A stretch of DNA of 64,000 nt from Pseudoxanthomonas sp. Root65. Lineage in GTDB: Bacteria > Pseudomonadota > Gammaproteobacteria > Xanthomonadales > Xanthomonadaceae. The translations under genes and the position numbers were made by a program. This document shows, piece after piece, positions 1 through 64,000 of this stretch (its first letter is position 1; each line of letters starts with the position of its first letter). Location: assembly GCF_001427635.1 (NCBI RefSeq), contig NZ_LMHA01000002.1:124001-188000 (forward strand). Reading direction: 5' to 3'. A model generated the notes under the pieces. That model was not told the DNA's origin. It searched no databases and was given only the letters and a program-made list of their open reading frames with translations.

Positions 1-41
1 GTTGCGAGCAGGGCAATGCTGGGGCGTGCGCGGCGCGGCAT
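1..41 (-). CDS. possible start of a gene leaving the window on the left
   Basis: Read on the minus strand from 41, the sequence opens MPRRARPSIALLA and is still open at the edge. A basic start followed by a hydrophobic run looks like the beginning of a signal peptide or membrane anchor. It would be divergent from the hydroxylase at 142. No ribosome site is visible before it and only 13 residues can be read, so it may be chance. Confidence 0.28.
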   Translation of the reverse strand, partial: MPRRARPSIALLA

Positions 42-141
42 GACGGAAATGTCAGGTTGGCGGCGGAAATGGCTGCGGTGCAGGGCGCGGGCGGCCCGTA
101 TCGTGCCGCCTCCCCCGTAGTAGAACAGAGCCATCACCGCC

Positions 142-900
142 ATGCCATCGCCCCTGGAACTCCTGCTTCATCCGCTGTCGTTCGCCTTCTTCGGCATGTA
201 TGCCGTGCTGATGCTGTGGGAGGCGATCGCCCCCGCCCGCCCGTTGCCGCGCATCGCGCGCTGGCGCACGCGAGGCCTGCTGGCGGCGGTGTTCTACTTC
301 CTGTTGTCGTCCTACCTGCCGATGCTGTGGACACAGTACCTGCTGCCCCTGCGCCTGTTCGACCTGAGCCACCTGGCGTGGCCGCTGGGCGGGCTGATCG
401 GACTGCTGGTCTATCAGGCGCTCGCGTATGCGTGGCACCGGGCGCTGCATGCCAGCGACGTGCTGTGGCGCTTCGGCCACCAGATGCATCACAGCGCAGA
501 GCGGCTGGATACGTTCAGCACCTTCTGGTTCAGTCCGGCCGACACGCTGGGCTGGACGGCGGTCGGCAGCCTTGCCCTGACGCTGGTCGTCGGCCTGAGC
601 CCCGAGGCCACCACGTCCGCCCTGCTGGCGGCGACGCTGCTGGCGATGCTGACCCACACCAACGTGCGCACGCCACGCTGGCTGGGGTGGTTCATCGAGC
701 GTCCCGAGATGCACTCCTGGCACCATGCGCGCGGCGCACACCGGTACAACTATTCCGAACTACCGGTATTCGATCTGCTGTTCGGCACGTTCCACAACCC
801 GCCCGGTTTCGCGCCGCAGACAGGCTTCCACGAAGGCGGCTCCGCGCGCGTCATCGAGATGATGATGGGGCGAGACATCGCACGCGATCCCGTGTCGTGA
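142..900 (+). CDS. sterol desaturase / fatty acid hydroxylase family membrane protein
   Basis: The 252-residue multi-pass membrane protein carries the histidine clusters of the di-iron fatty acid hydroxylase superfamily: HRALH at residues 99-103, HQMHH at 113-117, H172 and HSWHH at 191-195. These histidines hold the iron pair that oxidises lipid C-H bonds at the cytoplasmic membrane. Hydrophobic segments lie near 12-30, 45-70 and 80-98, with a further one at 135-170. Bacterial members act on sterols, carotenoids, ether lipids or sphingolipids; the substrate cannot be told here. No lipid-biosynthesis partner is adjacent, and the gene stands alone on this strand. The ribosome site is weak, but ATG 142 is the first start that keeps the whole fold. 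Confidence 0.85.
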   Translation: MPSPLELLLHPLSFAFFGMYAVLMLWEAIAPARPLPRIARWRTRGLLAAVFYFLLSSYLPMLWTQYLLPLRLFDLSHLAWPLGGLIGLLVYQALAYAWHRALHASDVLWRFGHQMHHSAERLDTFSTFWFSPADTLGWTAVGSLALTLVVGLSPEATTSALLAATLLAMLTHTNVRTPRWLGWFIERPEMHSWHHARGAHRYNYSELPVFDLLFGTFHNPPGFAPQTGFHEGGSARVIEMMMGRDIARDPVS

Positions 901-1008
901 AACGTGCGCGGGCGGATGAGGGTCGGGCGCCGCTTTCGATGGAGCGCCCGGCATGATCCGGGTCTTCGTCCGTCGGCCGCCTGTACAGCCGGCCCAAGGT
1001 CGCCCGCG

Positions 1009-1107
1009 TCAGGGAAACAGCGAGCCGCCGACCAGCGCCAGCGCCATGCCCAGACCCATAAAGGCCAGGCGGTGCAGGAAGGGGAACGGGGCGGTCGAGC
1101 GGTGCAT
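1009..1107 (-). CDS. small membrane peptide, 32 aa, unrecognised
   Basis: This short frame encodes 32 residues: MHRSTAPFPFLHRLAF, then a glycine/leucine-rich hydrophobic stretch (MGLGMALALVGGSLF) ending in FP. That is the profile of a single-span small membrane protein with a basic N-terminus. It lies 89 nt downstream of the redoxin gene on the same strand and could be the last gene of the MarR-exported protein-redoxin group. No strong ribosome site is visible. It is not recognised as any named family and could be a chance frame; the composition and position are the only support. Confidence 0.4.
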   Translation of the reverse strand: MHRSTAPFPFLHRLAFMGLGMALALVGGSLFP

Positions 1108-1196
1108 GGTGCAATCCAACCCTGAGCGGCGCGAACGCGCCGTGAAGCCCCTGTTCTCATTGAACGCCGCGACCGGGAAGGACCGGCCAACCGGGA

Positions 1197-1754
1197 TTAC
1201 GCAGGCAGCGCGCAGCCGGTTGCGTCGCAGTCGGCGGCTCCAGTGCGCTGGCGCTGCGTCTCGTCCATGGCTGCGATGGCCTGCGCTTCATGCACCAGCG
1301 AGGCGATCTGCGCGCCCAGCAGCAGGTCGCTGACTTGGCCGAAGTGCTGGTGGCGGATCCGGCCGTGCGCGTCGATCAGGGTCAGCGTCGGCGTGCCGCG
1401 CATGGCATAGGCCTGCATGGTCTGCGGGATCGGGCCGTGCGTACCGGGCCGGTCCACGCCGACGGGAAAGCCGATGCGGTATTCATGCAGGAAAGCCTCC
1501 AGCGCGACCGGCGTCATCGCCGCATGGTGTTCGAACACGGTATGCAGGCCGATGACGGCGACCTGCTCGCGCGGGAATGTGGCATGCACGCGCGCGGCCT
1601 GGGGCAGGCCATGCGAGACGCAGCCCGGGCAAAGCATCTGGAAGGCCTCCAGCACCACGACCTTGCCGCGCAGGCCGTCCAGGGTGATGGCGTGGGGTGT
1701 GTTGAACCAGCGGTCCACCTGCCAGGGTGGCGCCGGGCGATCAATGGCGTTCAT
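1197..1754 (-). CDS. TlpA/AhpC-type thioredoxin-fold redoxin with CPGC motif
   Basis: The 185-residue protein has a thioredoxin fold of the TlpA/redoxin kind. A strand (KVVVLEAF) leads into LCPGC with cysteines at 42 and 45 at the start of the first helix, and a cis-Pro-type segment GTPTLTLID follows near residues 118-126. There is no signal peptide, so it is probably cytoplasmic. The C-terminal tail carries a second cysteine pair, C176 and C181 (CDATGC), which could be a resolving or metal-binding site. It follows the exported EF-hand-like protein after 58 nt on the same strand and probably shares its message. The partner is unknown; redox work on a neighbour's cysteines is an inference. Confidence 0.8.
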   Translation of the reverse strand: MNAIDRPAPPWQVDRWFNTPHAITLDGLRGKVVVLEAFQMLCPGCVSHGLPQAARVHATFPREQVAVIGLHTVFEHHAAMTPVALEAFLHEYRIGFPVGVDRPGTHGPIPQTMQAYAMRGTPTLTLIDAHGRIRHQHFGQVSDLLLGAQIASLVHEAQAIAAMDETQRQRTGAADCDATGCALPA

Positions 1755-1812
1755 GGGGATGTTCTCGTGGGGCGCGACCGGCCCGAGAGCGGGCCGGTGC
1801 GAAGGAGCGGGA

Positions 1813-2571
1813 CTACTTGTTGGGCTTGCCGGGCAGGCTGAGGTTGCCGGAGGCGACCTTGAACACGTCGACCACGCACAGCAGCGGCGCGTGGACGCTG
1901 GCGTTGACGCGCAGGCCGGCGGTGACGCCGTCGAAGCTGCCTGCGGTGACCACGCCGATGTCGTCGAACGGCACCTTCACTTCCACCGTCTCGGCGTTGA
2001 GCGTGGGGCTCCAGCCGGGGCTGTCGAGCAGGATCGGGAAACCCGGCCAGGTCTTCGGCAGACGCGGCTTGCTGCCTTCGGGGATGTCGACCACGGCCAG
2101 CGCGCCGGGGCCGCAGACATCGTTGGGCTTCAGCACGACCCAGTGGCTGTGCCAGAGGTTGCCGTCGTTGTCTAGCTTGCCGTCGCCGTTCTCGTCGTAC
2201 AGCGGCGTGTCGTCGAAGTCGGGATGCGCGGTGACCGCCATCGCAAGGATGCCGGCGCCTTTCTCGAAGCCGACCTCGTACGGATCGATGGTGGTCGGCC
2301 ACACGTAGGAAAAGACATCGCTGCCGGCCAGTTTGCCGGTCGCGGCGGGTGTGCTCTTGCCCGCCTTGCCGGACACGGCCATGTGGAAGGTCGCGATGTT
2401 CTTCTCGGTGGTGATCTTGGTGTGCACGATGTCGAAATCGGCGGTCACCGCCTTGTTGGCCGCGGACGGGATGCCGCCGGTGTGGGCCTTGCCGTCGTGG
2501 GCGTGCACGCCGCCGATGGCCAGCGCGAGTGCGGCGGCCAACGCGAAACGTCGGGTAGTGTTCTGGCGCAT
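1813..2571 (-). CDS. exported protein with EF-hand-like calcium loop, function unknown
   Basis: The 252-residue protein begins with a clear Sec signal peptide (basic start, hydrophobic core, cleavage after GVHA near residue 24), so it is periplasmic or secreted. A segment at 126-136, DENGDGKLDND, matches the Asp/Asn-rich loop of an EF-hand or dockerin-type calcium site. The mature protein is otherwise probably beta-rich, with cysteines near 153 and in the last 35 residues. A good ribosome site (AGAGGAA) precedes the ATG. It sits between the MarR regulator and the redoxin on the same strand, suggesting a small operon. No named family is recognised; export and metal binding are what the sequence supports. 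Confidence 0.75.
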   Translation of the reverse strand: MRQNTTRRFALAAALALAIGGVHAHDGKAHTGGIPSAANKAVTADFDIVHTKITTEKNIATFHMAVSGKAGKSTPAATGKLAGSDVFSYVWPTTIDPYEVGFEKGAGILAMAVTAHPDFDDTPLYDENGDGKLDNDGNLWHSHWVVLKPNDVCGPGALAVVDIPEGSKPRLPKTWPGFPILLDSPGWSPTLNAETVEVKVPFDDIGVVTAGSFDGVTAGLRVNASVHAPLLCVVDVFKVASGNLSLPGKPNK

Positions 2572-2617
2572 AATCGAATTCCTCTTGCTTGCTCTCGTAG
2601 GGTGGGTGGGAGGTACC

Positions 2618-2657
2618 GGGCGGCGTCCGATGGCAGTCGGGCGCCGCCCATCTTTTT
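2618..2657 (+). terminator. strong hairpin with T-run, reading against the flanking genes
   Basis: On the plus strand 2618-2630 pairs with 2637-2649 (13 base pairs, one G-T wobble, 6-nt loop) and is followed by ATCTTTTT, the classic form of an intrinsic terminator. Both neighbours, however, are on the minus strand. In their message the same hairpin would be preceded, not followed, by a homopolymer. It may stop antisense transcription or act as an mRNA-stabilising hairpin between the regulator and the exported-protein gene. Confidence 0.6.
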
Positions 2658-2661
2658 CCGC

Positions 2662-3306
2662 CTAGGGCGGAGTCGGTTGACGGAAGCGCAGCACGCTTCC
2701 GTGGCGTTGTTCGTCGGCGGCCGGCCGCTGTTCCGCGCAGTCCACGCGCAGTTCCGCATCGCCGAACGCCTTGTCGAGGAACGCGCAGACGTGGGGTGCA
2801 TCGCGCTCGCCCGAGGCGAAGGGACGGAAGTATTCGCAGCCCAGGCAGGTCCGCAGGCCGGTGGCCAGGCCCTGTTCCTGCGCTTCGTTGACCAGCAGCT
2901 GGGTCACGCGCAGCAGCGCGCCGAGATCCGTGTCGCCCAGTGATTCCACCAGCGGGCCCATGCCCTGGTCGGGGCGCTGCAGCTGCGTGGCCATGCGCGA
3001 CCCGGCCGAGGTCAGCCTCACGCGTGCGGCGCGCGCATCGTCGGGATCGGGCGTGCGGCGGATCCACTGCTTGCCTTCCAGCGCCTTCAGCGAGTCGCTG
3101 AGGCTCGCGGCCGAGATCCCCAAGCGCTCGGCGATCTGGCGCGCCCGCATCCCGTCCTGCATACCCTGCAACATGCGCAGCACCGCGGCCTGGGTCGGCG
3201 GCAGCGAGGGTGTGCCGTCCTGGCGCCAGGACTGCGCGCGGACCAGCGAAGCGAGCTGTTCCAGACCGCGTGTGGCCTGCCTGCGTTGGAAGGGAGTATC
3301 GATCAT
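2662..3306 (-). CDS. MarR-family regulator with Cys-rich C-terminus
   Basis: The 214-residue protein has a MarR winged helix-turn-helix over roughly residues 35-110 (recognition part RLGISAASLSDSLKALE, wing TPDPDDARAARVRLT). A C-terminal extension carries four cysteines, C154-x2-C157, C174 and C190, spaced like a metal or Fe-S site; this is unusual for MarR. ATG 3306 is chosen because a TTGACT...17 bp...TAACTT promoter ends 7 nt before it, so the message is probably leaderless. A perfect 7-1-7 palindrome lies between the -35 and the start, suggesting autorepression. It heads a minus-strand group with an exported protein and a redoxin. Redox or metal sensing is inferred from the cysteines. Confidence 0.85.
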   Translation of the reverse strand: MIDTPFQRRQATRGLEQLASLVRAQSWRQDGTPSLPPTQAAVLRMLQGMQDGMRARQIAERLGISAASLSDSLKALEGKQWIRRTPDPDDARAARVRLTSAGSRMATQLQRPDQGMGPLVESLGDTDLGALLRVTQLLVNEAQEQGLATGLRTCLGCEYFRPFASGERDAPHVCAFLDKAFGDAELRVDCAEQRPAADEQRHGSVLRFRQPTPP

Positions 3307-3315
3307 GGCGAATAA

Positions 3316-3330
3316 GTTAGGACTCCTAAC
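3316..3330 (-). promoter_or_regulatory. palindromic operator inside the marR promoter
   Basis: GTTAGGA-N-TCCTAAC is a perfect inverted repeat of 7 bp arms around one base. It overlaps the end of the spacer and the -10 box (TAACTT) of the promoter reading into the MarR gene; the -35 TTGACT is 17 bp upstream of that box. This is the size and place expected for an autoregulatory MarR site. Confidence 0.7.
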
Positions 3331-3380
3331 TATATAAGTCAATGACCGCCCGTCGGCCCGTGCGGCAGCGGGGGGCAGGG

Positions 3381-3914
3381 TCACCATCGCATCATCGGCA
3401 GCGGCGACAGCGGGTGCCGCCACAGGCGCCGCAGCGTCAGCGAGGCCAGCCGGCGATGGAAGCCGGCGTCGGGGAAGGCGGACATCACCTCGCGTACGAA
3501 TTCCCAGGGCATACCGAAGCGCAGCGTGCCCAGGCTCACGTCGATCCAGTCCGCACGCCGGAACGCTTCAACGCTGGCCTGCATGCCCGCTGGCGTGGGC
3601 GTGATCTTGTGATGGTGGTCGATCATCGCGTCCACTTCCGGTTGCCATGCGGGCCGGCCGATGACCTGCAGGTGCTCCCGCGCCAACTGGCGCGATGGCG
3701 GCAGGTAGTCGAAGGTGCCGGCCGTCCAGATGCCCAGGTCATGGAAGGCCAGTGCAATGCCGAGCTTCTGCAGCATCTCCGTATCACCGGGCAAGAGTCG
3801 CCAGTAGAAGTTCGCCACCCGGTACGTATGGTTCCGGTAGCCGGTGGCGTCGGCGCCGAGGTGCGGCGCGTAGGTTTGCAGCAGGGCATCCAGCGTCGGC
3901 AGCGACACCAGCAC
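3381..3914 (-). CDS. HD-domain phosphohydrolase-like protein
   Basis: The protein has about 177 residues with an HD fold: an early histidine in YRNHTYRV, the metal-binding pair in AFHDLG, a further DHHHKI motif, and RADWIDV near the end. This is the metal-dependent phosphohydrolase pattern. The substrate is unknown; it lacks RelA/SpoT or HD-GYP features. The start is a GTG at 3914 (or 3908), 17-23 nt after the stop of the membrane protein gene, so it is probably translated from the same message as that gene and the beta-propeller protein upstream. The ribosome site is weak and the exact start is uncertain. Confidence 0.75.
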   Translation of the reverse strand: MLVSLPTLDALLQTYAPHLGADATGYRNHTYRVANFYWRLLPGDTEMLQKLGIALAFHDLGIWTAGTFDYLPPSRQLAREHLQVIGRPAWQPEVDAMIDHHHKITPTPAGMQASVEAFRRADWIDVSLGTLRFGMPWEFVREVMSAFPDAGFHRRLASLTLRRLWRHPLSPLPMMRW

Positions 3915-3931
3915 GGCGCGGTGCCGCCGTC

Positions 3932-4438
3932 TCAGGTCGCGGGATGGGGCAGCGGCGGACGGCCGCGTCGCAATGCCCGCACCTGCAACACCATGCCGAC
4001 CAGGAACAGGAGGAACGTCGCGCCCACCAGCGTCTGCAGCAGCGGATCCTGCGGCCCGGAGACCAGCGGTGCGCCGATCGGCACGCGGGTCAGCGTCTCG
4101 GTGAAACCCGGAATGAAGTGGAAGTACACGGTCAGCGTGAACGCGAGCGAGGCCGCCACATGCCGCCACGAGCCGAGCACGGCGTTGCGGCCCAGCAGCA
4201 CGGCGACGGCGAGCACGATCAGGGTCAGCACGGTCAGCCCGTGCGCTTCGCTGAGCTTGCCGGTGCGCATCAGGAAGAAGCTGGTGATGCAGGTGGCGAC
4301 GGTGAACCAGGTGTAGGCCTTGCCCAGGGGCGTCGCATAGCGGATGTCGTGGTAGCGCAGCAGCGCATAGAGGCCACCGAACAGCGAGACGAGACTGATG
4401 GCGGTGTGGAACCAGCCGAACGGCGTGATGTTGAGCAT
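3932..4438 (-). CDS. small four-helix membrane protein (DUF2306-like)
   Basis: The 168-residue protein has about four hydrophobic helices (near 8-25, 38-55, 66-85, 95-115) plus one at the C-terminus, followed by a basic tail RALRRGRPP. The pattern, with an early FHTAISLVSLFGGLYALLR segment and a helix beginning SEAHGL, recalls the DUF2306 group of predicted membrane proteins; this match is from memory and only moderate. GAGGAAC precedes ATG 4438 at good spacing. The gene lies 10 nt after the beta-propeller gene and just before the HD protein, so the three probably form one unit. Function unknown. Confidence 0.7.
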   Translation of the reverse strand: MLNITPFGWFHTAISLVSLFGGLYALLRYHDIRYATPLGKAYTWFTVATCITSFFLMRTGKLSEAHGLTVLTLIVLAVAVLLGRNAVLGSWRHVAASLAFTLTVYFHFIPGFTETLTRVPIGAPLVSGPQDPLLQTLVGATFLLFLVGMVLQVRALRRGRPPLPHPAT

Positions 4439-4448
4439 GCGATGTTCC

Positions 4449-5537
4449 TCAGGGGATAGGCGGCGGAGCGGGGAGATCGAACTGCATGAGATTCCAGTGC
4501 GTGACGTCTTCTTCCCACTCATCGCCGACCGCGGGGGTGAGGGGCAGGGCGAGGTTGGCGACGATCATGCGACGTCCCTGCACCACGGTCGCGGCGGGAA
4601 ACAGCAGTCCGCGCGGCGCGCCGTCATCGCCCACGCCGAGGAAATCGCCGGCGCGATGGCGCACGCGGCCCCGTTCGTCCAGCGCGACGAGCGTGTCGAT
4701 CTGGTTGGCCGACACCCACAGCAGTCCGTCATGGAACAGCAGGCCGTCGGCGCCGTACACGCCATCCGCAAGCACATCGATCGCGCCCGCCGGCATGCGC
4801 CAGCGCAGTACGCGGCCGTCACCGGCGTTGTTGATGTAAAGGATCGATTCGTCCGCGTTGAAGGCCATTCCGTTCGCACCGAAGGGCAATGCACCGGTGG
4901 TCGCGAGCAGCGGGTCGCGTGCGAACAGCTCGACGCGGCACGGTCGGCACGTCGTCGCGCTGGCGATGCGCAAGATTGCGCCCTGGAAGGAGTCCGACAC
5001 GTACAGCGTCCCGGCCCGGTCGAAGACCAGTCCGTTGATCGCGGGAAAGCCGGCCGATCCGAACTGGATGCTGTCCTGGCTGCCGTCCGGATTGTCGATG
5101 CGGCGCGCCGGCGGTGCGGGTGGCGTCAACGCGGTGAAGGTGGCGAGGTCCTCGATCGGCGTGTCGGCCGTGAACCGCGCATCGAGGCGCTGCAGTTTCG
5201 ATGCGCCGAAGTTCAGCACGTACAGCTTGCCGTCGCGGAACGCGATGCCAGTGAGGGGCGTCGCGCCGAAATCGCGTTGCGCCAGCAGCCGGCCTTCGGC
5301 ATCGAAGCGCAGCACCTGGTTCTTTCGCACCGTGGCCGGCTCGCGCGCGTCGAAGGTGCCGGCATAGACCTCGCCGCTGGCCGGATCGGTGGCCAGGCTC
5401 TCCGGGTGGCGCACATCGACAGGCAGCATCGCGAAGGGCGTCGTCGGCAGCCGTGCCATGTCCGTTGCCGCCGCCGGTGCGGCCGCGCAGGCGAGCAGGC
5501 CTGCGATGCACAGGATGGGGACGAGGCGACCGGACAT
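4449..5537 (-). CDS. exported SMP-30/NHL-type beta-propeller protein
   Basis: The 362-residue protein has a Sec signal peptide (MSGRLVPILCIAGLLACAAAPAAA) and then a repeating beta-propeller pattern of the SMP-30/gluconolactonase or NHL class, with blades marked by GIAFRDGKLYVLN, INGLVFDRAGTLYVSD, GMAFNADESILYINN and GLLFHDGLLWVSAN. It is thus likely a periplasmic binding protein or lactonase-like enzyme. GGAG lies 9 nt before ATG 5537. The fold does not fix the substrate, and there is no neighbouring sugar catabolism gene. It leads the three-gene unit with a membrane protein and an HD protein. Confidence 0.78.
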   Translation of the reverse strand: MSGRLVPILCIAGLLACAAAPAAATDMARLPTTPFAMLPVDVRHPESLATDPASGEVYAGTFDAREPATVRKNQVLRFDAEGRLLAQRDFGATPLTGIAFRDGKLYVLNFGASKLQRLDARFTADTPIEDLATFTALTPPAPPARRIDNPDGSQDSIQFGSAGFPAINGLVFDRAGTLYVSDSFQGAILRIASATTCRPCRVELFARDPLLATTGALPFGANGMAFNADESILYINNAGDGRVLRWRMPAGAIDVLADGVYGADGLLFHDGLLWVSANQIDTLVALDERGRVRHRAGDFLGVGDDGAPRGLLFPAATVVQGRRMIVANLALPLTPAVGDEWEEDVTHWNLMQFDLPAPPPIP

Positions 5538-5632
5538 GCGGAACTCCAGCGGCAGGGCAGCCTGCACGCTGGCATAGCGACGACGGCGGAGCTTGTACCG
5601 GCGTGCGGGGCCACGCCGAGTCGGAACACGAA

Positions 5633-5655
5633 GACGCCGGCGCGAGGCCGGCGTC
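5633..5655 (-). terminator. probable terminator of doxX
   Basis: GACGCCGGC and GCCGGCGTC form a 9-bp stem with a 5-nt loop, about 25 nt past the stop of the DoxX gene. Read on the minus strand the stem is followed by TTCGTGTT, a T-rich but imperfect tail. Confidence 0.55.
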
Positions 5656-5679
5656 CGTGGTGCAGCAGGACGAACGCGA

Positions 5680-6093
5680 TCAGCGGTTGTCGACGCTCCA
5701 GCCGCCGGCGCCGCGCGCGGCCAGCAGGATGAAGCCGCCGGCGATCGCGATGTTCTTCAGGAACATGATCTGCTGGATCTGATCGCCCAGGTTGCTGTGG
5801 AACAGCACCGCACTGGCGATCGAGAACGCGGCCAGCAGGCTGGCGACGATGCGGGTGCGGTAACCGGCAACGATGGCCAGGCCGCCGAGGACTTCCAGCG
5901 CAATGACCAGCGGCAGCAACGCGCCGGGGACGCCGACGGACGCCATGTAGCCGGCGGTGCCGGCGTAGGCGGCCAGCTTGCCGAGGCCGGAGATGACGAA
6001 TAGCGAGGCGAGCAGCGTGCGGCCGGCCAGATCGGCGGCGCCACGCAGGGCGAGAAGGCGGGTGGTGGACGGGACGGCCGTGACAGTGGACAT
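5680..6093 (-). CDS. DoxX family membrane protein
   Basis: The 137-residue protein has four membrane helices in the DoxX arrangement, with the family's RTLLASLFVISGLGKL segment near residues 25-40 and a GYRTRIVASLLA segment after the third helix. DoxX proteins are small inner-membrane proteins, some linked to quinone or thiol oxidative stress. AGGAG precedes ATG 6093. The gene is transcribed away from a LysR regulator with 112 nt between the two starts, a layout in which the LysR protein commonly controls the divergent gene. The exact reaction is unknown. Confidence 0.85.
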   Translation of the reverse strand: MSTVTAVPSTTRLLALRGAADLAGRTLLASLFVISGLGKLAAYAGTAGYMASVGVPGALLPLVIALEVLGGLAIVAGYRTRIVASLLAAFSIASAVLFHSNLGDQIQQIMFLKNIAIAGGFILLAARGAGGWSVDNR

Positions 6094-6177
6094 GGTGGAC
6101 TCCTGGGAATGGGTGGGTGCAGCGGGTACGGGGCGCAGGTTAGGTCGTCGCCATGCATCCCGGAAGCCTATATATTT

Positions 6178-6192
6178 CGATGAAATCCATCG
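6178..6192. promoter_or_regulatory. inverted repeat between doxX and lysR
   Basis: CGATG-N5-CATCG is a perfect 5-5-5 repeat inside an AT-rich patch (TATATATTTCGATG), 14 nt before the LysR start. Its size resembles LysR-type T-N11-A operators, so it is the best candidate site for control of both divergent genes. Confidence 0.45.
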
Positions 6193-6205
6193 TTTGAGGC
6201 GATAC

Positions 6206-7096
6206 ATGCTCGACGCCGTCACCCTCGACCAGCTGCGCACCTTCATCGCGGCGGCCGAGCAGGGCAGCTTCTCCGCGGCCGGGCGCAAGCTGCGGCGCGC
6301 GCAATCGGTGGTCAGCCAGACCCTGGCCAACCTGGAGCTGCAACTGGGCGTACGCCTGTTCGACCGCAGCACCCGCTATCCGCAGCTCACCGACGCCGGC
6401 CGCGCCCTGCTGGTGGAAGCGCGCGCGGTGGCCGAGCACATGGACACCTTCAAGGCGCGCGCCCGCAGCGTGGCCGAAGGGCTTGAACCGGAGCTCTCGG
6501 TGGCGGTGGACGTGATGTTCCCGATGCAGGCGCTGACCCGCGCCGCCGCGCACAGCGGCACCGCGTTCCCGCACACGCCGCTGCGCCTGTACGTGGAAGT
6601 GCTGGGCGGCGTGATCCAGCCGGTGCTCGATGGCACCTGCCGGATCGGCGTGGTCGGCTCGCTGCCGGAGCTGCCGGACGAACTGGCGGTGGAGCCGCTG
6701 CCGCCGGTGCCGTTCGTCACAGTGGTCGCTCCCTCGCACGCCATGGCGCGCGTACGCGGTGCGGTGCCGACCAGGACGCTGGTCAAGCATGTGCAACTGG
6801 TACTCACCGACCGCACGCCGTTGACGACGGGGCGCGACTTCGCGGTGCAGTCGCCGCTGACGTGGCGGCTCGCGGACCTCGGCGCGAAGCACGCGTTCCT
6901 GCGCGCCGGCCTCGGCTGGGGCCACATGCCGATGCACATCGTCGAAGAAGACCTCGCGGCCGGTCGACTCGCCCGCGTGCACCTCGCCGACGCCGACCCA
7001 CGCTACGCACAGATGCCGATGCGTGCGGTATGGCGCAAGGAGGCGCCGCCGGGGCCGGCGGGGCGTGCGTTCATTGCGCAACTGCATCAGGGCTAG
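6206..7096 (+). CDS. LysR-family transcriptional regulator
   Basis: The 296-residue protein begins MLDAVTLDQLRTFIAAAEQG and has the LysR winged helix-turn-helix in its first 65 residues (SFSAAGRKLRRAQSVVSQTLANLE). A substrate-binding domain fills residues 90-290. It lies divergent from doxX and probably regulates it, and perhaps itself, through the short inverted repeat between them. The start was chosen at the ATG that opens the family's conserved first helix; an upstream in-frame extension would overlap the doxX coding region. The effector is unknown. Nothing downstream on this strand is close enough to be an obvious co-transcribed target. Confidence 0.9.
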   Translation: MLDAVTLDQLRTFIAAAEQGSFSAAGRKLRRAQSVVSQTLANLELQLGVRLFDRSTRYPQLTDAGRALLVEARAVAEHMDTFKARARSVAEGLEPELSVAVDVMFPMQALTRAAAHSGTAFPHTPLRLYVEVLGGVIQPVLDGTCRIGVVGSLPELPDELAVEPLPPVPFVTVVAPSHAMARVRGAVPTRTLVKHVQLVLTDRTPLTTGRDFAVQSPLTWRLADLGAKHAFLRAGLGWGHMPMHIVEEDLAAGRLARVHLADADPRYAQMPMRAVWRKEAPPGPAGRAFIAQLHQG

Positions 7097-7209
7097 CGCC
7101 GCGTATTCAGGCGGATGAAGCCGTGTCGACATCGCTGACGATGCGTGCGCGCGTGTCAACGCAGGCACGGGCCGTGCGTTGAAACCGATGTCGTCTCTCG
7201 GAGCCCGCG

Positions 7210-8598
7210 ATGATCCGCCGCGAAACCCTCAGCGCCGCCCACCGCTTCGGCCTGGGCGCACGACCCGGCACGCTGGACCGCATCGGCGATCCGCAGCGCT
7301 GGCTGCATGCCCAGCTCGATGCGCCCGCGGTCGTGCCGCCTCCGGGCTTGCCGGGCAGTGCGGATTATCTTCGGCAGGAATACGACTACCTGCGCGCGCG
7401 GCGTGAAGCGCGCAGGAATGACGGCGATGCCGCGATGGGATTCCGCGAGCGCTTCGGCCGAGCGCAGTGGATCGAACTCGGCTGGCGCTATCGGCAGGCG
7501 GCCGCCACCGAGCAGGATTTCGTCGAACGGCTGGTACGGTTCTGGTCGAACCACTTCGCCGTCTCCGCCGACAAGCGGACGGCGGCGCTGTACGCCGCGC
7601 CGATGGAACGCGAGGCGATACGCCCGCACGTGGCGGGCCACTTCGCCGACCTGCTGATCGCGGTGGAACAGCATCCCGCGATGCTGCGCTACCTGGACAA
7701 CGTGCGCTCGGTGGGCGAGCAGTCGCGCCTGGCGCAGCGCCAGCGTCGCAACAGCGAAAACGACGACACGTCGCGCCCGGGCCTCAACGAGAACCTGGCG
7801 CGCGAGATCCTGGAGCTGCACACGCTCGGTGTCGACGGCGGCTACAGGCAGGACGATGTGCGCGAACTCGCGCGCGCGATCACCGGCTGGAGCGTGCCGT
7901 TGCCGCGCGATCTGGACGCGGGCGCCACCACGGCGTTCCGGTTCCGCGCGAATGCGCACGACGCCGGCGCACGCCAGGTGCTCGGGCAGCGCTATGCGGC
8001 ACCGGGGGAAGCCCAGGGCCGCGCCATCCTGCGCGACCTGGCACTGCACCCTGCCACCGCGCGCCACGTCTGCGGCAAGCTGGCGCGGCATTTCGTCAGC
8101 GATGCACCGCCGCGCGCGCTGGTGGATCGCATGGCCGATGCGTGGATGCGCAGCGGCGGCGCGTTGCGTCCCGTATACGCGGCGATGATCGACAGCCCCG
8201 AAGCCTGGACCGCCGACGCGCGCAAGCTGAAAACGCCGGACGACTTCGTCGTGTCGGCGCTGCGCGGCACCGGCACGTTGCCGGGCGAACAGCCGCGTGC
8301 CCTGATCGCATTGCTGGGCAGGCTGGGGCAGCCGCCGTTCACGCCGCGCTCGCCGGCCGGCTTCGCCGACGATGCGGCGGAATGGAGTGGCGCCGACGCG
8401 GTGTGGAAGCGCATCCAGGCTGCGCAGGCGCTGGCCGAGACCGCGGCCGGTGCCGATCCCGATCCGCTGCGCATCGCCGACGGCCTGTTCGGCCCGCACC
8501 TGGATGCGGACACCGCGCAGGCGCTGCGCCGTGCCGAGTCGCCGCGCGAAGGACTGGCACTGCTGTTCGCCAGTCCCGCCTTCCAGTGGAGGAGTTGA
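7210..8598 (+). CDS. DUF1800 family protein
   Basis: The 462-residue protein shows DUF1800 family marks: AAHRFGLGARPG near the start, ERLVRFWSNHFAVSADK, NENLAREILELHTLGVDGGY, VRELARAITGW and a late FxSPEFQ-type ending (FASPAFQWRS). No signal peptide is visible. DUF1800 genes are widely found paired with a Tat-exported DUF1501 partner, as here, where the next gene starts 3 nt later. The biochemical role of the pair is not established. The N-terminus after ATG 7210 fits the family, although no strong ribosome site precedes it. Confidence 0.88.
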   Translation: MIRRETLSAAHRFGLGARPGTLDRIGDPQRWLHAQLDAPAVVPPPGLPGSADYLRQEYDYLRARREARRNDGDAAMGFRERFGRAQWIELGWRYRQAAATEQDFVERLVRFWSNHFAVSADKRTAALYAAPMEREAIRPHVAGHFADLLIAVEQHPAMLRYLDNVRSVGEQSRLAQRQRRNSENDDTSRPGLNENLAREILELHTLGVDGGYRQDDVRELARAITGWSVPLPRDLDAGATTAFRFRANAHDAGARQVLGQRYAAPGEAQGRAILRDLALHPATARHVCGKLARHFVSDAPPRALVDRMADAWMRSGGALRPVYAAMIDSPEAWTADARKLKTPDDFVVSALRGTGTLPGEQPRALIALLGRLGQPPFTPRSPAGFADDAAEWSGADAVWKRIQAAQALAETAAGADPDPLRIADGLFGPHLDADTAQALRRAESPREGLALLFASPAFQWRS

Positions 8599-8600
8599 CA

Positions 8601-9731
8601 GTGAAACTGACCCGACGCCATTTCCTCGCGGCCGGTGGTGCCGCGACCACGCTCAGCCTGTGGCCGCGGCTGGCGCGCGCCGCCGATGCGCAGGACACAC
8701 GCTTGCTTGTCGTGCTGCTGCGCGGCGGTCTGGACGGGATGCATGCCGTCATCCCGGTCGGCGATCCGCATCTGGCGGACGTGCGCGGCGCGCTGACGGT
8801 GAAAGATGCGCGCCGGTTGGATGCCGACTTCGCCCTGCATCCGGCGCTGGCGTTCAGCCATGGACTGCACGCGCGCCGCGAATGGCTGCCGGTCGTCGCC
8901 GTGGCGCCGCCCTATCGCCAGCGTTCGCACTTCGAGGCGCAGGACAATCTGGAGAACGGCACCGCGACCAGTGGTGCATCCAGCGGCTGGCTCAACCGCT
9001 GCGTGGCCGCGCTGCCGGCGTCGCGCGCCCTGTCGGTCAGTGCGGTGATGCCGCTGATCCTGCGCGGTCCCGCCGAGGCGACTACGTGGTCGCCGCCGCT
9101 GCCCGAGGACGTCAACCCGATCCTGCTGCAGCGCCTGCAGCCGCTGTATGCCGCCGACGCGCAGCTGGCGCATCCGTTCCAGCAGGCCGTGGCCGCGCAG
9201 GGCATGCAGGGCGGCGGCAATGTCGCGCGGTTGCCGCAGGCGATGGCGGCGGCGGCACGGTTCATGGCGCAGGCCGACGGCCCGCGCATCGGCTTCGTCG
9301 AGAACAGCGGCTGGGATACGCATGCCCAGCAGGGCCCCGTGCTGGCGCGCAAGCTGGCCGAACTGGACCAGGGCCTGCGCGAGTTCCACGAGGGCATCGG
9401 TGCGCAGTGGTCGCGCACAGTGGTGATGGTGGTGACCGAGTTCGGCCGCACGGCCGCCGTCAACGGCACCGGCGGCACCGATCACGGCACCGGGACGCTG
9501 GCGATGCTGGCCGGCGGCGCCGTTGCCGGCGGTCGCGTTGCCGGCGACTGGCCGGGCCTGTCACCGTCGCAGCTCAACGAAGGCCGCGACCTGCGCGCGA
9601 CGACGGACCTGCGCAGCGTGTTCAAGGGCGTGCTGGGTGATCACCTGGGCATTGCCGGCTCGGTGCTGGATTCGCGGGTGTTCCCCGACAGCGGCAGTGC
9701 GATCGCGATGGCGGGCCTGCTGCGCGGCTGA
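8601..9731 (+). CDS. DUF1501 family Tat-exported protein
   Basis: The 376-residue protein starts at GTG 8601 behind GGAGG, directly after the DUF1800 gene. Its N-terminus carries a twin-arginine signal (TRRHFLAAGGAATTLSL ... ARAADA). The body has the alkaline-phosphatase-like/sulfatase-like fold marks of DUF1501: LLVVLLRGGLDGMHAVIPVGD, an NSGWDTHAQQ segment and VVMVVTEFGRT near the end, and GGTDHGTG, a probable metal-binding site. It is therefore likely a folded periplasmic hydrolase-like protein working with its DUF1800 neighbour. The substrate is unknown. Confidence 0.9.
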   Translation: MKLTRRHFLAAGGAATTLSLWPRLARAADAQDTRLLVVLLRGGLDGMHAVIPVGDPHLADVRGALTVKDARRLDADFALHPALAFSHGLHARREWLPVVAVAPPYRQRSHFEAQDNLENGTATSGASSGWLNRCVAALPASRALSVSAVMPLILRGPAEATTWSPPLPEDVNPILLQRLQPLYAADAQLAHPFQQAVAAQGMQGGGNVARLPQAMAAAARFMAQADGPRIGFVENSGWDTHAQQGPVLARKLAELDQGLREFHEGIGAQWSRTVVMVVTEFGRTAAVNGTGGTDHGTGTLAMLAGGAVAGGRVAGDWPGLSPSQLNEGRDLRATTDLRSVFKGVLGDHLGIAGSVLDSRVFPDSGSAIAMAGLLRG

Positions 9732-9734
9732 GCG

Positions 9735-12700
9735 TCAGCTCGCCGCCTGGCGCAGTTCGCCGCGGGCCAGCGAGGTGGCTTCGTCGACTTCCATCGGCCG
9801 GCCGAAGAAATAGCCCTGCATCTCGTCGCAGCCCATCTGCTGCAGCGCGCGCATCTGTTCGGCCGTCTCCACGCCCTCGGCGATGGTGCGCAGGCCCATT
9901 TCGTGCGCCAGTACGAGGATGGTGCGCGCGATCGCACGGTCGGTGCTTTCCGCTGCGATGCCGTCCACGAAGCTGCGGTCGATCTTGATGATGTCCAGCG
10001 GCAGGCGCTGCAGGTAGGACATGCTGGAGTAACCGGTGCCGAAATCGTCCAGCGCCAGCCGCACGCCCAGCGCGTGCAGGGTCTGCAGCATCTGCTGCGC
10101 GGCGCCCATGTCTTCCACCAGCACGCTTTCGGTGAGTTCCAGCGTCAGCGCATCGGCGGGCAGGTCGTGACGCTGCAGGCAATCGGCGATCCACGGCGCG
10201 AGCGTGGGCTGGCCCAGCTGGCTGGGCGACAGGTTGACCGCCATCCCCAGCGTGCGCAGGCCCATGCCGCGCCAGTGCGCCAGTTGCTGGCAGGCCTGTT
10301 CAAGCACGAAGTGACCGATGTCCTCCATCAGTCCCGCACTTTCCGCCAGGGGAATGAAGACCGACGGCGGCACCTCGCCCCATGCCGGATGCCGCCAGCG
10401 CGCGAGGGCCTCGAAACCGTTGAGCAGCGAGGTATCGCCGGCCACCACCGGCTGGTAGACGAGCCGCAACTGGCCGCGCGCCACCGCCTCGCGCAGCGCG
10501 GTGACGCGGCTCAGGCGGTCGTTGGCTTCCTGCTGGGCGCTGGCCGATGGGAGCCGCACCTGGTTGCGGCCGGCACGCTTGGCCAGGTGGCGGGCGTCGT
10601 CGGCGCTGCGCAGCAGCGTCTGCAGGTCGGCGCCGTGTTCGGGCGCATGCGCCAGGCCGATGCTGGCGGTGACGGTGAACGACGGATGCGTGGAGTACAG
10701 CGCGATGGGCTGGCCCACGGCGCGGCGGATGTCTTCGGCCAGCCGCGTGAGCTGGTCGATGTCGACGTCGGGGAAGTGGGCGAGGAAGCCCTCGCCGCCG
10801 TAACGGTAGACGCTGCCCTGGCCGTCGCAGGCCGCCAGGATGCGCTGGCCCATGCGCCGCAGCACTTCGTCGCCGCCGTCGTGGCCGAACGAATCGTTGA
10901 CCATGCCGAAACCGTCCAGGTCGACGATGGCCAGGCTGTGGCCGTACGCCGTTGGCAGGGCGATCCGCTCGTTGATCTGGTTGGCCTGCGCCGAGAAGCG
11001 GGGCAGGCCGGTGGCGCTGTCCAGGGCGGCGGCGTCGTTGAGACGGCGCTGCGCGTCCAGGCGGCGCTCGGTTTCCAGCAGCAGCGAGCGCGCGGTCTCG
11101 GCCGCTTCCGACGAGCGCCGGCGCGAGATGTCGAGCAGGAACAGCACGAACGCGATCAGCAGGCCGCTGCTGAGGCCGCCGACGATCAGCGCCCGCGGCA
11201 GCGTGAACGAGGTCAGCGCCGGCGGTGCCCACAGTTCGAGCTGCACCTCGTGGCCCGGCAGGACGACGCGCTCGATCGACAGCGGCGCGCCCTGCGGCTC
11301 GCCCTGTTCCAGCGTCGGCATGCCGACGGCGGTGGCCCGCACCGGTCGGTCGGACAGCACCGCCTTGCTCAGCGTCCTCACGAAATCGTCCAGCGCGATG
11401 AACGCCTGCGTCCGCCGCCCGGGCGTATCGACGGTCAGCCACCAGCCCCCGTCGACCGCCTGCAGGTGGCCGGCATCGGCGACCGGCACGGGCGGCGAGG
11501 GCGCCACCGGCGCCTCGAAACCCGGCAGCACCCAGCGGAACTCGCTGCCGTCGCCGACGCTGCGCACCACCCGGAACGCCGCGAATGCCTGCACCATGTC
11601 GGCGACGTAGTGGTCGAACAGCGTTTGCGCGGCAGCAGGCTCCGCAGCGGCCAGCGAGGCCGACAGCTGGCGCAGGGCGCCGCGGCGCAGTTCGATGCCG
11701 CGCACGAAGGTCGGTGTCGCAGTCGCGGCCTGCGTCTTCATGATGTTGCGCGCCATCGCATCGCGGTCGGCGGTGGCGGCGCTCCAGTACAGGCCGCCCA
11801 GCACCAGCGCCGCCGCCATCGGCAGCACGCCGAACAGGCGCTCGCGCAGCGAGTTCTCGCCGGCGACGGCCAGCGCCAGCCCCAGCGCCACCAGCTGTGC
11901 CGACGCTGTCAGTGAGACCTGGTAGATCGACAGGCCTTCGCGGTGGTACGGCAACTGGATCAGCAGGCCCAGCGCCGCCATCCCGGCGACGGACGCGATC
12001 GCGATGCCAAGGCCACGGGTGGCGCCCCAGCGCAGGTTCTCCCAGCGCTGCAGCGATTGCGGCAGTAAGGCCACCGCCACCCAGGCGGTCAGCACGCCAT
12101 AGTCCGTGTAGCCGCCGATCAGCGGCGTGGTCGCGCGCGGCAGCCAGCCCAGCCGATGCAGCAGCGCATTGGCCGGCGTGGTGATGTCGCCCAGGGTCTG
12201 CAGCAACGTGAGCAGCATGGGCACGGTGACCACGGACAGGACGATCCAGGCCGCACGTTCTTCGCCGCGATGGCGCAGCAGCAGGGCCAGCGCCACCAGC
12301 GCCACGCACAGCGTCGAGATCGGACGCATCGGCGGGAAGTCCACGCCCATCTTGCCGACCAGGCTGCCCGGGACATGCCAGCCGACCAGGGCGATCACCG
12401 CGAACGCCAGCACGAAGGCCACCAGTTCCGTACTGGTCTCCAGCGAGCGGCCGGCACGCAGCGAGGGTGTGTACACCAGCAGGAACATCGCCAGCGCCGA
12501 CAGCGACAGCGACCAGCTGATCTCGGCCGCCGCACCGCCGGCCTGCAGGGCACCCAGCACCGGCTGTATCGCCAGCAGCAGTAGCGCGGCGGCGAAGACG
12601 CGCATCACGAACTCGGGCCAGAAACCGCGGCAGACCCGCATCCAGGCGATGATCGTGGCGGCGGCCAGGACCAGGCAGGTGCCCAACGCGTGGAACTGCC

Positions 12701-12995
12701 ACAGGTGGATCAGCAGCAGCGCGCTCAGCAGCCCGGCCACCGCCAGCCGCACCGGCCGCTGCGTGCTGCGCCAGGTCGCGATGGCCACCAGCACGCCCAC
12801 GACCGGCACGCTGTCGTCGAGGACATGGCCGTCGCCGGCGTCCACCAGGATGAACGCGGCGGCCAGCAGCCACGCGAACGCAGCCGCGAAGCGCTGCGCC
12901 CACTGGACGGGACGCCGAAGGTCCTGGTGTATTGCCAATGCATTCCCCTGCGGAGCCGACACCCCGTGGCACTGTGATACCCAAATCACCGGCAA
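9735..12995 (-). CDS. membrane GGDEF-EAL c-di-GMP protein, degenerate GGEGF
   Basis: The protein of up to 1086 residues has about nine N-terminal membrane helices (to about residue 400), a 220-residue extracytoplasmic CHASE-like region, another helix (ALIVGGLSSGLLIAFVLFLLD), then GGDEF and EAL domains. The cyclase signature reads GGEGF instead of GG(D/E)EF, losing the fourth-position glutamate needed for catalysis, so this half is probably inactive or regulatory. The EAL half keeps FEALARW, LELTES, ALDDFGTGYSS, IKIDRSF and AEGVE, so it is likely an active c-di-GMP phosphodiesterase. The start is uncertain: GTG 12962 and TTG 12938 (behind AGGGGA) are alternatives to 12995. It converges on the DUF1501 gene 3 nt away. 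Confidence 0.92.
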   Translation of the reverse strand: MPVIWVSQCHGVSAPQGNALAIHQDLRRPVQWAQRFAAAFAWLLAAAFILVDAGDGHVLDDSVPVVGVLVAIATWRSTQRPVRLAVAGLLSALLLIHLWQFHALGTCLVLAAATIIAWMRVCRGFWPEFVMRVFAAALLLLAIQPVLGALQAGGAAAEISWSLSLSALAMFLLVYTPSLRAGRSLETSTELVAFVLAFAVIALVGWHVPGSLVGKMGVDFPPMRPISTLCVALVALALLLRHRGEERAAWIVLSVVTVPMLLTLLQTLGDITTPANALLHRLGWLPRATTPLIGGYTDYGVLTAWVAVALLPQSLQRWENLRWGATRGLGIAIASVAGMAALGLLIQLPYHREGLSIYQVSLTASAQLVALGLALAVAGENSLRERLFGVLPMAAALVLGGLYWSAATADRDAMARNIMKTQAATATPTFVRGIELRRGALRQLSASLAAAEPAAAQTLFDHYVADMVQAFAAFRVVRSVGDGSEFRWVLPGFEAPVAPSPPVPVADAGHLQAVDGGWWLTVDTPGRRTQAFIALDDFVRTLSKAVLSDRPVRATAVGMPTLEQGEPQGAPLSIERVVLPGHEVQLELWAPPALTSFTLPRALIVGGLSSGLLIAFVLFLLDISRRRSSEAAETARSLLLETERRLDAQRRLNDAAALDSATGLPRFSAQANQINERIALPTAYGHSLAIVDLDGFGMVNDSFGHDGGDEVLRRMGQRILAACDGQGSVYRYGGEGFLAHFPDVDIDQLTRLAEDIRRAVGQPIALYSTHPSFTVTASIGLAHAPEHGADLQTLLRSADDARHLAKRAGRNQVRLPSASAQQEANDRLSRVTALREAVARGQLRLVYQPVVAGDTSLLNGFEALARWRHPAWGEVPPSVFIPLAESAGLMEDIGHFVLEQACQQLAHWRGMGLRTLGMAVNLSPSQLGQPTLAPWIADCLQRHDLPADALTLELTESVLVEDMGAAQQMLQTLHALGVRLALDDFGTGYSSMSYLQRLPLDIIKIDRSFVDGIAAESTDRAIARTILVLAHEMGLRTIAEGVETAEQMRALQQMGCDEMQGYFFGRPMEVDEATSLARGELRQAAS

Positions 12996-13444
12996 GCCGC
13001 AAGCACGGTCGTGTTGTTCTTCGAACGCAGTGGGTATGTCGCGCGCAAGGATGGCATCGCGTCAGCGGCCGCCGATGGCGCGTGGACGAAATGCGTGTAG
13101 TGCGCGCGCCGCACAAGCGTTCCCGTCCACCGATAGCGCATGGCCACGCGAGGTCGGTGCACCGGTGTTGGCGTGCGCCGGCGCGGCAGCGCCACTGCGC
13201 AGGGCTGTGACCGGTGTCGCTCTTCCCGCACATCGGCGGGTCGCTACGCATGCATGTGCCTGAACACGCACGCCGCGGTCCTGATGCGTCGCGCGCGGCA
13301 TGGGCGATCAACGACGCTGGACCTGTCGGCCAGCACCGCGCCGATACCCGGCGCGATCGCCTGGTGCCGTCCCGGGGAGGGGCGGGGCCGCCGATGCGTG
13401 GACGTCCGCGCTAGAGTGAGGCACCACCACCCGGGAGTGCCGTC
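12996..13444. other. intergenic stretch without a recognisable gene
   Basis: These roughly 450 bases separate the GGDEF-EAL gene from the MAPEG gene. Open frames exist on both strands, but they are arginine- and alanine-rich, have no start signals and match nothing I know. No tRNA-like or hairpin-plus-T-run structure was found. The promoter of the 1086-residue protein should lie in the first part. Confidence 0.5.
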
Positions 13445-13834
13445 ATGCCGATCGAACTGAAGATGCTCGCGTGGTCCGTCGCGCTGGGCCTGGTCCACGT
13501 GCTGCTCGGCGCGGCCCTGACGACGCGGCAGCGCGGCCTCGGCTGGAATGTCGGCGCACGCGATGCCGCGTTGCCCCCGCTGACCGGCGTGGCCGCGCGG
13601 GTCGACCGCGCGCTGCGCAACTTCCTGGAGACGTTCCCGTTCTTCGCCGCCGCCGCGCTCGCGGTCGTGGTGCTGGAGCGCGGCGATGCCACCACGGCGC
13701 TGGGGGCGCAGTGCTACTTCTGGGCGAGGCTGGCCTATGTGCCGGTGTATGCCGCCGGCATTCCCTACCTGCGCACGGTGATCTGGGGCGTGTCGCTGTG
13801 GGGCCTGCTGCAGCTGCTGTGGGCGCTGTTGTAA
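13445..13834 (+). CDS. MAPEG family membrane protein
   Basis: The 129-residue protein has four hydrophobic helices and the MAPEG look: an N-terminal helix, then RVDRALRNFLETFPFFAAAALAVV, then a helix with ARLAYVPVYAAGIPYLRTVIWG. This is the fold shared by microsomal glutathione transferases and leukotriene C4 synthase. Bacterial members act at the inner membrane, with substrates mostly unknown. GGGAG stands before ATG 13445. It is a single gene with a short hairpin after it. Confidence 0.85.
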   Translation: MPIELKMLAWSVALGLVHVLLGAALTTRQRGLGWNVGARDAALPPLTGVAARVDRALRNFLETFPFFAAAALAVVVLERGDATTALGAQCYFWARLAYVPVYAAGIPYLRTVIWGVSLWGLLQLLWALL

Positions 13835-13911
13835 GCGGCGCGCGCGGCGGATTCATCGCACGGTGGGGCCGTGCGCCGGGTTTGACCCTAGACTAGGCCG
13901 CTCCCCTTCAT

Positions 13912-13932
13912 GCCCGGCCTTCGCGGCCGGGC
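13912..13932 (+). terminator. GC hairpin after the MAPEG gene
   Basis: GCCCGGCC pairs with GGCCGGGC around a 5-nt loop (8-bp stem). It has no T-run, so it may be a weak terminator of the MAPEG gene or a leader hairpin of the lipoprotein gene that starts 21 nt further on. Confidence 0.35.
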
Positions 13933-13952
13933 GTCGTGACGTGATCGACCGG

Positions 13953-15089
13953 ATGTTGTCCCGCACTCCTTTTCTCGCTTGTGCCGTGTTGCTGACCGCC
14001 GTACTGCTGGCCGCCTGTCGTCCGTCGGAACAGGATGTCGCATCCGATGCCATGGCCGAAGCCCCGGCGGCCGCGTCGCCGGCGCAGGACACGCCGGCGC
14101 AGCAGGCGGAGCGGGGCGATGGCGCGGTGTCGTCCGGTCCGCCGGCCTCGCCGGCCAGGGCGCCGGCGGAAGGGCTGCCGACCGACTGGCCGACCGCAAC
14201 CGTGCAGTCCGGCGAGGCCCGGGTCAGCTGCCAAGCCGAGTACAACACCGACGAAGGCGACGGCGCCCCGCTGGAGTCGCTCGCCTTCTTCAGCGTGGTC
14301 GATGCGCTGTCGCCCTGCCAGAAGGGCGGCGTGCTGCGCTTGCGCTACCAGGGCAAGATCGCGGCCGATTTCACCGACCTGGTCGCTCGGGTGGCCGACA
14401 TCGCCGGCCGCATGGGCATCCACAAGCGCATCCTAGACCTCGATTCGGCCGGCGGACAGGTCGAGGATGCGATCAAGGCCGGCGACGTCATCGGGGCGGA
14501 TGGCTGGACCATCTGGGTACGCGAGGGTTCGATCTGCCACAGCGCCTGCGTGTTCGTGCTGGGGGCGGGCGACAACCGTCTGATCTCCGGCAAGGTGGGC
14601 GTGCACCGCATCATCCGCATGAGTTCCACCGCCACCACGCGCGCCGAGCTCAACGACGAACTGCGCGGTGTCTACGGACGCGTCAAGGACTATCTGGAGC
14701 GCAACGGCGTGGCGGTCGCCATCGCCGACCTGATGATGACCGTGCCCAACCGCCGCCTGCGCCTGCTGAGCAAGGACGAACTGCAGGAATACGGGCTGGA
14801 CGGCACCAACGCCGCGCAGGACGACCTGGACCGGCTGCGGCTGATGCGTCGCTGCGGCGAGGATTTCGTGCTGCGTCGCGATGCCTTCATGCGCAGCTTC
14901 GATGGCGAGTGCAAGACCGCCGGCGCGGGGCTGGACGAGATGCAGGCCTGCGGACTGGCGCTGCGCACGCGGTTCGGATTCCCGGATGCCGAATGCCCGG
15001 CCGACAGCCCGCTGTCCGAGTTCGACCGCATGGCCGACAGTGACGAGGCACCGGTGGTGTTGCCCGAGACGGCCGGCACGTCGCCGTAA
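13953..15089 (+). CDS. ClpP-like periplasmic lipoprotein (COG3904 type)
   Basis: The 378-residue protein opens with a lipoprotein signal ending LLAAC, with Cys22 as the lipidated residue, followed by an Ala/Pro-rich linker to about residue 85. The folded part resembles a ClpP/crotonase domain: RILDLDSAGGQVEDAIKAGD is the oxyanion-hole region, SICHSACVFVLGAG holds a candidate serine nucleophile at 197 in the H-S-A-C context, and H218 follows in KVGVHRI. This matches COG3904-type predicted periplasmic proteins. Proteolysis is an inference; no substrate is known. GTG 13941 is an alternative start adding four residues. It converges on the S4 gene across the 21-bp repeat array. Confidence 0.78.
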   Translation: MLSRTPFLACAVLLTAVLLAACRPSEQDVASDAMAEAPAAASPAQDTPAQQAERGDGAVSSGPPASPARAPAEGLPTDWPTATVQSGEARVSCQAEYNTDEGDGAPLESLAFFSVVDALSPCQKGGVLRLRYQGKIAADFTDLVARVADIAGRMGIHKRILDLDSAGGQVEDAIKAGDVIGADGWTIWVREGSICHSACVFVLGAGDNRLISGKVGVHRIIRMSSTATTRAELNDELRGVYGRVKDYLERNGVAVAIADLMMTVPNRRLRLLSKDELQEYGLDGTNAAQDDLDRLRLMRRCGEDFVLRRDAFMRSFDGECKTAGAGLDEMQACGLALRTRFGFPDAECPADSPLSEFDRMADSDEAPVVLPETAGTSP

Positions 15090-15176
15090 GCGGCGACGGA
15101 CGTGCGTGCTGCCGTGAGCCGGCAACGCAGGCGGATCGCCGGCCGGGCCTGGCCCGACGCGCGCGTGAGGTGCCGA

Positions 15177-15457
15177 GAGAGGCGCCAAGCCTCTTTGGAG
15201 AGGCTCAGCGTGTGTCGAGAGACGCTGCCAGCCTCTCCTGAGAGGCTTTCTCCCGCTCCAGGGAGGCTTGGGGGCACACGAGAGACGCTCTACTCCGCTC
15301 CAGAGAGGTGTTGAGCCTCTTCAAAGAGGCTTGGGTCCCGCTCTGGAGAGACTTTTTCCCGCTCGGGAGAGACTTTGTCCTGCTCTGGAAAGGCTTTGTG
15401 CCGCTTCGGAGAGGCCCGGTGTCTGATGAGAGAGGCGTCCTGCCTCTCTGAAGACGC
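15177..15457. repeat. degenerate tandem array with strict 21-bp period
   Basis: A core resembling GAGAGGC (variants GAGACGC, GGGAGGC, GAGAGAC, GAAAGGC, AAGACGC) recurs with first bases at 15177, 15198, 15219, 15240, 15261, 15282, 15303, 15324, 15346, 15367, 15388, 15409, 15430 and 15451. That is fourteen copies exactly 21 bp apart except for one 22-bp step. Later units share CCCGCTCTG before the core and CTTT after it. Three cores form perfect hairpins with an upstream AGCCTCT (15188-15205, 15230-15247, 15314-15331). It lies between two convergent genes. All three minus-strand frames are largely open and give seven-residue repeats, but no start or known protein is seen. Confidence 0.85.
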
Positions 15458-15522
15458 TTTTTTGCGCTCTGGCCCGTATGGTGGTGAGTCGCGCGCCGTG
15501 CGGTGGACGCCGGCGGACGAGC

Positions 15523-15753
15523 TCAGCCGTGCGCGTCGATGATCCGGATCTCGGCGTCGTCGATGCGCACCACCTGGCCGGCGCGGATCTTCGCGGTCTT
15601 GCGCAGTTCCACCGCGCCATCCACCGTCACCGCGCCGCTGGCCACGATGGCCTTGCCCTGGCCGCCGCTGTCGGCGATGCCGACCAGCTTGAGCAGTTGG
15701 TTGAGTTCCACGTACTCGTGGCCGGCGTCCAGGTCGAAGTCGATGCGTTGCAT
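15523..15753 (-). CDS. S4-domain RNA-binding protein (YbcJ-like)
   Basis: The 76-residue protein is essentially one S4 domain of the YbcJ/RNA-binding type: YVELNQLLKLVGIADSGGQGKAIVASGAVTVDG, then a strand pair ending RAGQVVRIDDAEIRI. S4 domains bind structured RNA, as in RsuA-type pseudouridine synthases and HslR. The gene follows the membrane protein gene by 20 nt and is probably the third gene of the ECF sigma unit. ATG 15753 gives the usual length for this small family. Confidence 0.85.
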   Translation of the reverse strand: MQRIDFDLDAGHEYVELNQLLKLVGIADSGGQGKAIVASGAVTVDGAVELRKTAKIRAGQVVRIDDAEIRIIDAHG

Positions 15754-15773
15754 GCGCGCAGTGTACTGCCCGC

Positions 15774-16445
15774 TCACTCGGCCTCGAAGCGCGCGACCTC
15801 GTCGATCCGCGCCTGCGCACGCCGCAGGCTGCCGCCGGTGACGCTGTCGTCCATCGCCTTGGCCAGGCGCGGGCGGGCAGGGTTGCGCGACCAGCGGTGG
15901 AACCAGGCCGTCGCCGCCAGGCCGACCGCGCCCACGCCCAAGCCGATCCAGGCGATGCCGGGTGCCCTGGCCAGCAGGTCGCCGCCGCCCAGGCCCGTCA
16001 GCACCACAAGTACCGGCACCCACATGAACCACCACGGCAGCCCGGTCAGCGTGCCGTTGAGGATGTAGGTGCGGCGCACGGTGGCCAGCCGCTTCTGGAT
16101 CTCGACGATCGGCTGCGCGTAGTCGAGCTCGCGGATGCGGCGCAGGGTTTCCCCCGCCATCGCGACCGTCGCGATGCCGTAGAGCTGCACCACCACGCCG
16201 GACACCAGCACCGTCCAGGGCAGGCCGTCGGCCGACTGCCCGCCGCGGATCCACAGCAGGCCGGCGAGCAGGATGAAGGGGATGCCGAACAGCAACTGCG
16301 CCACCTGCCCCCACACCAGCGGGCGCAGGCTGGACAGGGCGCGCTGCTTGCGCTGTTCCAGCAGGACATGCGCCTGCAGCGCGTCGTGCCGTTCCAGGCG
16401 GCGCGACAGCGTCTGCCAGGCGAGTTTCAGGTCATCGGGTTCCAT
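15774..16445 (-). CDS. membrane protein after ECF sigma factor, possible partner
   Basis: The 223-residue protein begins with a charged cytoplasmic segment of about 45 residues (MEPDDLKLAWQTLSRRLERH) and then four hydrophobic helices in two pairs (about 45-95 and 130-170). It ends with a charged C-terminal tail. No named family is recognised. It starts 30 nt after the sigma factor stop, which is where anti-sigma or sensor partners are commonly found, and the soluble N-terminus could hold a sigma factor at the membrane. That role is inferred from position only; no zinc anti-sigma motif is present. Confidence 0.65.
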   Translation of the reverse strand: MEPDDLKLAWQTLSRRLERHDALQAHVLLEQRKQRALSSLRPLVWGQVAQLLFGIPFILLAGLLWIRGGQSADGLPWTVLVSGVVVQLYGIATVAMAGETLRRIRELDYAQPIVEIQKRLATVRRTYILNGTLTGLPWWFMWVPVLVVLTGLGGGDLLARAPGIAWIGLGVGAVGLAATAWFHRWSRNPARPRLAKAMDDSVTGGSLRRAQARIDEVARFEAE

Positions 16446-16475
16446 GGTCGTCGTTCCGTATGAGGGCGTCGGGGG

Positions 16476-16997
16476 TCAGAGTTCGTTGCGCAGCCGCTGC
16501 TTCAGCCGGCTGATCTTGGTGGCGACATTGGTCTCGCTCAGGCCCAGCACATCGGCCATCTCGCGGTGACTGCGGTCGTCCAGATAGAGCAGCAGCAGGG
16601 CGCGGTCGAGCGGCGGCTGCGCATGGATGAAGCGGTACAGCAGGTCGACCTGCTGGCGCCCTTCGTGATCGTGCGCATGCGGGTCGGCGAGGTCGTGGTG
16701 GTCTTCGTTCCAGGTCTCCGACGACGGCCCGCGCGTGCGGCTGCGGACGTCCGAGATGGCCACGTTCAGCGCGATCCGGTACATCCACGTGGCGAAGGGG
16801 CGGGCGGGATCGTAGCCAGGCCAGGCCTTCCACAGCTGCGTGGCGATGTCCTGCATCAGGTCGTCGCGGTCGTCGGGGTGCCAGGCGTAGGTGCCGGCGA
16901 CCTTGGCGACGATGCCGCGATGGTGCTGCAGCAGCGTCTGGAAGCCGTCACGGCGGGCCGTGTCCGTCTGGGATGTCATGGCAAGGCTCGATTCCAT
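16476..16997 (-). CDS. ECF-type RNA polymerase sigma factor
   Basis: The protein of up to 173 residues has sigma region 2 (YAWHPDDRDDLMQDIATQLWKAW, then FATWMYRIALNVAISDVR) and region 4 with a helix-turn-helix (DRSHREMADVLGLSETNVATKISRLKQRL). Regions 1 and 3 are absent, as in extracytoplasmic-function sigma factors. It directs RNA polymerase to a stress or envelope regulon not identifiable here. A start six codons later at 16979 is as likely; neither has a strong ribosome site. It heads a unit with a membrane protein and an S4 protein, and is divergent from the DEAD-box helicase. Confidence 0.9.
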   Translation of the reverse strand: MESSLAMTSQTDTARRDGFQTLLQHHRGIVAKVAGTYAWHPDDRDDLMQDIATQLWKAWPGYDPARPFATWMYRIALNVAISDVRSRTRGPSSETWNEDHHDLADPHAHDHEGRQQVDLLYRFIHAQPPLDRALLLLYLDDRSHREMADVLGLSETNVATKISRLKQRLRNEL

Positions 16998-17168
16998 TCC
17001 TGCACCGGGTCGATTGTGCGGTCTGCAAGGTGATTCGCCGGCGCGGGGAAACCATCACACCGCCCTTGCATGTGAACGCCCGGGCGTGCTGCGACGCGAC
17101 AGGAGGCCCCCGAAGGGGCACAATACGCGGCTCGGCGTGCGGCTCCGCGACGCCCCCGGAGTCTCCGC

Positions 17169-19076
17169 ATGTCCACCGAATCCCCCTCGTCCGCCCCCCT
17201 CCTGTTCGCCGATCTCGGCCTGCCGGAGACGGTCATGGCCGCCGTCACCGCGGTGGGCTACGAGACGCCGTCGCCGATCCAGGCGGCCACCATCCCCGCC
17301 ATGCTGGCCGGCCGCGACGTGCTGGGCACGGCGCAGACCGGCACCGGCAAGACCGCCGCGTTCGCGCTGCCGGTGCTGGCCAACCTCAAGCCGGGTGCCG
17401 GCGGCCCGCAGGCGCTGGTGCTGGCGCCCACGCGCGAGCTGGCCATCCAGGTGGCCGAGGCGTTCCAGAAGTACGCCGGCAAGATCCCCGGCTTCCACGT
17501 GCTGCCGATCTACGGTGGCCAGAGCTACTACCCGCAGCTGCAGGCGCTGAAGCGCGGCGTGCATGTGGTGGTGGGTACCCCCGGCCGCGTCATCGACCAT
17601 CTCGAGCGCGGTTCGCTGGACCTGTCCGGCCTGACCACGCTGGTGCTGGACGAAGCCGACGAAATGCTGCGCATGGGCTTCATCGACGACGTCGAAACCG
17701 TGTTGAAGAAGACCCCGGAGACGCGCCAGGTGGCGCTGTTTTCCGCGACCATGCCGCCGGCCATCCGCCGCATCGCGCAGACCTATCTGAAGGAACCGGT
17801 GGAGGTGAACATCGCCTCCAAGACCACCACCTCGGCCAACATCCGCCAGCGCTACTGGTGGGTCAGCGGCATGCACAAGCTGGACGCGCTGACCCGCATC
17901 CTGGAAGTGGAACCGTTCGACGGCATGATCGTCTTCGCCCGCACCAAGGCGGCGACCGAGGAACTGGCCGACAAGCTGCAGGCTCGCGGGCTGGCCGCGG
18001 CGGCGATCAATGGCGACATGCAGCAGGCGGCGCGCGAGAAGACCATCCAGCAGCTCAAGGACGGCAAGCTCGACATCCTCGTCGCCACCGACGTGGCCGC
18101 GCGCGGCCTCGACGTGGAGCGCATCAGCCACGTGCTGAACTACGACATCCCGTACGACACCGAAAGTTACGTGCACCGCATCGGCCGCACCGGCCGTGCC
18201 GGCCGCACCGGCGACGCGATCCTGTTCGTCACCCCGCGCGAGAAGGGCATGCTGCGGTCGATCGAGCGCGCCACCCGCCAGCCGATCGAAGAGATGCAGC
18301 TGCCCAGCGTGGAAGCGGTCAACGACCGCCGCGTGGAGAAGTTCCTGGCGCGCATCACCGACATGCTGGCCTCGGGCAAGGCGGGCGAGTTCCGCGCGCT
18401 GATCGAGCGCTACGAGCGCGAGCAGAACGTGCCGGCGGTCGATATCGCCGCCGCGCTGGCGCAGCTGCTGCAGGGCGATCAGCCGCTGCTGCTGTCGCAG
18501 GAGCGCACGCCGCGCGAGCAGCGTCCGGTACGCAGCGAAACCTACGGCAACGCACCGCGCCGCGAGCGCGACGAGCGGCCCCGCCGCGAGGACGGCCCCG
18601 GCGAGCGCCCGGCGCGCAGCGTCGACAAGCCCGAGCGTTCGCGCATCGAGCGCCCCGACACCGACCGTCCGCGCGCCGACAAGCCGCCGCGCACCGACAA
18701 GCCGGAGGTGGGCATGGAGACCTACCGCATCGAGGTGGGCCATGCCCATGGCGTGAAGCCCGCCAACATCGTCGGCGCGATCGCCAACGAGGCCGGGCTG
18801 GAAAGCCGGTACATCGGCCGCATCGACATCCAGCACGACCACACCACGCTGGACCTGCCCGAAGGCATGCCGCGCGAGGTGCTGATGCACCTGAAGAAGG
18901 TGTGGGTGTCGGGCCAGCAGCTGCGCATCCACAAGCCGGGCGAGGGCGGTGGCGACGCACCGCCGCGCCGCTTCGGCGGGCCGGGTGCGGGCAAGGGCAA
19001 GCCGCGCGGCGACAAACCGTTCGGCGCGGGCAAGCCCGCCGGCAAGCCGCACCGCAAGGGACCGCCGCGCGAGTGA
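17169..19076 (+). CDS. deaD: DEAD-box ATP-dependent RNA helicase (DeaD/CsdA type)
   Basis: The 635-residue protein carries the full DEAD-box set: the Q motif ETPSPIQAATIP, AQTGTGKTAA, PTRELAIQ, TPGRVIDH, VLDEADEML, FSATMP, then the second RecA domain with VATDVAARGLDVE and HRIGRTGRAGR. A DbpA-like RNA-binding domain (METYRIEVGHAHGVKPANIVGAIANEAGL) sits near 515-595. Between them is a basic, Arg/Pro/Asp-rich low-complexity linker, and a Gly/Lys-rich tail follows. This order is that of DeaD/CsdA, which unwinds rRNA and mRNA, especially in the cold. The intergenic region before it holds a CACAAT -10-like box about 37 nt upstream of the ATG. Confidence 0.93.
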   Translation: MSTESPSSAPLLFADLGLPETVMAAVTAVGYETPSPIQAATIPAMLAGRDVLGTAQTGTGKTAAFALPVLANLKPGAGGPQALVLAPTRELAIQVAEAFQKYAGKIPGFHVLPIYGGQSYYPQLQALKRGVHVVVGTPGRVIDHLERGSLDLSGLTTLVLDEADEMLRMGFIDDVETVLKKTPETRQVALFSATMPPAIRRIAQTYLKEPVEVNIASKTTTSANIRQRYWWVSGMHKLDALTRILEVEPFDGMIVFARTKAATEELADKLQARGLAAAAINGDMQQAAREKTIQQLKDGKLDILVATDVAARGLDVERISHVLNYDIPYDTESYVHRIGRTGRAGRTGDAILFVTPREKGMLRSIERATRQPIEEMQLPSVEAVNDRRVEKFLARITDMLASGKAGEFRALIERYEREQNVPAVDIAAALAQLLQGDQPLLLSQERTPREQRPVRSETYGNAPRRERDERPRREDGPGERPARSVDKPERSRIERPDTDRPRADKPPRTDKPEVGMETYRIEVGHAHGVKPANIVGAIANEAGLESRYIGRIDIQHDHTTLDLPEGMPREVLMHLKKVWVSGQQLRIHKPGEGGGDAPPRRFGGPGAGKGKPRGDKPFGAGKPAGKPHRKGPPRE

Positions 19077-19209
19077 GGGCTCCGGCGTGCGGGCGACGGA
19101 CGTAATGCGGGTTCCGGCGGCAGCGCGCCGGCCGTGGCACGGAAGTTGCATTTCGTAGACGCAAGCCAGCACACCGGAGGTCGGGAAGCGGCGACGTACC
19201 GGAGTGTCT

Positions 19210-20862
19210 GTGAAGGGGAATGGGGGACGAATCGGCGGGATCGCGGGGTGGCTGCTGCTGCTCGTGGCCCTGTCGTGCCCGGCGCTGGCGACCCCCCAGC
19301 CGGGCCGTGACTACCTGGTCACCGGCGCCCCCACGTCGGAACAGGCCCCGCAGCGTCACTGCACGCCCGCGATGCAGGCCGGACTGACCCAACGGGTCGA
19401 GATTCCCGCGCCGCCCGGCGGCTGGTCGGGCGCGCCGCAGGCCATCAACGTGTTCAACATCTTCGCCGGCGAGGTGCGCGTGCACCACGGCGACCGCGAG
19501 ATCTGCGGCCGCATGCACGACGCACGCACGCGCGATTCGCGCTTCCGCGCGGGCGTGGGCATGGTGGTGGTGCCGCCGGCCGGCAACCGCGAACCCATCC
19601 AGGTCGGCTGGGAGACGCCGCTGAAGCCGGGCTGGATCCCGACCGTGCGGATCGGCGCGCCGAGTCCCGTGCAGCAGTTCGACACCGCGCGCCTGCTGGT
19701 GCGCACGGCCTGCGTGGCCATCGCCATCGCGCTGGCCTTCATGGCGCTGATGGGATTCCTGAGCACGCGCGACCGCGCCTTCTTCGGCTACACCCTGCTG
19801 TGCGCGTTGAGCGTGCTGGGGCAGTCGGTGCTCAGCGGACTGAGCGGCTATCCGGAGCCCTGGCTGCCGGTCGACGGCCAGGAATCGCGCTGGCTGGTGG
19901 CGTTTTCCTGCCTGGGCCTGCCGGTGCTGCTGTACGTGATGTGGCTGCTGGTGGGCGGCGCGCGCTTCTGGCCCGCCACCCGGCGCTGGCTGCCGTGGCT
20001 CACCGCCGGCCTGTGCGCGCTGGGCCTGGCGACGGTCTGGCTGCCGCCTGCGGGCCTGTCCCGGCTGGCCATCGCGATGGATACCGGCTTCGTGGTCGGC
20101 TGCGTCCTGGTGTTCGCGCTGGGCCTGGCGCTGCTGCGCCGCCACCGCGCCGACGCGACGGCCGCGCTCGCCGCGGTGCTGCCGTTCCTGGCCATGGCGG
20201 CGATGGACCTGGCCGACAGCTGCCTGCTGATCGAATACCGCGTGGAAGCGATCCAGCTGTCCATCACCTGGTTCCTCACCGTCAGCGCCTACGTGCTGAA
20301 CCTGCGGCTGGGGCAGCTGCGCCGCCAGCGCGACGAGATGCGCGCGCTGGCCGACACCGACGAACTGACCGGCCTGCCGAACCGTCGCGCCGGCCTGAAG
20401 CGGCTGGAGCAGCATATGCGCGATGCGCGTGCCGGCGAGGACACGCTGGCGGTGGGCTTCCTGGACATCGACCTGTTCAAACGCATCAACGACGTGCACG
20501 GGCACGAAGCCGGCGACCGCGTGCTGGTGGCGGTGGCGGCGACGCTGACCGCCGCCGTGCGCGACCCGGCGGACGTGATCCGCATGGGCGGCGAGGAATT
20601 CCTGGTGCTGCTGCCGGGCATCGGCGGCGCGTCCGCGCGCACGCGGCTGGAGGCCATGCGCAAGCAGGTGAGCGCGGCCGGCAGTGGACTGGGCATCGAC
20701 GGCCTGGTGGTGACCGCCAGCATCGGGCTGGCCACGCTGGCGGAGGAAGACGCCGACGCGCCATCGCTGCTGCGCCGTGCCGACGAGGCCATGTACCGCG
20801 CCAAGCGCGCCGGCCGCGACCGTGTGGTCGACGCCGAAGCTGCGCCGGGCGGCGATAACTGA
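19210..20862 (+). CDS. membrane diguanylate cyclase with GGEEF
   Basis: The protein (about 550 residues) has a signal peptide, an extracytoplasmic domain of about 130 residues, seven hydrophobic helices (about residues 165-365), then a GGDEF domain. That layout resembles 7TMR-DISM receptors. The active-site loop reads IRMGGEEFLVLLP and is intact, and DTDELTGLPNRRAGL marks the domain start. The inhibitory RxxD site is altered to RDPA, so product feedback may be weak. It therefore probably makes c-di-GMP in response to an outside signal. GTG 19210 is preferred because GGAG lies 5 nt before it; GTG 19204 is the alternative. Confidence 0.9.
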   Translation: MKGNGGRIGGIAGWLLLLVALSCPALATPQPGRDYLVTGAPTSEQAPQRHCTPAMQAGLTQRVEIPAPPGGWSGAPQAINVFNIFAGEVRVHHGDREICGRMHDARTRDSRFRAGVGMVVVPPAGNREPIQVGWETPLKPGWIPTVRIGAPSPVQQFDTARLLVRTACVAIAIALAFMALMGFLSTRDRAFFGYTLLCALSVLGQSVLSGLSGYPEPWLPVDGQESRWLVAFSCLGLPVLLYVMWLLVGGARFWPATRRWLPWLTAGLCALGLATVWLPPAGLSRLAIAMDTGFVVGCVLVFALGLALLRRHRADATAALAAVLPFLAMAAMDLADSCLLIEYRVEAIQLSITWFLTVSAYVLNLRLGQLRRQRDEMRALADTDELTGLPNRRAGLKRLEQHMRDARAGEDTLAVGFLDIDLFKRINDVHGHEAGDRVLVAVAATLTAAVRDPADVIRMGGEEFLVLLPGIGGASARTRLEAMRKQVSAAGSGLGIDGLVVTASIGLATLAEEDADAPSLLRRADEAMYRAKRAGRDRVVDAEAAPGGDN

Positions 20863-20993
20863 CGCAGCGCGGCCAGCAGACGGCGGATCGCGTCCACACC
20901 GGACCAGCGGCCTCAAGCCGACGTCCGGCGGGCCGATGAAGCAGGGGGAAGTCCGGTGTCGGGCCGTTCCTTCCGGGATCGACAGGAGTGAGC

Positions 20994-23411
20994 GTGCACA
21001 ACGGGGAAGCCAGCGTCCGGAACGGTTCCGGCCGCGACCAAGACGACCGTAGCCTGCGGCGGCTGCCGGCCCGGGTGCTGGCGCTGATCGTCCTGTTCGC
21101 GCTGGGCGCCACGCTGACCGCCGCCGTCCTGGAGACGCAGGCGGGCGCCACCGCCTACATCATCGGCGAGAGCCACTGGTCGAAGGCGCACCAGCGCGCC
21201 GTGCTGGGCCTCTACCGGTATGCCGGCCATGGGCGCCAGGCCGACCTGGATATCGCGCGCGACGCCTTGCGCGTGCCGCTCGGCGACCGCGCCGGCCGCC
21301 TGGCGCTGGAGCAGCGCCCCGTGGATCTCGCCACCGCCCGGGCGGGCTTCCTGCAGGGGGGCAACGCGCCGGCCGACATCGACCGGATGATCTGGATGTA
21401 CCGCGCGCTGGCCCGGGCGCCGTACTTCCGCGATTCCGTGCGCCTGTGGCGCGAAGCCGAGATCGAGATCGACCAACTGGTCGCGCTGGCCGACACGCTG
21501 GAGGCGGAGATCGCCCGAGGCCCGCTCGATACCGCCAGCGTGCTGGCCTACCGGCGCCAGTTGCTGGAGATCGATGCACGCCTGCGGCCGAAGGAGCTGG
21601 CCTTCTCGCGTTCGCTGGCCGATGGCGCGCACTTCATGCGGCGCACGCTGCTCGCGCTCAGCGCACTGGTCTTCCTGGTGCTGTGCGCCTACGCGCTGCA
21701 CGTGATGCGCAGCACCCTGCATCGCGTGCGCGAGACCGAGAGCGAGTTCCGCATGGCGTTCCACCAGTCGGTGGTCGGCATGCTCAAGCTGGACCGCGAC
21801 GGCCGCTTCACCCAGGCCAACGAAGCGCTGGCGCAGATCCTGTCGTTGCCGCTGCACGGCCTGCGCGCCTGCCGCCTTCACGAGGTGATGCATGCCGATG
21901 ACCTGCACCGCACGGAGGCCGGCGGCATCGACTGGCTGCGCATGCTGGAACCGGGCGAACGTCGGCTGGTGCGTCCGGATGGCGACGTGCGGTGGGTACG
22001 CTGGACGGCCTCGATGGTGGCCGGCCGCACGCCGGCGGAAGACCAGGTCTTCGTGCTGGCCGAGGATGTCTCCGAAGCGCACGAACTGGCCTGCGAGATC
22101 GCCCACCAGGCCAGCCACGACGAACTGACCGGGTTGATCAACCGGCGCGAGATCGCGCGCCGCCTGGACTGCGTGCTCGGGCAGGCGAAGGGGCGGCACA
22201 CGCTGTGCTACATCGACCTGGACCAGTTCAAGCTGGTCAACGACACCTGCGGCCACGAGGCCGGCGACCGCTTCCTGCGCCATTTCGCCACCACCGTGTC
22301 CACGCAGTTGCGCCGCGGCGACTGGCTGGGGCGACTGGGCGGCGACGAATTCGCCATCCTGCTCCACGACACCGTGCTGGAGGAAGCCGAGGTGGCGATG
22401 GGACGCATCCACGCCTCGCTCGCGCATGCCGGCTTCGTGTGGGGTGGCCGCACGTTCGGCCTGAACTGCAGCATCGGCGTGGCCGGGATCAACGACGACG
22501 CGGTCGACGTGGACTGGCTGCTGCGCGCGGCGGACGCGGCGTGCTACGTCGCCAAGGAAGAAGGGCGCAACCGCATCCGCTGCTATCGCGAGTCCGATCC
22601 CAGCCTGTCGCGGCGGCGGCGCGAACTGGAGTGGGTCGCGCACACGCAACTGGCCATCGCCGAAGGCCGCCTGCTGCTGTACGCGCAACGGATCGTCGCG
22701 CTGGATGGCACCGATCACCTGCAATACGAGGTGCTGGTGCGCCTGCGCGATCGCGATGGCGAGCTGCATGCGCCCGGCGTGTTCCTGCCGGCGATGGAGC
22801 GCTACGGGCAGGGCATGGCGGTGGACGGCTATGTGGCGGACGCGCTGTTCCGCCACTTCGCCGAACATCCGGCCCACCTGGCCACGCTGAAGCTCTGCCA
22901 CATGAACGTGTCGGCGCAGTCGATCGCCGAGCCTGCGTTCCTGGACCACATCACCGCGCTGCTGGACCAGTACCCGGCCGTGGCCCGCAGCCTGTGCTTC
23001 GAGATCACGGAAACGGCGGTGATCGCCAATATGGACGATGCCTGCCGCTTCATCGGCGCCGTCCGCGCACGAGGGTGCCGCATCGCGCTGGACGACTTCG
23101 GCAGCGGCCTCTCCTCGTTCGGCTATCTCAAGCGGCTGGCGGTGGACATCCTGAAGATCGACGGTGCCTTCATCCGCGACCTGTCGCAGGGCGATGCCGA
23201 CCTGGCACTGGTGCGGTCGATGAGCCAGATGGGCCAGGCACTGGGCAAGGTGACCATCGCCGAATGGGTGGAGTGCGCATCGGTGATGGCGCCGCTGCGC
23301 GAACTCGGCATCGGCTATGTGCAGGGCTATGCCGTGCACGTCCCGTGCCCGCTGTCGGAACTGACCGCCACCTGGGGCCATGCCGGCACGGCCCTGGCCG
23401 AATCGGCCTGA
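20994..23411 (+). CDS. membrane PAS-GGDEF-EAL c-di-GMP enzyme
   Basis: The protein has about 805 residues. A first membrane helix (VLALIVLFALGATLTAAVL) and a second near 220 enclose a helical periplasmic sensor. Then come a PAS domain (EFRMAFHQSVVGMLKLDRDGRF), GGDEF and EAL domains. The cyclase loop is intact (GRLGGDEFAILL), with an inhibitory RxxD site (RRGD) at the correct distance. The EAL domain keeps YEVLVRL, MNVSAQS, FEITET, ALDDFGSGLSS, LKIDGAF and AEWVE, so both activities look possible. AGGAG ends just before GTG 20994. It is the second cyclase in a row on this strand, 131 nt after the first, and is followed by rluF. Confidence 0.92.
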   Translation: MHNGEASVRNGSGRDQDDRSLRRLPARVLALIVLFALGATLTAAVLETQAGATAYIIGESHWSKAHQRAVLGLYRYAGHGRQADLDIARDALRVPLGDRAGRLALEQRPVDLATARAGFLQGGNAPADIDRMIWMYRALARAPYFRDSVRLWREAEIEIDQLVALADTLEAEIARGPLDTASVLAYRRQLLEIDARLRPKELAFSRSLADGAHFMRRTLLALSALVFLVLCAYALHVMRSTLHRVRETESEFRMAFHQSVVGMLKLDRDGRFTQANEALAQILSLPLHGLRACRLHEVMHADDLHRTEAGGIDWLRMLEPGERRLVRPDGDVRWVRWTASMVAGRTPAEDQVFVLAEDVSEAHELACEIAHQASHDELTGLINRREIARRLDCVLGQAKGRHTLCYIDLDQFKLVNDTCGHEAGDRFLRHFATTVSTQLRRGDWLGRLGGDEFAILLHDTVLEEAEVAMGRIHASLAHAGFVWGGRTFGLNCSIGVAGINDDAVDVDWLLRAADAACYVAKEEGRNRIRCYRESDPSLSRRRRELEWVAHTQLAIAEGRLLLYAQRIVALDGTDHLQYEVLVRLRDRDGELHAPGVFLPAMERYGQGMAVDGYVADALFRHFAEHPAHLATLKLCHMNVSAQSIAEPAFLDHITALLDQYPAVARSLCFEITETAVIANMDDACRFIGAVRARGCRIALDDFGSGLSSFGYLKRLAVDILKIDGAFIRDLSQGDADLALVRSMSQMGQALGKVTIAEWVECASVMAPLRELGIGYVQGYAVHVPCPLSELTATWGHAGTALAESA

Positions 23412-23439
23412 GGACGGCGACGCCGCCGCGCCGATCCCG

Positions 23440-23445
23440 GATAAT
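23440..23445 (+). promoter_or_regulatory. -10 box for a leaderless rluF message
   Basis: GATAAT (five of six to the consensus) ends six bases (GGCGGC) before ATG 23452, which places the transcription start at or next to the start codon. There is no ribosome site. The same arrangement recurs before hutG and the DadA-like gene. Confidence 0.5.
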
Positions 23446-23451
23446 GGCGGC

Positions 23452-24171
23452 ATGACCACCCGCCTCAACAAGCACATCGCCGAGACCGGCTTCTGTTCCC
23501 GCCGCGAGGCCGACCGCCTGATCGCCGAGCGCCGCGTGACCGTCAACGGCATCGCCGCCGGCGTCGGCGCGGTGGTGGGCGAGGGCGACGAGGTGCGCGT
23601 CGACGGCCAGGCGATCAAGGCACGCGCGGTCAAGGCCGGCAAGCGCAGGCACGTATACATCGTGCTCAACAAGCCGGTCGGCGTGACCTGCACCACCGAG
23701 TCGTCGGTGAAGGACAACATCGTCGACTTCATCGGCCACGAGCAGCGCATCTTCCCGATCGGCCGCCTCGACAAGGATTCGGAAGGACTGATCCTGCTGA
23801 CCAGCAACGGCGACATCGTCAACCAGATCCTGCGTGCGGAAAACCGGCACGAGAAGGAGTACCTGGTCGCGGTGAACAAGCCGGTGACCGACGAATTCCT
23901 GCGCGGCATGGCGCGCGGCGTGCGCGTGCACGGGCAGATGACGCTGCCATGCAGGACCAGCCGGATCGCCAAGTTCGGCTTCCGCGTGACGCTCACGCAG
24001 GGGCTGAACCGGCAGATCCGCCTGATGGCGGCGGCGTTCGAGTACCGCGTCACTCAACTGCGCCGCGTGCGCATCGACAACATCAAGCTGGGCGACCTGA
24101 AGGTCGGGCGCTGGCGCAATCTCACCGATCAGGAACTGCGCGGCCTGCTGCCGCAGCAGGAGAGCTGGTGA
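23452..24171 (+). CDS. rluF: 23S rRNA pseudouridine synthase RluF
   Basis: The 239-residue protein has an N-terminal S4 RNA-binding domain (LNKHIAETGFCSRREADRLIAERRVTVNG) and then a RsuA-family pseudouridine synthase domain with the catalytic aspartate in GRLDKDSEGLILL. The segment VLNKPVGVTCTTE and the FGFRVTLTQGLNRQIRLM stretch are typical of RluF, which converts U2604 of 23S rRNA to pseudouridine. RluB/RluE are less likely. It sits between two c-di-GMP genes without obvious functional link. The message is probably leaderless, given a GATAAT box 6 nt before the ATG. Confidence 0.9.
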   Translation: MTTRLNKHIAETGFCSRREADRLIAERRVTVNGIAAGVGAVVGEGDEVRVDGQAIKARAVKAGKRRHVYIVLNKPVGVTCTTESSVKDNIVDFIGHEQRIFPIGRLDKDSEGLILLTSNGDIVNQILRAENRHEKEYLVAVNKPVTDEFLRGMARGVRVHGQMTLPCRTSRIAKFGFRVTLTQGLNRQIRLMAAAFEYRVTQLRRVRIDNIKLGDLKVGRWRNLTDQELRGLLPQQESW

Positions 24172-24261
24172 GGCGATAGCGTGACGGCGTTCGCGGTCGC
24201 GTGGCTTACCTGCGGGAAGAACGCGGGCATACTGCCGCCGTCCCGACTCCTGAACCATGGC

Positions 24262-25332
24262 ATGAGCCGACCGTCCAAGCCGGACAACGAAGAAGCCCGT
24301 CTCGCCGCGCTGCGCAGCTTCGACATCCTCGACAGCGAACCCGAACGGGCATTCGACGACCTGGTGCGCATCGCCGCCGGCATCTGCGGCGTGCCGATGG
24401 CGGCGGTCACCCTGATCGACCGCGACCGCCAATGGTTCAAGGCGCAGGTGGGCATGGAAAGCCCGGATCCCTCGCTGGACACCTCGTTCTGCGCGCACAC
24501 GGTGCTCGATCCGACGACGGCGACCGTCGTGCCCGATGCGACCCGCGACCACCGCTTCGCCGACAACCCGCTGGTGGCCACGGCCAACGGCATCCGCTTC
24601 TATGCGGGTGCGCCGCTGGTGACGCAGGATGGCTTCGCGCTGGGGGCGTTGTGCGTGGTGGACGACAAGCCGCATGAGCTTGCGCCGTTCCAGCTGCAGG
24701 CCCTGGACGCCTTGTCGCGGCAGATCGTGCAGTTGCTGGAGCTGCGCCGCGTGAGCAAGCAGCTGCGCCACCAGTTGCACGAACGCGCGTGGTACGAGCA
24801 GCAGATGCAGCACTACCAGGACCAGTTGGAGCAGCAGAACGCCGATCTGTCGGAACAGACGAAGACTGATCCGTTGACCGGCCTGCCGAACCGCCGTGCC
24901 TTCACCGCCGCGCTCGACGCCGCCCTGCGGAAGGCGTCGCAAAGCGGTGATCCGCTCGCCGTCGCGGTGCTCGACGTCGACCACTTCAAGACCGTCAACG
25001 ATATCCATGGGCACGACGAAGGCGATCGCGTGCTGGTCGCGCTCGCGGACATGCTCAAATCGCAGGCCGCCGGCCGCGGGCTGGCGGCGCGCCATGGCGG
25101 TGAGGAGTTCGTCATCCTGATGCCGGGCGCCTCGCTGGAGGAGGCCCGCCTGCAGTGCGAATTCATGCGCCAGAGCGTGGGACTGCTGCCGATCGGCCTG
25201 CCGGTGTCGGTCAGCATCGGGCTGGCGGCGCGCGGACGCGACGATACGGCGGAGACCCTGTTCCGACGCGCGGACCAGGCGCTGTACGAGGCCAAGCGCG
25301 GCGGCCGGGACCGCGTGGTCGCCGCCGCCTGA
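24262..25332 (+). CDS. soluble GAF-GGDEF diguanylate cyclase
   Basis: The 356-residue protein has no membrane helices. A GAF domain (residues about 20-165: RLAALRSFDILDSEPERAFDDLVRIAA, then SFCAHTVLD and YAGAPLVTQDGFALGALCVVD) is joined by a coiled coil (HERAWYEQQMQHYQDQLEQQN) to a GGDEF domain with an intact ARHGGEEFVIL loop. No RxxD inhibitory site precedes the loop, so product inhibition is not expected there. It likely makes c-di-GMP under control of a small ligand or redox signal bound by GAF. ATG 24262 is used because GAF proteins of this type open just before this segment; GTG 24181 would add 27 unlikely residues. Confidence 0.9.
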   Translation: MSRPSKPDNEEARLAALRSFDILDSEPERAFDDLVRIAAGICGVPMAAVTLIDRDRQWFKAQVGMESPDPSLDTSFCAHTVLDPTTATVVPDATRDHRFADNPLVATANGIRFYAGAPLVTQDGFALGALCVVDDKPHELAPFQLQALDALSRQIVQLLELRRVSKQLRHQLHERAWYEQQMQHYQDQLEQQNADLSEQTKTDPLTGLPNRRAFTAALDAALRKASQSGDPLAVAVLDVDHFKTVNDIHGHDEGDRVLVALADMLKSQAAGRGLAARHGGEEFVILMPGASLEEARLQCEFMRQSVGLLPIGLPVSVSIGLAARGRDDTAETLFRRADQALYEAKRGGRDRVVAAA

Positions 25333-25333
25333 C

Positions 25334-25347
25334 TTGATCCCGATCAA
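25334..25347 (+). promoter_or_regulatory. perfect FNR/Anr box before uspA
   Basis: TTGAT-CCCG-ATCAA matches the FNR/Anr consensus TTGAT-N4-ATCAA exactly. Its centre (25340.5) is 85 nt before ATG 25426. If it activates from -41.5, transcription would start near 25382, leaving room for a leader with the visible ribosome site. An identical box precedes cyoA at 39125. Confidence 0.75.
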
Positions 25348-25425
25348 TGCGCACCGCCACCGGCGGGCGCATGCTCGGCGTGTCGGCGGCGCATCGTGTG
25401 TCCGCCCAGCACGCGGAGCACGACG

Positions 25426-25848
25426 ATGAAGATCCTGTTGGCCGTGGATGGAAGCGAGATCGGGCTGGCCGCCGTGCGGCACCTGGTCGAGTTCGGCAAG
25501 TCGCTGGCGGAGACGCCCACCTTCACCCTGCTGTATGTCGATCCGCCCCTGCTGCGTTCGGTCGCACTGGAACTGGGCAGCGACGGCGTGGAGCGTTACC
25601 ACGCCGAGAACGGCGTCTATGCCATGAAGAAGGCGCGCACCGCCCTCAAGCGCGCGCAGCTGCCGTTCGCGGAGAAGATCGTGGTGGGCGAGCCTGCCGA
25701 AAGCATCGTCAAGCAGGCCAAGGCGGCGAAGGCCGATCTGATCGTCGTCGGCACGCATGGCCGTGGCGCGCTGAAGCAGTTGTTCGTCGGCTCGGTCGCG
25801 CTGAAGGTCATCGCGTTGAGCCCCGTGCCGGTGCTGGTCGCGCGCTGA
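25426..25848 (+). CDS. universal stress protein UspA family
   Basis: The 140-residue protein is a single Usp domain: MKILLAVDGSEIGLAAVRHL at the start and the ATP-binding GTHGRGALKQLFVGSVALKVIALSPVPVLVAR at the end, with the G-2x-G-9x-G-S/T spacing of nucleotide-binding members. Such proteins aid survival under starvation and low oxygen. CGGAG precedes the ATG. The perfect FNR/Anr box upstream suggests induction when oxygen is scarce. It converges on the DUF1176 gene with only 12 nt between stops. Confidence 0.92.
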   Translation: MKILLAVDGSEIGLAAVRHLVEFGKSLAETPTFTLLYVDPPLLRSVALELGSDGVERYHAENGVYAMKKARTALKRAQLPFAEKIVVGEPAESIVKQAKAAKADLIVVGTHGRGALKQLFVGSVALKVIALSPVPVLVAR

Positions 25849-25860
25849 ACCGGGTGCGGC

Positions 25861-26910
25861 TCAGTCGCCGCGGCTGCGCCACAGCGCCGGCCATTCGCCG
25901 GGTGCGCCGCCGCGGCAGCGGTCGAGCAGGTGAAAGCGCTGCAGCCGGAAATCGCGGCCGTCGTAGGTCCATGACGCGCTCTCGCCACAGTCGGCGATGC
26001 CGCGCCCCTTCGCCATGTGCGACAGGTGGCCGGCACTGAAATCGACGTTGGTGAAGGCGTCCACCACCCGGCGCTCGCCCTCGACCTGCACCGGCAACGG
26101 CAGGCGCAGGCGCACGGCCTTGCCGCTGCCGTCGCGGCGCGTGCGGAACAGCAGGCTGGACGACTGGTAGGCACCGCGCCAGCACTCCAGCATCACCAGC
26201 GCCTCGTCCCCATCGAGGGCGCCGGCGGCATCGAACGCCTCCGCCGCGTCGACGAAGCAGTCCTCGCGCGCTACCTCGGGCGCTGCCTGCAGGCGGACGC
26301 GCGCGATCAGAGCCTGTGCCTCGTCCTCGCCCAGCGAGGGTGCGGGCACCGGCGGTACGGGCGCCGGCAACACGGGAGCCGCAGGCACGCGTGCGGCCGG
26401 CAGCGGACCGCGCCGGCGCAGGGCCGTGACCGTATCCAGCCGGCCCTGGGTTTCGTCGATCAGCAGCAGCGCCGCCGAGAGGCCGGACAGCGAGGCCGTG
26501 GGTGCGTCCTCGCCCGCGCCGGCCTGCAAGTGCGCCCCGTTGCGGATGGCATCGAGGAAGGCGCGAACCTGCGCACCATCGCGGCCGATCGACTGCACGC
26601 CCTCACCGGGCCGCACCAGCGCGGCGGCCGCGAACCGCCCACCGTCCAGGCGCAGGCCGCGCGGATCCACCGGCGCGTCGGATTCCAGCGTCAGGACGGG
26701 TTCGGCGGTCGGCCCGCCTTCCAGCACCAATCGGAGCACGAGTTGCGGATAGGCGTCCTGCATGCCGATCGCCTCGCACCGCGCACCGTTGTCGCAGGCC
26801 ACCACCCAGTCGCCGAACGTGCGGTACACCGGCGTGGCCGCGGCGCACGCCAACGGCAGTGCGAGCGTTAAGAGGGCGACGGACGGGAACAGGGCGAGGC
26901 GTGGTTTCAT
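25861..26910 (-). CDS. DUF1176 family exported protein
   Basis: The 349-residue protein starts with a Sec signal peptide (MKPRLALFPSVALLTLALPLACAAA) followed by the DUF1176 opening VYRTFGDWVVACDNGARCEA. The rest alternates sheet-like segments with a Pro-rich linker near residue 175 and carries cysteines likely in disulfides (REDCFVD, LECWRGA, DCGE, DRCRG). DUF1176 proteins are periplasmic and of unknown function. Its ATG overlaps the stop of the EamA transporter gene (ATGA), so the two are translationally coupled. Confidence 0.85.
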   Translation of the reverse strand: MKPRLALFPSVALLTLALPLACAAATPVYRTFGDWVVACDNGARCEAIGMQDAYPQLVLRLVLEGGPTAEPVLTLESDAPVDPRGLRLDGGRFAAAALVRPGEGVQSIGRDGAQVRAFLDAIRNGAHLQAGAGEDAPTASLSGLSAALLLIDETQGRLDTVTALRRRGPLPAARVPAAPVLPAPVPPVPAPSLGEDEAQALIARVRLQAAPEVAREDCFVDAAEAFDAAGALDGDEALVMLECWRGAYQSSSLLFRTRRDGSGKAVRLRLPLPVQVEGERRVVDAFTNVDFSAGHLSHMAKGRGIADCGESASWTYDGRDFRLQRFHLLDRCRGGAPGEWPALWRSRGD

Positions 26911-27854
26911 TCGACGACGTTCTTGGCCTCGGAGGTGCCCAGGATCTCCGGGTGCTCGATGCGCTTCGGCCGTTGCACCAGCGGATGCAGGAACACCGCG
27001 GCGAGGATGATGCCGACGCCCAGGTAGAACAGCGGCGTGAGTTCGCGCTGCTCGCCCAGCAGCACGATGGCCAGCACGATGGCGTAGACCGGTTCCAGGT
27101 TGGTCACCAGTTGCACGCCGTAGGCGCTGAGGTGCTTCAGCGCGACCAGCGACAGCGCGAACGGCAGCAGCGTGCAGGCCAGCGACAGCACCACCAGCAG
27201 CGCGCCGTCCTTCAGCCCCGGCAGCACGAACAGGTCGCCGGCGAAGGCCGGGAACAGCATCGGCATCACCGGCGCGAGGAGGGTCAGCAGGAGCGTGCCC
27301 GCGCCGAGTTCCAGGCCGGTGATCGTCAGCGGTTCGCCATGGTCGATCAGGCGCTTGTTGAGCGGGCCGAACACCGCCACCAGCAGCGCCGACAGCGCGC
27401 CCACCAGCACGCCCAGCCGCATGCCATCGGGAATGCCACCGACCACCAGCGCCACGCCCGGCAGCACGGCGACCCCGAACAGCAGTTCGCGCCAGGAGAA
27501 CGGCCGCCGCGTCAGCCACGGTTCGATCACCGAGGTGAAGGCGGGCGCCAGCGCGATGCAGGTCACCGCGACCGAAGCATTGGACAGTTTGATGGCGCCG
27601 TAGAAGGTCAGCCAGTGCAGCGCCACGATCACGCCGATGCCGCAGTAGGCCAGCACCAGCTTCGGCGACATCGCGCGCAGGCCGCGCCAGACCCGCGGCA
27701 GGAAGGCCAGCGCCACCACCACGATCAGCATGCGCCACCACACCAGCGGCAACGCCGACAGGCTGATCAGCTTGCCCAGGATCGGAGTGAAACCCCACAG
27801 CAGCACGCACAGGTGGATCTGCAGCTGGGCCTTGGCGGTCGGGGTCATCGGCAT
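26907..27854 (-). CDS. EamA/DMT family transporter
   Basis: The protein has 315 residues with ten hydrophobic helices in two five-helix EamA repeats, the first beginning IHLCVLLWGFTPILGKLI and the second near GALSALLVAVFGPLNKRLI. Drug/metabolite superfamily proteins export small metabolites, often amino acids or nucleosides; the substrate is unknown. ATG 27854 is chosen because GACAAT, a good -10 box, ends 7 nt before it; ATGs at 27863 and 27848 are alternatives. It is translationally coupled to the DUF1176 gene. Confidence 0.88.
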   Translation of the reverse strand: MPMTPTAKAQLQIHLCVLLWGFTPILGKLISLSALPLVWWRMLIVVVALAFLPRVWRGLRAMSPKLVLAYCGIGVIVALHWLTFYGAIKLSNASVAVTCIALAPAFTSVIEPWLTRRPFSWRELLFGVAVLPGVALVVGGIPDGMRLGVLVGALSALLVAVFGPLNKRLIDHGEPLTITGLELGAGTLLLTLLAPVMPMLFPAFAGDLFVLPGLKDGALLVVLSLACTLLPFALSLVALKHLSAYGVQLVTNLEPVYAIVLAIVLLGEQRELTPLFYLGVGIILAAVFLHPLVQRPKRIEHPEILGTSEAKNVVE

Positions 27855-27960
27855 GGGGCGCATTGTCGCCGAAGCGTCGCACCGCCGCGATGGGACCACT
27901 CCCGACCACGCGGCCATCGTGGCAAGCTGGCGCCACTGCCGCATGCCCGGGGATGCCACG

Positions 27961-28617
27961 ATGCCGTCCACACCTCTGTCCAGCGGACCCCGAGCCGTCG
28001 CCGCGCTGGTCGCTGCGTTGGCGCTGTCGGCCCTGGTGCTGCAATACGTGCTGATTCTTCAGCTGACCCGCGACAACGTCGGCATGGCGCTGGGCACGGT
28101 GCGGTTCTTCAGCTACTTCACCATCCTCAGCAACATCGCCGTGGCGCTGGTCGCCTTCACCGCCGCCGCCGGCAGGACGGGTTTCCTTGCGCAGGCCCGC
28201 GTGCGTGGTGCGGTCGCGTTGTACATCGGCGTCACCGGCAGCATCTACTTCTTCATCCTGCGCCACCTGTGGCAGCCGCAGGGCGCGCAATGGTGGGCCG
28301 ATACCGGCCTGCACTACGCGGTGCCGCTGGCGTACTGGGCGTGGTGGCTGGCGTTCGCGCCGCATGGCGGCTTGCGTTGGCGCCACGTCGCCGGCTGGTT
28401 GCTGTTCCCGCTCGCCTACGTGGCCTGGGTGTTCGTGCGTGGGGCGTGGCTGGGCGAGTACCCGTATCCCTTCATCGATGTCGGCCAGTTGGGCTGGTCG
28501 CAGGTCGGGCTCAATGCGCTGGGCGTCATGGCGGTGTTCGTGGTGATGGGGTTTGTCATCGTGGGTGTGGACCGCATCTTCGGCCGCCGCCGCGCCTCGT
28601 CTGTGGGAGCGACGTGA
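27961..28617 (+). CDS. Pr6Pr family membrane protein
   Basis: The 218-residue protein has six to seven helices and the Pr6Pr pattern: VRFFSYFTILSNIAVALVAF, then LYIGVTGSIYFFILRHLWQPQG, LHYAVPLAYWAWWLAF and YPYPFIDVGQLGWSQVGLNALGV. This family is predicted to be a membrane enzyme or transporter of unknown role. The last six residues (SSVGAT) and the stop codon fall in a dispersed repeat (28603-28624), so the native C-terminus may once have been different. It is divergent from the EamA gene. Confidence 0.8.
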   Translation: MPSTPLSSGPRAVAALVAALALSALVLQYVLILQLTRDNVGMALGTVRFFSYFTILSNIAVALVAFTAAAGRTGFLAQARVRGAVALYIGVTGSIYFFILRHLWQPQGAQWWADTGLHYAVPLAYWAWWLAFAPHGGLRWRHVAGWLLFPLAYVAWVFVRGAWLGEYPYPFIDVGQLGWSQVGLNALGVMAVFVVMGFVIVGVDRIFGRRRASSVGAT

Positions 28618-28729
28618 GTCGCGATCGCACGCCCTGCCGTTCCGGTAGCGCCGCCTCAGGCGCAGTCGTTGCGAAGCCAGGCGCGTCTCGCCATGGCGGA
28701 CCCACGTTCGCGACTCACGTCGCTCCCAC
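28603..28729. repeat. inverted pair of GGGAGCGACGT repeats (family A, copy 1)
   Basis: The 22-bp arm at 28603-28624 (GTGGGAGCGACGTGAGTC then GCGA) is matched exactly, inverted, at 28708-28729, with 83 nt between. The left arm contains the TGA stop of the Pr6Pr gene at 28615-28617. The form is that of REP/REPIN elements. Copies 2 and 3 lie at 36637 and 48893. Confidence 0.85.
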
Positions 28730-28816
28730 GACGATGCCTGTCGCGACAGCTGGACGGCCACAGAGTGGCATGCGATGTCTGCGCGCCGCGCAGGTGCCTG
28801 CCCGGAGGATCACCGC

Positions 28817-30118
28817 ATGACCGCCGGAGGCACATCCCCTTCGATCCACCGTCCCTTCGACCGTCGCGATGCGAGAACGCTGGGGCTGTCCGCGCTCGGT
28901 GGCGCGCTGGAGTTCTACGACTTCGTCGTGTTCGTGTTCTTCGTCAAGGCGCTCGGTGCGCTGTTCTTTCCGCCCGGGACCGAGCCGTGGCTGGCGCAGC
29001 TGCAGGTGTACGGCATCTTCGCCGCCGGTTACGTGGCACGGCCGCTGGGCGGCATCGTGATGGCGCATTTCGGTGACCGGCTGGGGCGCAAGCGGATGTT
29101 CACGCTCAGCGTTTTCATGATGTCGGTGCCCACCCTGCTGATCGGCCTGCTGCCCACCCATGCGCAGGTCGGTGCGCTGGCGCCGCTGCTGTTGCTGGCC
29201 ATGCGGCTGGTGCAGGGCATCGCGGTGGGCGGCGAGGTGCCGGGTGCGTGGGTGTTCGTGGCCGAACACGTGCCGCGGCATCGCGTCGGTATCGCCTGCG
29301 CCACGCTGACGGCGGGGCTCACCGCCGGCATCCTGATCGGCTCGCTGCTGGCAGCGTGGATCAACGCGCATTACACGACGGAGGAAGTACAGGCGGGGAT
29401 CTGGCGCGCGCCGTTCCTGCTCGGCGGCGTGTTCGGTTTCGTCGCGGTGTGGCTGCGTCGTTGGCTGGAGGAAACGCCGGTGTTCGTCGAGATGCGCGAG
29501 CGCAAACAGCTGGCGCGACAGTTGCCGGTGAAGCAGGTCCTGGCCGCGCACCGCCCCGCGGTGGTGCTGTCGATGCTGGCCTCATGGCAGCTGACCGCGG
29601 CCATCGTGGTGATCGTGCTGCTGACGCCAACGCTGGTGCAGACGGGGTTCGGCATCGACGCCGCCACGGCCTTCCGTGGCAACAGCCTGGCAACGCTGGC
29701 GTTGGTGTTCGGCTGCCTGGCGGCGGGCTGGGCGGTGGATCGGATCGGCGTGGGTCTAGCGCTGCTGCTGGGCTCGCTGGGCCTGGGGATGGCGGCATAC
29801 GCCCTGTATGGCGCGCTGGCGTCGGGGCATCACGATCATTTCGTCGCCTGGTACGCGCTGGCCGGCTTCTGCTGTGGCGTGACCGGCGTGACGCCGGCGC
29901 TGATGGTCGCGGCATTCCCGCCCGAGGTGCGCTTCTCCGGCCTGTCGTTCTCGTACAACGTCGCGTACGCGGTATTCGGCGGCATGACGCCGCCGCTGAT
30001 CGCCTGGCTGTCGGCATCGTGGGGCCGGATGGCGCCGGCACACTATGTCGCCTTCACCTGCCTGATCGGCGTGAGTGCAGCGGCCTACGTTCTGCTCAAG
30101 CGGCCGCTGCGGTACTGA
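28817..30118 (+). CDS. MFS transporter, metabolite:H+ symporter type
   Basis: The 433-residue protein has twelve hydrophobic helices and the signature loops of the metabolite-H+ symporter group: ALGGALEFYDFVVFVFFVKALG in helix 1 and FGDRLGRKRMFTLSVFMMS after helix 2, with RLVQGIAVGGEVPGAWVF in helix 4. Members of this group carry dicarboxylates, betaine or aromatic acids; the substrate cannot be named. GGAGG precedes ATG 28817. It lies 9 nt short of the convergent DUF72 gene. Confidence 0.88.
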   Translation: MTAGGTSPSIHRPFDRRDARTLGLSALGGALEFYDFVVFVFFVKALGALFFPPGTEPWLAQLQVYGIFAAGYVARPLGGIVMAHFGDRLGRKRMFTLSVFMMSVPTLLIGLLPTHAQVGALAPLLLLAMRLVQGIAVGGEVPGAWVFVAEHVPRHRVGIACATLTAGLTAGILIGSLLAAWINAHYTTEEVQAGIWRAPFLLGGVFGFVAVWLRRWLEETPVFVEMRERKQLARQLPVKQVLAAHRPAVVLSMLASWQLTAAIVVIVLLTPTLVQTGFGIDAATAFRGNSLATLALVFGCLAAGWAVDRIGVGLALLLGSLGLGMAAYALYGALASGHHDHFVAWYALAGFCCGVTGVTPALMVAAFPPEVRFSGLSFSYNVAYAVFGGMTPPLIAWLSASWGRMAPAHYVAFTCLIGVSAAAYVLLKRPLRY

Positions 30119-30127
30119 CGGCGGAGA

Positions 30128-30952
30128 TCATCCGCCCAACCGGCGGATCAGCTCCATTGCCGCGGCAGGATTGCGTTCCTTGGCGCTGCTGATGAAGTAG
30201 ACGAAGACGTCCCGCCGCGGCAGCGCCGGCGCGGGTTCGCCCACGTGCGGCAGCGCGGCGATGTCCTCGCCCCGCGACCACGCACGTGCACGCTCGGCCC
30301 ACAGCGCCAGGTCCTTCGGCGGGTAGCCGGTGTCGATGGGCTGCGAACGCATCAGCCGCGCGTAGACGAAGTCGGCGGTGAGGTCGGCGAAGGAGGGATA
30401 CTCCGTGGAATCGGTGAACACGGTGGCGACCTGGTGGCGGCGCGCGAGATCGACCAGACCGGCATCCACCGCCGCCGGATCGCGTACCTCCAGCGCGTGC
30501 CGCAACGGCCGTCCGTCGATCTCGCGCGGCAGCAGCGACAGGAAGGCGTCCAGTTCCTCCGCATCGACGCGGCGCCCCGCCTCGAACTGCCAGACCAGCG
30601 GCCCCAGCCGCGCGCCGAGCTCGGCGATGCCGCCGACGAAGTCCTCCACCTGCGCCTGCGTCGAGGCCAGCGAGCGCGACTGCATGATGCGCTTGGGTGC
30701 CTTGGCCGAAAATACGAAGCCGTCCGGCGTCTGGTCGCGCCAGCTTGCGTAGGTGGCCGGCTTCTGCGCGCCGTAATAGGTGCCGTTGATCTCGATGGCG
30801 GTCAGCTGGCGGCTGGCGAATTCCAGCTCGCGCCGTTGCACCAGGCCGGCAGGATAGAAGTTGGTGCGCCAGGGCGCGTAGGTCCAGCCGCCGATGCCGA
30901 CGCGGATGCCGGCGGTTGCGGTGGGCGGTGCGGCAGCGAAGAGATCGTCCAT
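30128..30952 (-). CDS. DUF72 family TIM-barrel protein
   Basis: The 274-residue protein matches DUF72 (YecE-like): [19 protein letters not shown] at the start, [38 protein letters not shown], then LVWQFEAG and a YARLMRSQ segment. The fold is a TIM barrel of unknown function. ATG 30952 is preferred because TATGCT, a -10-like box, ends 7 nt before it, suggesting a leaderless message; ATG 30964 would overlap that box. It is divergent from rraA. Confidence 0.82.
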
Positions 30953-31025
30953 GCCCGCAAGCATAGCCCGGTGCCTGTCGCGCCCGCGTTACCATGCGGT
31001 CAACCCGCGCCCTCGGAGATGCCGC

Positions 31026-31502
31026 ATGTCCTGGACCACGCCCGACCTGTGCGACCAGTTTCCCGACGTGCAGGTGGCCGAGCCGGTGTTCCGCAGCTTC
31101 GGCGGCCAGTCGCGCTTCGCCGGCCGGGCAGTGACGGTGAAATGCCTCAACGACAACTCGCGCGTGCGCGAACTGGCCGCCACGCCGGGCGAAGGGCAGG
31201 TCATCGTGGTCGACGGTGGCGGTTCGCTGCGGCGCGCGTTGCTGGGCGACCAGATCGCGGCGAACGCGGTGACGCACGGCTGGGCCGGTTTCCTGATCTT
31301 CGGCTGCGTGCGCGATGTGGAGGCGCTGGCCGTCCTGCCGCTTGGCGTGCAGGCCCTGGCCTCGCATCCGATGAAGACCGAGAAGCGCGGCCTGGGCGAG
31401 GTCGATGTGCCGGTGGCGTTCGCGGGCGTCTCGGTCACCCCGGGCGACTGGATCTATGCCGATGCCAACGGCGTGATCGTGGCGAACACGCCGCTTCTGT
31501 AG
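31026..31502 (+). CDS. rraA: ribonuclease E activity regulator RraA
   Basis: The 158-residue protein aligns throughout with RraA: SELCD-like start [28 protein letters not shown]-type segment, [15 protein letters not shown], then [16 protein letters not shown] and [13 protein letters not shown]. RraA forms a trimer that binds RNase E and inhibits RNA decay; related proteins are 4-hydroxy-4-methyl-2-oxoglutarate aldolases, but the match here is to the regulator. CGGAG stands before the ATG. Its TAG stop codon is the second to fourth base of a family B repeat that begins at 31499. Confidence 0.88.
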
Positions 31503-31570
31503 GAGCGCCCTCGGGCGCGATGCTTTTCGATCAATGAGGCAAAAGCATCGCGGGCATGGCCCGCTCCTAC
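31499..31570. repeat. GTAGGAGCG inverted repeat (family B, copy 1)
   Basis: The element opens GTAGGAGCG, contains GCGATGCTTTT and its complement AAAAGCATCGC, and closes CGCTCCTAC, so it can fold as one long hairpin with internal GC arms. The TAG of the rraA stop lies in the first arm. A second copy is at 51691. The form is that of REP-like elements of gammaproteobacteria. Confidence 0.85.
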
Positions 31571-31591
31571 AAACGCCGCGTGCGGCAGTGG

Positions 31592-33403
31592 TTATCGGAT
31601 CGGTTCGTCCAGCATCAGCTGACGGACGAAGCGGACCGGCGGCGCGCCGTAGGACAGCACCTGGTCGTGGTAGGCCTTCAGGTTGAACTGCGCGCCCTGC
31701 TTGGCTTCGGCGGCCTTGCGCAGGTCGAAGTGCTCCTGCACGCCGACGAAGTAGGTGGGCAACTGCGCCGAGGTCAGTTGCGCGCGCGTCCACTTGCCGG
31801 CGGCTTCGCGCTCCTGCTGGAAGGTCTGGCGCACCATCAGGTCCATCGCCTGTTCGCGCGTCCAGCCGTCGACCTGCACGCCCTGGTCGAGGATCGCGTT
31901 GGCGATCGTGCGCAGGTAGAACTTCATCTGCACCAGGTGGAACAGCGGATCGTTGTCCAGGTAACCGGCGTCGGACATCATCTTCTCGGTGTAGACCGCC
32001 CAGCCTTCGGCGAACATGCCCGAGCGCAGCACGGCGCGCAGCGTGGACGGGAACTTGGCCGAGTGCCAGCCTTCCAGGTAATGGCCCGGCGTGCCTTCGT
32101 GGATGCTCAGCAGGTGGATCATCCGGCTGTTGTACTCGCGCAGGAAGGAGTCGACCTGCGTCTGGTCCCACTCTTCCGGGATCGGCGAGACGGCGTAGAA
32201 CGTCTTCAGGTGCTTGTCGAGCGGGCCGGGCGAATCGCAGTAGGCGACGGCGACGCCACGCTGGAACTCCGGCATCTCGATGATCTCGACCGGCGCATCA
32301 GGCAGGGTCACCAGGTCGTGCTTGCGGACGAACTCGGTGGCCTGCGCCAATGCGGCTTCGGCATCCGGCACCACCTTGTCGCGCGCAGGTCGCTCGGCAT
32401 AGGCCAGTTCCAGCGCGGCTTCGATCGCCTTCTGCTGCTCGTCGGCGGTCGGTGCTTCCGGCAGCGCCGGCGCGCCGGGCTTGTCCTTCAGCACGGTGCG
32501 GGCGATGCCGTACATCTCTTCGCGCACGCGCTTGAGCTCGCCTTCGGCGCGCTGCTTGATGTCGGCGCGCGACAGCGACGACAGCAGCGCGAACTGCAGC
32601 TTCTGGTCGTACAGCGCCTGGCCGATGCGGAAGTCGCCCTTGGCGTTGGGCACCAGGGTCTTGTCGAGCCAGGCCTGGTGCTCGGCGACGGCGTTCTTCA
32701 AGCCTTCGATGGCGGCCTGCGCCTGCGCGCGGTCGGCCTCGGGCAGGTCCTTGAGGTTCGGCGTGATGAAGGTCTCGACGATGCTGAGGAGGCCGGCGTT
32801 CTGCTTTGCGACCGTCTCGGCATGCACCTTCGGCACGCGTGCGGGATCGAGGTTTTCGCGCGCCTGCGCCAGCAGCGTGGGGATCTTCTGCATGCGCGCG
32901 GTCGCGGATTTCAGGCGCTCGGGCAGCGGCGCGAACTCGCGCGCCATCAGGCCATAGAGGGCGCCACCGGCCACGTTGTTGTAGACCTGCGGATCCCACG
33001 CCCAGCTCTGCAGCGTCTCGGCGGTCCAGATGTCGTACTGCAGCTGGTTGCGCAGGATGGCGGCGTCGACCTGGTTCTCGCGCGACAGCGCAGCGATGTC
33101 CATCGCGTCCAGTTCGCCCAGGGTCTTCTTGCTGAAGGCCAAGCTCTTCTGGCGACCATCGGCGCTCAGGTCGTCGAGTTCGCCGTCGTACGCGTGTTCG
33201 CCGATCTGCGTGGCGCTGACCGGCGACAGCTGCAGCCAGCCTTCCAGGGCCCGCTTGGACAGCTCGGCGAACGCGGCATCGGCCTTGGCGGTATCCGCGG
33301 CGGTGGCGGCGGCATCCGTACCGGGGGCGACGGTGGGGGCCTCGCTCTTCTGGCAGGCGGTCATCGAAGCCAGCAGGGCGGCGGCGAGCAGGGTCTTGCG
33401 CAT
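31592..33403 (-). CDS. DUF885 family lipoprotein, predicted metallopeptidase
   Basis: The 603-residue protein has a lipoprotein signal (MRKTLLAAALLASMTAC) with Cys17 at the lipobox. The mature part is largely helical and carries the DUF885 metal signature HEGTPGHYLEGW, a variant of HExxxxH, with AEGWAVYTE downstream as a likely third ligand region. DUF885 proteins are regarded as relatives of gluzincin peptidases; the activity is inferred. AGGATC lies before the ATG. It is divergent from the GFA gene. Confidence 0.85.
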   Translation of the reverse strand: MRKTLLAAALLASMTACQKSEAPTVAPGTDAAATAADTAKADAAFAELSKRALEGWLQLSPVSATQIGEHAYDGELDDLSADGRQKSLAFSKKTLGELDAMDIAALSRENQVDAAILRNQLQYDIWTAETLQSWAWDPQVYNNVAGGALYGLMAREFAPLPERLKSATARMQKIPTLLAQARENLDPARVPKVHAETVAKQNAGLLSIVETFITPNLKDLPEADRAQAQAAIEGLKNAVAEHQAWLDKTLVPNAKGDFRIGQALYDQKLQFALLSSLSRADIKQRAEGELKRVREEMYGIARTVLKDKPGAPALPEAPTADEQQKAIEAALELAYAERPARDKVVPDAEAALAQATEFVRKHDLVTLPDAPVEIIEMPEFQRGVAVAYCDSPGPLDKHLKTFYAVSPIPEEWDQTQVDSFLREYNSRMIHLLSIHEGTPGHYLEGWHSAKFPSTLRAVLRSGMFAEGWAVYTEKMMSDAGYLDNDPLFHLVQMKFYLRTIANAILDQGVQVDGWTREQAMDLMVRQTFQQEREAAGKWTRAQLTSAQLPTYFVGVQEHFDLRKAAEAKQGAQFNLKAYHDQVLSYGAPPVRFVRQLMLDEPIR

Positions 33404-33516
33404 GGGGATCCTGTTGCGTTGCAAGGGGGTCGGAGCGCACAGGATAGGCCGGAGGTCATGCCCATGCCCCTGCCATTCGATATACGCTGGCGCACCGGAC
33501 GACGGAGGACCGTGAC

Positions 33517-33867
33517 ATGAAGCACGAGGGAAGCTGCCATTGCGGCCGCATCGCATTCGAGGTCGAGGGCGACATCGCCGAGGTCATCGACTGCAACTGT
33601 TCGCTGTGCCGGCGTCGCGGTGGCCTGCTGTGGTTCGCGCCGCGCGAAGCGCTGGTGCTGAAGACGCCGGAGGCCGACCTGTCCACCTACACGTTCAACA
33701 AGCACCACATCCAGCATCGCTTCTGCGCGACCTGCGGCATCGCCCCGTTCGGCGAGGCCGCGCATCCGGCGACCGGCGCGCAGATGGCGGCCATCAACGT
33801 GCGCTGCCTGCCTGGCGTGGACCTGTCGTCGCTGAAGGTCGCCACCTACGATGGCGCCGCGTCATGA
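33517..33867 (+). CDS. GFA/CENP-V family zinc protein
   Basis: The 116-residue protein has the GFA fold cysteine set: C-x-C in GSCHCGRIAFEV, C-x-C-x2-C in IDCNCSLCRRRG and C-x2-C in HRFCATCGIAPFG, which bind zinc. The name of the family comes from glutathione-dependent formaldehyde-activating enzyme; most members have no proven activity. GGAGG precedes ATG 33517. The last codon overlaps the next gene's ATG (ATGA), so the two are coupled. Confidence 0.88.
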   Translation: MKHEGSCHCGRIAFEVEGDIAEVIDCNCSLCRRRGGLLWFAPREALVLKTPEADLSTYTFNKHHIQHRFCATCGIAPFGEAAHPATGAQMAAINVRCLPGVDLSSLKVATYDGAAS

Positions 33868-34646
33868 GTTTCACAGGCATGCTGAGAGTGGCCATGGTGG
33901 TGCTGGCTGCGGGCAGCGCATTGGCCGGCTGTGCCAAGCAGGAAAGTGGCCATCGGCCGCGCACCGCGGTGGTCATCCAATCCTCCGCAGGCGAGTTCCT
34001 GGCCTACGAACACGATGTCACGTTGCGGCTGGACGCCGAGCGGATTCCGGCGCGCGTGCAGGCGCTGCAGGAGGCTTGCCTGCGCAAGCAGCATGGCGAC
34101 TGCACGGTGCTGGAGGTCAGCCAGCGCGGAGGCGACGAACCGCGCGGCATGTTGACGGTCCGGATCGTGCCGGCAGGCGTCGAACCGCTGATCGCGGCCG
34201 CCAGCGAGGGCGCCGACCTGGGCGACCGCACTACGCGCGCGGAGGATCTGGCAGAAGCGGTGCGCGACAATGCGCTGACACGCTCCCGGCTGCAGAAGGA
34301 GTTGACCGGTCTGCAGGCCTTCCAGCAGCGCCGCGATCTGTCGGTGGCGGACATGATCGCGTTGTCGCAACAGGTATCGAAGCTGGAGGCGCAGTTGGAG
34401 GCGTCGGACCAGGAAGCCGCGCAGCAGCAGCGCAGGATCCAGACGCAGAAGCTGACGCTGCATTTCGAAACGCCGGGCGGAGAGAGCGGTCGTGGCGAAA
34501 TCCGCCAGGCGGTGCGCGATTTCTTCTCGACGCTCGCCAGCGGCACCGCCTGGACGATCCGTGCCGTGGCGTTCCTGATTCCCGTCCTGGTCGTGCTCGC
34601 GATGCTGGTGGCCGCATGGCGCAGGTTGCGGCGACGCCGCGCCTGA
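33864..34646 (+). CDS. DUF4349-like lipoprotein
   Basis: The 260-residue protein starts with a lipoprotein signal ending ALAGC, with Cys23 for lipidation. After a beta-rich part (HDVTLRLDAERIPARVQALQEAC, DCTVLEVSQRG) comes a coiled coil near 125-185 (RSRLQKELTGLQAFQQRRDLSVADMIALSQQVSKLEAQLE) and one membrane helix near 225-250 (AVAFLIPVLVVLAMLVAAW) followed by a basic tail. This is the layout of DUF4349. The combination anchors it at the inner membrane from both ends. It starts inside the stop of the GFA gene. Role unknown. Confidence 0.8.
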   Translation: MSFTGMLRVAMVVLAAGSALAGCAKQESGHRPRTAVVIQSSAGEFLAYEHDVTLRLDAERIPARVQALQEACLRKQHGDCTVLEVSQRGGDEPRGMLTVRIVPAGVEPLIAAASEGADLGDRTTRAEDLAEAVRDNALTRSRLQKELTGLQAFQQRRDLSVADMIALSQQVSKLEAQLEASDQEAAQQQRRIQTQKLTLHFETPGGESGRGEIRQAVRDFFSTLASGTAWTIRAVAFLIPVLVVLAMLVAAWRRLRRRRA

Positions 34647-34650
34647 GCGA

Positions 34651-35622
34651 TCAGCGCCTTTCGCGGCGTTGTGGCGTCGTGGGCGTGGCCAATGCGGCGC
34701 GCCCGAGGAAATCGTCGGGCATGGGCGGCAACGGCGTCCGCTCGTCGCGCGCTTCTTCCTTCAGCCAGTCGATGAAGGTCTGCGCGGCGGCGCTTGGGGG
34801 CCGGTGCGCGGGATGCACCGCGTAGTAAGAAAAACGCGCCTTCAGCGCCGGCCCCGGCAACCGCACCAGTTCGTACCGTTGCAGGTAAGGCTGGGCGACA
34901 TGCCGGCGCGCCAGTGCCGCGCCCACGCCGTAGACGGCGGCGCGCATCGCATCGGTGCTGTCGTTGAAACTGTGCATCGGCGGCAGTCGCAGGCCGCGCA
35001 CACCGGCCGCGCGGAACCAGTCGCGCCAGCCCTGCAGGGCGAGGTCCGTCACCAGCGGCAGCTGCGCGATCTGGCGCGGTTCCTGGATGGCGTCGATGCC
35101 GGGCAGCGCAGGCGAGGCGACCGGGAACAGTTCGTCGTCCATCAGGTGGTGCGATGTCAGCCCGGCCCAGTGGCCGGGCCCATGGCGGATGCCGAGTTCC
35201 GGTCCTTCGTCGTCGAAGCGCGTCAGCGCGATGCCGGTGTCCACGTGCAGGCGGACATGCGGATGACGCGCGCAGAAGCGTGGCAGGCGCGGCAGCAGCC
35301 AGCAGTACGCCAGCGAGTGCAGCGTGGTGATGCGCAGCGTGGCGGTCCTGCCGGCCAGGCGCAGATGCGAGGCGACCGCATCGATGTCGCCGAGCGCCGC
35401 ATTGGCGGCGTCGGCCAGTTGCCTGCCTTCGGTGGTGAGCTGTACGCCGCGCGCATGGCGATGGAACAGCACCACGCCCAGCAGGCCTTCCAGTTTCCGT
35501 ACGTGGTGGCTGACCGCGCTGGCGGTGAGGTGCAGCTCCTCGGCCGCGTGGGCGAAGTTCTGGTGGCGCGCGGCGGCGGCGAACACGCCCAGGGCGGGCA
35601 GCAGGGCAGGGCGCAGGCTCAC
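34651..35622 (-). CDS. LysR-family regulator (GcvA-like)
   Basis: The 323-residue protein begins with a LysR helix-turn-helix (LPALGVFAAAARHQNFAHAAEELHLTASAVSHHVRKLE) of the GcvA-like kind that recognises HVRxLE and then a substrate-binding domain. Start GTG 35622 follows GGAG at the correct distance. It is divergent from the EamA transporter gene, 106 nt apart, and is likely its regulator; DMT exporters controlled by divergent LysR proteins are common. The inducer is unknown. Confidence 0.9.
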   Translation of the reverse strand: MSLRPALLPALGVFAAAARHQNFAHAAEELHLTASAVSHHVRKLEGLLGVVLFHRHARGVQLTTEGRQLADAANAALGDIDAVASHLRLAGRTATLRITTLHSLAYCWLLPRLPRFCARHPHVRLHVDTGIALTRFDDEGPELGIRHGPGHWAGLTSHHLMDDELFPVASPALPGIDAIQEPRQIAQLPLVTDLALQGWRDWFRAAGVRGLRLPPMHSFNDSTDAMRAAVYGVGAALARRHVAQPYLQRYELVRLPGPALKARFSYYAVHPAHRPPSAAAQTFIDWLKEEARDERTPLPPMPDDFLGRAALATPTTPQRRERR

Positions 35623-35638
35623 GGCGTCTCCAGGCACA

Positions 35639-35654
35639 AGCCAGATTTGTGGCT
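35639..35654. promoter_or_regulatory. candidate LysR operator between lysR and eamA
   Basis: AGCCA-N6-TGGCT is a 5-bp inverted repeat 17 nt above the LysR start and 75 nt before the transporter start. It is the clearest symmetric site in the intergenic region. Confidence 0.4.
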
Positions 35655-35728
35655 CGCACGCATCGTACGCGCTTGCGGCAGCGGGGGCTTGTTCCAGAAT
35701 GGCGGCAGGCACGAACGAGGAGTCCGCG

Positions 35729-36622
35729 ATGGCGCAGGGAGACAGCATGGCCGTGACGCCGCCGGTGGTGGTGCGCGACTGGCGCACGCCGCTGGAGCTG
35801 CTGGTACTGGGCGCGATCTGGGGCAGCTCGTTCCTGTTCATGCGCATCGCCGCCAACCCGTTCGGCCCGTTCGCGCTGGTCGAGGTGCGGCTGGCGCTGG
35901 GCGCGCTGGTTCTGCTGCCGTTCCTATGGCGCGAGCGCGCGCAGTTCAGCGCCGGCATGTGGCCGCGGCTGGCTTTGATCGGTGCGATCAATTCGGCCAT
36001 ACCGTTCCTGCTGTTCGCGTGGGCGGCGCAGCGCTCGCCGGCCGCCATCGGGGCGATCTGCAATGCGATGACCGTGCTGTTCGCGGCGATGGTGGGCTTC
36101 CTGTTCTTCGGCCAGAAGATCGGCCTGCGCCGCTCGCTGGCGCTGCTGGTCGGCTTCGTCGGCGTGGTGGTGCTGGCGACCAGCAAGGCCGGCGGACTGA
36201 GCGTGGGCGGTGCGGTCGTCGCCGGCGCGACCGCGGCGCTGCTGTACGGCGTGGGCGTGAACCTGGTGCGCAAGCACCTGGCCGGCATTCCGCCCGCGGC
36301 CGCCGCGGCTGCCACGCTCAGCTGCGCGGCGTTGCTGGTGCTGCCGTTCGCGGCGACGCACTGGCCCGGCCATGCCATCGGCGCCGGGCCGTGGAGCGCC
36401 GCCATCGCCATCGGCGTGGTCTGCACCGGCTACGCCTTCCTGCTGTACTACCGGCTGATCCAGCGCATCGGTCCCGCCCGCGCCGCGACGGTGACCTACC
36501 TGGTGCCGCTGTTCGGCGCCGGCTTCGCCTGGCTGTTCCTCAACGAACCGGTCACGCCGGCGATGCTCGCCGCCGGCGCGTTGATCCTGGGCAGCGTGGC
36601 AGTGAGCCAGCGGGCGGCGTGA
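35729..36622 (+). CDS. EamA/DMT family transporter
   Basis: The 297-residue protein has ten helices in two EamA repeats: LLVLGAIWGSSFLFMRIAANPFGPFALVEVRLALGAL and, in the second, ATAALLYGVGVNLVRKHL through LNEPVTPAMLAAGALILG. It is a predicted inner-membrane exporter of small metabolites. ATG 35729 lies behind GAGGAG. A divergent LysR gene probably controls it. A family A repeat pair starts 15 nt after its stop. Confidence 0.9.
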   Translation: MAQGDSMAVTPPVVVRDWRTPLELLVLGAIWGSSFLFMRIAANPFGPFALVEVRLALGALVLLPFLWRERAQFSAGMWPRLALIGAINSAIPFLLFAWAAQRSPAAIGAICNAMTVLFAAMVGFLFFGQKIGLRRSLALLVGFVGVVVLATSKAGGLSVGGAVVAGATAALLYGVGVNLVRKHLAGIPPAAAAAATLSCAALLVLPFAATHWPGHAIGAGPWSAAIAIGVVCTGYAFLLYYRLIQRIGPARAATVTYLVPLFGAGFAWLFLNEPVTPAMLAAGALILGSVAVSQRAA

Positions 36623-36636
36623 GCGCGATGGCTGTT

Positions 36637-36702
36637 GTGGGAGCGACGTCAGTCGCGATCACAGGATCAGGACAGCGCCATCGCGACTGACGTCGCTCCC
36701 AC
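36637..36702. repeat. inverted pair of GGGAGCGACGT repeats (family A, copy 2)
   Basis: Two perfect 22-bp arms, 36637-36658 and 36681-36702, face each other across 22 nt. The sequence can fold as one stem and lies between convergent genes (EamA and the cyclophilin), where it may also end transcription. Confidence 0.88.
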
Positions 36703-36717
36703 AGCGGGGTCATCGAC

Positions 36718-37629
36718 TCAAGGCTTCGCCTCACGCACCGGCAGCGGCACGTTGCACAGGTCGATATGGCCGGCGGTGCGTACGTACCAGTCGTCGCGGC
36801 GGTTGCGGCGGGCTTCGGTGGCGGCGGCGAAGGTCTTCGAGTCGGTGCGCAGCACCAGCAGCGGCATGCGCTCGTTCTCCGGCACGTCGCTGGCCAGGCG
36901 GACGGCGGTGATGGGGGTGCGCTGCTCGGGCTTCTCGTAGAAGCCCATCGGCTCGGGACCACGCGGGATCGCGCTGAGCAGTTCCATGCCCTTCACCACG
37001 CGGCCGACCAGGGTGATGTTGCGGTCTAGCTGGCGCGGCGACTGCCCGGTAACCACGTAAAGCTCGCTGCCGTTGCTGCTGTCGGGCGGGCCGCCGCGGC
37101 CGGCGCCCAGCGCGCCGTAGCAGTGCGTCAGCCAGGTTTCGCCGGCCTTCGGGTCGCGCGCGGCAGGAAAACCATCGACGAATCCCACCTGCGGCGCCCA
37201 GCCATCGACGTCCGGCAGACGGGTGAACGTCACCCCGGCGCTCTTGCGTGCGAACTCAGCCGGCAGCTTGGTCTTCGCCGTGCCGAGCGACTTGGCCTTG
37301 GCAGTGTCCTCGGCATCGGCATCGCCGAACTGCACCACGAAGTTGTCGTGCGAGCGGTAGATGCCCAAACCGTTCCAGAAGCCTTCGCGCGCCAGCGTGC
37401 GGATGTTGGCCACGTGCTCGGGCGCGAACGCCGGCGCCAGTTCGATCACCACCCGACCACCGGGCACGTCCATGTACAGCGTGTTGGCCGGATCCAGCGT
37501 GCGCCAATCCGCGTCGGGCGACGCGTCGAGGATCTCTTTTGACGTCAGCGGCTTCGGCGGTTCGGCCGCGTGGGCGACGGGCAGGGCGAGCAGGCAGGCG
37601 ACCAGCAACGGGAGACGGCGCATCGGCAT
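36718..37629 (-). CDS. exported cyclophilin-type peptidylprolyl isomerase
   Basis: The 303-residue protein starts with a Sec signal peptide ([19 protein letters not shown]) and contains a cyclophilin domain: [47 protein letters not shown], later [32 protein letters not shown]. It would assist proline isomerisation in folding periplasmic proteins. A TACAAT -10-like box lies at 37656-37651, upstream of the chosen ATG 37629. ATG 37623 is an alternative. Confidence 0.9.
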
Positions 37630-37696
37630 TCCAGGAGACGGGATGCCCGGATTGTAGTGCGCCACGCGTGCAGGCGGTGGTCGCCGGCGCGGAGGC

Positions 37697-39007
37697 TCAG
37701 CTCTTGTAGTTCTTGGCGCGGTTGATGCCCAGCGCGACCAGCGTGCCCAGCGCGCCGGACAGCAGGTAGGCGCCCAGCCACGACAGTCCGAAGTTGGCGC
37801 ACAGGCCCAGCGCCACCAGCGGGGCGAAGCCGGCGCCGATCAGCCACGCCAGGTCGGAGGTCAGCGCCGCACCGGTATAGCGGTAACGGCGGCCGAAGTT
37901 GGCGGTCACCGCGCCCGCCGCCTGGCCGTACGACAGGCCGAGCAGGGCGAAGCCGATCAGGATGAAGGCGCCCTGGCCGACCGGGCCGCCTTCCATCAAC
38001 GTGGGCGCGAAGCCGCTGAACATCGCGATGCCGACCGCCAGGCCGCCCAGCGTGCGCGCACGGCCCACGCGGTCGGCGATCAGGCCCGACGCCACGATCG
38101 CGCCGGCGGCGATGAAGGCGCCCAGGATCTGCACCAGCAGGAAGCTGACGATGGACTGCTGCGAGTACAGCAGGATCCACGACAGCGGGAAGATCGTGAC
38201 GATATGGAACAGCGCATAGCTGGCCAGCGCGGCGAATGCGCCGATCACCACATGCCGGCCCTTGGCCTGGAACAGCTCGCGGATCGGCGTGGGTTCCAGT
38301 TCCAGTTCGCCCATCTTGTCCTGGTATTCGTCGGCCACCACGATGCGCAGGCGCGCGAACAGTGCCACCACGTTGATGGCGAAGGCGACGAAGAACGGAT
38401 AGCGCCAGCCCCACGTCAGCAGGTCGGCCTCTTCCAGATTGGCGTACAGGAACGCGAACACGCCGGCAGCGACGATGAAACCCACCGGCGCGCCCAGCTG
38501 GCCCAGCATGGCGTACCAGCCGCGGCGCTCCTTCGGCGCATTGAGCGCGAGCAGCGACGGCAGGCCGTCCCACGAACCGCCCAGCGCCAGGCCCTGCAGC
38601 ACGCGCAGCAGGGCGAGCAGGACGATCGACGCCGCACCCAGCGAGGCGTAGCCGGGCAGGAAGGCGATGCCGGCCGTGGCCGTGCCCAGCAGGAACAGCG
38701 CCACGGTCAGCTTGAGGCCGCGGCCCCAGCGCGCCTGGATCTTCATCGACAGCATGGTGCCGAACGGCCGCGCGACGAACGCCAGCGCGAACAGCGCGAA
38801 CGACCACAGCGTGCCTTCCAGGCGGTCCACGAACGGGAAGAACACCGCCGGGAAGATCAACGCCGAGGCGATGCCAAAGACGAAGAAGTCGAAGTATTCG
38901 GACGCGCGCCCGATCACCACGCCCACGGCGATTTCGCCCGGGGCGACATCGGCGTGCGCCTTGGTGCCGTGGTCGTGGGTGGAAGTCGTGGGGCTGGTGG
39001 ACGCCAT
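37697..39007 (-). CDS. MFS transporter, metabolite:H+ symporter type
   Basis: The 436-residue protein has twelve helices and MHS group features: [29 protein letters not shown] in helix 1, [13 protein letters not shown] in helix 4 and [15 protein letters not shown] in the central repeat. The N-terminus is His/Asp/Thr-rich ([19 protein letters not shown]). The carried metabolite is unknown; related proteins take citrate, ketoglutarate or betaine. It is divergent from cyoA with 144 nt between starts. Confidence 0.88.
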
Positions 39008-39124
39008 GGGGACGGGGCTGCCGGATCGGACCAGGGGAAGGGTACGCCCATAGGGTCGCAGACTGGCCGCGCGGTCGCGATAGGACAAAACGTCCAATAC
39101 TCCGCCCCGTGCGGGCGCACTACA

Positions 39125-39138
39125 TTGATCCCGATCAA
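39125..39138 (+). promoter_or_regulatory. perfect FNR/Anr box before cyoA
   Basis: TTGAT-CCCG-ATCAA is the FNR/Anr consensus and identical to the box before uspA. It ends 13 nt before the cyoA ATG and overlaps a TACATT -10-like box at 39121-39126. In this position a bound regulator would be expected to block the promoter, as FNR does for cyo in E. coli. Confidence 0.75.
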
Positions 39139-39151
39139 TCCGTAAGCGCCC

Positions 39152-40228
39152 ATGTCCATGTCCCTCATGCGCAGAGCCCTGCAAGCCGTCGTGGCGATAT
39201 CCGCCGCTGCCGTGCTGTCGGGTTGCAACCTGCAGGTCCTCAATCCCGCCGGCGACATCGCCGCCCGCCAGGGCAACCTGATCCTGGTGGCGACGGCGCT
39301 GATGCTGATCGTGATCGTCCCGGTGATCGCGCTGACGTTCTGGTTCGCCTGGCGCTACCGCGCGTCGAACACGCAGGCCACCTACAAGCCCGACTGGGAC
39401 CATTCCACGCAGCTGGAACTTGTCATCTGGGGCGTGCCGCTGCTGATCATCATCGCGCTGGGCGCGGTGACATGGATCGGCACGCACCTGCTGGACCCGT
39501 ACCGTCCGCTGGGACGCATCGCCGAAGGGCGCCCGGTGCCCGCCGAGGTCAAGCCGCTGGAAGTGCAGGTGGTGGCGCTGGACTGGAAGTGGCTGTTCGT
39601 CTATCCGGAATACGGCGTGGCCTCGGTCAACCAGATGGCGGCGCCGGTCGATCGCCCGATCACCTTCCGCCTGACCTCGTCGTCGACGATGAACGCGTTC
39701 TACGTGCCGGCGCTGGCGGGCATGATCTACACGATGCCGGCGATGGAGACCAAGCTCCACGCGGTGATGAACAAGGAAGGCGACTACGAGGGCTTTTCGT
39801 CGCATTACAGCGGCGAAGGTTTCTCGCACATGCGCTTCCGTTTCCATGCGCTGTCCGATCAGGGCTTCGACCGCTGGATCGCGGAAGCCCGCGCCGGTGG
39901 CAAGGCGCTGAGCCGCGCCGAGTACCTGCAACTGGAAGTGCCCAGTGCCCGTGAGCCGTCGCGCCTGTACGCGTCCGTCGATCCGGGCCTGTTCGATGCC
40001 GTGGTCAATCGCTGCGTCGATACCGACCGCCTGTGCATGGACCAGATGATGGCCTACGACGCGATGGGCGGGCGCGGGCTGGACAGCGCCGATCCGCTGC
40101 AGCGCCCGCGTCGCGGCAACCTCGCCGCCGGCCCCTTCGTCCGTTCCGATCTCTGCACCGTCGAGACCGCGCAGGCCGCGACCCTGACGTCGCCTGTTCC
40201 CACCGCTGGCGGCCTGAAGGCGCCCTGA
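39152..40228 (+). CDS. cyoA: cytochrome bo quinol oxidase subunit II
   Basis: The 358-residue protein has a lipoprotein signal ending LSGC with Cys26 and two membrane helices (LILVATALMLIVIVPVIALTFWFAW; LVIWGVPLLIIIALGAVTWIG). The periplasmic cupredoxin-like domain includes KWLFVYPEYGVASVNQM and HYSGEGFSHMRF. The cysteine pair and histidines of a CuA site are missing, as in quinol oxidases; the enzyme therefore takes electrons from ubiquinol rather than cytochrome c. It is the first gene of the oxidase unit, with the FNR/Anr box directly before it. The length is close to E. coli CyoA (315) but with a longer C-terminal tail. Confidence 0.95.
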   Translation: MSMSLMRRALQAVVAISAAAVLSGCNLQVLNPAGDIAARQGNLILVATALMLIVIVPVIALTFWFAWRYRASNTQATYKPDWDHSTQLELVIWGVPLLIIIALGAVTWIGTHLLDPYRPLGRIAEGRPVPAEVKPLEVQVVALDWKWLFVYPEYGVASVNQMAAPVDRPITFRLTSSSTMNAFYVPALAGMIYTMPAMETKLHAVMNKEGDYEGFSSHYSGEGFSHMRFRFHALSDQGFDRWIAEARAGGKALSRAEYLQLEVPSAREPSRLYASVDPGLFDAVVNRCVDTDRLCMDQMMAYDAMGGRGLDSADPLQRPRRGNLAAGPFVRSDLCTVETAQAATLTSPVPTAGGLKAP

Positions 40229-40270
40229 CGCGCCCCGCCGCCGCACAACTGGATTCACCGGATTCGCCCG

Positions 40271-42310
40271 ATGGCTTTCGACACCAGCACCGTCACGCAC
40301 TCTCCGATCACCGGTCGCCTGGCCTGGGATGCCATTCCCATGCTGCACGACCCGATCATCGCCGCGACCTTCATCGGCACCTGCATCGGCGGCCTCGCGC
40401 TGCTCGCAGTGATCACGAAGTACAAGCGGTGGGGCTGGTTGTGGCGCGAGTGGTTCACCAGCATCGACCACAAGAAGATCGGCATCATGTACATGGTGCT
40501 GGGCCTGGTGATGCTGCTGCGCGGCTTCGCCGACGCCATCATGATGCGCCTGCACCAGGCGATGGCCTTCGGCGACAACATGGGGTACCTGCCGCCGCAC
40601 CACTACGACCAGATCTTCACCGCCCATGGCGTGATCATGATCTTCTTCGTGGCCATGCCGCTGGTCACCGGCCTGATGAACTACCTGGTGCCGCTGCAGA
40701 TCGGCGCGCGCGACGTGGCGTTCCCGTTCCTCAACAACTTCAGCTTCTGGATGACCACTGCCGGTGCGGTGCTGGTCATGCTGTCGCTGTTCCTGGGCGA
40801 ATTCTCGACCTCGGGCTGGCTGGCGCTGTCCAACCTGGGCAACCAGGATCCCGGGGTGGGACTGGACTACTACATCTGGGCATTGCAGATAGCCGGCGTC
40901 GGCACGTTGTTATCGGGCGTCAACCTGCTGGTGACCATCCTGAAAATGCGCGCGCCCGGCATGGGCATGATGAAGATGCCGGTGTTCACCTGGACGGCGC
41001 TGTGCACCAACGTGCTGATCGTGGTGTCGTTTCCGGTGCTGACCGCGGTGCTCGCGCTGATGACGCTGGACCGCTATGTCGGTACCAACTTCTTCACCAC
41101 CGACCTTGGCGGCAACGCCATGCTGTACGTCAACCTGATCTGGATCTGGGGTCACCCGGAGGTCTACATCCTGATCCTGCCGCTGTTCGGTGTGTTCTCC
41201 GAGATCGTGTCCACGTATTCGGGCAAGCGTCTGTTCGGCTATTCGTCGATGGTGTACGCCACGGTCTGCATCACCGTGCTGTCGTACCTGGTGTGGCTGC
41301 ACCATTTCTTCACCATGGGCTCGGGTGCCAGCGTCAATTCGTTCTTCGGCATCACCACGATGATCATCTCGATCCCGACGGGCGCGAAGATCTTCAACTG
41401 GCTCTTCACCATGTACCGGGGCCGCATCCGCTTCGAAGTGCCGATGCTGTGGACGATGGGCTTCATGGTCACCTTCGTGGTGGGCGGCATGACCGGCGTG
41501 CTGCTGGCGGTGCCGCCGGCGGACTTCGTGCTGCACAACTCGCTGTTCCTGGTCGCGCACTTCCACAACGTCATCATCGGCGGCGTGGTGTTCGGCCTGT
41601 TCGCCGCGATGACGCACTGGTTCCCGAAGGCCTTCGGCTTCCGGCTGGACGACTTCTGGGGCAAGGTCTCGTTCTGGTTCTGGCTGTCCGGCTACTGGTT
41701 CGCGTTCACCCCCCTGTACGTGCTGGGTCTGATGGGCGTGACGCGGCGCATGAGCCACTTCGAGGATCCGTCACTGCAGATCTGGTTCCAGATCGCCGCC
41801 TTCGGCGCGGTGCTGGTGGCCATCGGCATCGCCGCGTTCCTGTACTGCATCTACATCAGCTTCCGTCGCCGCGAGCAGCTGCGCGACCACACCGGCGATC
41901 CGTGGGGTGGCCGTACGCTGGAATGGTCCACGTCGTCGCCGCCGCCGGACTACAATTTCGCCTTCACCCCGGTCGTGCACGACACCGATGCCTGGACGGA
42001 CATGAAGCAGCGCGGTTTCCAGCGCCCGCGCGAGGGATTCAAGGCCATCCACATGCCGCGCAATACCGGCGCCGGCGTGATCCTGTCGGTGCTGAGCACG
42101 CTGTGCGGTTTCGCGATGATCTGGCATGTCTGGTGGCTGGCGGGCGTTTCACTGCTGGCGACGGTCGTCTACGCGATCTGGCACAGCTTCGACCGCGATC
42201 GCGACTACTACATCCCGGCCGACGAGGTCGCCCGCACCGAGCAGGCGCGCACCGAACAGCTGGAAAGCGCACTCTTGAACCAAGGTCTTGCGAAGCACGC
42301 CCATGTCTGA
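40271..42310 (+). CDS. cyoB: cytochrome bo quinol oxidase subunit I
   Basis: The 679-residue heme-copper subunit has about fifteen helices. Visible features are the [11 protein letters not shown] opening, the [30 protein letters not shown] heme-ligand region, the [16 protein letters not shown] segment that carries the copper ligand, Tyr crosslink and K-channel glutamate, and WLHHFFTMG with two copper-ligand histidines. Here oxygen is reduced and protons are pumped. It is an A-type oxidase. cyoC starts 8 nt before its end, so the genes are tightly coupled. Confidence 0.97.
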
Positions 42311-42935
42311 GTCCATCGCCCTGAACCGACCCGACGGCTCGCCGGTGTTCCTGGACACCGAGGGCAGGCACCATCCCGAGAACGGCACGCTGCTGGGCTT
42401 CTGGATCTACCTGCTCAGCGACCTGATGATCTTCGGCAGCCTGTTCGCCACCTTCGGCGTGTTCTCGGGCAGCTACGCCGCCGGTCCGTCCGGGCGCGAC
42501 CTGTTCTTCCCCAACCTGCACCTGATCGCGATCAACACCGCGATCCTGCTGGTCTCGTCGATCACCTACGGCTTCGCCATGCTGGCGATGCTCAAGCGCA
42601 ACGCCCGCGGCACGATCGGCTGGCTGCTGGTCACCGGCGCGCTGGGTCTGGCGTTCCTGTCGATCGAGGTCTACGAGTTCCACCATCTGATCCACATCGG
42701 CGCGGGCCCGCAGCGCAGCGCGTTCCTGTCGGCGTTCTTTACCTTGGTCGGCACGCACGGCCTGCACGTGCTGTTCGGCGTCATCTGGCTGGTCGTGCTG
42801 TGCGTACAGGTGCGCAAGTGGGGCTTGAACCGGACCACCACGCGCCGCATCGCCTGCCTGTCGATGTTCTGGCATTTCCTTGACGTCGTCTGGATCGGCG
42901 TCTTCACCTTCGTCTACCTGATGGGCGTGCAGTGA
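42303..42935 (+). CDS. cyoC: cytochrome bo quinol oxidase subunit III
   Basis: The 210-residue protein has five helices in the subunit III order: [25 protein letters not shown], then [67 protein letters not shown] and [19 protein letters not shown]. It stabilises the oxidase core. The ATG at 42303 overlaps the end of cyoB by 8 nt, and its TGA overlaps the cyoD start (GTGATG). Confidence 0.95.
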
Positions 42936-43336
42936 TGGGCCATCCTTCTTCCCCCTCCGACCACGACGACTTCCTCGAGGACGGCATTCCGCACGTCAGC
43001 ATGAAGGAGTACGTGACCGGCTTCGTGCTGTCGGTCATCCTGACGGCGATCCCGTTCTGGCTGGTGATGGCGAAGGTGCTGCCCACGCCCGCCATCACCA
43101 CGCTGGTGATCCTGGCCTTCGCCATGGTCCAGGTGGTCGTGCACATGGTCTATTTCCTGCACATGAATCCGAAGTCGGAAGGCGGCTGGAACCTGTTCGC
43201 GCTGATCTTCACCGCCGTGCTGCTGGTGATCGTGCTGATCGGGACGCTGTGGGTCATGCACAACATGAACACCAACATGATGCCGGGCACGCACGACATG
43301 CATGAGATGCAGGACGCGGTCCAGAGCCTGCCGTGA
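42935..43336 (+). CDS. cyoD: cytochrome bo quinol oxidase subunit IV
   Basis: The 133-residue protein has three helices (YVTGFVLSVILTAIPFWLVM, TPAITTLVILAFAMVQVVVHMVYFLHM, LFALIFTAVLLVIVLIGTLWVMHNM) in the CyoD arrangement with the PKSEGGWN loop. It is a small assembly/stability subunit. The ATG shares a base with the cyoC stop; GTG 42932 is a possible start one codon earlier. A Met/His-rich C-terminus (HNMNTNMMPGTHDMHEMQD) is longer than in E. coli and could bind copper, which is an inference. Confidence 0.95.
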   Translation: MGHPSSPSDHDDFLEDGIPHVSMKEYVTGFVLSVILTAIPFWLVMAKVLPTPAITTLVILAFAMVQVVVHMVYFLHMNPKSEGGWNLFALIFTAVLLVIVLIGTLWVMHNMNTNMMPGTHDMHEMQDAVQSLP

Positions 43337-44130
43337 CCGGGGCGGCGACCGCGGCATCGGTTCCGCCATCTGCGCCGCGAAGGCGGTGGCGGGTCGCGTT
43401 CGCCGGTTTGCTGGTGGTCGCCTTCTGCGGGTTCATCGCCCTCGGGGTTTGGCAGGTGCAGCGGATGGCGTGGAAGCACGACCTGATCGCGCGCGTCGAT
43501 GCGCGCATCCATGCGGCGGCCATGCCGGTGCCGTCGCGCACCCAATGGCCCGCCATCAATGAGGCGGACGACAGCTACCGTCGCGTGTCGGTGACCGGCC
43601 GTTTCCTGCCGGACGGCGCTACGCGCACGCAGGCGGTCACCGAACTCGGTGGCGGCTTCTGGCTGCTGCAACCGCTGCTAACCGAGGCCGGCGACTACGT
43701 GCTGGTGAACCGCGGCTTCGTGCCGGCCGGCGGTGCCGCGGTGCCTGCGCCGGAAGGCCGGGTGGTGGTGGAAGGCCTGCTGCGCATGAGCGAACCCGAA
43801 GGCGGTTTCCTGCGCCGCAATGCGCCGCAACAGGATCGCTGGTATTCGCGCGATGTGCCCGCGATCGCAGGGAGGCAGGGCCTGCCTGCGGAACGCGTCG
43901 CGCCGTTCTTCGTCGATGCCGACCGCGATCCGGCCGTGCGCGAGTGGCCGCGCGGCGGCATGACGGTGGTGACGTTCCGCGACCCGCACCTGTCCTATGC
44001 GCTGACCTGGTTCGGCATGGCGTTGCTGACGCTGGTGGGTGGCGGGCTGCTGGTCGCGTCGGAGCGTCGATTGCGCCATGATCGGCGCCCCGGCCGCCCC
44101 TCGGACCAGAATGTACTTCCGCCAGGCTGA
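43333..44130 (+). CDS. SURF1-family oxidase assembly protein
   Basis: The 265-residue protein shows the SURF1 layout: a helix near 20-40 (GLLVVAFCGFIALGVWQVQRMAWKHDL), a periplasmic region containing RRVSVTGRFLPDG, VLVNRGFVPA and VEGLLRMSEPEGGFLR, and a second helix at 235-255 (LTWFGMALLTLVGGGLL). SURF1 helps insert heme into subunit I of heme-copper oxidases. GTG 43333 overlaps the cyoD stop (GTGA). Its place in a quinol oxidase operon corresponds to the SURF1q type known from ba3 oxidase clusters. Confidence 0.9.
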   Translation: MTGAATAASVPPSAPRRRWRVAFAGLLVVAFCGFIALGVWQVQRMAWKHDLIARVDARIHAAAMPVPSRTQWPAINEADDSYRRVSVTGRFLPDGATRTQAVTELGGGFWLLQPLLTEAGDYVLVNRGFVPAGGAAVPAPEGRVVVEGLLRMSEPEGGFLRRNAPQQDRWYSRDVPAIAGRQGLPAERVAPFFVDADRDPAVREWPRGGMTVVTFRDPHLSYALTWFGMALLTLVGGGLLVASERRLRHDRRPGRPSDQNVLPPG

Positions 44131-45457
44131 TCCTGCCGACGACACCGACCGCGCCGCCTCGCGCCTGGATGGCTCGCACGACCGTGCCGGCGTGCGCAAC
44201 CTGCAGCAGCTGATCCAGCTGCGCTGGATCGCGGTGGTCGGGCAGGTGGCGACGATCCTGGTGGTGCAGTACGGAATCGGCATCGCCCTGCCGCTGACGC
44301 CGATGTTCGCCGTGCTCGCCGCACTGGTGCTGTTCAACCTGGCCAGCCTGGCCTGGTGCCGGCGCCATGCGCAGGTCTCGCCTGCGGCCTTGCTGGTCGG
44401 CCTGCTGGTGGACGTGGCGTCGCTGACGATCCAGCTGTACCTGTCCGGCGGCATCGGCAATCCCTTCGTGTTCCTGTTCCTGCTGCAGGTGGTGATCGGC
44501 ACCGTGCTGCTGCGCTCGCCGGGCAGCTGGGTGATCGCGGCGGCGGCGGCGCTGTGCGTAGTCGGACTGGCCGCGGTGCCGGCGCCGTTGAAGCTGGCGG
44601 TGGAGCCGGCACGCGGTCTGGCCGATCACTACGTGCAGGGACTGCTGGTGTGCTTCCTGCTGATCGCCGGCCTGCTGGTGGTGTTCATCACCCGCATCGA
44701 CGGCATCCTGCGCGAACGCGACGCGCGCCTGGCCGAGCTGCGCCAGCGGGCGGTCGAGGAGGAGCACATCGTGCGCATGGGCCTGCTGGCGTCGGGCGCC
44801 GCGCATGAACTGGGCACGCCGCTGTCCACGCTGTCGGTGATCCTGGGCGACTGGCAGCACTTGCCCACCATGGCCTCCGATGGCGAACTGCACAACGACG
44901 TGCTGGAAATGCAGGCGCAGGTGGCGCGCTGCAAGTCCATCGTCACCAACATCCTGATGTCGGCGGGCGAAACGCGCGCCGAGGCGCCCACCGAGACCAC
45001 GCTGCACGCCCTGTTCGACGAACTGGCGCATGAATGGGAACACGCGCGCAACCCAACGCGCTTCGATTACCGCAACCAGAGCGGCTTCGATCCCCGTATC
45101 GTCAGCGATGCCGGTCTGCGGCAGATGGTGTTCAACGTGCTGGACAACGCGCTGGAAGCTTCGCCGGACTGGGTGGCCATGGACGTGCGCTGCGTTGATG
45201 ACACGGTGGTGGTGGAGGTGTCCGACGCCGGTCCCGGCTTCGAGCCCGGCATCCTGCAGCGGCTCGGCACGCCGTACAACAGCAGCAAGGGGCGGCCGGG
45301 CGGTGGCCTGGGCCTGTTCCTGTCGGTCAACGTGGCGCGCACGCTGGGCGGGCGGTTGCAGGCGAGGAACCGGCCCCAGGGCGGCGCGATGGTGACGCTG
45401 ACGCTGCCGCTGGCGGCGATCGCGATCGAGGAGGACGGTGATGACGACCAAGAGTGA
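44111..45457 (+). CDS. regB: RegB/PrrB-family redox sensor histidine kinase
   Basis: The 448-residue kinase has six helices (residues 35-195) with the RegB quinone-binding motif GGIGNPF at 113-119, an H-box ASGAAHELGTPLSTL with His232 as phosphoacceptor, and a cysteine at 274 (VARCKSIVTNIL) matching the redox-active cysteine region of RegB. The ATPase domain shows NVLDNALEAS and GGGLGLFLS. It should sense the quinone pool or oxygen and phosphorylate RegA. Its ATG 44111 overlaps the SURF1 gene by 20 nt, and it overlaps regA by 17 nt, so it is part of the cyo unit. Confidence 0.9.
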   Translation: MYFRQADPADDTDRAASRLDGSHDRAGVRNLQQLIQLRWIAVVGQVATILVVQYGIGIALPLTPMFAVLAALVLFNLASLAWCRRHAQVSPAALLVGLLVDVASLTIQLYLSGGIGNPFVFLFLLQVVIGTVLLRSPGSWVIAAAAALCVVGLAAVPAPLKLAVEPARGLADHYVQGLLVCFLLIAGLLVVFITRIDGILRERDARLAELRQRAVEEEHIVRMGLLASGAAHELGTPLSTLSVILGDWQHLPTMASDGELHNDVLEMQAQVARCKSIVTNILMSAGETRAEAPTETTLHALFDELAHEWEHARNPTRFDYRNQSGFDPRIVSDAGLRQMVFNVLDNALEASPDWVAMDVRCVDDTVVVEVSDAGPGFEPGILQRLGTPYNSSKGRPGGGLGLFLSVNVARTLGGRLQARNRPQGGAMVTLTLPLAAIAIEEDGDDDQE

Positions 45458-45983
45458 GCGCCGTTTGCTGATCGTCGAGGACGATGCGGCCTTCGCGCGC
45501 ACGCTGGTGCGCTCGTTCGAGCGTCGCGGCTACCAGGTGCGCCATCTCGCCGGCGAGGACGGCATGCCGGCCTTGCTGGAGGCGTTCGCGCCGACTCATG
45601 CGGTGGTCGACCTGAAACTCGCAGGCGGTGCCTCCGGCCTATCCAGCGTGAAGCACCTGCACGACGCCGATCCGGAGATGGTCATCATCGTGCTCACCGG
45701 TTACGCCAGCATCGCCACCGCCGTGGAGGCCATCAAGCTGGGGGCGCGCCATTATTTGGCCAAGCCGTCGAACACCGATGACATCGAAGCCGCCTTCCAG
45801 CGCGCCGCCGGCGATGCCGACGTGGAACTGACCGCGCGCACCACGTCGATCAAGACGCTGGAGTGGGAGCACATCCACGAAGCGCTGGCGGCCAGCGACT
45901 TCAACATCTCCGAGGCCGCCCGACGGCTCGGACTGCACCGGCGCACACTGGCGCGCAAGCTCGAGAAGAGGCGGGTCAAGTAG
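45441..45983 (+). CDS. regA: RegA/PrrA-family response regulator
   Basis: The 180-residue regulator has a receiver domain with acidic patch IVEDD, phosphoacceptor Asp57 in AVVDLKLAGGASGLSSV, LTGYASIATAVEAIKLGA and conserved Lys in LAKPSNTDDI. The C-terminal Fis-type helix-turn-helix, FNISEAARRLGLHRRTLARKLEKR, is close to the RegA one. GAGGAGG stands before ATG 45441. With RegB it controls oxidases and other redox genes in other bacteria; autoregulation of the cyo operon is probable but not shown. Confidence 0.9.
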   Translation: MTTKSERRLLIVEDDAAFARTLVRSFERRGYQVRHLAGEDGMPALLEAFAPTHAVVDLKLAGGASGLSSVKHLHDADPEMVIIVLTGYASIATAVEAIKLGARHYLAKPSNTDDIEAAFQRAAGDADVELTARTTSIKTLEWEHIHEALAASDFNISEAARRLGLHRRTLARKLEKRRVK

Positions 45984-46155
45984 CCGCGCCGCATTCCGGC
46001 GTCGCCAGGTCTTCGCCGCTCCATCTCGCTCACGTCGCGTGCACACGGCTGTATGCGCACGCGGCCGTCCATCGGCCGGCGGCGCGGCAACTGCGTGGTG
46101 CTGCATCCAGGGTCGATCGCCCGGCGTAGGCCCTGTCGTCCCGTGCCGCACGCGC

Positions 46156-46184
46156 CGCGGGACTAATGCGTTACAGGTCCCGCG
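46156..46184. promoter_or_regulatory. perfect 8-bp inverted repeat after the regA gene
   Basis: CGCGGGAC (46156-46163) and GTCCCGCG (46177-46184) flank 13 nt including TAATGCGTTA. It lies 55 nt before the exported-protein ATG and could be an operator or leader hairpin. Confidence 0.4.
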
Positions 46185-46238
46185 CGTCCCGTGTTGAAGG
46201 TTCTTCCCCTGGGCACTTACCTCACAGGAACAGACACC

Positions 46239-46832
46239 ATGAAAACGCTTCGACTTTCCGGCTTCATCCTCGCCGTCGGCCTGCTGCCGTTGGCCGCGTC
46301 CGCCGCACCCACGGTCAACACCCTCGGCGGCGATACCCGTGTGCAGCTGTCCCCCGACCTCACCGGAGCCCTGACATCGCTGGGCGTGTCGGTGAAGGCG
46401 TCTTATCCGGCCCGCCTGCGCGGTGCCAGCGCGACGTTTCCCATTCCGGGCGGCGAACTGGACCTGGGCAGCCTGAAGGGCGAGGTCGATCATGCCGGTG
46501 GCCTGACGCTGCGCGCGGGTGCGACCGAGGTCAACCTGAGCAGTTACACCATCGACACCACCGGCACCGCACCGGTGCTCACCGGATTGGTGAAGCTCAA
46601 CGACAGCGTCCTCGGGCGGTTGCCGCTGTTCGACATCACCCTGGTCGGTGCGCCGGTGGTGCGCGGCCGGCATGCACGCGTCGGGTCGCTGCAGTTGGAC
46701 AACGCGCAGCTCACCCTCAACGGCGAGGCCGCCGAGGCGTTGAACGCGGTGTTCAACGTGTCGGCGTTCCAGGCCGGCCTGCCGGTCGGGACCGCGCGCG
46801 TGCATACGTACTTCTACGAGCCCGCGCCTTGA
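46239..46832 (+). CDS. exported protein of unknown function
   Basis: The 197-residue protein has a signal peptide (MKTLRLSGFILAVGLLPLAASA) and a mature domain rich in beta strands and Thr/Leu/Asn (LNDSVLGRLPLFDITLVG). There are no cysteines and no recognised family. AGGAAC precedes the ATG at 46239. It may be an outer-membrane or adhesin-like beta-sandwich. Its TGA stop overlaps a TTG start of the next gene, so the two may be coupled. Confidence 0.72.
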   Translation: MKTLRLSGFILAVGLLPLAASAAPTVNTLGGDTRVQLSPDLTGALTSLGVSVKASYPARLRGASATFPIPGGELDLGSLKGEVDHAGGLTLRAGATEVNLSSYTIDTTGTAPVLTGLVKLNDSVLGRLPLFDITLVGAPVVRGRHARVGSLQLDNAQLTLNGEAAEALNAVFNVSAFQAGLPVGTARVHTYFYEPAP

Positions 46833-47470
46833 GTTGCAACGCCGATCCTGCGCACCGGAGGACCTCGTCCTCCGGTGCGTCGTCCTCGCAGGCGGTGCCG
46901 CCCGTCAGTGGTTGGCGAACGCTGGTCAACGTGCTCGGCAACCAGGCGGTCTGGTTCGTGGCCGTCATCGCGGCCGGGCAGGGGCGCGCTTTGCCCGGCG
47001 TGCTGGCGGCGGCGGTGTTCGTCCTGTCGCAACTGTGGCTGGCGTCGCGACGAACGGATGAAATCCGCCTGGTCGGACTGGCCATCCTGTGCGGCCTGGT
47101 GGTGGACGGCGTGGCTTCGGCGCAGGGTTGGGTGGTCTATCGCGCCGCTTCTTTCGGCGATCTGGTGGCGCCGCCTTGGATCCTGGCGCTATGGGCTTCG
47201 CTGGCGGTCACGCTCAACAGCGCCATGCGCGCGTTGCAGTCGCGCCTGTGGATGGGAGCGCTGCTGGGCGGCATCGGCGGGCCGCTGGCGTACCTCGCGG
47301 CCGCACGTGGCTGGGAGGCGGCGCAGTTCGCCGCGCCGGCGTGGCATGGAATGGCCTGGCTCGCGGTGGCGTGGGCCATCGCGCTGCCCGCGCTGCTGTG
47401 GGTGGCGCGCACCTGGGGAAGGCGCTCGCCATCGGCCGCGCCCGGCGACGGCCGCCTTACCGCGTCCTGA
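46829..47470 (+). CDS. DUF2878-like membrane protein
   Basis: This frame gives up to 213 residues. Its hydrophobic part starts WRTLVNVLGNQAVWFVAVIAAGQG and has about six helices, typical of DUF2878; it ends with a basic tail. The likely start is TTG 46829, overlapping the previous stop (TTGA), or GTG 46895, which begins just before the family's conserved start. Function unknown. Confidence 0.72.
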   Translation: MSCNADPAHRRTSSSGASSSQAVPPVSGWRTLVNVLGNQAVWFVAVIAAGQGRALPGVLAAAVFVLSQLWLASRRTDEIRLVGLAILCGLVVDGVASAQGWVVYRAASFGDLVAPPWILALWASLAVTLNSAMRALQSRLWMGALLGGIGGPLAYLAAARGWEAAQFAAPAWHGMAWLAVAWAIALPALLWVARTWGRRSPSAAPGDGRLTAS

Positions 47471-47537
47471 GGGCGCGTTGCCGCTCGACCTGCCGGCACG
47501 CTGCCGCAGCAGGACAGGGATGACTACTGGCACATTC

Positions 47538-47560
47538 GCTATATCAAAGTTCGCAATAGC
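47538..47560 (+). promoter_or_regulatory. AT-rich operator/promoter region of the PadR gene
   Basis: GCTAT and ATAGC form an inverted repeat with a 13-nt spacer, and TTCGCTAT/TTCGCAAT repeats directly across it; TATATC could be a -10 box. The patch is much AT-richer than its surroundings and ends 40 nt before the PadR ATG, where autorepression is usual. Confidence 0.5.
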
Positions 47561-47600
47561 ATCGTCTCCAACCTAGCGGGGGTCCCGCGGAGGGGGAACG

Positions 47601-47966
47601 ATGAACGAACCTGACATCCATCTGAAGAAGTTCCAGAAAGAGCTCAGCGCCGGCACCGTGTCGCTGGCCTTGCTGGCGGTCCTGGCCCGCGCCGGTGAGC
47701 CTCTGTACGGCTACCTGATCGCCAAGCAGCTCGAACGCGTCGGCGACGGCGTGCTCAGCGGCAAGCAGAGCGCGCTTTACCCGGTACTGCGCAATCTCGA
47801 AGGCGGCGGCTTGCTGGACAGCTTCGTCGAGCCCTCGGTTGCCGGCCCGCCGCGCCGCTACTACCGCATCACCGAGCCAGGGCGCCAGACCCTGCAGTCC
47901 TGGGCCGCCGCCTGGCGCGCCACCCGCGATTCCGTCGATTCCGTGCTTGAGGGGATTCCTGCATGA
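47601..47966 (+). CDS. PadR-family transcriptional regulator
   Basis: The 121-residue protein is a PadR winged helix: FQKELSAGTVSLALLAVLARAGEPLYGYLIAKQLE, SALYPVLRNLEGGGLLDSFVEP and RRYYRITEPGRQTLQSW. PadR proteins repress small membrane or drug-response genes. Its stop region overlaps the ATG of the next membrane protein (ATGA-type overlap at 47963-47966), a common PadR-sensor pair. A likely operator lies at 47538-47560. Ligand unknown. Confidence 0.9.
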   Translation: MNEPDIHLKKFQKELSAGTVSLALLAVLARAGEPLYGYLIAKQLERVGDGVLSGKQSALYPVLRNLEGGGLLDSFVEPSVAGPPRRYYRITEPGRQTLQSWAAAWRATRDSVDSVLEGIPA

Positions 47967-48883
47967 ACACCACCACCGCTGCGGGCAGCCGCCTGCCCAC
48001 CACCATTCCCGAATACCTCGACCAGTTGCGCGCCGCCCTGGCCGGTGCCGACAAGGCCATGGTGCAGGACGCCGTCTACGACGCCGAGGAATACCTGCGC
48101 TCGGAGCTGGCCGAGAACCCCGGCCGCTCGGAAGCCGAGGTGATCGCCTCGGTCGCCGGCAGCTACGGCGCGCCGGAAGAAGTCGCCGACATCTACCGCG
48201 AAACCGAGGTCACCGTCGCAAAGGCGTTGCGTCCGCCCGTGCCGCCGAAGCGCAAGTCCGTGTTGGGCCGGTTCTTCGGCGTGGCCGCCGATCCGCGCAC
48301 CTACGGCGCGCTGTTCTACATGCTGCTGTCGCTGGCCACCGGCACGTTCTACTTCACCTGGGTCGTCACCGGCGCCAGCCTGTCGCTCGGCCTGCTGATC
48401 CTGATCATCGGCATTCCGCTGCTGCTGCTGTTCCTGATGTCGGTGCGCCTGCTGTCGCTGGTCGAAGGTCGCGTGGTCGAAGTGTTGCTCGGCGAACGCA
48501 TGCCGCGCCGTCCGCTGTACACCCAGCGCGACAAGCCGTGGCTGACGCGCTTGAAGGAACTGTTCACCGATGGGCGCACCTGGACAGCGACGCTGTACCT
48601 GCTGCTGATGCACCCGCTGGGCATCCTGTACTTCTCGGTCGCCATCACGCTGCTGGCGCTGTCGCTGGGGCTGATCGCCGCACCGGTGGCGTACTTCCTG
48701 CCGTTCGACTACGTGCTCAGCTTCGGCGACTGGAGCGTCGTCGACGACGCTCCCTGGCTGCTGCCGCTGATGTCCGTGATCGGCGTGCTCCTGCTGTTCG
48801 CCACCCTGCACCTGGCCCGCTTCATCGGCCTGTTCCATGGCTGGCTGGCCAAACACCTGCTGGTGCGCACCCCGGTGGTCTGA
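47963..48883 (+). CDS. DUF1700/putative sensor-domain membrane protein
   Basis: The 306-residue protein has a soluble N-terminal segment of 80 residues with HAAS/DUF1700-type helices (TIPEYLDQLRAALAGADKAMVQDAVYDAEEYL, PGRSEAEVIASVAGSYGAPEEVADIYRE), then a membrane sensor-type domain with about six helices (LFYMLLSLATGTFYFTWVVTGASLSLGLLILIIG). Such proteins sit next to PadR regulators and are thought to sense the membrane state or an antimicrobial signal; no activity is proven. The gene is translationally coupled to padR. Confidence 0.82.
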   Translation: MNTTTAAGSRLPTTIPEYLDQLRAALAGADKAMVQDAVYDAEEYLRSELAENPGRSEAEVIASVAGSYGAPEEVADIYRETEVTVAKALRPPVPPKRKSVLGRFFGVAADPRTYGALFYMLLSLATGTFYFTWVVTGASLSLGLLILIIGIPLLLLFLMSVRLLSLVEGRVVEVLLGERMPRRPLYTQRDKPWLTRLKELFTDGRTWTATLYLLLMHPLGILYFSVAITLLALSLGLIAAPVAYFLPFDYVLSFGDWSVVDDAPWLLPLMSVIGVLLLFATLHLARFIGLFHGWLAKHLLVRTPVV

Positions 48884-48892
48884 AGACCCGAT

Positions 48893-48999
48893 GCGGGAGC
48901 GACGTCAGTCGCGAACGAAAAGGCCGCCCTTCCGGGCGGCCTTTTTTCTGCAAGGAGGCGGCAATCCTGAAAAAGCTTCGCGACTGACGTCGCTCCTAC
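48893..48999. repeat. inverted pair of GGGAGCGACGT repeats (family A, copy 3)
   Basis: Arms at 48893-48914 and 48978-48999 are inverted copies with minor differences at their outer ends (GCGGG versus CCTAC). The 63 nt between contain a complete intrinsic terminator. Confidence 0.85.
48922..48947 (+). terminator. bidirectional intrinsic terminator inside the repeat pair
   Basis: GGCCGCCC-TTCC-GGGCGGCC followed by TTTTTT ends the PadR/sensor transcript; on the other strand the same stem is followed by TTTT, ending the PHB depolymerase transcript. It lies between the convergent genes. Confidence 0.85.
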
Positions 49000-49012
49000 A
49001 GGATGCGATGCG

Positions 49013-50260
49013 TCAGCCGGCGTACTTGGCGATGAAGTCGCGGACCTGCGGATAGACCTTCTCGCGCCAGCGGCGGCCGCTGAAGATGCCGTAGTGGCCG
49101 GCGCCTTCGACGGTGAGGTGCTGGTGGTGCGCCTTGGCGATGCCGGTGCACAGCTCGTGCGCGGCGGCGGTCTGGCCCTGACCGGAGATGTCGTCCAGTT
49201 CGCCCTCGATACTCATCAGCGCGGTCTTCTTGATGGCCGCCGGCTTGACCAGTTCGCCATTGACCTTCCATTGGCCACGCGGCAGCAGGAATTCCTGGAA
49301 CACCGTGCGGATGGTGTCCAGGTAGTACTCGGCCGGCATGTCGAGCACCGCGTTGTACTCGTCGTAGAACTTGCGGTGCGATTCGGCGTCCTGCAGGTCG
49401 CCCTTCACCAGGTCGGCGTAGAAATCCCAGTGCGACATGAAGTGGCGGCTGGGATTCATGGCGATGAAGCCGGCATGCTGCAGGAAGCCCGGATACACGC
49501 GGCGGCCTTCGCCCGGATAGGGCGAGGGCACGGTATGGATCACGTTGTTCTCGAACCACGACAGCGGATTGCGCGTGGCCAGGCTGTTCACTTCGGTGGG
49601 GCTGCTGCGCGCGTCGATCGGCCCGCCCATCATGACCAGCGATCGCGGCGTGGCTTCGCCCCGCGCGGCCATCAGCGACACCGCCGCCAGTACCGGCACG
49701 GTCGGTTGGCAGACGCTGATCACGTGCAGCTTCTCGGCGCCGATGTGGCGGATGAAGTCCTCCACGTACGCGACATAGTCGTCCAGGCTGAAGGCGCCTT
49801 CCGAGGCGGGCACCATGCGTGCGTCCACCCAGTCGGTCACGTAGACCTTGTGGTCGCGCAGCAGCGTGCGCACGGTGTCGCGCAGCAGGGTGGCATGGTG
49901 GCCGGACAGCGGCGCCACCACCAGCACCACCGGATCGTCCTTCAGCGTGGTGATCGTCTCGGCGTCGTCGGTGTAGCGCTTGAAGCGCAGCAGCCGGCAG
50001 AACGGCTTCTTGATGATCTCCTGCTCCACGACCGGAACGGTGCGGCCTTCGACCTCGACCTCGTGGATCTCCCACGCCGGCTTCTCGTAATCCTTGCCGA
50101 TGCGGTGGATCAGTTCGTTGCCGGCGGCGATGCGCTCGGCGCCCGGCACGTTGGACAACCAACTGCTCGGTGCGGAAAACATGCGTGCGTTCGCTTCGGC
50201 CATGTAGGCCAGCGGCGCCATCCATGCGCGTCCGAGTTCATGCAGTTGGTACAGGGTCAT
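49013..50260 (-). CDS. phaZ: intracellular polyhydroxyalkanoate depolymerase
   Basis: The 415-residue protein matches intracellular PHB depolymerases of the PhaZ1 type: no signal peptide, an N-terminal segment MTLYQLHELGRAWMAPLAYMAEA, and an alpha/beta hydrolase core with a cysteine nucleophile at 184 in HVISVCQPTVPVLAA rather than the usual serine. DDISGQGQTAAAHELC and HYGIFSGRRW contain the acid and histidine. It degrades stored PHB granules. No PHA synthase gene is in the window. ATG 50260 gives the family length. Confidence 0.92.
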   Translation of the reverse strand: MTLYQLHELGRAWMAPLAYMAEANARMFSAPSSWLSNVPGAERIAAGNELIHRIGKDYEKPAWEIHEVEVEGRTVPVVEQEIIKKPFCRLLRFKRYTDDAETITTLKDDPVVLVVAPLSGHHATLLRDTVRTLLRDHKVYVTDWVDARMVPASEGAFSLDDYVAYVEDFIRHIGAEKLHVISVCQPTVPVLAAVSLMAARGEATPRSLVMMGGPIDARSSPTEVNSLATRNPLSWFENNVIHTVPSPYPGEGRRVYPGFLQHAGFIAMNPSRHFMSHWDFYADLVKGDLQDAESHRKFYDEYNAVLDMPAEYYLDTIRTVFQEFLLPRGQWKVNGELVKPAAIKKTALMSIEGELDDISGQGQTAAAHELCTGIAKAHHQHLTVEGAGHYGIFSGRRWREKVYPQVRDFIAKYAG

Positions 50261-50340
50261 GGCGGTCCGGAATCCCGATTTTGGTGCACGGTGCTGCGCC
50301 GCAGCATACCGTAAAGCCGGTACCGCCGCGCGCGGCCTGT

Positions 50341-50949
50341 TCAGGTTATCGGCCGATAATCCGCCGCCTCCAGTACCGCGACATCGCCGGCCAGGCGCGG
50401 CCCCAGCCAGCAATGATTGCCGATGGACTGGAAGCCCTCGCGGTTGAAGGCCTGGCGGTACCAGGCCGCTCTGCGCGGCTGGAAACCGTCGTGGTCGCCC
50501 TCGAAGTCGTCCTCCTTGGCGAAGGTCTCCAGGAAGGCCACGCCGCCGCACAGTTCGGCCAGTCCGGGCAGGCCGCGTTTCAGCTCCCGCGTCGGCACGT
50601 AATGCAGCACGTCCGAACACACCAGCAGATCCACCGGCTCGCAGGGGCGCAGGTACTGGAAATCCTCGAAGCGCCCGTAGTGCAGGTTGCGCGTGCGCCC
50701 GAAGCGCCGGATGGCGTACTCGCTGCTGTCGAAGCCCAGGTACTGCAGCTTCGGCCGCAGCTTGAGTAGCGGCGCGCGCCAGGCGCCTTCACCGCAGCCG
50801 ATGTCCAGCACCGTGCGGATCGGCCGCTCCAGGTGGTACTCGGCCACCGCGACGGCCAACGCCACCTTGCGCGCGAGGCGTGGTGCGCCGCCGATATCGC
50901 CGTCGCGATACCAGCGCTGGAAGTAGTCGGCGTCGTAGTGTTTGGTCAT
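50341..50949 (-). CDS. SAM-dependent methyltransferase (NodS-like)
   Basis: The 202-residue protein has the class I methyltransferase opening TVLDIGCGEGAWRAPLL (SAM-binding glycines) and the FDSSEYAIRRF and DLLVCSDVLHYVP segments. It resembles NodS-like small methyltransferases. The substrate is unknown. It lies upstream of phaZ on the same strand with 80 nt between the two genes. There is no other biosynthetic gene beside it. Confidence 0.82.
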   Translation of the reverse strand: MTKHYDADYFQRWYRDGDIGGAPRLARKVALAVAVAEYHLERPIRTVLDIGCGEGAWRAPLLKLRPKLQYLGFDSSEYAIRRFGRTRNLHYGRFEDFQYLRPCEPVDLLVCSDVLHYVPTRELKRGLPGLAELCGGVAFLETFAKEDDFEGDHDGFQPRRAAWYRQAFNREGFQSIGNHCWLGPRLAGDVAVLEAADYRPIT

Positions 50950-51000
50950 GAGGCACACGAGAATCGGGGATAGGGGAGAGTGAGGCAGAAGGCTTTCGCT

Positions 51001-51101
51001 CGTCATCCCAGCGCCCGCTGGGATCCATTGTGCTGTTGCTCTTTCTGGCCCGCATAGCGACAGCAGGATCAAGATGGGTTCCAGCTTACGCTGGAACGAC
51101 G
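51001..51101. repeat. pair of hairpin repeats (family C)
   Basis: At 51001 the sequence CGTCATCCCAGCG continues into its own hairpin (CCCAGCG-CC-CGCTGGG, 51007-51022). At 51079-51096 TTCCAGC-TTAC-GCTGGAA is followed by GACGG. Both halves are versions of the CGTCATTCCAGCG element, one inverted relative to the other, about 55 nt apart. Confidence 0.7.
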
Positions 51102-51189
51102 GTCCTTCTGCCCCCCGCTGTGTTGGACAGCCCTGACGGCGGTAGCGGAGAATCCCGCCTCATCCTTCCGAGCGACGGAGCCGGCCAGC

Positions 51190-51621
51190 GTGGACAAAGC
51201 CAGCCTCTACCTGTGGGTCAAGACCTTCCATCTCGTCTTCGTCATCGCCTGGATGGCGACGGTGTTCTACCTGCCGCGCATCCTGGTCAACCTGGCCGAG
51301 ACGACCGGGCAGGCCGACGTGCAGGCGCGCCTGCAGTTGATGGGGCGCCGGCTGTACGGCTTCGGCCACACGATGTTCGGTATCGCGGTGATCCTGGGCG
51401 GCGTGCTGTGGTTCCACTTCGGCATCAGCGGTGGCTGGCTGCACGCCAAGCTGACGCTGGTCGCGCTGATGCTGGCGCACTACATCGTCGCCGGCCGCTG
51501 GCTGAAGGGGGTGGCGAAAGGGAAATCACTGCCTTCACCAACCGCGCTGCGCTGGTTCAACGAGCTGCCGCTGTTCGCATTGATCGCGGTGGTATGGCTG
51601 GTGTTGGCTAAGCCGTTCTGA
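51190..51621 (+). CDS. HemJ/CopD-like membrane protein
   Basis: The 143-residue protein has four helices with YLWVKTFHLVFVIAWMATVFYLPRILV at the start and a second conserved histidine/lysine segment (GWLHAKLTLVALMLAHY). This is the HemJ family, which oxidises protoporphyrinogen IX in heme synthesis; CopD-like annotation is also used for these proteins. The start is GTG 51190 with GGAG about 11 nt upstream. There is no other heme gene nearby, so the role is by homology only. Confidence 0.78.
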   Translation: MDKASLYLWVKTFHLVFVIAWMATVFYLPRILVNLAETTGQADVQARLQLMGRRLYGFGHTMFGIAVILGGVLWFHFGISGGWLHAKLTLVALMLAHYIVAGRWLKGVAKGKSLPSPTALRWFNELPLFALIAVVWLVLAKPF

Positions 51622-51623
51622 GG

Positions 51624-51645
51624 CCATCCCGTTTGCGCGGGATGG
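51624..51645 (+). terminator. hairpin after the HemJ-like gene
   Basis: CCATCCCG and CGGGATGG form an 8-bp stem with a 6-nt loop just after the stop. There is no T-run, so termination may be weak or Rho-assisted. Confidence 0.45.
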
Positions 51646-51690
51646 GGTGCGGTGCTGACGAGTCGTTCCGAATCAGCCTGTCCGACGACC

Positions 51691-51765
51691 GTAGGAGCGC
51701 CTCAGGGGCGCGATGCTTTGGGTTGGGATCGTCGGAAAAGCATCGCGGGCATGGCCCGCTCCTGC
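51691..51765. repeat. GTAGGAGCG inverted repeat (family B, copy 2)
   Basis: The order is the same as the copy at 31499: GTAGGAGCG, GCGATGCTTT, AAAGCATCGC, and CGCTCCTGC at the end. It lies between the convergent HemJ-like and alkaline phosphatase genes. Confidence 0.85.
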
Positions 51766-51786
51766 GAGGGCATTACCCCCGCGCGA

Positions 51787-53484
51787 TCACTTCTTCTCGA
51801 AATCCACCGGCCTCGGCAACTCCACCGGGACGCCGTTCGCGTCGCACGTGCCTGCGGCGCACAAGCGTGCGCGCAGCTTGGGGGTGGCCTGCACGATGAC
51901 GTGGTAGATGGCGTTCTGCTCCAGCGTGCCGCGGAAGGCGTCGCTGCCGGGGCCGATGGCCCAGATGCCGACGTCTTCGCCGCCGTGCGATTCTGATTTC
52001 AGCGGCACCAGGGCTTCCTGCAGATAATCCGGATGTTCGGTGTCCACCTGGCTCAGGTCGGGGCGGCCTTCCGACGGTTCGACGCTGCTGGGCGCATGCA
52101 GGAAATGTTTCGGGCCGGCGGGCTGGCGGTTGCTGGCGCCGGTGTAACCGGGGCCGTTGGCATAGGTCAGGGTGGTGAAGGTCTGTCCGTTCTGGTCGCG
52201 CGCGAGGTCGCCCGGCGTGTCGTCTTCGCCGCCCTGGCCGCGGACCTTGCCGAGGATCGGATTGCCGCGCACCGGGTAGCCGACGAAGTTGAGCGTGTGC
52301 GAGTGGTCCGCCGTGACCAGGATCAGCGTGTCGTCGCGCGAGGTCGCCTCGACGGCGGCCTGCACGGCGTCCGACATCGCCACGGTCTCGTCCAGCGCGC
52401 GATAGGCGTTGCCGTAGTGGTTGGCGTGGTCGATACGCGCACCCTCCACCAGCAGCACGAAGCCCTCCGGCTTGCGCGACAGCGTACGGATGGCGGTGCG
52501 CGTCAGGTCGGCCAGCGACGGTTCGCCTTGCGCGTCCTTGCGGCGGTCGTGTTCGAACTGCATGTGGTCGTATTCGAACAGGCCCAGCAGCTGCGGCGCG
52601 TCGGCGGCAGCCTGCAACTGCTGCGTGTTCGTGACGTAGGCGCCCTGCGGATGCGCCTGCTGCCACTCGGCGACGAGGTTGCGGCCGTCCAGGCGCTGGC
52701 CGACCTTGTCGTCTTCTTCCGGATCGCGCATATCGACCGGCAGGAACTCGCCGCGTCCGCCCCCGAGCGCCACGGTGGGCCCGTGGCCGAAACGCGCGGC
52801 GGCCAGCAACTGCTGCGCGATGTCCTTGCAGCCGGCCTCGGTGGCCTCCGGTGGCAGGTCGGTGTCGTTTTCCCAGTCGCGATGCGAAACGTGCGCGTAC
52901 GTCGCCGCCGGCGTGGCATGGGTGATGCGCGCCGTGGTGACGATGCCGGTGGCCAGGCCGGCGCTGTCGGCCAGCATCAGCCAACTGAGCAGGTCCTTGC
53001 TGCCGTCGGGCGTGCATTCGCCCTTGTGGCCGGCGGCCACGCCGATGGCGCCCATGTGCGACTTCACGCCGCTGGCGATGGCGGTCATGGTGCCGGCGGA
53101 GTCGGGCGTCTGCGAATCGGTGTTGTAGGTCTTGCTGAAGGCAGTGTGCGGGAAGTGTTCCCAGCTCAACAGGTTCTCTTCGCCCGGCATGCCTTTGCGC
53201 TGGCCTTCGAAGATGCGCGCAGCGGCCACCGTGGTCAGGCTCATGCCATCACCGAGGAAGACGATGACGTTCTTCGCCTTGCCCTGCATCGCGCCATGGG
53301 CGGCGGCTTTCGCCGCACCGTTCCGATACCACCAGTGCGGGGTTTCGCCCTGGGGATGGGCGACCGAGGGAACGTCGACGTGGAATGCGGTGGCACGCGA
53401 GGCCGAAGGGGCGGTCGAAGTGCTGGCGCAACCGGCCAGCGATGCGGTCAGCAGGGTAATCAGGAACGGGTGCAGCCGGCGCAT
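51787..53484 (-). CDS. alkaline phosphatase, lipoprotein
   Basis: The 565-residue protein has a lipoprotein signal ending LAGC (Cys19) and the alkaline phosphatase fold: NVIVFLGDGMSLTTVAAAR with the metal-binding aspartate, TPDSAGTMTAIASGVK with Ser129 as nucleophile, LLVEGARIDHANHYGNA, LVTADHSHT and SESHGGEDVGIWAIGPGSD for the remaining zinc ligands. It hydrolyses phosphate monoesters outside the inner membrane. It is larger than E. coli PhoA (471), as in other lipoprotein-type PhoA/PhoK-like enzymes. No Pho box is clearly visible before it. Confidence 0.93.
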   Translation of the reverse strand: MRRLHPFLITLLTASLAGCASTSTAPSASRATAFHVDVPSVAHPQGETPHWWYRNGAAKAAAHGAMQGKAKNVIVFLGDGMSLTTVAAARIFEGQRKGMPGEENLLSWEHFPHTAFSKTYNTDSQTPDSAGTMTAIASGVKSHMGAIGVAAGHKGECTPDGSKDLLSWLMLADSAGLATGIVTTARITHATPAATYAHVSHRDWENDTDLPPEATEAGCKDIAQQLLAAARFGHGPTVALGGGRGEFLPVDMRDPEEDDKVGQRLDGRNLVAEWQQAHPQGAYVTNTQQLQAAADAPQLLGLFEYDHMQFEHDRRKDAQGEPSLADLTRTAIRTLSRKPEGFVLLVEGARIDHANHYGNAYRALDETVAMSDAVQAAVEATSRDDTLILVTADHSHTLNFVGYPVRGNPILGKVRGQGGEDDTPGDLARDQNGQTFTTLTYANGPGYTGASNRQPAGPKHFLHAPSSVEPSEGRPDLSQVDTEHPDYLQEALVPLKSESHGGEDVGIWAIGPGSDAFRGTLEQNAIYHVIVQATPKLRARLCAAGTCDANGVPVELPRPVDFEKK

Positions 53485-53721
53485 CGGGTGTCCTCGTGTG
53501 GCATGGCGGTCTTCGTTGATGACGCGACAATGGGCCTCGACCTCATCCCGCCTGGCACCGCCAAGCGCAAGCCAACGTCATCAGGATCGGGGAGCGGACC
53601 AAGCACGCAATTATGCCCTCGCCCCAGTGTCCTGTTCATGACACCCGGCATTCCGTGTGGAGGGTCGCTGCATGCAAGGGCTTGGGCTAAGGTGGCGCGT
53701 CCACTCCTGTGAGTCGTCCGG

Positions 53722-54999
53722 ATGAAGCTGGTCTCGGCCTGGTTGAAGATCCCGTTCTGGCAGCGCGTCGTCGCCGGCTTCGTGCTGGGTGCGCTGGCGG
53801 GCTGGCTGATGGGGCCGGCCGCGGGCGTCTGGCTCAAGCCGCTGGGCGACCTGTACGTCACGCTGATCAAGATGATCGCGGTACCGCTGGTGTTCTTCGC
53901 GGTGATCAACGCCGTGTCCAGCCTGCACGGGCAGAAGTCGGTCGCCGCGCTCGGCGGGCGCACGTTCCTGTGGTTCGCGATCACCGCCGCGCTGGCAGTG
54001 TGCGTCGGACTGTCGGTGGGCTGGATCGTGCAGCCCGGCAAGGGACTGACGGGCCTGATGATGGCGCCGGACTACCAGGTGCGCGAGGTGCCCACGCCCG
54101 TGCAGGTGCTGCTGGACATCGTGCCGGCCAACCCGTTCAAGGCGCTGACCGAGGGCAAGATCCTCCAGGTCATCTTCTTCGCCGGCCTGGTGGGGTTCGC
54201 GCTGGTCAAGCTGGGCGAGCGCAGTGCCGGCCTGCGCAAGCTGGCCGGCGAGGCCAGCGACACCATGGTGCAGGTCACGCGCTTCGTGCTGGAAATGACC
54301 CCGATCGGCACGTTCGGCCTGATCGGCAGCCTGGTCGGCACGTACGGCTTCGAGAAGCTGCTGCCGCTGGGCAGCTACATCGGCGCGCTGTACGTGGCGT
54401 GCGCGCTGCATATCGTGGTGGTGTACGGCAGCCTGCTGCTGGCGCACGGCCTGAACCCGTGGAAGTTCTTCCGCGGCGCCGCGCCGGGCATGCAGGTGGC
54501 GTTCGCCAGTTCCTCCAGTTTCGCATCCATGCCGGTGGCGCTGCGCAGCGTCACCCACAACCTGGGCGTGGACAAGGACTACGCCGCGTTCGCCGTGCCG
54601 CTCGGCGCCAGCATCAAGATGGACGGCTGCGGCGCGATCTATCCGGCGCTCACGTCGATCTTCGTGGCGCAGTACTTCGGGCTGGACCTGTCGGTGAACC
54701 AGTACTTCGTCATCCTGCTGGCGTCGGTGCTGGGCAGCTTCGGCACGGCAGGCGTGCCGGGAACGGCGACGGTGATGGTGACGCTGGTGCTGAGCGCGGC
54801 GGGCCTGCCGCTGGAAGGCATCGGCCTGCTGGTCGCGATCGACCGCATCCTCGACATGATGCGCACGATGACCAATGTCACCGGCCAGATGCTGGTGCCG
54901 GTGCTGGTGGCGAAGGAGACCGGCCTGCTGGATCGGGAGATCTACGAGCGCGCGTCCAGCGATGTCGGGCTCGCGGACGAGGCGACCCCCGCGCGATGA
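53722..54999 (+). CDS. dicarboxylate/amino acid:cation symporter
   Basis: The 425-residue transporter has eight helices and the DAACS signature: VTLIKMIAVPLVFFAVINAVSS, FASSSSFASMPVALRSV (the serine-rich hairpin), MDGCGAIYPALTSIFVAQ, GVPGTATVMVTLVLSAAGLPLEGIGLLVAIDRILDMMRTMTNVTG. It takes up glutamate, aspartate or C4-dicarboxylates with sodium or protons. The stop overlaps the GNAT ATG (ATGA). Confidence 0.93.
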   Translation: MKLVSAWLKIPFWQRVVAGFVLGALAGWLMGPAAGVWLKPLGDLYVTLIKMIAVPLVFFAVINAVSSLHGQKSVAALGGRTFLWFAITAALAVCVGLSVGWIVQPGKGLTGLMMAPDYQVREVPTPVQVLLDIVPANPFKALTEGKILQVIFFAGLVGFALVKLGERSAGLRKLAGEASDTMVQVTRFVLEMTPIGTFGLIGSLVGTYGFEKLLPLGSYIGALYVACALHIVVVYGSLLLAHGLNPWKFFRGAAPGMQVAFASSSSFASMPVALRSVTHNLGVDKDYAAFAVPLGASIKMDGCGAIYPALTSIFVAQYFGLDLSVNQYFVILLASVLGSFGTAGVPGTATVMVTLVLSAAGLPLEGIGLLVAIDRILDMMRTMTNVTGQMLVPVLVAKETGLLDREIYERASSDVGLADEATPAR

Positions 55000-55433
55000 G
55001 CGGCGTCGAGGCGGTCGAAATGGTCGAATCGTTCCCCGATGTGCCGACCTATCGCCGGCTCCGCGTGCAGACAGGCTTGTCGCCGAAGTCGCAGGACGCC
55101 GCGACGCGTGGTCTTGCGAACACGCTGTACGGCGTCAGTCTGGTGCGCGACGCCGAGGTGATCGGCATGGGCCGGGTGATCGGCGACAATGGCACGGTGT
55201 TCGCCATCGTGGACATCGCCGTCCGGCGCGATCATCAGGGTCGAGGACTGGGCAAGCGCATCATGGCGGCGCTGGATGCGTGGCTGCGCGCCCATGCGCC
55301 CGAATCGGCCTACGTCATGCTGATTGCGGACGGCGATGCCCGCCATCTCTACGCGCAGTTCGGCTTCACCGATACCGCGCCCGCGTCCATCAGCATGGCC
55401 TACGTGGCGCGCGGGCCCGACACCAGGGCCTAG
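54996..55433 (+). CDS. GNAT acetyltransferase
   Basis: The 145-residue protein has the GNAT core with acetyl-CoA loop VRRDHQGRGLGKRIMAALDAWL and a final LYAQFGFTDTAP strand. The substrate is unknown. The gene is translationally coupled to the symporter. Its TAG stop shares its first two bases, on opposite strands, with the TAG of the bile-acid-type transporter (CTAG at 55430-55433). Confidence 0.88.
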   Translation: MSGVEAVEMVESFPDVPTYRRLRVQTGLSPKSQDAATRGLANTLYGVSLVRDAEVIGMGRVIGDNGTVFAIVDIAVRRDHQGRGLGKRIMAALDAWLRAHAPESAYVMLIADGDARHLYAQFGFTDTAPASISMAYVARGPDTRA

Positions 55434-56299
55434 GCGGTGGCGTCGCGCGCGCCGCGCGACACCCACCAGGCGAACACCGCCGCGGTGATGAACATCAGCA
55501 GGCTGTAGACCGCCGCCGGCACCGAGATGGTGGGGTTCTGCAGCACGTTGAGCGCGATGAAGATCGCCAGCGTGCCGTTGTGGATGCCGATCTCCATGGC
55601 GATGGCGATGGCCTGCTTCTTCGGCAGCCGCAAGGCCAGCGGCGCCGCATAGCCGGCGCCCATGCTGGCGAGGTTGAACAGCAGGCAGGCCAGGCCGACG
55701 ATGGCGAAGTAGGTGGTCAGCGTCTTCCATTCCTGCGCGACCGCCGCGACCACCAGCAGCGCCAGCACCAGCACGGAGAGCAGACGGATGGGCTTTTCCG
55801 CACGCGCGGCGAAGCCGGGCGCCTTCGCCCGCAACAGCATGCCGATGGCCACCGGCAGCAGGATGATGGCGGCCACCTCGACCACCTTCTTGGTCGGCGG
55901 CGGGACGTACTGGCCGGCGCCGAGGAAGTACTCCAGTGACAGGTTGAGGATCACCGGCAGCGTCAGCAGGCACAGCAGGCTGTTGATCGCGGTGAGCGTG
56001 ATGTTCAGCGCCACGTCGCCGCGGGCGAGATGGCTGTAGATGTTGGCGGTGGCGCCGCCAGGCGAGGCCGCCAGCAGCATCAGGCCCACCGCCAGTTCCG
56101 CAGGCAGGCCGAAGACCAGCGCCAGGCCGAACGCGACCCAGGGCAGCACCAGCGTCTGCAGCGCCAGGCCGATCAACACCGCGCGTGGATAGCGCGCGAC
56201 GCGACGGAAATCGTCGAGCGTCAGTCCCAGCCCCAGCCCCAGCATGATGATGCCCAGGGCCAACGGCAGCAGCAGATTGGTCAACAGTGAAGCCTGCAT
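55430..56299 (-). CDS. bile acid:sodium symporter family (BASS) transporter
   Basis: The 289-residue protein has nine to ten helices with LLLAASPGGATANIYSHLARGDVALNITLTAINSL and IAIAMEIGIHNGTLAIFIALNV, the conserved sodium-coupling segments of the BASS family. Bacterial members carry sterols, pantoate or other organic acids. No substrate is fixed. It is convergent with the GNAT gene, with interlocked stops. Confidence 0.9.
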   Translation of the reverse strand: MQASLLTNLLLPLALGIIMLGLGLGLTLDDFRRVARYPRAVLIGLALQTLVLPWVAFGLALVFGLPAELAVGLMLLAASPGGATANIYSHLARGDVALNITLTAINSLLCLLTLPVILNLSLEYFLGAGQYVPPPTKKVVEVAAIILLPVAIGMLLRAKAPGFAARAEKPIRLLSVLVLALLVVAAVAQEWKTLTTYFAIVGLACLLFNLASMGAGYAAPLALRLPKKQAIAIAMEIGIHNGTLAIFIALNVLQNPTISVPAAVYSLLMFITAAVFAWWVSRGARDATA

Positions 56300-56423
56300 C
56301 GCGTACGACTCCCCTTCGGCGCAACGGACAGGTGGTGCGCGTTCAACAGCGCATGCGCCGGAGGATGGCGGCTAGGCGGTATCCAGTGCAAGTTGCGGCG
56401 CACCGCGATGGCGGGACAGCATA

Positions 56424-56444
56424 AAGGCCGCACGAGGCGGCCTT
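56424..56444 (-). terminator. hairpin after the NlpC/P60 gene
   Basis: AAGGCCGC-ACGAG-GCGGCCTT is an 8-bp stem about 30 nt past the minus-strand NlpC stop; the minus-strand tail is only TATG after it, so it is a modest terminator. Confidence 0.5.
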
Positions 56445-56473
56445 CTGCTTGTGTTCGACACGGGTGGCGTGCG

Positions 56474-57256
56474 TTACATCGCGACGCGGCGGCCGCTCAG
56501 GTAGCGGTTGGCCCAGTAGCCGGTGAGCAGGCTGTCCACGCGCACGTCCTTGCCGCGGCTGGGCGAATGCAGGAAGCGGCCTTCGCCCACGTAGATGCCC
56601 ACGTGGTTCACCCGGCCCTTCAATCCGAAGAACACCAGATCGCCCTGGCGGAGTTCCTCGCGGGCGGCGACCAGTTCGGCATCGGCCTTGCTGGCCATGT
56701 CGCGGGAGACGCGCGGCAGTTCGATGCCCAGCGCGGTGCGGAAGACGTAACCGACCAGTCCGCTGCAGTCGAAGCCGCTGTCGGGCGAGGTGCCGCCCCA
56801 GCGGTACGGCGTGCCCATCAGCGCGAGCGCACGCTGCAGCACCATGTTGACCTTGCCACCCTGCTGTTCCTGGGCGACCACGCCTTCCTTACTCAGGTCG
56901 TAGGCGGCCAGCAGCTTGCTGATGTCGCCGGCGACCATGGCGGAGCGATCGACCAGGGGCAGCGTGTCGCTGGCAGCCAGTCGCGGCAGCAGGGCGGAGA
57001 GGGTGGCGGTGGCGGCTTCGGCCGCCTTTTCCTTGACGCTGGTGATGACGGGTTTGGCGGCCGCCGTGGCCGGGCTGGCCACCACATCCGGCGATGCCGA
57101 TGTTGACGCCGCGTCGACGTCGGCGGGGGCACTCTGTGCCTGCGCCACGGACGCCAGGGCGCACAGGCCGAGGCTCAGGAAAACGTGGGAAACCCGCCGC
57201 GGCAGGCGGAGGGTGGCGGCAGGCTGGCCTGTTGGCAGGTCGTCGTCGGTCGTCAC
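56474..57256 (-). CDS. exported NlpC/P60 peptidoglycan hydrolase
   Basis: The 260-residue protein has a long N-region then a signal-like helix (VFLSLGLCALASVAQA), an Ala-rich linker and an NlpC/P60 domain: GTPYRWGGTSPDSGFDCSGLVGYVF with catalytic Cys164, NHVGIYVG with His218 and FLHSPSRG with His230. It cleaves D-gamma-glutamyl-diaminopimelate bonds in peptidoglycan. It lies downstream of a second, related gene on the same strand with 119 AT-rich bases between, so it may have its own promoter. Confidence 0.92.
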   Translation of the reverse strand: MTTDDDLPTGQPAATLRLPRRVSHVFLSLGLCALASVAQAQSAPADVDAASTSASPDVVASPATAAAKPVITSVKEKAAEAATATLSALLPRLAASDTLPLVDRSAMVAGDISKLLAAYDLSKEGVVAQEQQGGKVNMVLQRALALMGTPYRWGGTSPDSGFDCSGLVGYVFRTALGIELPRVSRDMASKADAELVAAREELRQGDLVFFGLKGRVNHVGIYVGEGRFLHSPSRGKDVRVDSLLTGYWANRYLSGRRVAM

Positions 57257-57375
57257 GCGCGGGAAGGGTTTAACAAGTCAGGGGCGATAATGCCGGCTGA
57301 TCGGCCTGATTTGGTTCATAAATCGTTATTTATTCGTTAAGTGTGAACGTTCCGCGTCACAGACTTGACCGATTC

Positions 57376-57936
57376 CTAACGAAGGACGCGTTTCGCGCCG
57401 CTGTAGTGGTCCCGCCAGTAGGGGCCATCCAGATGGTCGAGCCGTACCGTCCCGCCCGTGCTGGGGGCGTGCACGAACCGCCCCTCGCCCACGTAGATGC
57501 CCACATGGGTGACGTTGCCCTTCTTGCCGAAGAACACCAGGTCGGCGGGCGCCAGACGGCGGGGCTCGATCTTAGGTCCCTGCACCTGCGCCAGTTCCCG
57601 CGAGGTGCGCGGCAGGCGCAGGTCCAGCATGTCCCGGTACACGTAGGTCACCAGGCCGCTGCAGTCGAAGCCGGATTCCGGCGTATTGCCGCCATAGCGG
57701 TAGGGCGTGCCGACCAGGCCGATGGCGCGCATCAGCACCGACGTGGCGGCGGCCGGATCATCGGCCTGCACCACCGGCCATGTGTGCTGCGCGGGTGGTG
57801 GTGGCGACGGCTTGCGGGCCTGGGGCTTGGAACCGCCACAGCCGGCCAGCACCAGCAGTCCCGCGCAGAGCAGGGCGTTGGCCAGCGGCCGAAGTGGCGC
57901 GGGCGTGGGCAAGCCGGGATAATGTCGGGCCTTCAT
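57376..57936 (-). CDS. NlpC/P60 lipoprotein peptidoglycan hydrolase
   Basis: The 186-residue protein has a lipoprotein signal ending LAGC with Cys33 and an NlpC/P60 domain: GTPYRYGGNTPESGFDCSGLVTYVYRD with Cys92, THVGIYVG with His144 and FVHAPSTGG with His156. It likely works at the outer or inner membrane on the wall. The sequence resembles its neighbour at 56474, so this looks like an old tandem duplication. ATG 57957 is a possible earlier start. Confidence 0.9.
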   Translation of the reverse strand: MKARHYPGLPTPAPLRPLANALLCAGLLVLAGCGGSKPQARKPSPPPPAQHTWPVVQADDPAAATSVLMRAIGLVGTPYRYGGNTPESGFDCSGLVTYVYRDMLDLRLPRTSRELAQVQGPKIEPRRLAPADLVFFGKKGNVTHVGIYVGEGRFVHAPSTGGTVRLDHLDGPYWRDHYSGAKRVLR

Positions 57937-58019
57937 CGCGGCGCATCTTCGCCGCATTCCCTTGCGGCCGACAAGCCGCTCCCGTCCTGCCCGTCGGCAG
58001 GCCCCGCCCAGAGTCCCGC

Positions 58020-58499
58020 ATGAAAATCGCAAAAGACAGCGTCGTCCGTTTCCACTACACCGTGTCCGAAGCCGGCCAGGAGCCGATCGAAAGCTCGAAG
58101 GACCGTGAGCCGCTGGCGATCCTGATCGGCCACGGCAACATCATCCCGGGGCTGGAAAACGCCATGCAGGACCGCGAGGCCGGCGAGAGCTTCGGTGTGG
58201 ACGTGGCGGCGGCCGATGCCTACGGCGAGCGTCGCGACGGCCTGAGCCAGCGCGTGCCCAAGAAGCACTTCGGCAACCAGCGCTTGGTGTCGGGCCAGCA
58301 GGTGGTGCTGCAGACCAACTTCGGCCCGCGCGCCGTGACCATCCAGAAGGTCGGCATGAGCGTGGTGGACGTGGACCTCAACCATCCGATGGCCGGCAAG
58401 GACCTGCACTTCGACGTCGAGATTGTGGAAGTGCGTGAAGCCAGCGCGGAAGAAATCGAGCACGGTCACGTGCACGGCGACGGTGGCCACCACCACTGA
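58020..58499 (+). CDS. slyD: FKBP-type peptidylprolyl isomerase SlyD
   Basis: The 159-residue protein follows SlyD: MKIAKDSVVRFHYTV, GHGNIIPGLENAMQDREAGESFGVDV, AAADAYGERRDGLSQRVPKKHF and a DVDLNHPMAGKDLHF segment. The inserted flap gives chaperone activity. The C-terminal tail is His-rich (HGHVHGDGGHHH), as in SlyD proteins that bind nickel for hydrogenase maturation. It is divergent from the NlpC lipoprotein gene. Confidence 0.93.
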   Translation: MKIAKDSVVRFHYTVSEAGQEPIESSKDREPLAILIGHGNIIPGLENAMQDREAGESFGVDVAAADAYGERRDGLSQRVPKKHFGNQRLVSGQQVVLQTNFGPRAVTIQKVGMSVVDVDLNHPMAGKDLHFDVEIVEVREASAEEIEHGHVHGDGGHHH

Positions 58500-58523
58500 G
58501 TCGCGCGTCATCGCGTGATCCGG

Positions 58524-58552
58524 ACGGCCCGCGCAAGCGGGCCGTTTCTTTT
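58524..58552 (+). terminator. intrinsic terminator of slyD
   Basis: ACGGCCCGC-GCAA-GCGGGCCGT is a 9-bp stem followed by TTCTTTT, about 25 nt after the stop. Confidence 0.85.
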
Positions 58553-58612
58553 GGCAGGCAGCATGGGGTGCCGCGCATGCTCTAATCGCGGGGACCACAT
58601 CAGGGGAAGGGA

Positions 58613-59860
58613 ATGACGGCGACGAACACGGGGAGCCTGGCACCGATCGCGGCGGCCGAGCGCGTCGAGGCCATGGACGTGCTGCGCGGCTTCGCGCTGC
58701 TGGGCATCCTGCTGATGAACCTGGAAGGGTTCGTGGGGCCGGTGATGGCGTCGGGTACCGGGCTGGATCCCCGGCTCACGGGCATCGACCGCACCGTCGA
58801 CCTGCTGGTCTACGTGCTGGTGCAGGGCAAGTTCTACACGCTGTTCTCGCTGCTGTTCGGCATGGGCTTCGCGGTGATGTCGCAACGCGCCGAGCAGGCC
58901 AACCGGCCGTTCGCCGGCGTGTACTGGCGGCGCGGGCTGGTACTGCTGGCCTTCGGCGTGATCCATGCGCTCTTCATCTGGGCCGGCGACGTGCTGATGA
59001 TGTATGCGCTGTGCTCGTTCCTGCTGCTCGCATTCCGACCGTTGCCGACCCGCTGGTTCGTCTGGCTGGGGCTGGCCGCGTACGTGATGCCGATCGGCTT
59101 CATGCTGCTGATGGGAGCCATGGGCTCGCTGCTGGCCGGCACCGAAGGCTGGGACAAGGCCATGGCGCAGATCGGCGTGCAGATGCAGACGCTGATCGAC
59201 AGCGAGCGGACCGCCTACGGCAGCGGCACCTATGCCGAAGCCACCTGGCAGCGGCTGAAGAGCACCGGCATGGCGCTCAGCAACATCACCATGTTCGGTT
59301 TCATCGTGTTCGGCATGTTCCTGATCGGCGCCTGGTTCGTGCGCAGCGGGGCGATTGCGCGGCCGCGCGATTTCCCGCGGCTGTACGCCGCCCTGCGCTG
59401 GGTCGCACTGCCGCTCGGCCTGCTGGCCATGCTGGGCTCGGTGGCGCTGGCGCCGACGATGGATTTCGCCACCTTCAACCTGCGCGTGTCGTCGGCGTTC
59501 ACCCTGCAGATGATGGCCAACCTGCTGATGTGCCTGGGCTACGCGGCCTGGGTGATGCGTGCGCTGGGTTCTCCGGCCTGGCAGCGGCCGCTGGGCTGGC
59601 TGGCGCCGGCCGGACGCATGGCGTTGACCAACTACCTGATGCAGTCGCTGGTCTGCACGTGGATCTTCTACGGCTACGGGCTGGGCTATTTCGAACAGCT
59701 GCCGCGTGCCTGGCAGCCGCTGTTCGCGGTGGTGCTGTTCGGCATTCAGGTGCTGCTGAGCCACCTGTGGCTGTCGCGATTCCGCTTCGGTCCGATGGAG
59801 TGGCTGTGGCGCTCGCTGACCTACCTGAAGCCGCAGCCGCTGCGGCTCCGGGCGGGATGA
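58613..59860 (+). CDS. DUF418 (YeiB-like) membrane protein
   Basis: The 415-residue protein has about ten helices with the YeiB/DUF418 marks: MDVLRGFALLGILLMNLEGF at the start, FYTLFSLLFGMGFAVMSQRAE, WRRGLVLLAFGVIHALFIWAGDVLMMYAL and GRMALTNYLMQSLVCTWIFYGYGLG near the end. These proteins resemble acyltransferases or transporters; the substrate is unknown. AGGGGAAGGG precedes ATG 58613. A TCTAAT box sits 28 nt before the ATG. Confidence 0.88.
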   Translation: MTATNTGSLAPIAAAERVEAMDVLRGFALLGILLMNLEGFVGPVMASGTGLDPRLTGIDRTVDLLVYVLVQGKFYTLFSLLFGMGFAVMSQRAEQANRPFAGVYWRRGLVLLAFGVIHALFIWAGDVLMMYALCSFLLLAFRPLPTRWFVWLGLAAYVMPIGFMLLMGAMGSLLAGTEGWDKAMAQIGVQMQTLIDSERTAYGSGTYAEATWQRLKSTGMALSNITMFGFIVFGMFLIGAWFVRSGAIARPRDFPRLYAALRWVALPLGLLAMLGSVALAPTMDFATFNLRVSSAFTLQMMANLLMCLGYAAWVMRALGSPAWQRPLGWLAPAGRMALTNYLMQSLVCTWIFYGYGLGYFEQLPRAWQPLFAVVLFGIQVLLSHLWLSRFRFGPMEWLWRSLTYLKPQPLRLRAG

Positions 59861-59871
59861 CGCCGACTGGC

Positions 59872-59877
59872 TAGAAT
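59872..59877 (+). promoter_or_regulatory. -10 box for a leaderless DadA-like message
   Basis: TAGAAT ends six bases before GTG 59884. This matches the arrangement before rluF and hutG and suggests that transcription begins at the start codon. Confidence 0.45.
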
Positions 59878-59883
59878 GTCGCG

Positions 59884-61134
59884 GTGAAATCCCCCCACGA
59901 CGACGTCCTCATCCTCGGCGGCGGCGCCATCGGACTGGCGACCGCGCTGGCGTTGCTGGACGCCGGCCGCGGCGTGCGGGTGATGGACGCCGGGTCGGTC
60001 GGTGGCGGTGCCTCGCACGGCAACTGCGGCACCATCACGCCGAGCCACGCACCACCGCTGGCAGCGCCGGGTGTGGTGGCGCAGGCGCTGCGCTGGATGT
60101 TCACGCCGGATGCGCCGCTGTACCTCAAGCCTCGCGTCGATCCCGCCCTGTGGCACTGGCTGCTGCGGTTCGCCGCGCGCTGCAATGCGCGCGACTGGCG
60201 AACAAGCACGCAGGCGCGGTCGGCGCTGCTCAACGATGCACGCCCGCGGCTTGCGGACTGGGTGGGGCGATATGGCCTGGCCTGCGAGTTCGAGGAAGAA
60301 GGGCTCGACTACGTGTTCCGCGATCCGCGCAAGTTCCAGCAGTACGTGGACGAGGCGGCGATGCTGGCGGAGTTCGGTATCGCCACGGAGGTGTTCGACG
60401 GCGCCGCGTACGAGCGCGACGAGCCCGCCATGCTGCCCGGCGTGACCGGCGCGATCCGCTTCCCCGGCGATGCGCGCCTGCGTCCGGATCGTTACGTGGC
60501 CGAACTGGCGCGCGTGGTGCGCGAACGTGGTGGCCAGATCGAGGAGCAGTGCCGCGTGGACCGGCTGGATACCACGACGACCGGCGTGCGGTTGACGACA
60601 TCGCAGGGCGCGCGCGAAGGGCGCGAGGCGGTGATCGCCCTGGGCGCGTGGACACCGGCGTTCGCTCGCACGCTGGGACTGAAGGCGCCGATCCAGCCGG
60701 GCAAGGGTTACTCGATCACCTATTCGCGTCCTGCCCTCGTGCCGCGCCGTCCGATGGTGCTGAAGGACCGTTCCGTGTGCGTGACGGTCTGGGACAGCGG
60801 CTTCCGCTTGGGCAGCACGATGGAGTTCTCCGGCCATGACGACACGCTCAATGAAACGCGGTTGTCGGCGCTTGAGCGAGGCGCGCGCCAATTCCTGCGC
60901 GAACCCATGGGAGCCGAGGTCCACGAGCGCTGGTGCGGCTGGCGGCCGATGACCTGGGACGACCTGCCGCTGCTCGGACGCGCACCACGCCATGAGCATG
61001 TCTGGCTGGCGGCCGGCCACGGCATGCTCGGCATCAGCATGAGCAGCGCCACCGGCCAGTTGATGGCCGACCTGATGACCGGCCGCACGCCGGCCTTCGA
61101 TCCCACCCCTTACCGACCGGAGCGATTCGCATGA
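59884..61134 (+). CDS. FAD-dependent D-amino acid dehydrogenase-like oxidoreductase
   Basis: The 416-residue protein opens VLILGGGAIGLATALALLDAG, the dinucleotide fold, and follows DadA: GGASHGNCGTITPSHAPPLAAPG, RWMFTPDAPLYLKPRVDP and at the end AAGHGMLGISMSSATGQLMADLM. DadA-type enzymes oxidise D-amino acids at the membrane and pass electrons to quinone. Start GTG 59884 is supported by a TAGAAT box 6 nt upstream. Its stop overlaps the glutathione reductase ATG (ATGA), an unusual pairing. Confidence 0.86.
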   Translation: MKSPHDDVLILGGGAIGLATALALLDAGRGVRVMDAGSVGGGASHGNCGTITPSHAPPLAAPGVVAQALRWMFTPDAPLYLKPRVDPALWHWLLRFAARCNARDWRTSTQARSALLNDARPRLADWVGRYGLACEFEEEGLDYVFRDPRKFQQYVDEAAMLAEFGIATEVFDGAAYERDEPAMLPGVTGAIRFPGDARLRPDRYVAELARVVRERGGQIEEQCRVDRLDTTTTGVRLTTSQGAREGREAVIALGAWTPAFARTLGLKAPIQPGKGYSITYSRPALVPRRPMVLKDRSVCVTVWDSGFRLGSTMEFSGHDDTLNETRLSALERGARQFLREPMGAEVHERWCGWRPMTWDDLPLLGRAPRHEHVWLAAGHGMLGISMSSATGQLMADLMTGRTPAFDPTPYRPERFA

Positions 61135-62486
61135 AACCGCAAGCCTTCGACCTGATCGTGATCGGCGGCGGATCGGGCGGCCTGGCCGGCGCCTTCCGCG
61201 CGGCTTCGTACGGCGCCAGGGTCGCGCTGCTGGAACCGAAGGAACTGGGTGGTACCTGCGTCAATGTCGGCTGCGTGCCGAAGAAGGCGATGTGGCTGGC
61301 CGCCGATCTGTCGCAACGGATCGCCATGGCGTCGACGCTCGGCTTCGACACCTCACCGCCGACGTTGGACTGGAAGGAATTCATCGTGCATCGCCAGCGC
61401 TACATCGCCGGGATCCACGCCAGCTACATGAGGCGGCTGGACGAGAGCGGCGTGGTGCTGATGCCCTGCCATGGCCGTCTTCTGGATGCGAACACCGTGG
61501 TCAATGCCGATGGCGTGCAACTCGGTGCGAAGCACGTGCTGATCGCCACTGGCGGCCATCCGGTGCGTCCCGACATCCCGGGTGCCGATCTGGGCAAGGT
61601 GTCGGACGATTTCTTCAGCCTGTGCGCCGCGCCGGCGCGCGTGGCGATCGTCGGCGGCGGTTACGTAGCCGTGGAACTGGCCGGCGTGCTGCAGGCGTTG
61701 GGCAGCCAGGTGGACGTGTTCGTCCGCGGGCAGCGCCTGCTGGACGGCTTCGACACGCAGATCACCGACGAACTGGCTGCGGACATGCGCCAGCATGGCG
61801 TGCGCCTGCATTTCGGGCACGCCGTGGCGGCCCTCGAACGCGCGTCCGACGAGGGGGTGGTGGTGCTGGCCGAAGACGGCACGCACACCGCGCGCTTCGA
61901 CACGGTGATCTTCGCTACCGGACGTCGTGCGTCGACACGCGACATGGGCCTGGAAGCGACGGGGGTTGCCCTCGATGCGCGCGGCTTCGTGCAGGTGGAT
62001 GGGCGGCAGGACACCAACATCGCCGGGATCCATGCGGTAGGCGACGTCACTGGCCAGGCGGCGCTGACGCCGGTCGCCATCGCGGCGGCGCGGCGGCTCA
62101 TGGACCGGCTGTTCGGCGGCCAGCCCGATGCGCGGATGGACTATGCGCAGATCCCGACCGTGGTGTTCTCGCACCCGCCGGTGGGGCAGGTGGGCCTGAC
62201 CGAGGCCGAGGCGCGCGCGCTGCATGGCGACGCGGTGACGGTGCTGACCACGCGCTTCCGGCCGATGCTGCACGCGCTGGCCGATTCGCCGCAACGCAGC
62301 CTGTTCAAGCTGGTCTGCGTGGGCGAGGACAAGCGCGTCGTCGGCCTGCACCTGCTGGGCGAGGGCGCGGACGAGATGCTGCAGGGTTTCGCGGTGGCGT
62401 TGAAGAAGGGCATCACCCTGGCCGACCTGCACGACACCGTCGCCCTCCATCCCACCAGTGCCGAGGAAGTCGTGCTGATGCGCTGA
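61131..62486 (+). CDS. gor: glutathione reductase
   Basis: The 451-residue protein matches glutathione reductase throughout: IVIGGGSGGLAGAFRAASYGARVALLE, redox pair GGTCVNVGCVPKK (Cys43, Cys48), the NADP-binding VAIVGGGYVAVELAGVLQALGSQVDVFVRG with arginines fit for the 2'-phosphate, GDVTGQAALTPVAIAAAR and C-terminal HPTSAEE with the catalytic histidine (residue 440). It restores GSH from GSSG with NADPH. The ATG overlaps the DadA-like stop. Confidence 0.93.
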   Translation: MKPQAFDLIVIGGGSGGLAGAFRAASYGARVALLEPKELGGTCVNVGCVPKKAMWLAADLSQRIAMASTLGFDTSPPTLDWKEFIVHRQRYIAGIHASYMRRLDESGVVLMPCHGRLLDANTVVNADGVQLGAKHVLIATGGHPVRPDIPGADLGKVSDDFFSLCAAPARVAIVGGGYVAVELAGVLQALGSQVDVFVRGQRLLDGFDTQITDELAADMRQHGVRLHFGHAVAALERASDEGVVVLAEDGTHTARFDTVIFATGRRASTRDMGLEATGVALDARGFVQVDGRQDTNIAGIHAVGDVTGQAALTPVAIAAARRLMDRLFGGQPDARMDYAQIPTVVFSHPPVGQVGLTEAEARALHGDAVTVLTTRFRPMLHALADSPQRSLFKLVCVGEDKRVVGLHLLGEGADEMLQGFAVALKKGITLADLHDTVALHPTSAEEVVLMR

Positions 62487-62509
62487 GCCGGGCCCGCGGG
62501 AGGCGGCGA

Positions 62510-62515
62510 TACAAT
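62510..62515 (+). promoter_or_regulatory. -10 box for a leaderless hutG message
   Basis: TACAAT ends six bases (GGCGGC) before ATG 62522. The AATGGCGGCATG block is identical to that at rluF. Confidence 0.5.
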
Positions 62516-62521
62516 GGCGGC

Positions 62522-63298
62522 ATGGACACCTACACCCTGCATCGCGGTACCGCGCCGCTGTTCATCAGCCTGCCGCACAACGGCACGGCGCTTCCCGACG
62601 ACATCGCCGCACGCCTGACGCCGGAGGCACGCCGGGTGCCGGATACCGACTGGCATGTGGCCGACCTCTATGCGTTCGCGCGCACGCTGGGTGCATCGAT
62701 CATCGTGCCGTCGTATTCGCGCTACGTCGTCGACCTTAACCGGCCGGACGATGACGTGTCCCTCTATCCCGGCCAGAACACCACCGGCCTGTGCCCCACC
62801 GTGCGCTTCACTGGCGATCCGGTGTACCTGCCGGACCAGCAGCCCACGCCGGACGAGATCGCCGCGCGGGTCGATACCTACTGGCGCCCCTACCACCAGG
62901 CGCTGCAGCAGGAACTGGCACGCATCCACGCCGCGCATGGCCGTGCCGTACTGTGGGAAGGCCACTCGATCCGCAGCGTGGTGCCGTTCCTGTTCGACGG
63001 CCGCCTGCCGGACTTCAATCTGGGCACGGCCGGCGGCGCGAGCTGCGTGCCCGCGCTGCAACAGGCGCTGGAAGCCGCGCTGGCCTCGCAGTCGGACTAC
63101 AGCTACGTGGTCAACGGACGTTTCCGTGGCGGTTACATCACCCGTCACTACGCCGACGTCGCCCGCGGCATCCAGACCGTGCAGCTCGAACTGGCGCAGC
63201 TCACCTACATGGACGAAGACAGCTTCGCCTACCTGCCCGAGCGTGCGGCGCGTACGCAGGCGCTGATCCGTCGCCTGCTGGCATGCACGCTGGCGTGA
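62522..63298 (+). CDS. hutG: N-formylglutamate amidohydrolase (HutG)
   Basis: The 258-residue protein follows the N-formylglutamate deformylase family: PLFISLPHNGTALPDDIAARLTPEARRVPDTDWHVADLYAFA, VVDLNRP, WEGHSIRSVVPFLFDGRLPDFNLGT and RGGYITRHYADVARGIQTVQLELAQ. It releases formate from N-formylglutamate in the five-step histidine breakdown path. The other hut genes are not in the window. The TACAAT box 6 nt upstream suggests a leaderless message. Confidence 0.92.
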   Translation: MDTYTLHRGTAPLFISLPHNGTALPDDIAARLTPEARRVPDTDWHVADLYAFARTLGASIIVPSYSRYVVDLNRPDDDVSLYPGQNTTGLCPTVRFTGDPVYLPDQQPTPDEIAARVDTYWRPYHQALQQELARIHAAHGRAVLWEGHSIRSVVPFLFDGRLPDFNLGTAGGASCVPALQQALEAALASQSDYSYVVNGRFRGGYITRHYADVARGIQTVQLELAQLTYMDEDSFAYLPERAARTQALIRRLLACTLA

Positions 63299-63308
63299 GC
63301 CGGTCGCC

Positions 63309-64000
63309 ATGACCCGGCCGAGGGCGGAGGACGAACTGGCGCAGCCGCTGGACGTGGCGCCGGCCGAAGCGATGGACGCACCGCCTGCGCGTCCCGGCCT
63401 GCAGGCGGTCAGCCGCTCCGGCTTGCTGCTCGCGGCCTTGGGCGCCATCGCGTTCTCGGGCAAGGCGATCATCGTCAAACTGGGGTATCGCTACGGCGCC
63501 GATGCGGTCACGCTGCTGGCCTTGCGCATGCTGGTGGCGTTCCCGTTCTTCCTGGTGATGGGCGTGTGGGCAGCGCGCCGGAGTGCGCCGCTGTCGCGCG
63601 CCGACCGCCTGAAGATCGGGCTGCTGGGCTTCCTCGGCTACTACCTGGCCAGCTTCCTCGACTTCGCCGGGCTGGCCTACATCACCGCCACGCTGGAGCG
63701 GCTGATCCTCTATCTCACCCCGACGCTGGTGGCGCTGATCGGCTGGCTCGCGCTGGGCAAGCGCATCTCGCGGCGGCAGGTGTTGGCGCTGCTGGTCAGC
63801 TATGCGGGCGTGGCGCTGGCCTTCGGGCACGATCTGCAGGCCGGCGGTTCCAGCATCCTGCTGGGTGGCCTGCTGGTGTTCGGCAGCGCGCTCGCCTACG
63901 CGCTGTACCTCGTCGGCAGTGGCGAACTGGTGGCGCGCGTCGGCGCGGTGCGGCTGACGGCCTACGCCAGCAGCGTGGCCAGCGTGCTGTGCCTGCTGCA
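63309..64000 (+). CDS. EamA/DMT family transporter, partial at right edge
   Basis: The first 230 residues are visible and remain open at 64000. After an acidic/Ala/Pro-rich N-terminus of about 35 residues there are about seven helices: SGLLLAALGAIAFSGKAIIVKLGY, VTLLALRMLVAFPFFLVMG, ITATLERLILYLTPTLVALIGWLALG and ILLGGLLVFGSALAYALYL. It is a drug/metabolite superfamily transporter. It starts 10 nt after hutG and could share its message, perhaps moving a related metabolite, which is only inference. Confidence 0.88.
   Translation, partial: MTRPRAEDELAQPLDVAPAEAMDAPPARPGLQAVSRSGLLLAALGAIAFSGKAIIVKLGYRYGADAVTLLALRMLVAFPFFLVMGVWAARRSAPLSRADRLKIGLLGFLGYYLASFLDFAGLAYITATLERLILYLTPTLVALIGWLALGKRISRRQVLALLVSYAGVALAFGHDLQAGGSSILLGGLLVFGSALAYALYLVGSGELVARVGAVRLTAYASSVASVLCLL

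What the first reader, a model, noticed from the sequence alone, without database searches (positions are those of the whole stretch)
15177..15457. Fourteen-copy array with a strict 21-bp period between convergent genes
A GAGAGGC-like core repeats every 21 bp, two helical turns, with only one slip (22 bp), although the units themselves have diverged widely. Strict spacing with loose sequence suggests that phase is under selection, as for same-face protein binding, or that the array arose by recent 21-nt slippage. Three units are perfect hairpins. All minus-strand frames read as seven-residue repeats. I do not know a named element with this form.
Basis: seen in the sequence. Interest (0 to 1): 0.75.

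Follow-up and report, generated by a model that had tools for sequence, protein, structure and literature searches.

The report
Phase-locked 21-bp chromosomal repeat array
Between two genes lies a row of 14 loosely similar 21-letter DNA units kept almost exactly two helix turns apart; it belongs to a family of such rows at several shared places in related bacteria, probably a landing strip for a still unknown DNA-binding protein.

Summary
It is one of a family. 840 kb of the same contig hold three more clear 21-bp arrays, and relatives carry them at recurring gene neighbourhoods. Two unit types often alternate: A units with a nearly invariant one-directional motif (TCTWCTCWCAC), and B units, 16-bp dyads whose arms co-vary between arrays, with a 5-bp A/T linker. 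The exact A pattern is in 12 of 38 genus genomes (59 rows, reversed control 2). Of 156 gaps between A motifs 147 are exact multiples of 21, nine are off by 1-2. Indels seem about tenfold rarer than non-coding neighbours predict. No clear G-T over A-C excess points to RNA, and no 10.5-bp A/T harmonic points to gyrase wrapping. Best explanation: a DNA-level array of sites on one helix face for an unidentified protein. Protein and benefit are unknown. It is not coding and does not meet the tests for REP/BIME or CRISPR. Six literature searches listed no description.

The parts
15168..15335 (.). units 1-8 of the array, strict 21-bp register
15336..15336 (.). extra base: the single 22-bp step between units 8 and 9 (exact base uncertain by a few positions)
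15337..15462 (.). units 9-14, strict 21-bp register shifted by one base
15205..15225 (-). A-type unit GCGTCTCTCGACACACGCTGA, 13 of 15 matches to an A variant seen in related arrays; best A match in the window
15189..15204 (.). B-type dyad (hairpin) GCCTCTTTGGAGAGGC
15231..15246 (.). B-type dyad GCCTCTCCTGAGAGGC
15315..15330 (.). B-type dyad GCCTCTTCAAAGAGGC
13953..15089 (+). left flanking gene, 378 aa, no Pfam match (ClpP-like by recalled resemblance); found in 30 of 38 genus genomes
15523..15753 (-). right flanking gene, S4_2 domain, converges on the array

Best explanation
A DNA-level array of protein-binding sites held on one face of the helix. Shown: two unit kinds (a directional, nearly invariant A motif and array-specific 16-bp dyads), A/T-rich 5-bp linkers, a period of 21 bp (two turns) with few slips, recurrence at the same loci in several species, and change of copy number and unit sequence while the period stays. 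Inferred: a sequence-specific protein conserved in this clade recognises the A motif; it or a partner sits on the dyads between; neighbours two turns apart touch along one face and build a nucleoprotein filament or anchor in the intergenic space. What the filament does (insulating gene ends, domain boundary or silencing) is open; insulation of gene ends is my guess because the clear loci lie 3' of at least one gene.
For: Phase: 24 of 24 within-locus gaps between exact motifs are multiples of 21 and 147 of 156 with up to 3 mismatches. Indel deficit: about 127 expected, nine seen. Sequence-specific element: A columns 9, 12, 14, 16, 17 at 0.95 or more over 192 A units of 37 arrays; 59 rows against 2 for the reversed pattern in 38 genomes. 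Dyads: 210 of 339 B units have at least 5 of 8 complementary pairs, 17% expected after column shuffling; six of eight pairs exceed all 500 shuffles across arrays. DNA rather than RNA: G-T 82, A-C 83 on the T-rich strand, and motif direction relative to neighbouring genes differs by locus (by eye). Same loci in several species with different units.
Against: No binding protein was found or sought by family. The window array itself has drifted: one clear A unit, one 22-bp step, and A-like units by the strict rule in none of its T-rich-strand units. Three of 15 syntenic species lack it. Nine gaps are off by 1-2. At array 2 the G000/G028 substitution rate is higher inside the array (24 of 273) than in the flank (6 of 160), with no indel in either. 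The blastn alignment of the window array with G028 has 9 gaps because unit numbers differ. Within arrays only 3 of 8 dyad pairs exceed the shuffles. In-register recombination could keep phase without a protein.
Confidence: 0.45

Rival explanations
1. Neutral or selfish minisatellite: units multiply by in-register recombination or slippage of 21/42-bp blocks, and the period survives because out-of-register copies recombine poorly.
For: 14 units against 19 in the sister genome, the middle rebuilt from a 42-bp pair; near-identical 126-bp blocks in G015; faster substitution inside array 2 than beside it.
Against: A motif nearly invariant over 37 arrays; indel deficit although units have diverged; arrays recur at the same loci with different units.
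Confidence: 0.25
2. Supercoil sink: phased DNA that wraps gyrase or another topology protein at gene ends, like strong gyrase sites or BIME-2.
For: Position 3' of genes; two-turn period; the E. coli gyrase motif is helix-phased in A/T and BIME-2 is enriched in gyrase cleavage sites (PMC6379681, passages seen).
Against: No excess 10.5-bp harmonic of A/T in the 21-bp units (P 0.32 all, 0.47 A, 0.30 B); a conserved sequence motif is not needed for wrapping. The separate 22-bp arrays do have an 11-bp harmonic (P 0.005).
Confidence: 0.1
3. RNA-level element: arrays are transcribed as rows of hairpins acting as terminators, 3'-end protectors or a sponge RNA.
For: Both strands of the window array fold better than shuffles (z -4.9 and -3.2); hairpin plus T-tract units in many arrays; G-T 95 against A-C 70 on the motif strand (P 0.06).
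Against: G-T 82, A-C 83 on the T-rich strand; a linker of fixed length is not needed by RNA; one terminator-like site against 0.4 expected in the window; by eye the T-rich strand agrees with the upstream gene at only about four of eight codirectional loci.
Confidence: 0.1
4. REP/BIME-type mobile palindromes moved by a RAYT transposase.
For: RAYT-like ORFs (identified by recall) stand next to arrays in L323 and L272; similar preference for spaces between unidirectional and convergent genes (PMC3733652, abstract).
Against: The palindromes beside those ORFs are a different GTAG-type sequence; units are head to tail, not alternating, and few per genome.
Confidence: 0.05
5. Remnant of a gene for a heptad-repeat protein.
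For: 21 = 3x7; true coding 21-bp periodicity exists elsewhere, for example L280 in G015.
Against: A stop in every frame of the window array, the 22-bp step, dyads.
Confidence: 0.02

Closest known systems
REP/BIME elements (GTAG- and CGTC-tagged)
   Same: Short palindromes, intergenic, mostly 3' of genes, between unidirectional or convergent genes (PMC3733652, abstract and passages)
   Different: Units are direct repeats at a strict 21 bp, without a per-unit GTAG tag, in few arrays per genome, with dyads that differ from array to array
Plasmid iterons and phased operator arrays (recalled)
   Same: Direct repeats about two helical turns apart, presumed same-face binding
   Different: Dispersed on the chromosome, two unit kinds, dyads of array-specific sequence, no replication gene among the flanking proteins scanned
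Bacterial minisatellites / VNTR loci
   Same: Tandem, unit number differs between relatives (14 and 19)
   Different: Units diverged yet in phase; one motif shared by many loci and species
Strong gyrase sites
   Same: Helix-phased pattern, gene ends (PMC6379681, passages)
   Different: No 10.5-bp A/T harmonic in the 21-bp units; conserved sequence motif

Membership tests
REP/BIME | GTAG (or CGTC) tag at one end of each palindrome | tested here: not met
   Unit listings show no such tag per unit; the CTCTAC form of the A motif contains GTAG on its complement, the CTCTTC form does not
REP/BIME | Alternating orientation of neighbouring copies | tested here: not met
   A motifs of an array run in one direction
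REP/BIME | High copy number (over 100 per genome, PMC2817692 abstract start) | tested here: inconclusive
   Six arrays known in the own genome, but only 840 kb were scanned without a motif
REP/BIME | RAYT gene flanked by the same repeat | tested here: not met
   Only the two RAYT-like neighbours seen were examined; their flanking palindromes differ from the array units
Iteron or operator array | Direct repeats with helical spacing | tested here: met
Iteron or operator array | Cognate binding protein, often encoded next to the array | tested here: inconclusive
   No replication or regulator gene common to the loci among 20 flanking proteins scanned; binding itself not testable
Minisatellite | Unit number varies between relatives | tested here: met
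   14 and 19 units
CRISPR array | Identical repeats separated by unique spacers | tested here: not met
   Units diverge and abut
Gyrase wrapping site | A/T phased at about 10.5 bp | tested here: not met
   (21-bp units); met only by the separate 22-bp arrays
Known structured RNA | Rfam match | tested here: not met
   0 matches at gathering score in the window
Protein-coding repeat | Open frame through the array | tested here: not met
   At least one stop in each of six frames

The most novel reading that the evidence does not exclude
A new class of chromosomal nucleoprotein array in which the helical period, not the sequence, is what selection keeps: dyad units change sequence from array to array through co-varying arms, a single directional motif anchors a clade-specific protein, and two sequence-unrelated array families in the same genome (21 and 22 bp) follow the same two-turn rule.
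Probability: 0.3. Interest if true: 0.85.

Novelty: new variant of a known kind. Interest (0 to 1): 0.62.

Why it matters
If the period is what is kept, these arrays are natural rulers of helical phase in a bacterial chromosome and ready-made bait for an unknown architectural or insulating protein. They can be tested with one pull-down and one half-turn insertion. They also warn that repeat finders tuned to similar copies overlook arrays that are strict in spacing but loose in sequence.

Tried and rejected
Coding heptad repeat: rejected. REP/RAYT: two RAYT-like neighbours looked at, the palindromes beside them differ. Terminator array: one site against 0.4 expected in the window; by eye the T-rich strand agrees with the upstream gene at about four of eight codirectional loci. 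Polar replication signal: motif direction changes twice within about 112 kb in G029; GC skew of G015 samples puts a sign change near 2.2 Mb, close to only one of its two arrays. Plasmid copies: no match. Random samples of G015 (400 kb), G007 (200 kb) and G053 (200 kb) gave no array that I recognised as intergenic; of the 21-bp signals there I looked at L280 and L314 (both look coding) and not at the weaker ones. A multi-unit profile failed because MAFFT staggered the tandem units, so no covariance model was built. The binding protein was not searched for. Literature: searches were seen as listings with abstract starts and none described such arrays; of PMC3733652 I saw the abstract, outline and passages, of PMC6379681 and PMC2817692 passages.

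Full report
OBSERVATION. The array lies at 15168-15462. Units 1-8 keep one 21-bp register, units 9-14 another shifted by one base, so 12 of 13 steps are 21 bp and one is 22. Lag-21 identity is 0.56; the highest value at any lag in 2000 mononucleotide shuffles is 0.40, and no other 280-bp window at lags 6-59 in the 64 kb reaches the array's 0.575. No Rfam family matches the window. Every frame has a stop inside the array.

A FAMILY, NOT A SINGLETON. A DNA search of the own genome found a second array on the same contig, with units of the same consensus at 21 bp. One sister genome of the 60 relatives searched, G028, has both; a third genome gave only a weak 25-bp match. A period census of 840 kb of own contig C2 gave four clear 21-bp arrays (about 139.2, 236.7, 611.6 and 613.3 kb) and four weak 21-bp signals (0.10-0.11); a fifth weak one lies at about 857.3 kb. 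Inspected, three of these five (658, 798, 857 kb) lie in long open frames and look coding, one (565 kb) also has an open frame, and one (717 kb) is undecided. Of periods not divisible by three, 22 gave an array of its own; 28 overlaps the 236.7-kb array, 38 is a larger dispersed-looking repeat, and 35 was not inspected. Signals at other multiples of three were not inspected. Two further arrays of the own genome, C1:647 kb and C3:468 kb, were found by motif, so six are known.

THE ORTHOLOGOUS SPACER. Of 38 genus genomes 30 have the left flanking gene. I read the spacer in 15 of these 30 (L010-L024): clear arrays in 5 (L010, L011, L014, L018, L020), by eye an A-like piece or degraded array in 6 (L012, L013, L016, L022, L023, L024), none in 3 (L015, L019, L021), and 1 (L017) unresolved by the script although one search finds array-like DNA beside that gene. 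G028 has 19 units against 14: ends conserved, middle rebuilt from a 42-bp pair in which A-like and B-like units alternate.

GRAMMAR. From 37 arrays and 531 units (edge units of three arrays trimmed by hand; register and orientation chosen by motif or by hand) two kinds emerge. A units carry TCTWCTCWCAC nearly unchanged. B units are 16-bp dyads (GCCT...AGGC, GGTCCAACGTTGGATC or GGTGTCGCGAGACC-like) with a 5-bp linker of 81% A+T in the dyad-like ones. In many arrays they alternate. Of 339 B units 210 (62%) have at least 5 of 8 complementary pairs, against 17% (maximum 24%) after column shuffling. Six of eight pairs exceed all 500 shuffles across arrays; within arrays only pairs 3/14, 7/10 and 8/9 do. 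So symmetry is kept while sequence changes mainly from array to array. In the window array the unit at 15205-15225 on the minus strand matches an A variant at 13 of 15, the best match in the window; its other units have drifted.

PHASE. Exact A pattern: 59 rows (5 are double reports) in 12 of 38 genomes, reversed control 2; all 24 within-locus gaps are multiples of 21. G028, G014 and G021 have arrays but no exact match. With up to 3 mismatches in 37 loci there were 159 gaps; 3 of 2 bp are self-overlaps and were dropped; 147 of the other 156 are multiples of 21, nine are off by 1-2. At least 2119 substitutions among units (87 in the window array) and 0.060 indels per substitution in non-coding DNA between window and G028 predict about 127 and 5 indels; nine and one are seen. 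The two sets of arrays are not identical, the coding mask was heuristic, the window array aligned by blastn to G028 shows 9 gaps because unit numbers differ, and in-register recombination could purge slips, so this is strong but not proof. The 526 of 531 in-phase units are biased, because arrays were extended in register.

DISTRIBUTION. In 200 genomes of the order 8 match the A pattern, but only the own genome shows the form ending in AAG or AAAG; none of 33 same-family genomes outside the genus matches, and 12 genomes match the reversed control. Other genus members (G003, G019, G031) have 21-bp arrays with other dyads, found through an A-tract pattern whose listing was truncated.

CONTEXT. 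Flanking proteins are unrelated (S4 domain, epimerase, SDR, GNAT, arginase, GFA, subtilase, EAL-PAS, PilZ, HsdM, beta-lactamase-fold; 13 of the 20 scanned had a Pfam match). Loci recur across species. At the locus upstream of an MTQNRI protein and at array 2 the neighbouring gene varies; one is HsdM, others look defence-like by eye only. By reading, about three of eleven clear loci are convergent, eight codirectional, none divergent; gene calls were heuristic.

DNA OR RNA. Both strands fold well, as a dyad array must. Mismatches show no G-T preference over A-C on the T-rich strand (82:83) and a weak one on the strand used as motif-forward (95:70, P 0.06; the arrays of the window and array-2 loci were entered in the opposite sense there). 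Motif direction relative to flanking genes varies by locus. I therefore favour DNA. The gyrase-wrap idea predicts a 10.5-bp A/T harmonic, which is not in excess in the 21-bp units but is, at 11 bp, in the separate 22-bp arrays (29 units).

VERDICT. A dispersed family of phase-constrained intergenic arrays in one clade of the genus, probably protein-binding, protein unknown. The closest known kinds fit only in part. Shown: anatomy, spacing, recurrence. Inferred: same-face binding and its purpose.

Noticed in passing
G000 C2:345518-345850 (L346), C3:176484 (L351); G028 C7:172768 and 61425 (L347, L352); G017 C4:679922 (L348); G020 C18:194246 (L349): A second, sequence-unrelated family of intergenic dyad arrays with a 22-bp period (about CGASATAC-N6-GTATSTCG); 5 of 38 genus genomes match at E 0.001 or better, and L347 has slips by eye. 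A/T follows an 11-bp harmonic.
   Followed up: partly
L268 4360-4500 (G003): An array with a 17-bp period and GGTCGTGACC dyads, about 2 kb from a 21-bp array.
   Followed up: no
L055 2050-2400 minus (Collimonas humicola): About six 21-bp units of a T-run plus a GAGAGACG-like core, so strict 21-bp arrays may have arisen elsewhere too.
   Followed up: no
L323 2506-2913, L272 2919-3536: RAYT-like ORFs (recalled identification) with GTAG-type palindromes stand next to 21-bp arrays; the one in L323 looks truncated.
   Followed up: partly
G000 C2 611.3 kb; locus upstream of the MTQNRI protein (C2 236.7 kb, L326, L330): Genes beside these arrays differ between species and include HsdM and, by eye, other defence-like genes; arrays may mark the edges of variable spots.
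   Followed up: no
L280 14494-19925 (G015): Long region with 21-bp periodicity that looks coding (YadA-like adhesin by recall), a useful contrast.
   Followed up: no
G000 C2:725601-726024: Tandem-like repeat with period signal 38 containing CATTCCAGCG..AGCTGGAATC palindromes.
   Followed up: no
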